IMG/VR virus record: IMGVR_UViG_3300049728_000037
Span: 1-26,015 of that record
Origin: a virus
Strand: one strand, 5' to 3'
Length of the DNA: 26,015 nt
The notes below the pieces were generated by a model, which was not told the DNA's origin, made no database searches, and saw only the letters and a list, made by a program, of their open reading frames with translations. Position numbers and translations under genes: made by a program. Shown piece by piece: positions 1 to 26,015 of the stretch; the first letter of the stretch is position 1, and each line of letters opens with the position of its first letter.

Positions 1-412
1 ATGTGTCCGGCCAATTGACTGTTACTGGTGTTGCTGAAAGCGAGTCAGCATCGTATTTAGCGATGATGCCAGAAGTGGAGCAACTTGCGCTGATCGTGTA
101 CGCCGCGCTGCCAACCGCACTGTCGCTATGATGAGCGCAGCCACGAGCCTGAGCGTAGAGCGTTACGCCTGTGGTCACGGAGTATGTGGTCTGCGCCGTG
201 ACCGGGGGATTGGATGTGTCGAAATAGATCGTGCAGCCATCGCTCGTGCTGGTCGATGCCGTGACGGTCGTTGGGTTTGTGACCGCGCCCGCTACCGGAG
301 AAAACGTGGGCGTTGCGGCGGGCTGATTGGTGCCGCCCATGATGATAGAAAGAATCTGGCCTTGCGCTGGAACCGCAAGCAGGCACGCGAGGAGTACGAA
401 TAGACGCTTCAT
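1..412 (-). CDS. Secreted-type appendage protein with chitobiase-C-like domain (partial, runs off left edge)
   Basis: This reading frame starts at ATG 412 and is still open at base 1, giving 137 visible residues. A Shine-Dalgarno GGAG lies 8 bases before the ATG, and the upstream gene ends only 14 bases away. Residues 1-19 look like a bacterial signal peptide: Lys-Arg, then a Leu/Val/Ala core, then a PAQGQ cleavage region. Residues about 34-107 match the pattern of the chitobiase/beta-hexosaminidase C-terminal Ig-like domain (PTFSP, TIYFDT, TLYAQA, AAYTI). From about 112 a new domain begins (IIAKYDADSL, VNWPD), which recalls the start of concanavalin/LamG-type lectin domains. It is the last visible member of the fibre gene cluster, so a surface-binding role is inferred. 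The signal peptide is odd for a virion protein. The coding call is sure; the function is tentative. Confidence 0.8.
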   Translation of the reverse strand, partial: MKRLFVLLACLLAVPAQGQILSIIMGGTNQPAATPTFSPVAGAVTNPTTVTASTSTSDGCTIYFDTSNPPVTAQTTYSVTTGVTLYAQARGCAHHSDSAVGSAAYTISASCSTSGIIAKYDADSLSATPVTVNWPDT

Positions 413-426
413 GCTGCATTCTCCAA

Positions 427-3400
427 TCAGTTAACCGTGACCACCCCTACATAATTCGTAGTAAAATAATGCGTTGAATCGCGCCCCACAATGCAGACCA
501 AGTTCCCTGCTGCCGCCGACAGGACCAGTGTGCCCGTGCCCGCTGTTCCGTAAGCTGTGCGAGCAGAGTTTTCATATCTGGCGCTTGACCCAAGAGCGGA
601 CAACGTGATCGCCGTACCCACATTGTCGTCGTTCAAGATGCAGAATTGGTATCCCGCTGCCGGTACAGGAACAGACACCGTGCAGGTCCCTGTGCAGACG
701 GCGATTCCAGACGGGGCCGCAAGGGTGATGGAGGCGCTAGGTGTCGGAACCGCAACAGCGGGGATGGCAGTAGCTGGAATATCACCCGCGGCAATCGCCG
801 CAGAGTTGTACACACCCGGTACCGCCGTCGCGTGCAGGACGTGCGTCGTGGTCGTATCCGAGTTTGCGCCCACCATATACTCGGATGTGTTCGGGTAGGT
901 TAACGTCACCGCGCCAGAGGAAGCTGGATAGGTCGATGTGGTCGTGTTCGTGCTCGTGCCGGTCACAAGCTGGTTAGTGGCATGGGTAATAGCCAACGGC
1001 TCAGATGAGGAAACTGTGGTGCTATTGTCGGTAAGGTGAGGCGCGCTCCATGAAGTTCCGCTTTGCCATAGCGCATAGCCGGGGGTCGTGGGCCAGGTCG
1101 TCGAGACGGGAGCAGCATTTACGGCTATTTGATAGCTGGAACACGTTAAGGTTGTATTTGATCCGGCAGCAACTCCCGCATCGCCCACGTAATCTGTGGT
1201 TGATCCGCTAGTTGCGGATATGCGAATTAGCTGATCGTTGCAGGACAATGTAGGCGCGGTACTGAGGCCGTTATAGGTCGCACCCGAACCAAGCACTACC
1301 ACGCCCGCGCCAGCCGCCTGTACCGTAAATGAGCACGGATTTGCTGGTTGTGGGTTAGGCAATGTCAGCGAGTAGCCGCCTAGTCGGATAATTTGTCCAC
1401 AATCGCTTGAAACCAAGCTGCGGGATGATGCCAGTTGCTCTGTACCACCGCTGCCGCTGCAAATCCCGTTAGTCGCCGTGCAGAACCGAGACGCTGCACC
1501 GCCAGCCTCGCTGCCCACGGCATTGCCAGAAGCATCGACACCATACACCGCCGTGGTGCTCGATCCAGGCACAAGTGCGTGTCCTGTGTTGTAGGTGAGG
1601 GAAAGCTGTGAAGCCACGGAACTGGCGTTGACGACAATCGGCTCTGAGGAATTGACGTTCCCTCCGCTGTCAGTCAGGCTCGGCGTGCTCCATGAGCTTC
1701 CGCTTTGCCAGAGAGCGTATCCGGGAGATGAAGGCCATACCATGCCACTGGTAGTGCTGCATGTGCCGTCGTTCTTCAAGTAGCCGCTGCACGATCCGCT
1801 GCCAAATAGCGCCACAACATCAGCATAGGTGGGCGTGACCCAGTTGCTACTTCCACCGTATTTTGCGAGGCCCGTGAACGTGGGCCAAACCATGCTTCCG
1901 CCTGTCGGAAAGAGCGGAGTCCATATAGTCCCATTCCACCGGCAGGCGTTGAACGTAGTCCCGGCTCCAGCGGTGCAATCTGAATATGACGCAGCATTGG
2001 TCGTGTAGACAACCTGATTTAGAAAGAGGCCCTTGGCAGGAAGTGCGGTCGTCGCTGGTGATGTGTAGCCGTTGATGCTGTACGTGAGGTTCGCCCGTAC
2101 AGTGTTCGGCACGGCAGTTTGCGCCGGCCCGAAGAACGATACGAAGTTCCCCTGCAAGGCGTTGTCAGTCGCATCCGACGTGGTGCCTGCGATGATTGCT
2201 CCCTCCATCCAGTTACCCGGCGAAGGTGTGCCGTCACCGCCCATGCCCAGCGTGACGTTCTGCTCCAGGTTCATCGTGTAGCCTGCGGGCAAACCAGCGT
2301 TATAGAGAGTCGTCCATCGGCCCTGCGTGATGTCGCTCGACTTGACCGCAAACGTCGTGCCGCTGGTATTGTATTTCCCCAGCACGGCGAGGTAATTCTG
2401 CGATGGCGTGCCTCCGTAGAGGCAAACCCCCTCTTCCAAATCGATTCCGGCAAAAGGTCCAGTGCCGGTTCCAAGGTTAACGCAATCGACCGCGTTGCCC
2501 GTGCTGAAAGCAGCCCCGAACATCTTCCCCATGCCCGCATCGCGAACCGGATTTTCAGCCTGATTGAACAGGCCGCAGCACCCATTGATGATTCCGCCCT
2601 CAGAATAGTTTTCCGCGAGCATGTAGACGGTAATCGAACTGTTGCCCGAAGGCAGACCGGATGCTCCAGAAGCCGTGGCATAGCCGTTCGTCATGCCAAA
2701 ACGGTTGATAGGCAGGACCAGGCCGCTCGGCATCGTAGTCCAACTGGAAGGCACAGCGACGTAATACTCAGGCGATGACGAATAGGGAATCTCGTCATTT
2801 GCGCTGGTCCCGGTCTGGTCGTATATTTTGCTGCGGGTGCAAGTCGTGCCAGCGCAAAACGCCGTCTCAGTTGCGATATTCACAAGCCCCGAAGAAAGCG
2901 TTCCCACGTTCGTCGTCGTGCTATCCGAGGCACGAGTCACTTGATACAAATTGCCGGAGTACGACGCGAACATTCTCCGCACCAGTGAGTACGCCGCTTT
3001 GCACGTCTGCCCGCCAGCCGCCACAATGTCGCACGGGAACGCTCCCGGATAGACGAAGTTGTACGGACCCTGTGGCCGAAATGTGAGCTGGCTTGAGCCG
3101 ACCGTAATCGGGTTCGGCGTATCCACCGCAAAGACGGTATCGAAGTTGGTTGATCCTGCCGTGACGTAAACCATGTTGCCGGTCACTGGCGAAGCGAAGT
3201 CGCTTGCTCGCGTCCATGCGCCTGATCCGCTGACGTACACGCCATTCTGCGTCTGCGTGGTCTGATCCTTGACGAGTACGCGCGAAGAGGAGGTCAGCAC
3301 GCCGTCGATGGTCTGCTCGCCTGACAAACTGATGTTGCTGCCTGTCGTGGCAAGTTGGACTGGGGCCGTGCCGGAGGTGCCGCCGCCTGTTGCCGTGATC

Positions 3401-3630
3401 GTCACGATGCCCGTGCAACTTCCGCTCACCAGTGGCGAGCAGTTCGTATTCGTACCGGGGATGATCTCGTTGACGCCAGCGCTTGTTCCGTTTCCCCATT
3501 GCGTCTGCGCACCCACCGTTTGCAGGGTCTGCCCATTAGTCCCAGGCCTGATCTGGTTCGGATTGATCGTCTGGGCAGTGAGGGCCGCTGCCGTCACCAG
3601 CGCGGTACTAAGTAGTCCAATAGTTCGCAT
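427..3630 (-). CDS. Tail-fibre-like protein with GH54 alpha-L-arabinofuranosidase-type domain
   Basis: This 1067-aa protein starts at ATG 3630, 9 bases after GGAG and overlapping the previous gene by 23 bases. Residues 1-20 resemble a signal peptide (hydrophobic core, LTA-Q site). Residues about 108-186 match a domain common in phage tail fibres (RVLVKDQT, NGVYV, WTRASD, ITVGSSQLTF). Residues about 198-501 match the GH54 arabinofuranosidase catalytic domain: CDIVAAGGQTC (C200, C210), FCAGTTC (C259, C264), a vicinal CC at 351-352, DLEEG with E399 and GMGGD with D466. As recalled from the fungal GH54 enzyme AkAbfB, these correspond to its three disulfides, its nucleophile Glu and its acid/base Asp, at similar spacings. 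The remainder is beta-rich fibre with a roughly 40-residue repeat (629-669 and 843-884). The likely role is binding and trimming arabinose-containing surface polysaccharide; activity is inferred. Confidence 0.85.
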   Translation of the reverse strand: MRTIGLLSTALVTAAALTAQTINPNQIRPGTNGQTLQTVGAQTQWGNGTSAGVNEIIPGTNTNCSPLVSGSCTGIVTITATGGGTSGTAPVQLATTGSNISLSGEQTIDGVLTSSSRVLVKDQTTQTQNGVYVSGSGAWTRASDFASPVTGNMVYVTAGSTNFDTVFAVDTPNPITVGSSQLTFRPQGPYNFVYPGAFPCDIVAAGGQTCKAAYSLVRRMFASYSGNLYQVTRASDSTTTNVGTLSSGLVNIATETAFCAGTTCTRSKIYDQTGTSANDEIPYSSSPEYYVAVPSSWTTMPSGLVLPINRFGMTNGYATASGASGLPSGNSSITVYMLAENYSEGGIINGCCGLFNQAENPVRDAGMGKMFGAAFSTGNAVDCVNLGTGTGPFAGIDLEEGVCLYGGTPSQNYLAVLGKYNTSGTTFAVKSSDITQGRWTTLYNAGLPAGYTMNLEQNVTLGMGGDGTPSPGNWMEGAIIAGTTSDATDNALQGNFVSFFGPAQTAVPNTVRANLTYSINGYTSPATTALPAKGLFLNQVVYTTNAASYSDCTAGAGTTFNACRWNGTIWTPLFPTGGSMVWPTFTGLAKYGGSSNWVTPTYADVVALFGSGSCSGYLKNDGTCSTTSGMVWPSSPGYALWQSGSSWSTPSLTDSGGNVNSSEPIVVNASSVASQLSLTYNTGHALVPGSSTTAVYGVDASGNAVGSEAGGAASRFCTATNGICSGSGGTEQLASSRSLVSSDCGQIIRLGGYSLTLPNPQPANPCSFTVQAAGAGVVVLGSGATYNGLSTAPTLSCNDQLIRISATSGSTTDYVGDAGVAAGSNTTLTCSSYQIAVNAAPVSTTWPTTPGYALWQSGTSWSAPHLTDNSTTVSSSEPLAITHATNQLVTGTSTNTTTSTYPASSGAVTLTYPNTSEYMVGANSDTTTTHVLHATAVPGVYNSAAIAAGDIPATAIPAVAVPTPSASITLAAPSGIAVCTGTCTVSVPVPAAGYQFCILNDDNVGTAITLSALGSSARYENSARTAYGTAGTGTLVLSAAAGNLVCIVGRDSTHYFTTNYVGVVTVN
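979..1104 (-). repeat. Internal fibre repeat, copy 2
   Basis: This stretch encodes residues 843-884 of the GH54-containing protein. It shares the pattern WP..PGYALWQSG.SW..P.LTD with copy 1 at 1624-1746, and the DNA is also visibly similar. Repeats of this kind usually form successive beta modules of a fibre shaft. Confidence 0.75.
1624..1746 (-). repeat. Internal fibre repeat, copy 1
   Basis: This stretch encodes residues 629-669 of the GH54-containing protein (VWPSSPGYALWQSGSSW, SLTD, SSEP). It matches copy 2 at 979-1104 at both protein and DNA level. A third, weaker relative begins at residue 581 (VWPTFTGLAKYGGSSNW). Confidence 0.75.
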
Positions 3631-4144
3631 TGAGGTTATCTCCAGTCGTCAGCGCTGTTGCCAGCGTGATTGTAGCCCCGCTTAATGAGTAGCCGAGTCC
3701 GGGCGTGAGAACTTGACCGTTTTGCTGTAGGACAAGGGAGCCGCCGACAGGGGTAGATGGCAGTGTGAATACGGAACCCGGAATTGCTCCACTGATAGCC
3801 CCTGTGTTTGTGGAGGCTTGAACCGGGGTGTATCCCCCTCCGCCGCCGCTCCCCGCAATAGCCTGATCTGGCAACACAACTGGGTTATAGCCGAAGAGCG
3901 GATGCCAGATGACCACGGTATAAAGGACCGCGTTATCCAGATACGCATAGGCGTGCCCAAACCCGTCTGTGAGGATAGGCTGAGTTTCTGGCGTTCCTCC
4001 GCTAATGCTGTCATAGATGGTAGCCAGCGGAGACGGAGGATCATTGGCCGTGGACGCTGGTTGAGTACACCAGTAAACCTGTGCCCCGGCCAAAGCTCTG
4101 CCCTGTGCGTCGGTAACATATCGATCATCTCGCGCACGCGCCAT
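3608..4144 (-). CDS. Tail appendage/fibre adaptor-like protein
   Basis: The 178-aa protein begins at the ATG directly after the TAA of the upstream gene, so translation is probably coupled. The N-terminal half (residues about 8-95) reads as a compact beta domain often seen at the start of phage appendage proteins: VTDAQGRALAGAQVYW, then a GFGHAYAYLDN segment and YTVVIWHPLFGY. A Gly-rich linker (98-103) leads to a C-terminal domain (about 120-178: GSVFTLP, LVLQQNGQVLTPG, YSLSGATITL, NANYWTT) that resembles fibre modules. It precedes the GH54 fibre gene and overlaps it by 23 bases. It could connect the fibre to the tail or be a short fibre itself; the function is inferred. Confidence 0.75.
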   Translation of the reverse strand: MARARDDRYVTDAQGRALAGAQVYWCTQPASTANDPPSPLATIYDSISGGTPETQPILTDGFGHAYAYLDNAVLYTVVIWHPLFGYNPVVLPDQAIAGSGGGGGYTPVQASTNTGAISGAIPGSVFTLPSTPVGGSLVLQQNGQVLTPGLGYSLSGATITLATALTTGDNLNANYWTT

Positions 4145-4825
4145 TTATCCCCCAATCTTTGCAACGCAGGCAGCCGTTCCCGTCAATGCCGAGACGAGGA
4201 AGCGATAGAGATAACCGCGCTGCAATGTTACTTGCCCAAAAGGCCCGATGGTTTGAGAACTGCCAGCAACAACCGCGATTCCAGGAACGATGGTTGTCCA
4301 TGTGTCGCTATCCTTGAGTGCGGCCTGTAGATCAACCGTAGCAGCCGTTGGGAGCGTTGGGAACGAGACAGAGAAAGGCAGCGTGAACTGCGAATCGCCC
4401 TGTGGAGCTTGTACAAGAACTGCCTGTGAAGCGTAATTCAACGTGACCGTCTCAGCCGTCTCTCCCGGCTCGGTGAGGAATGCCCCAGTGTCGGCTGTCG
4501 CGCTTTGATTCGTTCCGATGAGCGCAAAGGAAATGGTACCCGCACCCGTGGCCGCCGTGATCGAAACTGCCGTGATGACCACGCGAGTAACGTTGAATAA
4601 TCCCGAATGTTGTGCCGTGCCCCATAGGGTGATCAAGTCGCCCACTTTGGGAGTTGGCCCTTGATTGATCGACACTGAGACTGTGGCAACATTCGTTGCA
4701 ATCGCGGTCTGCGTCACATAACCTTGTGTGTTCCCCTGAAGCATGTTCAGGTTGCCGAACAGATAGGCAGGAACGCCCTTCTGGAGCAGTTGCGCCCTAA
4801 CGAGTGGTGCATTGTAAGCTGGCAT
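4145..4825 (-). CDS. Beta-rich tail structural protein
   Basis: The 226-aa protein starts at ATG 4825 with AAGGAG 6 bases upstream; the stop of the previous gene directly precedes that Shine-Dalgarno. The N-terminus (residues 1-36) is probably helical (VRAQLLQKGVPAYLFGNLNML). Residues about 44-116 carry a beta module, with VATVSVSINQGP, KVGDLITLWGT, GLFNVTRVVIT and GTISFALIGT in order. The same module recurs in the 1394-aa and 293-aa proteins of this window. The C-terminal third (135-226) is another beta domain (FTLPFSVSFPTLP, LQRGYLYRFLVSALTG). Its place at the start of the fibre cluster suggests a virion surface or tail-tip role. No catalytic motif is visible. Confidence 0.75.
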   Translation of the reverse strand: MPAYNAPLVRAQLLQKGVPAYLFGNLNMLQGNTQGYVTQTAIATNVATVSVSINQGPTPKVGDLITLWGTAQHSGLFNVTRVVITAVSITAATGAGTISFALIGTNQSATADTGAFLTEPGETAETVTLNYASQAVLVQAPQGDSQFTLPFSVSFPTLPTAATVDLQAALKDSDTWTTIVPGIAVVAGSSQTIGPFGQVTLQRGYLYRFLVSALTGTAACVAKIGG

Positions 4826-4834
4826 GGTTTCTCC

Positions 4835-6352
4835 TTATTTTGCCTTGGGCCTGAACTTAAAATACTCTTTCAAATCGACAGGCTTGAAATGTGGGTCAAA
4901 CGGTTCTTGGTACGGTCTAGCAAAACGAAACATGGGTTGCGCTTCTCCCTCGGAAGCCACCGAAGGTAGTAAGCCCCTCGGTGAAGTAAACGGCGTTACC
5001 CGCACCGGGTTTCTCTCTGGCATTCCATTCATGCTGCCGGGATACGGTTCTTCACCATAAGGCGCATTACCCGGTACATTTGCCTCTAGCATTCGCGGAG
5101 CCGCGCCTCGCGGGATGAGTGTTTCCGGCCTGAAAGTTCCAAAATCAGGTTTCATCGCTCCGGGCCGAAATGCTTCACGTAAAGACACGTCGGTAGGGCT
5201 TCCGCTCCACCACGGACGACCAGCCGCAAGGTCGCGCACGCCAGAGAGAATCTGTGCTGGCGCTTGGAATGGATGCTCGATACTAAGGTTCGCCATTTTG
5301 CCGAAACCATACGGCTGCTTCGGCTCTGCCAGTGTGGTTTTTCCGCTAACACGCTCGCCAATCTGCGAGACTTGCCCGAATGCCTGACGGATCGCTTTCG
5401 GTTGGATACCTGCATCGCGCAGAACAGGGTCGAGAGCGTTTTGCACTGCACGTTCACGCTGTAAAGCCTGCGCTTGGTTCAACCCCTTTTGCTCTGCAAG
5501 TTTTACCGCTTCGGGGCTTGGAGTGCGCGATTTCAGTTGACGATTGATTGCAGAAAGTTGCTGGCGCTCCGCTTCCAGTTCGCGCACAGTCGTAGGGCCA
5601 TCCGGACCCGTCACCGGCTTATCTCCGATGGCATCGATGGTCTTTTGGTACGGTCCCCAAATCTCTGATTTAGCGCCGGGGATGCGCGCCTGCACTTCCG
5701 CAAGCGATTGCGCTCCTTGCAAGAACGGACGCGCACCCTGCGTGGCGCGAATGGTGCTGAGAGCTTTTGGAGATGCGGGACCAACGCGCATTCCTCGCAA
5801 CGCCGCGGCGTCGGGATCTCCGATTGCAGCAGAGCGCATCGCACTCCCAACTTTTGATAAAGCGGGCATCGCCTCACCAACCAAGCCGCCAGTATCAATA
5901 CCGCCCACCAAACTACCCAAACCCGATTCAATCGTCTCCTCTGGATGCTCCTTAAGTGCGGCGATTATATCTGCTCCGGGCGGTTTATCTCCGTGCATGG
6001 CTCCGTATGCCATGCCAACCGGACTCATGGAAAATACGGATTTCGCCGTCTCAATCGGGTGTAGGAACGGAGAAGTAACGCCACCGATCACACCCCCGCC
6101 GAAATTCGAGGCCCCGCGCATGATGTGATGGCCCAAACCCTCGTTTGGAGGAGCCATCTGCGGAGCAACATACTTCTCATCAAAGGTCTGCGGAGCCGCA
6201 GAATGCGTACCGCTTTGCGCCGCGATAGCACCGGGGAAATCCTTAGCGATCTGCGCACTGATTTGCTCATCGGGCGCGTTACCCGCAAATTTCCCGTAGC
6301 TTCCATCGGGGAGCTTCACGTACTGGAAATCGGATTGTTGATCCTGAGCCAT
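4835..6352 (-). CDS. Probable internal virion (ejection) protein, 505 aa
   Basis: The start ATG shares its A with the preceding stop (TAATG), so translation is coupled. The N-terminus has the motif VKLPDGSYGKFAGNAPDEQ followed by an amphipathic stretch to DFP (residues 12-40), which I recognise from the start of internal or ejection proteins of other phages. Residues 71-120 and 141-172 are Gly-rich and hydrophobic (FGGGVIGGV, LGSLVGGIDTGGLVG) and could insert in membranes. Residues about 255-320 are strongly helical (LEAERQQLSAINRQLK). The C-terminus is Pro/Arg-rich. It sits downstream of two other low-complexity proteins and upstream of the fibres, the usual place for podovirus ejection proteins. 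The role is inferred from composition and position. Confidence 0.65.
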   Translation of the reverse strand: MAQDQQSDFQYVKLPDGSYGKFAGNAPDEQISAQIAKDFPGAIAAQSGTHSAAPQTFDEKYVAPQMAPPNEGLGHHIMRGASNFGGGVIGGVTSPFLHPIETAKSVFSMSPVGMAYGAMHGDKPPGADIIAALKEHPEETIESGLGSLVGGIDTGGLVGEAMPALSKVGSAMRSAAIGDPDAAALRGMRVGPASPKALSTIRATQGARPFLQGAQSLAEVQARIPGAKSEIWGPYQKTIDAIGDKPVTGPDGPTTVRELEAERQQLSAINRQLKSRTPSPEAVKLAEQKGLNQAQALQRERAVQNALDPVLRDAGIQPKAIRQAFGQVSQIGERVSGKTTLAEPKQPYGFGKMANLSIEHPFQAPAQILSGVRDLAAGRPWWSGSPTDVSLREAFRPGAMKPDFGTFRPETLIPRGAAPRMLEANVPGNAPYGEEPYPGSMNGMPERNPVRVTPFTSPRGLLPSVASEGEAQPMFRFARPYQEPFDPHFKPVDLKEYFKFRPKAK

Positions 6353-7671
6353 TAGTGTCCTAATTGCGTGTAATCACGTACTTTTGCTCCAGCAGGAGGT
6401 CCGCCAGATTCCCCGCCGGATGGTTGCGCGTTCGGATGCCCCTGTTCCTGCATCTTTTGCATCCACGGGATCATGTGCTGGATCGTCGCCTTTAGGTTAT
6501 CTGGAGTCTGATTTGGAGCATTGATAGCGTGGTCAAATTCTTCGCGCAAATTTTCCGGCAAGCGTCCTTGTGCATGAGCCAATGCAACCGCGCTCGACAT
6601 CATCAGGAAATCGGCCCGAAGCCCAGCAAACTTTGGATTATCCATGCCTATCTTACCCTGCATGAACGCATTCCAGTTTCCCATGATCGGGCCAAGTTCC
6701 GGTCCTAGATCGTCAATCTCCTTTAGTAAATCTGGAGCCATCTCCACAACTACCTGCGCGCGCCCAGCCGCCGTGCGCTGCTGCATCGTCGGAGTGCTAA
6801 CGGCGTTTACTCCAGCCGCCGTCTGCGCTCCCGGAGCTACTGTCTGACCTGGGCGAATTGTTTGTAGTGTTTCTCCTCCGTTCGCGCTAGGCACGAACAT
6901 ATTTACCGCTGGAGCCTGCACTGGACGCTGCGTATCGAGCATGTACTGATGTTCAGCCTGCGCCACGGTCGATCCAGGATGCTTCTGCGCATATTCCGTA
7001 AGGTACTGTTGTTCTGGCGCAATCTGCTGAGGTCTAAGGGCCATCGCCTTGTCTTTCTCAATCTCCTGCAATGCCTGAGACGGCGACATGCCCATCTTCA
7101 CGAGTGAGCGATAGGTTCCGATTTCTGGTGTGGCATCGGGAGGATTCTCTAAAACGTTTGTTTCCGCTTGGGCGTGTTGTGTCTCTGCACCCTGATACTT
7201 CCGCAAACTCTCCGCATTAGGAGCAATCTCTGGAGTTTCCGCGTTGATATGTTCTGTATTTGCTTGCTTTTCCTCGTTTCCGGTCTGCGAATTGAGCATC
7301 TCCTGCAGGCTCTTCTCAAGCCCAGATTCCTCAAACTGCCGACGATTCGGGCCTCCCGTTGCCACGCTCAATGCGTGACCAAGTTTTCCCATAAAGCCGG
7401 GATGATTGTCGGGAGATCCCCACGGGTCCGCGTCCTTCTGCTCATCCTTCTGCAAACGCGACAGAGCGGGGTGCATTGCCACGTCTTGAGGACTCGCAGT
7501 CTGAGGATCAAACTTGGCCTTTTGCGCGCGCGGTTGAAAAGGCTGGAGCGGCTGATCTTCCATCATCGGAGAATCCTGAGATTCTGTGCCGATAGAGACA
7601 GGATCAGGCTTAGGGATCAGCGGAGGCAGTGACCCGGAGAGGCGTAAGAACGGATTGGCAAATGATCCCAT
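6352..7671 (-). CDS. Probable internal virion protein, 439 aa
   Basis: The 439-aa protein is rich in Gln, Glu, Ala and Pro and has no recognised enzyme motif. The first half is probably disordered to helical (residues about 40-190). Residues about 310-415 look like a compact helical domain (VVVEMAPDLLKEIDDLG, NWNAFMQGKIG, LRADFLMMSSAVALAHAQG). The N-terminus is Pro-rich. The ATG at 7671 has only a poor Shine-Dalgarno; an alternative ATG at 7566 (MMEDQP) has AGGA 7 bases upstream, so the start is uncertain. It lies between the 203-aa and 505-aa proteins with coupled junctions. An ejection-complex or internal-core role is inferred from composition and order. Confidence 0.65.
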   Translation of the reverse strand: MGSFANPFLRLSGSLPPLIPKPDPVSIGTESQDSPMMEDQPLQPFQPRAQKAKFDPQTASPQDVAMHPALSRLQKDEQKDADPWGSPDNHPGFMGKLGHALSVATGGPNRRQFEESGLEKSLQEMLNSQTGNEEKQANTEHINAETPEIAPNAESLRKYQGAETQHAQAETNVLENPPDATPEIGTYRSLVKMGMSPSQALQEIEKDKAMALRPQQIAPEQQYLTEYAQKHPGSTVAQAEHQYMLDTQRPVQAPAVNMFVPSANGGETLQTIRPGQTVAPGAQTAAGVNAVSTPTMQQRTAAGRAQVVVEMAPDLLKEIDDLGPELGPIMGNWNAFMQGKIGMDNPKFAGLRADFLMMSSAVALAHAQGRLPENLREEFDHAINAPNQTPDNLKATIQHMIPWMQKMQEQGHPNAQPSGGESGGPPAGAKVRDYTQLGH

Positions 7672-7673
7672 AG

Positions 7674-8285
7674 CTAAGTTTGTTGCCCCTGTCCAGTTGA
7701 TCCCTGATTCCTTAATTTCATCAGGGAGTTAGTCAAACCAGCAGCCTGCGTCCCGATCCCCAATAGTCCGCTTACATCTTGCATCCACGCCGGACCAGCT
7801 TTTTGCGCTTCGGTTTCTGCGTCAATGTCGCTGTGCTCCTGACCCATCGCGTTCAGCATCCCGCTGGTATCGGTGTTGTAGAGGCCCTGAAGGCCCTTAG
7901 CGCCCTCCTGCATCTGCTCCTGCTGGAGGTTGGCGTTCTGGCCTGCGATTCCCTCAGACGCTCCCGCTGCTGCCTTAATGTTCTCTCTGGAGGCCGCATC
8001 AAGCGCCGCCTGATACCCACCCGCGTTATGCGAAGCTGAGGCGCGTTGCATCGCCTGCCCGGTAAGGCCCGATGTGGCTCCCCCGGCACCGCCCTCCGCC
8101 GCTGCGGTCATGGCAGAAAGTCCCTGCTGGCCATAGCCTTGCGGGTGCAGCATCTCTTCGGTCAGGAAGGGAGTAAGACCTGCGCCGATGTTCGAGGCAT
8201 CTGCGCCCAACATGCCGGAGGTATTGACGGCAGAATTGTAAGCGTCTTTGGCTTGCCCTACGCCCGCATTAGAGAAGAGTCCCAC
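7674..8285 (-). CDS. Ala/Gly/Gln-rich probable internal virion protein, 203 aa
   Basis: The gene starts with GTG at 8285, preceded by a strong GGAGG 4 bases away. The protein begins MGLFSNAGVGQAKDAYNSA and is dominated by Ala, Gly, Gln and Ser with likely long helices (about 75-130: AASRENIKAAAGASEG, LQQEQMQEGAKGLQG). The C-terminus (165-195) is mildly hydrophobic (VSGLLGIGTQAAGLTNSLM). No enzyme motif is visible. Small Ala/Gly-rich proteins at this place, after the tail nozzle and before large helical proteins, are typically internal or ejection components. The next gene starts within a few bases of its stop. The function is inferred. Confidence 0.65.
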   Translation of the reverse strand: MGLFSNAGVGQAKDAYNSAVNTSGMLGADASNIGAGLTPFLTEEMLHPQGYGQQGLSAMTAAAEGGAGGATSGLTGQAMQRASASHNAGGYQAALDAASRENIKAAAGASEGIAGQNANLQQEQMQEGAKGLQGLYNTDTSGMLNAMGQEHSDIDAETEAQKAGPAWMQDVSGLLGIGTQAAGLTNSLMKLRNQGSTGQGQQT

Positions 8286-8428
8286 GCTTCCTCCATCGCA
8301 CGGGCACGCGCGATAGCGTAGTCTCGACAGGGCTCATTGAGCGCCGTCCGCCCTTCGGTAAGATGATACATCCAAAACTCATAACCGCACAGGTGATTTT
8401 CCAAAACCCTGCGCCCCCTGTGTTCCAT
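8258..8428 (-). CDS. Short overlapping ORF (56 or 37 aa), function unknown
   Basis: A short open frame fills the 93-base gap between the 188-aa and 203-aa genes. Its sequence looks like a real protein (HLCGYEFWMYHLTEGRTAL, DYAIARARAMEEAW), with a helical Ala/Arg/Glu-rich C-terminus. It runs from ATG 8428 (56 aa) or ATG 8371 (37 aa) to TAG at 8258. Neither start has a good Shine-Dalgarno, so it may depend on coupling to the upstream gene, which it overlaps by 50 bases if the longer start is used. It also overlaps the start of the 203-aa gene by 28 bases and contains that gene's GGAGG. A competing 38-aa frame from ATG 8382 exists but looks less protein-like. I do not recognise the family. Confidence 0.5.
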   Translation of the reverse strand: MEHRGRRVLENHLCGYEFWMYHLTEGRTALNEPCRDYAIARARAMEEAWDSSLMRA

Positions 8429-8945
8429 TCCCCGATGCCGTTCCGCTTCCGGTTGACGGTAGGAGGTTCAATTGCGTTGTGCCGCCCAAGGTCACTGCCG
8501 TGGGATTCGCCGCGCCGCCATGCACAATCGGCTCCGATGGAGGAGAGCCTGGATACTGGCTATACGAGCGCACATAGTACTTAACCGAATTTCCGCCCGC
8601 ATCCTTTGAGGGCAATGGAAATGGCGGCGGTGTTCGGCTGGTTCCGTGATGAAAAACGATGGGTTGCCGAAATGACGGGTCATTGGCCGAAATTTCCGTA
8701 AAATAATGCACCCCCCGATTTACCGCCGAATTGTCGGTCACCGATACATGCACCATCTCACCCGCCGCTGCCACGCTGACAGCCGATGGAGACTCTGGAG
8801 CCGCCGCATCCCCGGTCGGAGAAACCGCCGCATTCTGCGCAGTGCGCGTGATGGACGGTCCAAGATACTGCCGAAGGTACTGCCCCAGCTTCGGGTTTTC
8901 GTTCTCAATCTGCGCGAGAAGGTCATTGCCCGGTAGTTGGCTCAT
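8379..8945 (-). CDS. Fibronectin-III-like small structural protein, 188 aa
   Basis: The start ATG overlaps the stop of the 1394-aa gene (ATGA), with GGAGG 8 bases upstream, so I prefer 8945 over an earlier in-frame start. The N-terminus (residues 1-30) is helical (LPGNDLLAQIENENPKLGQYL). After an Ala/Pro linker, residues about 62-145 look like a fibronectin type III or similar Ig-like beta domain (VHVSVTDNSAV, GVHYFTEISAN, KYYVRSYSQYPGSPPSEP). The C-terminus is Gly/Ser/Thr-rich and probably flexible. The gene lies directly after the nozzle-like gene. It may decorate the tail or help attachment; there is no enzyme signature. The coding call is strong, the role weak. Confidence 0.7.
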   Translation of the reverse strand: MSQLPGNDLLAQIENENPKLGQYLRQYLGPSITRTAQNAAVSPTGDAAAPESPSAVSVAAAGEMVHVSVTDNSAVNRGVHYFTEISANDPSFRQPIVFHHGTSRTPPPFPLPSKDAGGNSVKYYVRSYSQYPGSPPSEPIVHGGAANPTAVTLGGTTQLNLLPSTGSGTASGNGTQGAQGFGKSPVRL

Positions 8946-11900
8946 GCCCCCGTCCTCCCCCGCATGGTGTTCCACGCATCCTTTTGGCCGTACAGGGTCA
9001 AATTCGACAGGCTGAACCCGCCCAAGCCGTCATTTTGCCGGAACTCGACATAGGTTCGCGTTGCCGCAAAGTTTAGCGCCGATTCCGCATCGTCGTTGTA
9101 TGGCATTCCCGGTGTAAACCCACCCGGCAACGCCCACGATGCCACAGGAGGAGCGCCCGGACCCGGCAGGCGGTTTGCGTAGAGCGTAGCCTGGATATTC
9201 CCCTCCGATTCGAGCGTTGCCGTCATGTAGCCCATGCGGACGCGGTTTTTTCCCAACTGGGGCATCTCGACGCGCTTGCTTCCCGGAAGGCCCGCCGTCG
9301 TGTACAGCGAATCGATGGTCAGTCCGTCGTCAGTTGTTGCCGAGGAATCAAGTTTGTAAACCTTTGAATTTCCCCGCCCGTTGCAGATGTAGAACTCAAC
9401 ATCTTCCGGCCCTTGCACGAAATTCGCATAAGGAGCAGGAATTTGCCAGATCGACCACTTACGCCGCATGTCAATCGCGTTCAAGGCGCCGAACATGGTC
9501 GTGTGCATCTGCGGGTACTGCTTCAACTCTTCGCCGGAGTCCAGACCCTTGAAATCGCACATCAGAATGACGTTCGGGCTAGTCGGATTTGTTACCACAG
9601 GAGCATTTGGGAGCCAGAAATTCGGCGTGCTCATGGGGACGCCGACATAGATGCGTCTCGCGTTGAGATCGACTTTTACCCAAATGGTTTGCGCCGCACC
9701 CCAGTTGATTGCATTCCAGACTTGGTAGATTTCCTGCGAGATTTTACCGGGCTGGCCGCCGACGAACAAATACAGGCCGTTTCTGGAAGCTCCAAGAAAC
9801 CACTGTTCCCCAAGATCGAAGGCCAATGGACCGATGGCACCTCCAGCACGCTGCGCCACTTCCGGTTCATCCCACTGCGCCGGTTCGAGGTCCGAAGATT
9901 TCTGGAGCGAGTACAGGCTCGATCCGGGGGTCTTTCCTGCCCATGCTTTGAGGCCGTAGAACGTGTCGTAGAGGACCATCGCACCATTCACCGGCTGCTG
10001 GTTCTCGGAAGAAAAAACGACCCCGCCGGTCACCGCGTCAACCTGCTCAGGAAGCCCCGCATAAGAGCCAAAAACCGTCGTGGTCAAAACTGGGATCTCA
10101 GTCGGGTAAGGATCGATCCGATCAATCAACGCATCAGCACCAGCGCCAAGATTCACCGCGCTAATCTGAATCACAGCGTCGGCGGGAACGGTCACGAGGC
10201 CAGATGTAAGCAGCGTGCCAGTGTAGATTTTCAGGTCTGTCGTCAAGCTCGACAGCGGAAGCGTGTAGGAGCCAAGCGTCACGCCAGAACTCACCAGTGC
10301 GATGACCAGAGAGCCGACCTGAACCCCAGAAGGATTTGAAGCTGTCACCTGAACCGAGTAAGCCGTATTTGGCTGAATGATCGTCTCTTGGTAGGCATCC
10401 TGATAAGCCCCTTGCTGAATTAAACCCGCCGCGGGCAGCGTTCCAGTGACCGTTGCAGCGCCTTTCTCCGTCTGGATGGTGTAACTCCCCGCTAGTGCGA
10501 TGGTGAACGTCTTAGCCGAGGTATTGACGCCTGTGATGGTTGCGCCCGTGACGTTGAACGCGCCAGTGCCGTTCGTGGTTCCCGTGACCGTTACCGGATC
10601 ACCAAGACCGGGAGCCTTCGACGAAGCGTAGGTATAGGTTCCCACCCCGCCAGAGGCTTGCGTGTCGATGATCGCGAGCGTCAAGCCTTCATTGGCAATG
10701 TAGTAGGCATTGCCGAATTTTGGGCTTGGCACGACTTGCCCGAAAGCATCGGGCGTAGTCCATCCCGGAGGGTTGCCGGATGACGGCCCACCATCAAAGC
10801 TCAGATTCACAAAATTCTGAACTTTGTTGAGGCACTGGCCGTACCACTGCCTACCCGCATAGCTCACCGTCCAGCCCGGATTCCCAATCTCGATGCAGTT
10901 GAAAAGGTTGTAGCCGTAGCGGTCGATTGCCTCGGCGCTATTCAGGATCGACCCGGTAAAGAAGAGGCTCGCACTGGTACTCGAATTGTCATTGATCACC
11001 GTCGCCGTAGCCGTGTACTTCACATTCTGCGAGTAGAACTGGACTGGAGTCGGAAGCACGAAGAAATTTCCACCCGGAACGCCATTCTGCCCTGCTTCGG
11101 TGATGGAGATGTAGCGCCCCACAACGTCTTCAGGTCCAGTAAGAAGCCCCGTCACCTGAATGCCCGTCGTATTTTCGGGAACAGAGAAGACCACTGGCGG
11201 CGCGGGGAAGGTCCAGAGACCATTGCGCGTGATATAACCCGCCGTGCCTTGATAGGTACCCGGATCAATGAAAAGGCCGGTGGCGTTGAAAACCAGATCC
11301 CCGCCCGTTCCTGTACCGTAGATCGGATTGGTACTCGTTCCGACTAATCCTATTCCGGGATCGAAATTGAATATCGTTCCTGCGGTTGTTGCCAAGCCGT
11401 CTTCTGCTTCAAAACCATAATCGCCGATGCTCAGGTTGATCGTGAAATTTCCCGTCGAACCGCCGGATGAGGAAACGATGCTGGCGTTCGATACGTTTAG
11501 TTGGCCGCCTCCATTCAAGGTGTTTGTGATCGTCACTAGCTGGCCAGCTACAGGAGCACTCGTCCCTCCAGTCACGGCATAATTCAGCGTAGCGACTCCC
11601 GATGTGACCTGAGACCCGGTAATCGCCATCTGCGAGGCATTGGGGGTATCAGTGACGCGCCAAACTGCGTTCCAATCCGATACCGAGTTGCCGCTCACCG
11701 TGATATTACTTCCCACTGTCACATTCGGAACGGGAGGCGTAGTTGTCAGCGTGGCGACGGTGCGTTGCCATGCGACCTGATAAGAAGAATGACCAGACCC
11801 GGCGTAGAACGTATAGGCCGTTGAAGGAACAACGAACGTGAAGTAGAAGAAATCTCGCGGCTGACCTGGAGGGCTGGCTTCTCCGATTCCCGTAACCTGA

Positions 11901-13126
11901 ACTACCAAGGGGCCAAAAGGTACGGGAATCCCACTGAATGTCAGATAGATATAGACCGAAGTTCCGGTTGTCTGGGCATTGTTCCACGCGTTCAACAGAT
12001 CGGCGTTCACTGGTCCCTGCGTCGAATCCTCGTAGTAAACCGTGACCACGTTTCCCGGCGAAGAGTTCCCTGGCCCCTGTGATTGGAGAAAATACGCATA
12101 GCCATAGTAAGGATTTCCGTACTGATCGGTGATCGCCGCTGGCTGCGTGATGTTGACGATTGGAAAATCTGTGCCTGACGAACTGACGGGCGTGAACGAA
12201 GGAGCCAGTCCCGGTCCTACCTGTGTGATGCGGTCAATCCAGTTCGGCGTGTACTGGAGAGGCATGTCGATGCCCTTGAAACCGTCTCCGAACGCCATGT
12301 AGTCAACGCCCGCTCCGCCGCTTGCGACAACGAGGGAATTGAGTGAGATTCCGGTTCGTGCCAAAGAAATCACTCCGGGAGCAGACGAGACATTCTCGAC
12401 CCAAAGGTTTCCATCTGCATCCACCGAGAGATTGCGTACCACGCCCTTTTGATCTGTAAACGGCCCGATGTATTGAAAGTTAGATGTTCCGGTGTTGATG
12501 CCCACCGTAACCGAGGAATAATCAAGAAACGCTGTGGCTTCGGTAAACCCGCTGGCAACTTGAAGCGACAAACGAACGCCAAACATAAGCGAGTTGACCT
12601 GTGCGGGGGTAAGGAACAAACTCCAGAGGTCGCTTGTCGATCCGAATATGATGACGCCTAGCGTTTGGGGCAATGCTTGCGTCTTGATTTCTCCGGTAGG
12701 CACTCCGGCAATGAGAAGTTGCGCCTGAAGAGTAGCCGGAGCGTTTGCATAGCCCGTCACCGGGATTAAGATGCCCGTGGGACTGTCGGTTGACGAGAGG
12801 CTAAACGCAAAATCTGTTACATCGATGTAGTTGTCTGCACTGGCCGGGGAGAATGAGGCAAAACTTCCATCGTCGAGAAGAATGTTGGACGGATTGCTCC
12901 ACGTGGAACTATTTGCCTGCCCCGGCGACTGGGGACCGACTTCAGAATCGACTTGGGTGTATACGCTCGTCAGTCCGGGGCGAGTTTGTCCGCCACCGAC
13001 GAGATAATCCCAGTCGTAGTTGCGCGGCGAAGCGCCCATCGGCAAAGTGTCGGGGCTTGCCAACGTGACAAGCCCCCCGATGGTCGTTATCGGAATTGGT
13101 ACTTCCGCTGGGGACGAACCGTGCAT
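8942..13126 (-). CDS. Large tail-nozzle-like structural protein, 1394 aa
   Basis: This is the largest gene in the window. It starts at the ATG following the TAA of the previous gene, with GGAG 8 bases upstream. The N-terminus (residues 14-52: TTIGGLVTLASPDTLPMGAS, then NYDWDY and GGGQTRPGL) resembles the opening of T7 gp12-type tail-nozzle proteins, which share an 'S-P-x-N ... TRPG' pattern. The C-terminal 300 residues (ALNAIDMRRKWSIWQIP, VEFYICNGRGNSKVYKLDS) also fit a propeller-like nozzle. The middle is expanded by beta modules, including two copies of a repeat (residues 505-583 and 817-895) shared with neighbouring genes. T7 gp12 is about 800 aa, so this protein is much longer. It follows the connector, as expected for a short tail. 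The assignment is by pattern and position. Confidence 0.7.
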   Translation of the reverse strand: MHGSSPAEVPIPITTIGGLVTLASPDTLPMGASPRNYDWDYLVGGGQTRPGLTSVYTQVDSEVGPQSPGQANSSTWSNPSNILLDDGSFASFSPASADNYIDVTDFAFSLSSTDSPTGILIPVTGYANAPATLQAQLLIAGVPTGEIKTQALPQTLGVIIFGSTSDLWSLFLTPAQVNSLMFGVRLSLQVASGFTEATAFLDYSSVTVGINTGTSNFQYIGPFTDQKGVVRNLSVDADGNLWVENVSSAPGVISLARTGISLNSLVVASGGAGVDYMAFGDGFKGIDMPLQYTPNWIDRITQVGPGLAPSFTPVSSSGTDFPIVNITQPAAITDQYGNPYYGYAYFLQSQGPGNSSPGNVVTVYYEDSTQGPVNADLLNAWNNAQTTGTSVYIYLTFSGIPVPFGPLVVQVTGIGEASPPGQPRDFFYFTFVVPSTAYTFYAGSGHSSYQVAWQRTVATLTTTPPVPNVTVGSNITVSGNSVSDWNAVWRVTDTPNASQMAITGSQVTSGVATLNYAVTGGTSAPVAGQLVTITNTLNGGGQLNVSNASIVSSSGGSTGNFTINLSIGDYGFEAEDGLATTAGTIFNFDPGIGLVGTSTNPIYGTGTGGDLVFNATGLFIDPGTYQGTAGYITRNGLWTFPAPPVVFSVPENTTGIQVTGLLTGPEDVVGRYISITEAGQNGVPGGNFFVLPTPVQFYSQNVKYTATATVINDNSSTSASLFFTGSILNSAEAIDRYGYNLFNCIEIGNPGWTVSYAGRQWYGQCLNKVQNFVNLSFDGGPSSGNPPGWTTPDAFGQVVPSPKFGNAYYIANEGLTLAIIDTQASGGVGTYTYASSKAPGLGDPVTVTGTTNGTGAFNVTGATITGVNTSAKTFTIALAGSYTIQTEKGAATVTGTLPAAGLIQQGAYQDAYQETIIQPNTAYSVQVTASNPSGVQVGSLVIALVSSGVTLGSYTLPLSSLTTDLKIYTGTLLTSGLVTVPADAVIQISAVNLGAGADALIDRIDPYPTEIPVLTTTVFGSYAGLPEQVDAVTGGVVFSSENQQPVNGAMVLYDTFYGLKAWAGKTPGSSLYSLQKSSDLEPAQWDEPEVAQRAGGAIGPLAFDLGEQWFLGASRNGLYLFVGGQPGKISQEIYQVWNAINWGAAQTIWVKVDLNARRIYVGVPMSTPNFWLPNAPVVTNPTSPNVILMCDFKGLDSGEELKQYPQMHTTMFGALNAIDMRRKWSIWQIPAPYANFVQGPEDVEFYICNGRGNSKVYKLDSSATTDDGLTIDSLYTTAGLPGSKRVEMPQLGKNRVRMGYMTATLESEGNIQATLYANRLPGPGAPPVASWALPGGFTPGMPYNDDAESALNFAATRTYVEFRQNDGLGGFSLSNLTLYGQKDAWNTMRGRTGA

Positions 13127-14008
13127 TTAGAACGCTCCAGCAACAAACTCAGCTTCAAATCCGATCACGTCAGCAGGCATCGCACCCGCCCCAACTTCGG
13201 CAGCCGTGGCAGCCTGCGTAAATGCTCTGGCTTGCAGGCCCACATTCGTCTGGACAATGTTGGTTTCGTAGAAGTATGTCGAGTTGTTCTTGGTGAAGAG
13301 TTCCAACTTCACGGGGTTTGCGGTGGGTCCGATCCCTGCCACGGGGCGCGCCTGCCCAAACTGATCAACGAATCCGGGGCGAACGATAATGCCTCCCGAA
13401 ACGTAGGTTGGTTGCAGTGTAGCCGTAGCGTAGGCATTTGTCTGCCCGACGTTTGGTGCCGTGATCGATGCGGTGAAGGTGCTGGCCGTGGCCGATGCTG
13501 TCGTGTAGAGGCCATTCAGGAACGAGTTCGCCCCAGTGAATCCCTGCACAACTACCGCCTGTCCGCCGCCGGCCGTGAGCGCGTTGGCGACATTGAACGT
13601 GACCACGCTGGACGCAATCGAGAATCCGGTGATGATGAGCAGCCCGCCCGCCCCGGCATTGATGACCGTGGTCAACGTCGCGCTGATTCCAGCAGATGGA
13701 GCGATGGCGGTTGCCACGTCGCCTGTCGTTGCCGTACCGCCAGCGCCGGGATTCACGACCGTCGCTGTGGCAATTGCGCCGGATGAGACGGTAGCAACCT
13801 TGAAGACTGCCCCCGGAGCCTTTGCCAGCGTGAATAGGTCGCCCACAACCCATCCTGATCCACCCGCAACGACCGTGGCCGTCGAGATGCTGCCAGGAAC
13901 GATGATCGGAATGGCGTTGCCCTTGACACGGATGGTGCGGTTGGTTTTGTCGATGCCCGCCAGGGTGAAGTCGGAAACCTGAAGTACGAACTGTGCTTGG
14001 TTTGCCAT
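13127..14008 (-). CDS. Beta-rich virion structural protein, 293 aa
   Basis: The gene starts at ATG 14008 with GAGGAGG 9 bases upstream, partly within a small hairpin. The protein is very rich in Ala, Thr, Val and Gly and poor in charged residues. Residues 44-117 contain the 'GGSGW-VGD-LF ... V.TV..G.I..ATVV..GAGG' pattern common in phage tail and fibre proteins. Residues 130-199 carry the beta module shared with the 1394-aa and 226-aa proteins. The C-terminal part (205-293: IIVRPGFVDQFGQARPVAG, KLELFTKNNSTYFYET, GFEAEFVAGAF) is a separate domain. It lies between the connector and the nozzle, so it could be a neck, decoration or tail protein. The exact role is unknown. Confidence 0.7.
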   Translation of the reverse strand: MANQAQFVLQVSDFTLAGIDKTNRTIRVKGNAIPIIVPGSISTATVVAGGSGWVVGDLFTLAKAPGAVFKVATVSSGAIATATVVNPGAGGTATTGDVATAIAPSAGISATLTTVINAGAGGLLIITGFSIASSVVTFNVANALTAGGGQAVVVQGFTGANSFLNGLYTTASATASTFTASITAPNVGQTNAYATATLQPTYVSGGIIVRPGFVDQFGQARPVAGIGPTANPVKLELFTKNNSTYFYETNIVQTNVGLQARAFTQAATAAEVGAGAMPADVIGFEAEFVAGAF

Positions 14009-14013
14009 TTGTG

Positions 14014-14030
14014 GTTACCTCCTCGGTAAC
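14014..14030 (-). promoter_or_regulatory. Hairpin presenting the Shine-Dalgarno of the 293-aa gene
   Basis: On the coding strand GTTACC and GGTAAC can pair as a 6-bp stem around the 5-base loop GAGGA. The Shine-Dalgarno GAGGAGG therefore sits across the loop and the first bases of the 3' arm, 9 bases before the ATG. It could tune or present the ribosome site. Short stems arise by chance, so confidence is modest. Confidence 0.35.
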
Positions 14031-14056
14031 AGTTTCGGTTATTCAGGCTCCTCGCC

Positions 14057-14908
14057 CTACAGCCAAGACCAGGCAACGGCAAAATCCTGAACCGCTGCAT
14101 CTCCATACGGCTCGCGCCCGCTTTCTGCGCTCTGCCGCTCCCTGATCGTCTCCAGTTTCAGTTTGCCTGTGAACTCCTTGTCGTCCGCGATAGCGTCAGC
14201 CTTCAATTCAGGAGCAAAGCGCGACGCGTACCGTTTCCGCATCTTCGCTTCGATAGCGTTGAGACTGTCGAGGATCGGCACGTAGGCAGTCGAGAAATTG
14301 ATCTGCGTCGTCGGATTTGAAACGAAGTTCGGAAACGTGATCCGGCAGCGCAATCGTAGGTCGAAACTCTCTGTTGCGCCATTGAGCCAGAGTTGCCCCT
14401 GCCTCATCTCCCACGCTGAATTCAAGGTTCCTTGCATCACTCCGGGAAGCCCCGCCGGAGAGCGAGGAATGGAGGCGAAATTATAAGTCGAGTTCTGTCG
14501 CTGTGCCACTGCAAGCATTCTCGACATACTGATCGGCAGAGTCCACTGCGGCCACCATTGAACACCATCAAAATAGCCCGAATATCCGAGTGCAACCTGT
14601 GCAGCGGGGTTTGGAGATCCGGGGCCAAGGTTCGAGTTCACAGGCGGAAGTTGGAAGAGGTCGTAATTGTCGAGGATCAGTTCTGGAGATCCTACCGTGC
14701 GAAGCTCGGCAAATAAATCAACGCAGGCCGCATTTAGGATGCGCAGCAAATCGGGGTTTGAGTTGGGCATGATAAGGCCAGCCTGATTTCCAGTGCCCAC
14801 TCCCGCTCCAGTTGTGTTGTTCGCCGTGTCATTGATGGAGGCACGAAATAGGTCGCAAATCTCCTGCAAGTTCGGGTAACGAAGGTTCCCACCGACAACG
14901 GCTTGCAT
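14057..14908 (-). CDS. Probable head-tail connector/adaptor, 283 aa
   Basis: ATG 14908 is chosen because GGAGG lies 5 bases upstream; the longer frame would need a TTG start with no such signal. The N-terminus (residues about 8-75) is helical with a pattern typical of phage adaptor proteins (YPNLQEICDLFRASIND, NPDLLRILNAACVDLFAELR). The middle is beta-rich (LILDNYDLFQLPP, LGYSGYFDGVQWWPQW) and the C-terminus is a long helix (SLNAIEAKMRKRYASRF, LKADAIADDKEFTGKLKL). The gene follows the capsid block and precedes the tail genes, where short-tailed phages encode the adaptor that docks on the portal. I do not recognise a named family, so the call rests on fold pattern and position. Confidence 0.6.
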   Translation of the reverse strand: MQAVVGGNLRYPNLQEICDLFRASINDTANNTTGAGVGTGNQAGLIMPNSNPDLLRILNAACVDLFAELRTVGSPELILDNYDLFQLPPVNSNLGPGSPNPAAQVALGYSGYFDGVQWWPQWTLPISMSRMLAVAQRQNSTYNFASIPRSPAGLPGVMQGTLNSAWEMRQGQLWLNGATESFDLRLRCRITFPNFVSNPTTQINFSTAYVPILDSLNAIEAKMRKRYASRFAPELKADAIADDKEFTGKLKLETIRERQSAESGREPYGDAAVQDFAVAWSWL

Positions 14909-14997
14909 TGAATCCTCCAACTCCGGTTCGGGACGCCCAGCGGCGGCGGCCAAGGGAGACAAGTCCTAGCTTGCGGCCAAGCGTCCCGCCCGAAGAT

Positions 14998-15774
14998 TTA
15001 CGCTGGCGTCGTGAGCATATCTTCCATCCTTGCCCTGTCGATCGCTCCAGCCTTGAATGCGCGTTCTGGATCGAGAACGCAAAGAACTCCAGTTGAACTC
15101 TTGTGGAAGGCCACGCTCGGAGGAATGTCGTCTCCGCAGTTTGGGCACTTCCCTGAAACTTCACGCTTTTGGTGCCAGTCTGCCCTCAATCCCAAGGCAT
15201 CCATCGCGTCGTGTACGTCCTCATGCTGGTGTAGGAAGTCGGATAGTGCTCTGGATGACTTCGCCGCCGCACGGAATGCCAGGTCTGTGAGCCTTTTGTA
15301 GCGCCGGTTGCGGAAACCTTCGGCAACGACAATATCGGCCTCTTGTGGGGGATTTGTGAGGCTTGGAAACAACCCTTGAGCGATGTAGTTGGTGCCTTCC
15401 GAGATGGCGTCCGACGTGCCGCCAATTTTCCAGTCGCGCGATCCGCTTTCTGGGAACAAAAGCCCGATTGCGCACATCCAGCCGTCGTGGTAGTCGATGC
15501 GCCTTCCGCCGCGCTCCAAATCGGGCGATGCCTGGGGTACTGGGTCGGCCACGGTCGCTGCGAGCACATATCTCTCGCCGTTTGCGCAGCCGCGCAGCGT
15601 CAGGCCTGGAAATAGAGGCTGCGCCACGTCAAAACTGCGTTTTGCGGTCGAAAAGATGTAGATTTTGCCTTCGATGTGGTAACGAGTTCCGCCTAAATCG
15701 GCAGTGAACTCTTCCGGGTTTTTGGCCCGCATCGCTACGGCGCTTTCGCCCTTCTCAAAGATTGTCTTTGCCAT
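14998..15774 (-). CDS. Unknown protein with C-terminal zinc-ribbon-like motif, 258 aa
   Basis: The gene begins at ATG 15774 after the shared leader GGAGACAAA. The N-terminal part is beta-rich (ADLGGTRYHIEGKIYIFSTA). Residues about 145-200 are helical (FRNRRYKRLTDLAFRAAAK, LSDFLHQHEDVHDAMDALGL). The C-terminus holds CPNC (C210, C213), H224 and C232, a possible zinc site, with CVLDPERAFKAG following. A helix preceding a zinc knuckle could bind DNA or a partner protein. It lies between the capsid genes and the connector and pairs with the unknown 234-aa gene upstream. I do not recognise the family and propose no function. Confidence 0.7.
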   Translation of the reverse strand: MAKTIFEKGESAVAMRAKNPEEFTADLGGTRYHIEGKIYIFSTAKRSFDVAQPLFPGLTLRGCANGERYVLAATVADPVPQASPDLERGGRRIDYHDGWMCAIGLLFPESGSRDWKIGGTSDAISEGTNYIAQGLFPSLTNPPQEADIVVAEGFRNRRYKRLTDLAFRAAAKSSRALSDFLHQHEDVHDAMDALGLRADWHQKREVSGKCPNCGDDIPPSVAFHKSSTGVLCVLDPERAFKAGAIDRARMEDMLTTPA

Positions 15775-15783
15775 TTTGTCTCC

Positions 15784-16488
15784 TTATCCAACTGTCATCA
15801 TGCCCCGACTGTAGCCGGAGGCAATTCTCATGGCCTGGTCCATGTGTTTTTCAATGAACTCGGCCCGTTTTTGCACCAATGCGCTCGACCGGCGCACGCG
15901 AGAGTCGTGAACTGCGTCTTTCAGTTTGGAATCGAGTGCGACATCCTGCTGCGCCTTGCGGTCCTTCAATGCTTCGAGCTTCTGGTAAGGCGCAAGACGC
16001 TTCCACGCAAGCAGCATAGGGAGCATGATGTCCAAAATCAACCCTGTAGGCTCCATGCGATAGGTCACAAACCGTTGATCCTGCAATCTACGCATTTCGG
16101 GACGCTTCTTGATGGGATTCCATACCATCTCAGACACTTCGCGCTGCTGCGCTTCCCGATGAAGCATCTGTTTCAACACTCGATAGCGCCCATACTTCGG
16201 GAATGACCCGCAATCGAGCAAACCCGTCTCCGGTTGACGATAATCGAACTCCCACAGATCGGGATCGCCGAATACTTCCGGCCCTTCCCAGATCATCAGC
16301 ACCCAGCATGGGTCTTTGCCCATCACTCGCGCATTGCGATAGCCCAGAAACCCATCTGCAAATCTGCCGCCGATGAGCATTCTGATGTCTTCGCTCCACA
16401 CGAGCTTGAAAAGCGGGTCGCCGTAGCGGTTTGTGCCGCCGATGCGCTCTAACTCATCATTGAACCATGCGGGGGCTTCGCGGATCAC
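15784..16488 (-). CDS. Unknown protein, 234 aa, capsid-connector interval
   Basis: The start ATG overlaps the stop of the GroES-like gene by 4 bases, so the two are translationally coupled. The N-terminal half looks like a compact globular domain rich in Trp, Gly and Asp (APAWFNDELERIGGTNRYGD, GFLGYRNARVMG, CWVLMIWEGPEVFGDPDLWE). The second half is basic and helical (LMLPMLLAWKRLAPYQKLEA, residues 185-225 with many Lys/Arg). No transmembrane segment or known catalytic motif stands out. Its fixed place after the capsid and chaperone genes suggests a head-related role, but the family is not recognised. Confidence 0.7.
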   Translation of the reverse strand: MIREAPAWFNDELERIGGTNRYGDPLFKLVWSEDIRMLIGGRFADGFLGYRNARVMGKDPCWVLMIWEGPEVFGDPDLWEFDYRQPETGLLDCGSFPKYGRYRVLKQMLHREAQQREVSEMVWNPIKKRPEMRRLQDQRFVTYRMEPTGLILDIMLPMLLAWKRLAPYQKLEALKDRKAQQDVALDSKLKDAVHDSRVRRSSALVQKRAEFIEKHMDQAMRIASGYSRGMMTVG

Positions 16489-16928
16489 TCGGCCCTCACT
16501 GACCCATCGGGTTGTACGATAACCCGCGCATCTGACTCTGAATTCAGAATCTCTTCTAGCTGAGCGATAGTAGGACGTTCTCGCTCCTCATGCCGCAAGC
16601 CGCGCCCCAACAGATCCCCGACGCGAATCTCCAGATACTCCGGCAGATCGCGCCGGTTCTTGTCGCTAGGTAGCAGCCAAATCTGTCCCGCGTAGGCGTT
16701 GTCGGAGTCGAAAAACACTTCGTCTTCTACCTGCACGGGCATTTCGATGAACACGCCCGCCATCGCAACGCCGTCGCCCACCGCTCGCACAATGCCTCGG
16801 TCGGAGCGATACTTGACCCGCTGATCGTCTAGCGGAATCTCGATGCCGGATTCAGACTGCTGAAAGAACTTCTCGACCGGCGTGACCTCAACGATCACGC
16901 GGTCAAGGAATGGCTTGCGGTAGAACAT
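16485..16928 (-). CDS. GroES/Cpn10-like co-chaperonin, 147 aa
   Basis: The gene starts at ATG 16928 behind GGGAGACAAA, directly downstream of the capsid gene. Residues 7-110 follow the GroES order: FLDRVIVEVTPVE (GroES LHDRVIVKRKEVE), then SGIEIP at 27-32 where the mobile loop carries GGIVL, then RGIVRAVGDG (GroES RGEVLAVGNG), VQVEDEVFFDSD (GroES VKVGDIVIF), and YLEIRVGDLLG at the position of GroES's closing strand. GroES is 97 aa; the extra residues 111-147 form a charged helical tail. Phage co-chaperonins such as T4 gp31 assist capsid protein folding with the host GroEL, and the location next to the capsid gene fits this. The mobile loop is changed, so binding to the host GroEL is inferred. 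Confidence 0.8.
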   Translation of the reverse strand: MFYRKPFLDRVIVEVTPVEKFFQQSESGIEIPLDDQRVKYRSDRGIVRAVGDGVAMAGVFIEMPVQVEDEVFFDSDNAYAGQIWLLPSDKNRRDLPEYLEIRVGDLLGRGLRHEERERPTIAQLEEILNSESDARVIVQPDGSVRAE

Positions 16929-16942
16929 TTTGTCTCCCTTGA

Positions 16943-16966
16943 GTGGGCGGATTACGCGCCGCCCAC
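16943..16966 (-). terminator. GC-rich stem-loop between capsid and co-chaperonin genes
   Basis: The sequence GTGGGCGG, an 8-base loop, and CCGCCCAC form a perfect 8-bp GC-rich stem in the 47-base gap after the capsid stop. No T-run follows, so it is not a classical intrinsic terminator. It may protect the 3' end of capsid mRNA, act as an attenuator or serve as a processing site. The next Shine-Dalgarno begins 4 bases after the stem. Confidence 0.45.
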
Positions 16967-16975
16967 GCGGTTAGG

Positions 16976-18331
16976 TTAGCTCGACGCCGGGATCGGCAGA
17001 CCCTGAATCGAGAACTGCCGCTTCGAGTTCGAGCAAATCCACTGCTCCCCGCACTCGTAAGCAAACATCTGCGAATCGAAGTACGTGGTTGTTCCAGAGC
17101 CGTCATTTGTCGGCACCGCAGCAATCGGATTGCCGGGGGTCCACTCATGCAGGCGCGTCGGGAAGAGTTCGCCCTTGTACCAATCTTCCGGCACAAACAG
17201 GTCCATGCGGGTGGGGTCAGCGGTCGAAGAGTACACGATCTCGCGGCCTGCCCACGTTCCTTGCATGTTCTTGCGAGCCAGATCGGGAACTTCCTTGTTT
17301 CCGCCTTCATCCAGACGAGTGTAGCCGGGGTTGTAGAACTCGTCAGCCAACGCAACACCCTGCTGGAAATTGGTGTACCAGAAGGATTTTTCGTTGGCGT
17401 CGTAGTCGTCGCCCAGCGCCCTCATGCGGATCGACTCAACGCGCTGCGCGGTCGAATTGACCAGCGACCCGGAGCCGTTGAAGTTGATGATGGGGGTCTG
17501 GAATCGGCCTGGGTAGTTGGAAACGGTCACGCCGCCACGGGTGCCGGTGTTGGAGTTGTTGATCCAGTACTTCTGGCCCCAGATCGAAGAACCAGCAACG
17601 CCCGTGCCGCCCTGAATTACAAGCAGATCGGTGGTCGTGGTGCCGGTCGGGAGCACGGTCGAGAAGTACAGGGTTTCAGCGACCGGATCGACATAGCTGA
17701 TGAGCGCCGTGGTAATTCCAGTGGTGCGAGCTACGCCGCCCGCAGTGAACACAAGAAGGCCCTGCTGATCGACGAATCGGGAAGCATTCGCCAGCCCGAC
17801 AATGGATGAGGTCTGTGCGCCGCTTCCGGTGTTGTTGTTCACCGTCGCGCTGGACGGGATTACATCGATGGTGCCGGTTCCGTCCGAGTTGAGCAGAGCC
17901 TCGCGGCCATTCTCGAAAGCCAGCAGGGTCTTGTCCATCTCCTCGCGGGAGAACTTGACCAAGCCTTTCTCCTTATCGGAAGTGGCTTCAATTGCCAGGT
18001 TCGAGATTTCGCACACGTTGATGAGGCGGATAGGCGAACCGGCGAACGAGACAAACTGCGAACCCGAACCACGGGGCCAGCTTGCTACTGTGCCTGCTGT
18101 GTCGGAGGCAAACTGCTGGATTCCAGCGCCGCCCTGCACACGAGTCGTCACCCAGAAGGGGGCGCGCGCTTGACCCGCACGGGAGGTCATATTCGAGCAC
18201 TGAATGGTTTTTCCATCGCGCTCAAGGCGCGTCTGGAGCTTGTTGAAATGCTGTTGGAGGTCTGCGATTTTCTCGACAAACGACTCCAATTCAATGTTTT
18301 GCACTGCTAGTTCGGTTGATAGGGCTGCCAT
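16976..18331 (-). CDS. Major capsid protein
   Basis: The 451-aa protein is preceded by AGGAAAAGG just before the ATG and by a leader of about 160 bases. The N-terminus (residues 1-40) is a likely coiled coil (NIELESFVEKIADLQQHFNK), as in capsid proteins with a helical assembly arm. Features typical of phage capsid proteins include KEKGLVKFSREEMDKTLLAF, SIRMRALGDDYDANEKSFWY and the C-terminal MDLFVPEDWYKGELFP. A Thr/Ser/Gly-rich beta insertion spans about 150-260. Position (portal, scaffold, small gene, this gene) and length are those expected for an HK97-fold capsid protein. A 47-base gap with a strong stem-loop separates it from the co-chaperonin gene, which may keep capsid expression higher. 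The fold is inferred. Confidence 0.85.
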   Translation of the reverse strand: MAALSTELAVQNIELESFVEKIADLQQHFNKLQTRLERDGKTIQCSNMTSRAGQARAPFWVTTRVQGGAGIQQFASDTAGTVASWPRGSGSQFVSFAGSPIRLINVCEISNLAIEATSDKEKGLVKFSREEMDKTLLAFENGREALLNSDGTGTIDVIPSSATVNNNTGSGAQTSSIVGLANASRFVDQQGLLVFTAGGVARTTGITTALISYVDPVAETLYFSTVLPTGTTTTDLLVIQGGTGVAGSSIWGQKYWINNSNTGTRGGVTVSNYPGRFQTPIINFNGSGSLVNSTAQRVESIRMRALGDDYDANEKSFWYTNFQQGVALADEFYNPGYTRLDEGGNKEVPDLARKNMQGTWAGREIVYSSTADPTRMDLFVPEDWYKGELFPTRLHEWTPGNPIAAVPTNDGSGTTTYFDSQMFAYECGEQWICSNSKRQFSIQGLPIPASS

Positions 18332-18494
18332 GACCTTTTCCTAAACGTGAGCTACGCGAACGCTCTTGTCTGCGCTCCGTGCGTGTGTCTCATCTAGGAC
18401 TCGGGCCGTTGCGCGAATATCGGTCGCGGGGCCGGGTGGCCGGAAGTTCCTTATTTGCCTTACATGATACACCCGTCTGTCAACTACGGGCGTA
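18332..18494. other. Leader between the 96-aa gene and the capsid gene
   Basis: This is the longest gene-free stretch in the window, about 163 bases. It contains an inverted repeat at its right end and a short GGCC-GGGT-GGCC element near 18430-18441. A TTGACA hexamer on the coding strand at 18478-18483 resembles a -35 box, but no good -10 box lies 16-18 bases downstream. No ORF with a usable start is apparent. The long leader before the most abundant virion protein may host a promoter or a regulated 5' end. Confidence 0.4.
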
Positions 18495-18496
18495 TC
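18466..18496 (-). repeat. Inverted repeat at the stop of the 96-aa gene
   Basis: GATACACCCGT (18466-18476) and ACGGGCGTATC (18486-18496) pair over 10 of 11 positions around a 9-base loop. The stop codon of the 96-aa gene lies in one arm. There is no T-run, so it is a weak terminator at best; it could be an RNA-processing or protein-binding site. Confidence 0.5.
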
Positions 18497-18815
18497 AGTT
18501 GTAATTTCGGCTTGAACGCTGTAGTGCGTCGGCTATCCGATCACAAGCCAACATGCACTGATCAATCTTACACTCAAGCTGCTTTCTTATTTCGTCGATG
18601 AACTCGGGGGACGCTGGAAGCAGGTCCGCAAATTTTTCCGCTACCAACTTCCTAAGCCGAAGATCTTCGTCCCTCAATAGCTCGAGTTTGAGTGTTATCT
18701 TCCTCATCTCGACAGTTTGTCGGGCATTTTCCTGCATTAGACCAGCGATGCCGGTCCACTTCTTAACACGTTCCTGAATTGTCATTTTGTCTCCTGTCTC
18801 CTTCAACTACGGGCG
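18480..18815. repeat. 13-bp direct repeats flanking the 96-aa gene
   Basis: TCAACTACGGGCG occurs at 18480-18492 and again at 18803-18815, on either side of the small gene at 18495-18785. The right copy contains the stop of the scaffold gene and the left copy follows the stop of the small gene. This looks like a cassette bounded by a short duplication. Confidence 0.6.
18495..18785 (-). CDS. Small helical protein between scaffold and capsid genes, 96 aa
   Basis: ATG 18785 is chosen because it follows AGGAGACAAA; the longer frame would start at TTG 18806. The protein is nearly all charged helix with coiled-coil character (MRKITLKLELLRDEDLRLRK, EFIDEIRKQLECKIDQ). It has two cysteines five residues apart (ECKIDQC) and ends in Arg/Asn-rich residues. 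By hand count, GC over 18541-18780 is about 48%, lower than the 52-62% I counted in single lines of the neighbouring genes. With the flanking direct repeats this hints at a later insertion (a 'moron'). It may instead be a capsid accessory or scaffold-related protein. The family is not recognised. Confidence 0.65.
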   Translation of the reverse strand: MTIQERVKKWTGIAGLMQENARQTVEMRKITLKLELLRDEDLRLRKLVAEKFADLLPASPEFIDEIRKQLECKIDQCMLACDRIADALQRSSRNYN

Positions 18816-20078
18816 ATACTGCACCACTGAACCATTCTTCATACGCCACTTGTTCTGGTAAATCCAGTCCGTAGGCGTGCGCTGATAGTCGATTAGGCTG
18901 CGGTCGGGTTTCACACTGACAAACTTCACTCCGGCATCGGCCTGCACAGCCGGCTTCGCGCCGTTTACGACAGGCTTAGAAACCGCTCTGGTTCCCTTTT
19001 CGAGAATCTGCCCGTAATCGCGCCGGATCAAACCTTCAAGCACAGACTTTGCGTGCCGGTTGAACTCTCCCTTGAACGTCGAAACCACGGAAGCCGCATC
19101 CGGGGAACGCTGGGAATTGAACCGCTTCATCTGCGCGGTGTAAGACGTGTTTTTCAGGGCCTGCGCTTGAACACCACTAACCATCTCCTGAGCTAACGCC
19201 CTCTTCTTGTCGTCCGAAAGCCTGATCCCGGACTTTGCCAACTTCTCCATCCACGGACGTAGTTCGCTCGTGAAAACCTGCTCTGCATGAGCATTCGTCT
19301 GAGGATGGACTGAGGTCTTCCAGAATTGCTCGTTGGCAGGAGCGGCTGCCTCTTGCTGGCGGGCTGGAACCGAAGTGCCTTTGTCGGCCTGCTGCGTGCC
19401 CTCTGCCCTCTTCTGTAGTTCGGTGAACCATGTACCCATGCCGCGCACCATGTTGCCGATGCGGCTCACGTGCTCAATAGTCCACTGCGGAATCTGCTCT
19501 TTGGTGAGGTATGCCGGAGGCTTTTCGTTCAGCACATCGACCATGCCCGAATAGTAGCCAGCCAGCGGACTCGCCTCGATTGCCTGCCAGAAATGCGGAG
19601 CCAGGAGCGCGGCGTATGCGTCGGGCGTCGTATCGGCGAGGTGGTCGAGCAACGACGGAGCCATACGCAGAATGCCATCGCGCTGGTCTTCGGCGAGAGA
19701 TTTGATGTCTCCTTGGGCGATAGCATCGAGCATGGTCTGCGACTCAGCCAGCGCCTCTTGAATCGACGTGACCGCATCCATGCCGGTCTTGTCGCCGTGG
19801 GCAATCTGGTTCAGCGTGTCATAGCGGGAGCGGACGCCGTCGATGCCTTTAGGCTCAAGGCGTAGAAGACTCTGTAGGCGCTCATGGTCGCCTTTGATGC
19901 GCTTGAAGTGCTTTCCGGACTCTCCATCTTCCTTGAGGCTTTTGATCCAGTTGGAGTATTCCTTGTCGGCTTGGCGCTGCTGGTCCTGCTTAGAAACTTG
20001 CTGCTGTTGTTCTTCGCCGCCGCCATCACCATGCGTCTCTACTACTGGCTGCTCAACTACTGCTTCCATTGTCTCCAT
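18807..20078 (-). CDS. Probable scaffolding protein, 423 aa
   Basis: The gene starts at ATG 20078 behind GGAGACAAGC. The N-terminus is acidic and Gln/Glu-rich (residues 1-40), followed by predicted helices (YSNWIKSLKEDGESGKHFKR, DAVTSIQEALAESQTMLDAI). Residues about 225-255 are a flexible Gln/Ala-rich linker. The C-terminal part is basic and helical (RFNSQRS, FNRHAKSVLEGLIRRDYG) and ends with TDWIYQNKWRMKNG. Highly charged, largely helical proteins of this size placed between portal and capsid genes are typically scaffolds that guide procapsid assembly; the basic C-terminus would contact the coat. There is no protease motif. The assignment rests on composition and position. Confidence 0.6.
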   Translation of the reverse strand: METMEAVVEQPVVETHGDGGGEEQQQQVSKQDQQRQADKEYSNWIKSLKEDGESGKHFKRIKGDHERLQSLLRLEPKGIDGVRSRYDTLNQIAHGDKTGMDAVTSIQEALAESQTMLDAIAQGDIKSLAEDQRDGILRMAPSLLDHLADTTPDAYAALLAPHFWQAIEASPLAGYYSGMVDVLNEKPPAYLTKEQIPQWTIEHVSRIGNMVRGMGTWFTELQKRAEGTQQADKGTSVPARQQEAAAPANEQFWKTSVHPQTNAHAEQVFTSELRPWMEKLAKSGIRLSDDKKRALAQEMVSGVQAQALKNTSYTAQMKRFNSQRSPDAASVVSTFKGEFNRHAKSVLEGLIRRDYGQILEKGTRAVSKPVVNGAKPAVQADAGVKFVSVKPDRSLIDYQRTPTDWIYQNKWRMKNGSVVQYRP

Positions 20079-20087
20079 GCTTGTCTC

Positions 20088-22619
20088 CTAGTTCAGCGGC
20101 TTACCAACCACCGAAACCTTGCGCTTTGTCGGCACGCCTGTATCCGGGTTTAATCCCTCTGTCTCCTCAGTTACTTCGTGCTCTTGCTCCTGCGGCTGCA
20201 ATGCCTGCGGCGGCATAGCGATCTTCAACCGCTCGAACGCGATGGCCTGCGCTGCCGGGGGCAGCTTAGTAATGTCCGCCGTGAACGAACCGCGCACATC
20301 CATCGGAGGCGGAGGCGTGAGCTTCGCTGCGATCTCCGCGTGCTGCTGCCAGAACAGATGCAAGTTCATCAACCCGGCTTGTGCCTTCTCGTCTCCCGAT
20401 GTTGCAGCGCGTCCCTTTGCCGACTTCATAGCCGCCAAAGCAATCTGCGCGTAAATCTGGTGGTCCTGCGATGCGTCTTGAGGCACTGGGACAGAGCTGA
20501 TATCGGGCATGGTCTGCTGAAGCTGCTGCAATGCCTGGGTCAACTGCGCGACCTGCTGCTGCGCCTGCTGAATAACCTGTTGACGCTGCATCGGGTCTTG
20601 CGTCTGCCCTGCGGCCTGTTTGGCCTGCTGATCGACGGCCTGAATCTGTTGCTCAAGTTGGGCAATCTGCGGATTCGGTACGGGCGACTCCATGAGTGCT
20701 TTCTGCGTGGCATCCACGGCACCCAAAAGATCATCCCATCCGGGAATCTGCAAGCCTGAAAGCGACGGCATTTTACGCAACAATTCGAGATTGCGAGGAT
20801 CGGACAAAATCGCCCCATAGAGGGGAACTGTTCCCATCGCCTGAAGCATTGCGCCAATCTCTGCTTGCTGCTCTGCAATGGTCGGAGGAATCTCGGTCGA
20901 AGTAGGCCATACCAGCACATCGCCGCGCAGTTTCTTGACGTTGACGCGCAAACGCTCTCCGGGTAAGCCAACAGTAAAATCAGCCTGCCGGTTGTCCGCA
21001 GCAGACTTGATGGCCTGTGCGCAAAAACGCGCGGTTGCCTCCGACATATCGCACCACGGGAGCGAGAAAACCTGAAGAGCCTGGTCTCGATTTAGCCGAG
21101 CCTCCCCAAATGTCCCCTTAGCTCCAGCATCGTCTTCAATCCCGAACACGGCAGGAGAGCCACCGTCCATTGCCTCTGGAGCGCCATTAATGAACCACTG
21201 AATTGATTCCATTAAGCTATTGTTCGGCTGTGGAACCTTTTCAATCGCCGTGATCTGGTCCATTGTCATGTTGTGCTGTGCAAGCCACTCAAGATCGACG
21301 GGGATTCCCTTCTGTGGGTCATTGACTTGACTGTTTACCGCCTCGGTATCGATGGCGGGTTCGCCCCAGAATCTCTTAGCCACAGCCGCGCGCTCGTATC
21401 GATCAGCAAGAGAAATCTTGGCATTCAGAACCTTCTGTAACGGCAGGTAGTTCGTGCCTATCGACTCTCGATTCTGCCCGTCGCCGGGGGTTGCATGGCA
21501 ACCTGAAACGTGATCATCGAACGAACCCTCTCGGACAAGGCCGATTTCTCCTCCAGCAGTCCAGACCTCAAGACCGGATGGAAACTCATCGTAAAACATC
21601 TGACGCTTGGATTCGTCTGTGATGGCCTCGTACTGATAAGGCCGGAAGAAAAATACCGACTCTGTGGTGTCTCCCGCATACGCCTCTCCGCTGGTGCTCG
21701 AAGCCTGCACAGCCAGCCTGACGTTAGCCCGTGCCATGCGGTCAAGCTGTCCCATCGCGTCTTTGTTGGCTCCGCCAGTGATTCTTTCTCTGATCCACGG
21801 ATACCGCGCGCGCAACTGCTCACGGTTTCTTTCGCGTGAGAGCCTGATCCAGCCGCACTCGTCGAACGTGTCGGCCATCATCGGAGCCTTGCGTTCCAGT
21901 TTTCCGAAGACCTCAACCTCTTCGCGGCGTGCTGGCTGCGGGTCGCCGTTCTCGTCAATCTCTTGCCCGTAGCGAGAGTCAGCCACGGTGTAGACCAAAA
22001 AGACCGCAGCCCCATCGGTGTAGAGATACGAAGCACACTCAGACATGCGGCGCTTGAGCTTCGCCTGTTCCCTGAATGCCTTGAGGTACGGCACAGCCTC
22101 CTGTGAAGCCTGCTGGTCCATCGTGTCGTCGTCGTCATCGGGAACTGGCTGGACGGGAGGAACCTCTCTTGATAACAGGGCGGTGATCTTCTTATGACGT
22201 GCGCCGTACACGTTGCACGAAAACAGCTTCATGGAATTCTGGGTTTGCAGGATCGACGCGCCAGTAGTTCCCGCAGATCCGCCAAACATGCCCCATCCCT
22301 TCCAGCCCACATTCAAGAAGTGGTAGTTTCTGCGGAATAGCCTTTGCTCCCACGCCTGAAGCACTTCCCAGATACGCGCCGCCGAGTCCGAGCGTTCTAC
22401 GCCCGCAATCAACTCGTCAACGCAGCCCTTGTACTCGCCCAGCTCGTCGGGTCCAAAGCAATCGGCAGGCGAACAGCGCCACGGAGCCTTTTCGCCGGGA
22501 GTGTAGTTCCATTGCGAGAAGTCGATTGGCGTGAGATGGGGAGCAGTGCTTTCGGAGTCGCCTTCGGACTCTACGAGTGCTTCTGCGTCTGCGCCGGATG
22601 TGGCGGGAATATCAGGCAT
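20088..22619 (-). CDS. Portal protein, 843 aa
   Basis: The start ATG overlaps the previous gene by 8 bases, with GAGGA 5 bases upstream. Length and order (terminase, small genes, this gene, scaffold, capsid) fit the portal, the dodecameric ring through which DNA enters the head. The size suggests the long, P22-like type rather than the ~500-aa siphovirus type. Recognisable segments are the N-terminal disordered region (1-45), a globular body with WIRLSRERNREQLRARYPW and LQKVLNAKISLADRYERAAV, then the wing/stem region with AVFGIEDDAGAKGTFGEARL. A Gln-rich helical region spans about 650-705 and could form a long barrel or contact internal proteins. The C-terminus is Glu/Pro-rich. There is no clear catalytic motif. 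Confidence in the coding call is high, in the family good. Confidence 0.85.
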   Translation of the reverse strand: MPDIPATSGADAEALVESEGDSESTAPHLTPIDFSQWNYTPGEKAPWRCSPADCFGPDELGEYKGCVDELIAGVERSDSAARIWEVLQAWEQRLFRRNYHFLNVGWKGWGMFGGSAGTTGASILQTQNSMKLFSCNVYGARHKKITALLSREVPPVQPVPDDDDDTMDQQASQEAVPYLKAFREQAKLKRRMSECASYLYTDGAAVFLVYTVADSRYGQEIDENGDPQPARREEVEVFGKLERKAPMMADTFDECGWIRLSRERNREQLRARYPWIRERITGGANKDAMGQLDRMARANVRLAVQASSTSGEAYAGDTTESVFFFRPYQYEAITDESKRQMFYDEFPSGLEVWTAGGEIGLVREGSFDDHVSGCHATPGDGQNRESIGTNYLPLQKVLNAKISLADRYERAAVAKRFWGEPAIDTEAVNSQVNDPQKGIPVDLEWLAQHNMTMDQITAIEKVPQPNNSLMESIQWFINGAPEAMDGGSPAVFGIEDDAGAKGTFGEARLNRDQALQVFSLPWCDMSEATARFCAQAIKSAADNRQADFTVGLPGERLRVNVKKLRGDVLVWPTSTEIPPTIAEQQAEIGAMLQAMGTVPLYGAILSDPRNLELLRKMPSLSGLQIPGWDDLLGAVDATQKALMESPVPNPQIAQLEQQIQAVDQQAKQAAGQTQDPMQRQQVIQQAQQQVAQLTQALQQLQQTMPDISSVPVPQDASQDHQIYAQIALAAMKSAKGRAATSGDEKAQAGLMNLHLFWQQHAEIAAKLTPPPPMDVRGSFTADITKLPPAAQAIAFERLKIAMPPQALQPQEQEHEVTEETEGLNPDTGVPTKRKVSVVGKPLN

Positions 22620-22851
22620 TCGCGTCCTCGTTCAAGATCGGGCAACCGTTGTGGTACTCGCTCAAGCAGTTCAATTCGTCGTTGAATTTTTCGCGATCTT
22701 CGGTAGAAAGCGATGAAAGGTATCTTTCAAGTGATTCAGCTAGTTCTGTGCGGTTTATGCCGACACTTTTTCGTGCTTCCTGCTGCGCATAGATGCGCTG
22801 CCAGTTGTCACGGTAAGCATCGTTTGCGGGCTGGCTGTGGATGTCAGTCAT
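22612..22851 (-). CDS. Small acidic protein upstream of portal, 79 aa
   Basis: The gene starts at ATG 22851 immediately after the TAG of the previous gene, with GGAG 5 bases upstream. The protein is mostly helical and acidic (TELAESLERYLSSLSTEDRE, then NCLSEYHNGCPILNED) with two cysteines nine residues apart. It overlaps the portal start by 8 bases, so the two are coupled. One 60-base line inside it (22681-22740) has only about 40% GC by hand count. No family is recognised. It belongs to the run of tiny genes between terminase and portal. Confidence 0.7.
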   Translation of the reverse strand: MTDIHSQPANDAYRDNWQRIYAQQEARKSVGINRTELAESLERYLSSLSTEDREKFNDELNCLSEYHNGCPILNEDANA

Positions 22852-23055
22852 CTACGCTCCGTGCCGCATGTGGCTCAGGCCGAGTCCGCTGATTGCCTTC
22901 TTGCGCAGCGTCGGGTTGCTCGAATGACTCGCCGCCTTCATCTTCTCCTGCCCGATCTTCTGGTCGCGCGGGATGTGCAGCATATCGTGCAGACTGCCTT
23001 CCTTGACGGAGAAGCTGCCCTTTGAACCAAGATTCACGCGCTTTGTTTCTGACAT
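22852..23055 (-). CDS. Small basic protein, 67 aa
   Basis: The start ATG has AGG 8 bases upstream and overlaps the preceding gene by 22 bases. The central part (SLHDMLHIPRDQKIGQEKM) followed by AASHSSNPTLRKKAISGLGL resembles a short basic motif I associate with small phage proteins next to portal genes, with the signature 'H-S-x-N-P-x-x-R-K-[KR]-A'. Such proteins are abundant but of unknown function; binding of DNA or capsid is possible. The C-terminus is His/Arg-rich. There is no signal peptide or membrane segment. Confidence 0.7.
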   Translation of the reverse strand: MSETKRVNLGSKGSFSVKEGSLHDMLHIPRDQKIGQEKMKAASHSSNPTLRKKAISGLGLSHMRHGA

Positions 23056-23246
23056 TGGTTCAACCTTTCCATAATGCGATGCGCCAGCGGAGCCGGAACC
23101 TTCCCAGCATCCGCCAGATTCTTAGCCGCCGAGCGTATCTGAGACGGTCTGGCGCTCCAACGCATCGAGGACTCGTCGCGCAGGTACGCCTCAATAAGCC
23201 TTCGGAGATTCCGCTTGGCTTCCAACTTCCGGCGCTTGTCCAGCAT
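23034..23246 (-). CDS. Small basic helical protein, 70 aa
   Basis: I choose ATG 23246 because GAGGAG lies 7 bases upstream; the longer frame upstream is Arg/Pro-rich and overlaps the 96-aa gene heavily. The protein is strongly basic and helical (LDKRRKLEAKRNLRRLIEAY, then SQIRSAAKNLADAG) and ends MERLNQCQKQSA. Net positive charge suggests contact with DNA or an acidic partner. It overlaps the 96-aa gene by 56 bases and the 67-aa gene by 22 bases. No family is recognised. Confidence 0.65.
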   Translation of the reverse strand: MLDKRRKLEAKRNLRRLIEAYLRDESSMRWSARPSQIRSAAKNLADAGKVPAPLAHRIMERLNQCQKQSA

Positions 23247-23481
23247 TGGCTCTCTCCTCGTCAGTCGGCGCGAATGGAACAAGCGGCTTGGACGTATCAC
23301 CGACGCCGTATGATCCAGGGTAATCCTTGCCATCGCTGACCTGGGTCCAGTTGTCGGCGTAACGCTCAGTCCCGGAACCGTCATCCGAAGGCCAGAGTTT
23401 GCCTTCGATGGCTTCAAGGCGCTTTTCTAGATCGCGCACCACGGTTTGCAGATTCAACTGGGATTTTTCGGGGTAGCTCAC
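23191..23481 (-). CDS. Small coiled-coil protein, 96 aa
   Basis: The gene starts with GTG at 23481 in a GTGA overlap with the stop of the His-rich gene; the Gly-rich end of that gene supplies AAGG upstream. Residues 5-30 form a probable coiled coil (LQTVVRDLEKRLEAIEGKL). The rest is acidic, Pro/Gly-rich and probably disordered (WTQVSDGKDYPGSYGVG, TDEERANAG). A short helix with a disordered tail is typical of small accessory virion proteins, but no family is recognised. Confidence 0.65.
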   Translation of the reverse strand: MSYPEKSQLNLQTVVRDLEKRLEAIEGKLWPSDDGSGTERYADNWTQVSDGKDYPGSYGVGDTSKPLVPFAPTDEERANAGQAPEVGSQAESPKAY

Positions 23482-23795
23482 ATTTCACCGCCTTCTCCGC
23501 CGCCGTTGCACATTCCACCTGGGCAATCGGGATGCTCTTCCGGCCCGCTCATCTGGCCGTCGTGCGAGATGTGATGGGCCGTGTGCCGACCATCGCCGTG
23601 ATGCTGGATGTGCGAATGGCCGTGGCCTGTCGCCGCGTGCATCTTCTGCAAATGCTCTTGAATCTGGCCTTCGGGGTCAGTCTCTCCCTCTGGCGCTTCG
23701 CCTTCCGGGGCACCCTTGGCTTCGGGTTCCTTGCCACCGCCCGAACCGCCGAGGTAGCCTTTGCCGAACTTCATGCTGTAGCCTGCTGTTGACAT
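23478..23795 (-). CDS. Histidine-rich small protein, 105 aa
   Basis: ATG 23795 is preferred because AAGGAG lies upstream (AAGGAGAACTGAAATG); the longer frame is Arg/Ser-rich shadow sequence. Residues 1-20 read MSTAGYSMKFGKGYLGGSGG, then a Glu/Pro/Gly linker (22-45). Residues 48-78 hold eleven histidines (KMHAATGHGHSHIQHHGDG, then RHTAHHISHDG), and the end has CPGGMC (C91, C96) and Gly/Glu. The pattern suggests metal binding, for example Zn, Ni or Cu. Its neighbours are the coiled-coil gene upstream and the 96-aa gene downstream. No function is assigned; the composition makes a chance ORF unlikely. Confidence 0.7.
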   Translation of the reverse strand: MSTAGYSMKFGKGYLGGSGGGKEPEAKGAPEGEAPEGETDPEGQIQEHLQKMHAATGHGHSHIQHHGDGRHTAHHISHDGQMSGPEEHPDCPGGMCNGGGEGGEM

Positions 23796-23796
23796 T

Positions 23797-24045
23797 TCAG
23801 TTCTCCTTGAAATTCTCTGGGTTAGCCGCGTACTCGGCCACTTGCTGCTCCCAATCGTGAATCTGAGAGTTCTGCCTCTTTTGGTTGCGGGTTTCGCGCT
23901 GATACTTGAGCGCATCGATCTCTTTGCCTTGAGCTAGAATGAGTTCCTCTAAGCGACCGATATGCTCACGCATGGCCTTGAGTGCAGCGCCTACGTCTTT
24001 CCAGCCGATCAGCGCACGTAGCCATTCGCGAATCATCGCAATCAT
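23797..24045 (-). CDS. Small coiled-coil protein, 82 aa
   Basis: ATG 24045 is chosen because AGGGG lies 7 bases upstream; a longer form would start at TTG 24069 inside the terminase gene. The N-terminus has a short amphipathic or membrane-leaning helix (IAMIREWLRALIGW), followed by a coiled coil (MREHIGRLEELILAQGKEID) and a polar tail (QNSQIHDWEQQVAEYAANPE). It begins 15 bases after the terminase stop and ends one base before the His-rich gene's start. It may be a small accessory protein of the packaging or portal module; the family is not recognised. Confidence 0.65.
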   Translation of the reverse strand: MIAMIREWLRALIGWKDVGAALKAMREHIGRLEELILAQGKEIDALKYQRETRNQKRQNSQIHDWEQQVAEYAANPENFKEN

Positions 24046-24059
24046 GATAACACCCCTTG

Positions 24060-25640
24060 TCAATCCCAATACGACTTTGGCTCTTTGAGCTTCTGCCTGC
24101 GCTCGGTTTCAGCCAGCTTTGCAAAGTGAAGCGCCATCGGGTCGGTGATTGCTGCCTGCTCCTTGACGACCTTCTCTTCCCTCGTCTCAGCCATAGGATT
24201 CGCACCAAACGTCATTGCCAGCATATCGCCACAGTCGGGCGAGTCCACGCCACGATCCCGCATATCCTCTTTTCGCTCTAATTGAATGACGCTCTTAGGG
24301 TTATCAGTGTCGTAATGAGGGCCGGTCAAGTCCCTCTCTAGCTCAGGATCATCGTCAATCTGGCCGTATTCGATCCATGCCTTTGTGAGTCCCCAGACCT
24401 CAGCCCTGCGGTTGAAGTACATGAATGGATCACACGGCTTATAACCACCGTGGAACTCCTGAACGCTGAACCAGGGATGATCGGCAAACCATCGCGCCAG
24501 AGCCGTTTCAGGCCATTCCCTACGCGGCTGATTTGGCTTGGGTAGCATCATGCGGAGATGGTCCGCCACAGCGCCGCCGATCCCGTCTCCATCAATGATG
24601 ATGCAGCGGGGATTCTCCTCCATAATCAGTAGCGCAATGCGCCCGGACTGGTCAGGGATGGATAGGCCGCGCCACTTGTGCAGGACGTGCGAAACCGGCC
24701 CCTGTCGCCAACCGACAACGGTTTGATTGAATCCCGAACGGGCAATATCTGCCGACATGATCTTATAGCCGCTCGGCTGGGCTTTGCGCTTGCGGGCCGC
24801 CGCCACCCTGTCTTGTGGAATGAACTGCAATCCTCCTGCACGGGGGAACTCGCCACGAACGCGAACCCGCACAAAGTCCGAATCCTCGCCAAAGTCTTGG
24901 ACCCACCGATCTATCTGCTCTTTGTTTGTGCCGGGAACTGTCCGAGAGTCGATGTGTCGAGTCACCCAGCGATGAGACTGAGCGCCAAAACAGGTAGCAA
25001 AGGGCGTGTCGTTTTGCGTTGGGTTGCCGAAGACAAGGAAGATGATCTCGGTTTCCTCATCGGTTAGAGCGCCTTCTGCCACATCCCATACAGCTTTCGG
25101 GATGGCCGAACCCTCGTCAAACACAAGCAGAATGCGCTTGCGCTTGTTGTGCAGCCCTTGGAATGCCTCGGTATTGTTCTCAGACCAAGTTTCTCGGTCG
25201 AGACGCCAGGTATCCTCATGCCCCTTTTCCCGCGAGGTGATGCGCGTTGCAGAGGTCTTCCACCATTCGCGGTTGATCGAAAGACCAAACCACTTCAGTA
25301 TCTCCGGCCAGGTCTTAGTAGTGAGCTGATCCTCTGTGTTGGCCGTCACAAGCGCACGACAGTCGTCACATGTGCTCATTGCCCAATCGGAGATCATCGC
25401 AATGAGCGCAGTCTTGCCGATTCCATGCCCAGAAGCAACGGCGATTTTGAGTGGCTGGTGCCGAAAGGGGGAGTTTAGATGCTTGCCGATGACAGAGAGA
25501 ATATCTTCCTGCCATTCCTTGATCTGTTCATCTTCAAGTTGGCCCGGTTCGCCCCAAGGATAAGCGTAGCGGACGAATCCAAGCGGATCGCGCGTGAACT
25601 GAGCTATGTCGGCAACTAGGTCCTCTTGGTGCGATTTCAT
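24060..25640 (-). CDS. terL: Terminase large subunit
   Basis: This 526-aa protein is the motor that pumps DNA into the procapsid and cuts it. Walker A is ASGHGIGKT (residues 69-77, K76, T77). Walker B is ILLVFDE (170-176, catalytic E176). The coupling segment is VFGNPTQ (203-209). The C-terminal RNase H-like nuclease shows MSADIARSG (D298), IIIDGDG (D350) and SPDCGDM (D469 or D472), which would bind two metal ions. All key residues are present, so it should be active. The start overlaps the preceding small gene (ATGA). Length and motif spacing are normal for phage terminases. The headful or cos packaging type cannot be told from sequence alone. Confidence 0.96.
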   Translation of the reverse strand: MKSHQEDLVADIAQFTRDPLGFVRYAYPWGEPGQLEDEQIKEWQEDILSVIGKHLNSPFRHQPLKIAVASGHGIGKTALIAMISDWAMSTCDDCRALVTANTEDQLTTKTWPEILKWFGLSINREWWKTSATRITSREKGHEDTWRLDRETWSENNTEAFQGLHNKRKRILLVFDEGSAIPKAVWDVAEGALTDEETEIIFLVFGNPTQNDTPFATCFGAQSHRWVTRHIDSRTVPGTNKEQIDRWVQDFGEDSDFVRVRVRGEFPRAGGLQFIPQDRVAAARKRKAQPSGYKIMSADIARSGFNQTVVGWRQGPVSHVLHKWRGLSIPDQSGRIALLIMEENPRCIIIDGDGIGGAVADHLRMMLPKPNQPRREWPETALARWFADHPWFSVQEFHGGYKPCDPFMYFNRRAEVWGLTKAWIEYGQIDDDPELERDLTGPHYDTDNPKSVIQLERKEDMRDRGVDSPDCGDMLAMTFGANPMAETREEKVVKEQAAITDPMALHFAKLAETERRQKLKEPKSYWD

Positions 25641-25897
25641 TTAGCCTTGCACCACTTCTGATGGCCGATCAGAGCGCCGCAGTCAGCGCATGGCGGCTCA
25701 TTTGCGGGCCACATTCTCCGAGGGTACTCATCGCGCGTCGATATGCTTTCCATGTTTGGCAGGGCTGCCGCCTGTGCCGGAATCTCAAGGTTAGGTCTTC
25801 CACCTTTGCGACTCTTGCGCATGGCCTGAGTCCGCCGCGCCCACTCCGATTTGATCTGCGCATCGGTAGCCTGCCGCAATGCTTCCTCAATCAACAT
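25637..25897 (-). CDS. Small protein with C-terminal zinc-finger-like motif, 86 aa
   Basis: The gene lies between the two terminase genes and overlaps the large subunit by 4 bases. The N-terminus is helical (LRQATDAQIKSEWARR), followed by a basic patch (MRKSRKGGRP). The C-terminus has C70-x2-C73-x5-H79-x3-C83 (CADCGALIGHQKWC), a likely zinc site. Small 'basic plus zinc-knuckle' proteins are common beside terminases and may bind DNA or regulate packaging. The start at 25897 lacks a good Shine-Dalgarno. The protein could assist the terminase, but this is inferred. Confidence 0.7.
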   Translation of the reverse strand: MLIEEALRQATDAQIKSEWARRTQAMRKSRKGGRPNLEIPAQAAALPNMESISTRDEYPRRMWPANEPPCADCGALIGHQKWCKAK

Positions 25898-25919
25898 GCT
25901 GTTAGCTTACTACATGTTG

Positions 25920-26015
25920 TTAGACATCCGCAATCACCCGCTTGATCGCCACTTCGCCGGAGTGGTTCAAATCGACCTTCTCGCCGTATTTCTTTGGAGC
26001 CAGCTTGCTCATCAG
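25920..26015 (-). CDS. Probable terminase small subunit, C-terminal end (partial)
   Basis: Only the last 31 codons are visible, open at the right edge and ending in TAA at 25920. The peptide MSKLAPKKYGEKVDLNHSGE resembles the tail of phage small terminases, which often read '..KL.PKKYGDR.E..HSG..'. Small subunits recognise the phage DNA and hand it to the large subunit. The position just upstream of the large terminase supports the call, but too little is visible for certainty. Confidence 0.6.
   Translation of the reverse strand: MMSKLAPKKYGEKVDLNHSGEVAIKRVIADV

Follow-up and report, generated by a model that had tools for sequence, protein, structure and literature searches.

The window analysed here, the whole 26,015-nucleotide stretch of IMG/VR virus record IMGVR_UViG_3300049728_000037, from a soil-type phage, carries an open reading frame of 1,067 amino acids for a modular protein of the receptor-binding-slot type with a GH54 (alpha-L-arabinofuranosidase-type) domain inside it. 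The features of this gene and its surroundings, all on the minus strand, are as follows; AkAbfB is the GH54 enzyme of Aspergillus kawachii.

427–3630, minus strand: modular receptor-binding-slot protein carrying GH54 (open reading frame, Pfam and phrog matches).
3640–3643, minus strand: likely ribosome-binding site GGAG, 9 nt upstream of the ATG (read from the sequence).
3571–3630, minus strand: signal-peptide-like N terminus MRTIGLLSTALVTAAALTAQ, borderline alone by a heuristic; its homologues in L144 and L156 (= L209) satisfy the strict rule.
3496–3570, minus strand: TINPNQIRP N-terminal module, common to tail genes of other viruses (L144, L156; sequence comparison).
3076–3357, minus strand: phage tail-fibre module, residues 92–185 (phrog_11518 ‘tail fiber protein’ and others).
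2974–3378, minus strand: swapped block of 405 bp, 90.6% identical to L002 (IMGVR 3300049728_000005; DNA comparison).
2137–3036, minus strand: GH54 catalytic domain, residues 199–498 (Pfam, phmmer, AlphaFold model).
2575–2580, minus strand: vicinal Cys351–Cys352, equivalent to AkAbfB C176–C177 (alignment).
2434–2436, minus strand: E399 at the nucleophile position, equivalent to AkAbfB E221 (alignment).
2233–2235, minus strand: D466 at the acid/base position, equivalent to AkAbfB D297 (alignment).
427–2127, minus strand: tail-fibre-like C-terminal part, residues 502–1067, with repeated WP..PGYALWQSG..W units (translation read), in the place of AkAbfB’s CBM42 domain.
88–951, minus strand: protein tip together with the beginning of the following gene; the DNA is 88.9% identical to that of virus G004 (L208; DNA comparison).
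3608–4144, minus strand: adaptor gene ahead of the variable slot, kept in relatives (synteny).
2–412, minus strand: next slot-region gene, truncated by the end of the window; its start MKRLFVLLACLLAVPAQGQ clearly resembles a signal peptide (synteny, signal rule).

The large terminase of the window is epsilon15-like and 43–45% identical to those of cultured phages, and the structural block is syntenic with virus records G009, G010 and G013 and, more distantly, G003, which rules out contamination by a host gene. Portal- and tail-size genes of the window had no tblastn match in INPHARED. The large gene that follows the adaptor differs in each relative with a readable slot: by eye, those of G009 and G013 are beta-helix-like and that of G003 has an SGNH-like GDS motif, and none of the three has a Pfam match. 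This synteny places the GH54 gene in a variable receptor-binding slot, directly after the tail adaptor gene. Both tail-fibre modules and a place in the tail-gene block were found for its product, in agreement with the initial annotation, which had placed the domain within a tail-fibre-like protein. Elsewhere between the phage structural genes lies a gene for a Cpn10/GroES-like co-chaperonin (16485–16928, minus strand; PF00166, 39.8 bits), and the slot-region protein of G004 (L208 9594–11609) shows weak similarity, below the cut-off, to the N-terminal domain of GH123 (E = 0.0095).

The profile PF09206 (ArabFuran-catal) matches residues 199–498 over profile positions 1–311 of 315 (E = 1.3e-47; 162.9 bits against a curated cut-off of 25 bits), and phmmer matched the same domain to AkAbfB (1wd3; E = 2.5e-23), scores far beyond chance. 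An AlphaFold model of the domain, made with an alignment of 57 other sequences (56 bacterial GH54 and one viral), reached a pLDDT of 80 and a pTM of 0.86; an earlier model of residues 86–506 from a mixed alignment was set aside (pLDDT 44). The beta-sandwich fold of AkAbfB is present in the model, which superposes on the AkAbfB entries with Z 38.7–38.9 and 1.8–1.9 Å over 291–293 residues. The next-best fold match was the tailspike of cyanopodophage Pan3 (PDB 9vyh; Z 16.8), and the jelly-roll matches scoring below it (lectins, neurotoxin binding domains and pilins) were rejected as sharing the general fold only. The GH54 identification is therefore firm: the family and fold first proposed from the letters alone, with a PF09206 search and a superposition on 1WD3 suggested as checks, were upheld by both (best Z 38.9; 1.9 Å over 293 residues). 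GH54 is otherwise known from fungi and soil bacteria.

All six AkAbfB cysteines (21, 31, 81, 86, 176 and 177) align with cysteines in the window domain (200, 210, 259, 264, 351 and 352), so that the positions for three predicted disulfides, including the vicinal one, are kept. AkAbfB D219, E221, G296 and D297 likewise align with D397, E399, G465 and D466. In AkAbfB, E221 is the nucleophile and D297 the acid/base; the title under which the E221Q mutant complex is deposited (PDB 6sxr) agrees with this. The hallmarks picked out beforehand (the cysteine pairs, CC 351–352, E399 and D466) thus all have AkAbfB equivalents. Of the residues F178, W206 and N222, presumably those of the AkAbfB sugar pocket, none is present in the window domain: F178 and its neighbour D179 are replaced by G353 and L354, N222 by E400, and W206 has no counterpart in the alignment. 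F178 and D179 are invariant among the bacterial GH54 sequences compared, whereas N222 and W206 vary there too, so that the pocket differences bear on specificity rather than on membership of the family. Mapped in this way onto AkAbfB, the catalytic machinery is kept while the sugar pocket is altered, and the domain is likely to be catalytically active. The arabinose-containing target proposed earlier consequently survives in part: the catalytic pair is in place, but arabinose specificity is uncertain because of the changes at F178, D179, N222 and W206.

Scans of IMG/VR with five GH54 queries, which are based on short patterns and may miss divergent members, found only L002 and L211 (IMG/VR virus 3300003375_000147). 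L211, the second full-length viral GH54 (185 bits), is a stand-alone protein of 536 aa with a clear signal peptide, encoded near the terminase and portal of an unrelated phage; it keeps the same set of cysteine and catalytic residues, with DWENG as its nucleophile motif. The 29 other virus records searched held no GH54 except a stub of 20 residues in the record of L002, which may be a second tail-fibre-fused GH54 whose gene is cut by the contig end. A search of INPHARED with the window domain returned nothing, whereas L211 and bacterial queries there found truncated modules, and a query with the Microbacterium phage Fizzles protein found tail proteins of Gordonia, Arthrobacter, Microbacterium, Aphanizomenon and Synechococcus phages. 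Of the tail proteins fetched, five in number, all except that of Synechococcus phage S-CBS4 match PF09206 only over profile positions ~14–95, as does Fizzles. These modules score 30–37 bits, and have a LamG-like part after the first ~75 GH54 positions. In a profile alignment, which is weak beyond the first 90 positions, their matched part is free of cysteines and the catalytic pair is missing. Arthrobacter phage Bolt007 gp33 (L216 1504–3906) is a minor tail protein with a SASA-type carbohydrate esterase domain as well as a truncated GH54-like module.

As Gordonia phage Lucky10 gp27 and Aphanizomenon phage CL131 gp026 are already annotated as alpha-L-arabinofuranosidase, phage tails with GH54-like sequence had been recorded before. 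The initial annotation, in stating that no phage depolymerase of this family had been described, overlooked such modules, although they are without most of the domain and the catalytic pair. Our literature search found no study of a phage GH54; a paper on the Moringa phageome names GH54 only within pooled enzyme groups (PMC10227523). Within the collections searched, the window holds the sole GH54 joined to tail-fibre parts that is complete and retains the catalytic pair.

These truncated modules raise the alternative that the window domain is a lectin-like pseudoenzyme that serves only to bind host sugars. We consider this unlikely: the reduction of known tail-protein modules to the first ~75 positions before a LamG-like part, and the changed residues at F178, D179, W206 and N222, would fit it, but the window domain is not truncated, and the six cysteines, D219, G296 and both catalytic residues (E and D) are all present in it; L211 retains the same residues with DWENG at the nucleophile.

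The GH54 gene is a mosaic, with its start, middle and tip each akin to different viruses. Its TINPNQIRP module is similar to genes of L144 and L156, the 405-bp block is shared with L002 and the tip with G004. L002 is an otherwise different phage contig that by eye resembles a contractile-tail phage and ends 22 residues into GH54, and its other genes had no match to the window at blastn or tblastx sensitivity. The overlap with L002 contains 29 synonymous and 5 nonsynonymous codon changes, and 31 of the 38 substitutions fall at the third position. The coding frame is thus under purifying selection in the part that can be compared with this second virus, and the predominance of third-position changes rules out a spurious open reading frame.

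We judged signal-like N termini by an in-house heuristic, picking the start codon that favoured a signal in slot-type genes and controls alike. In its strict form, all 14 slot-type genes taken from other viruses passed, versus none of 15 structural orthologues; the slot-type genes had been chosen for lying in or matching the locus (L211 for its GH54). Among the 22 window genes, only the slot-region gene at 2–412 passed; the GH54 protein’s own N terminus failed, being borderline by the heuristic, whereas the homologous N termini are clear. The protein contains 24 cysteines, arranged as 12 mostly short-spaced pairs, and its cysteine content of 2.25% exceeds the 0.60% of the remaining window genes (Fisher p = 1.6e-6, each residue being counted as independent); slot-type genes of other viruses range from 1.3 to 2.6%. 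Runs of slot-type genes of other viruses, at L205 2560–8739, L208 9594–14081 and L209 1803–4937, all begin with signal-like peptides, of which most end in AQ or GQ, and several of these genes are large, cysteine-rich and without a Pfam match.

GH54 disulfides require an environment outside the cytoplasm, and tail fibres are normally assembled within it. The signal-like N termini and paired cysteines are consistent with folding outside the cytoplasm, and the GH54 protein is probably exported, which, with disulfide bonding, is unusual for a phage fibre. The signal-like N terminus and the richness in cysteines had escaped the initial annotation and bear on where the enzyme acts. Across the locus, these traits would also suit an auxiliary enzyme acting outside the virion, which the infected cell would secrete to obtain arabinose from the polysaccharides of plants or microbes, as would L211, a stand-alone GH54 of secreted type in a phage, and the bacterial relatives, which come largely from soil-type actinomycetes. 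We nevertheless regard this alternative as improbable, as the GH54 domain is flanked on both sides by fused tail-fibre modules and sits in a receptor-binding slot.

We favour, as a probable though far from certain reading, a tailed-phage receptor-binding-locus protein of exchangeable modules whose active GH54 trims a host glycan and which is exported and disulfide-bonded. From its N to its C terminus, the protein would consist of a signal-like segment, a tail-fibre module, an entire GH54 domain and a final part resembling tail fibres. Its GH54 would act as a retaining glycosidase that cleaves a side group (alpha-L-arabinofuranosyl, or a related furanosyl or pentosyl) off a glycan located on the host cell or in its vicinity, and this trimming may let the phage reach the surface or the progeny disperse. 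Once exported and disulfide-bonded outside the cytoplasm, as the signal-like start and paired cysteines suggest, it could attach to virions on release or act as a free depolymerase. The established elements of this reading are the GH54 family and its fold, the conservation of the catalytic pair, the locus, the mosaic make-up and, for part of the gene, purifying selection; the clear signal peptide of L211, in an unrelated phage, also counts in its favour. Against it count the absence of F178, D179 and W206, the change of N222 to E400, and the failure of the protein’s own N terminus under the strict rule; moreover, cytoplasmic assembly is the norm for tail fibres, which makes it difficult to see how an exported protein would become attached to a virion. 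A wider proposal, which we put forward tentatively and rather doubt, is that a soil-phage lineage makes its receptor-binding and depolymerase proteins in a Sec-exported, disulfide-rich form. These would reach their fold outside the cytoplasm and then either be added to virions on release or work as free enzymes, an active GH54 being one of several catalytic cassettes that can be swapped.

With a complete GH54 in a receptor-binding gene, phages would have one more known catalytic family for cutting glycans, and uncultured soil bacteria would be expected to carry pentofuranose-bearing glycans. The locus-wide export signals and paired cysteines, if real, would challenge the view that tail fibres always fold in the host cytoplasm, and the GH54 protein may act either on the virion or as a secreted enzyme.

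Among known systems, the tail proteins Lucky10 gp27, Bolt007 gp33, Fizzles gp29 and CL131 gp026 resemble the window protein in the first ~75 profile positions and in tail location, but differ in having no cysteines in the matched part and no recognisable catalytic E or D. The Pan3 tailspike, second-best in fold, is only 9% identical. AkAbfB (1WD3) shares the fold, the six cysteines, D219, E221 and D297 at 33% identity, whereas the window domain is without CBM42, is fused to tail-fibre parts and differs at F178, D179, W206 and N222. Bacterial GH54 proteins (Actinomycetota, Myxococcota and Fibrobacterota) are full length like the window domain and roughly 35–41% identical to it, but stand apart from the pair formed by the window domain and L211, which makes up a long-branched group of its own (SH-aLRT 99). 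A viral GH54 group of these two is tentative because both lie on long branches; the two are full-length and 43% identical, L211 differing as a stand-alone protein with a signal peptide.
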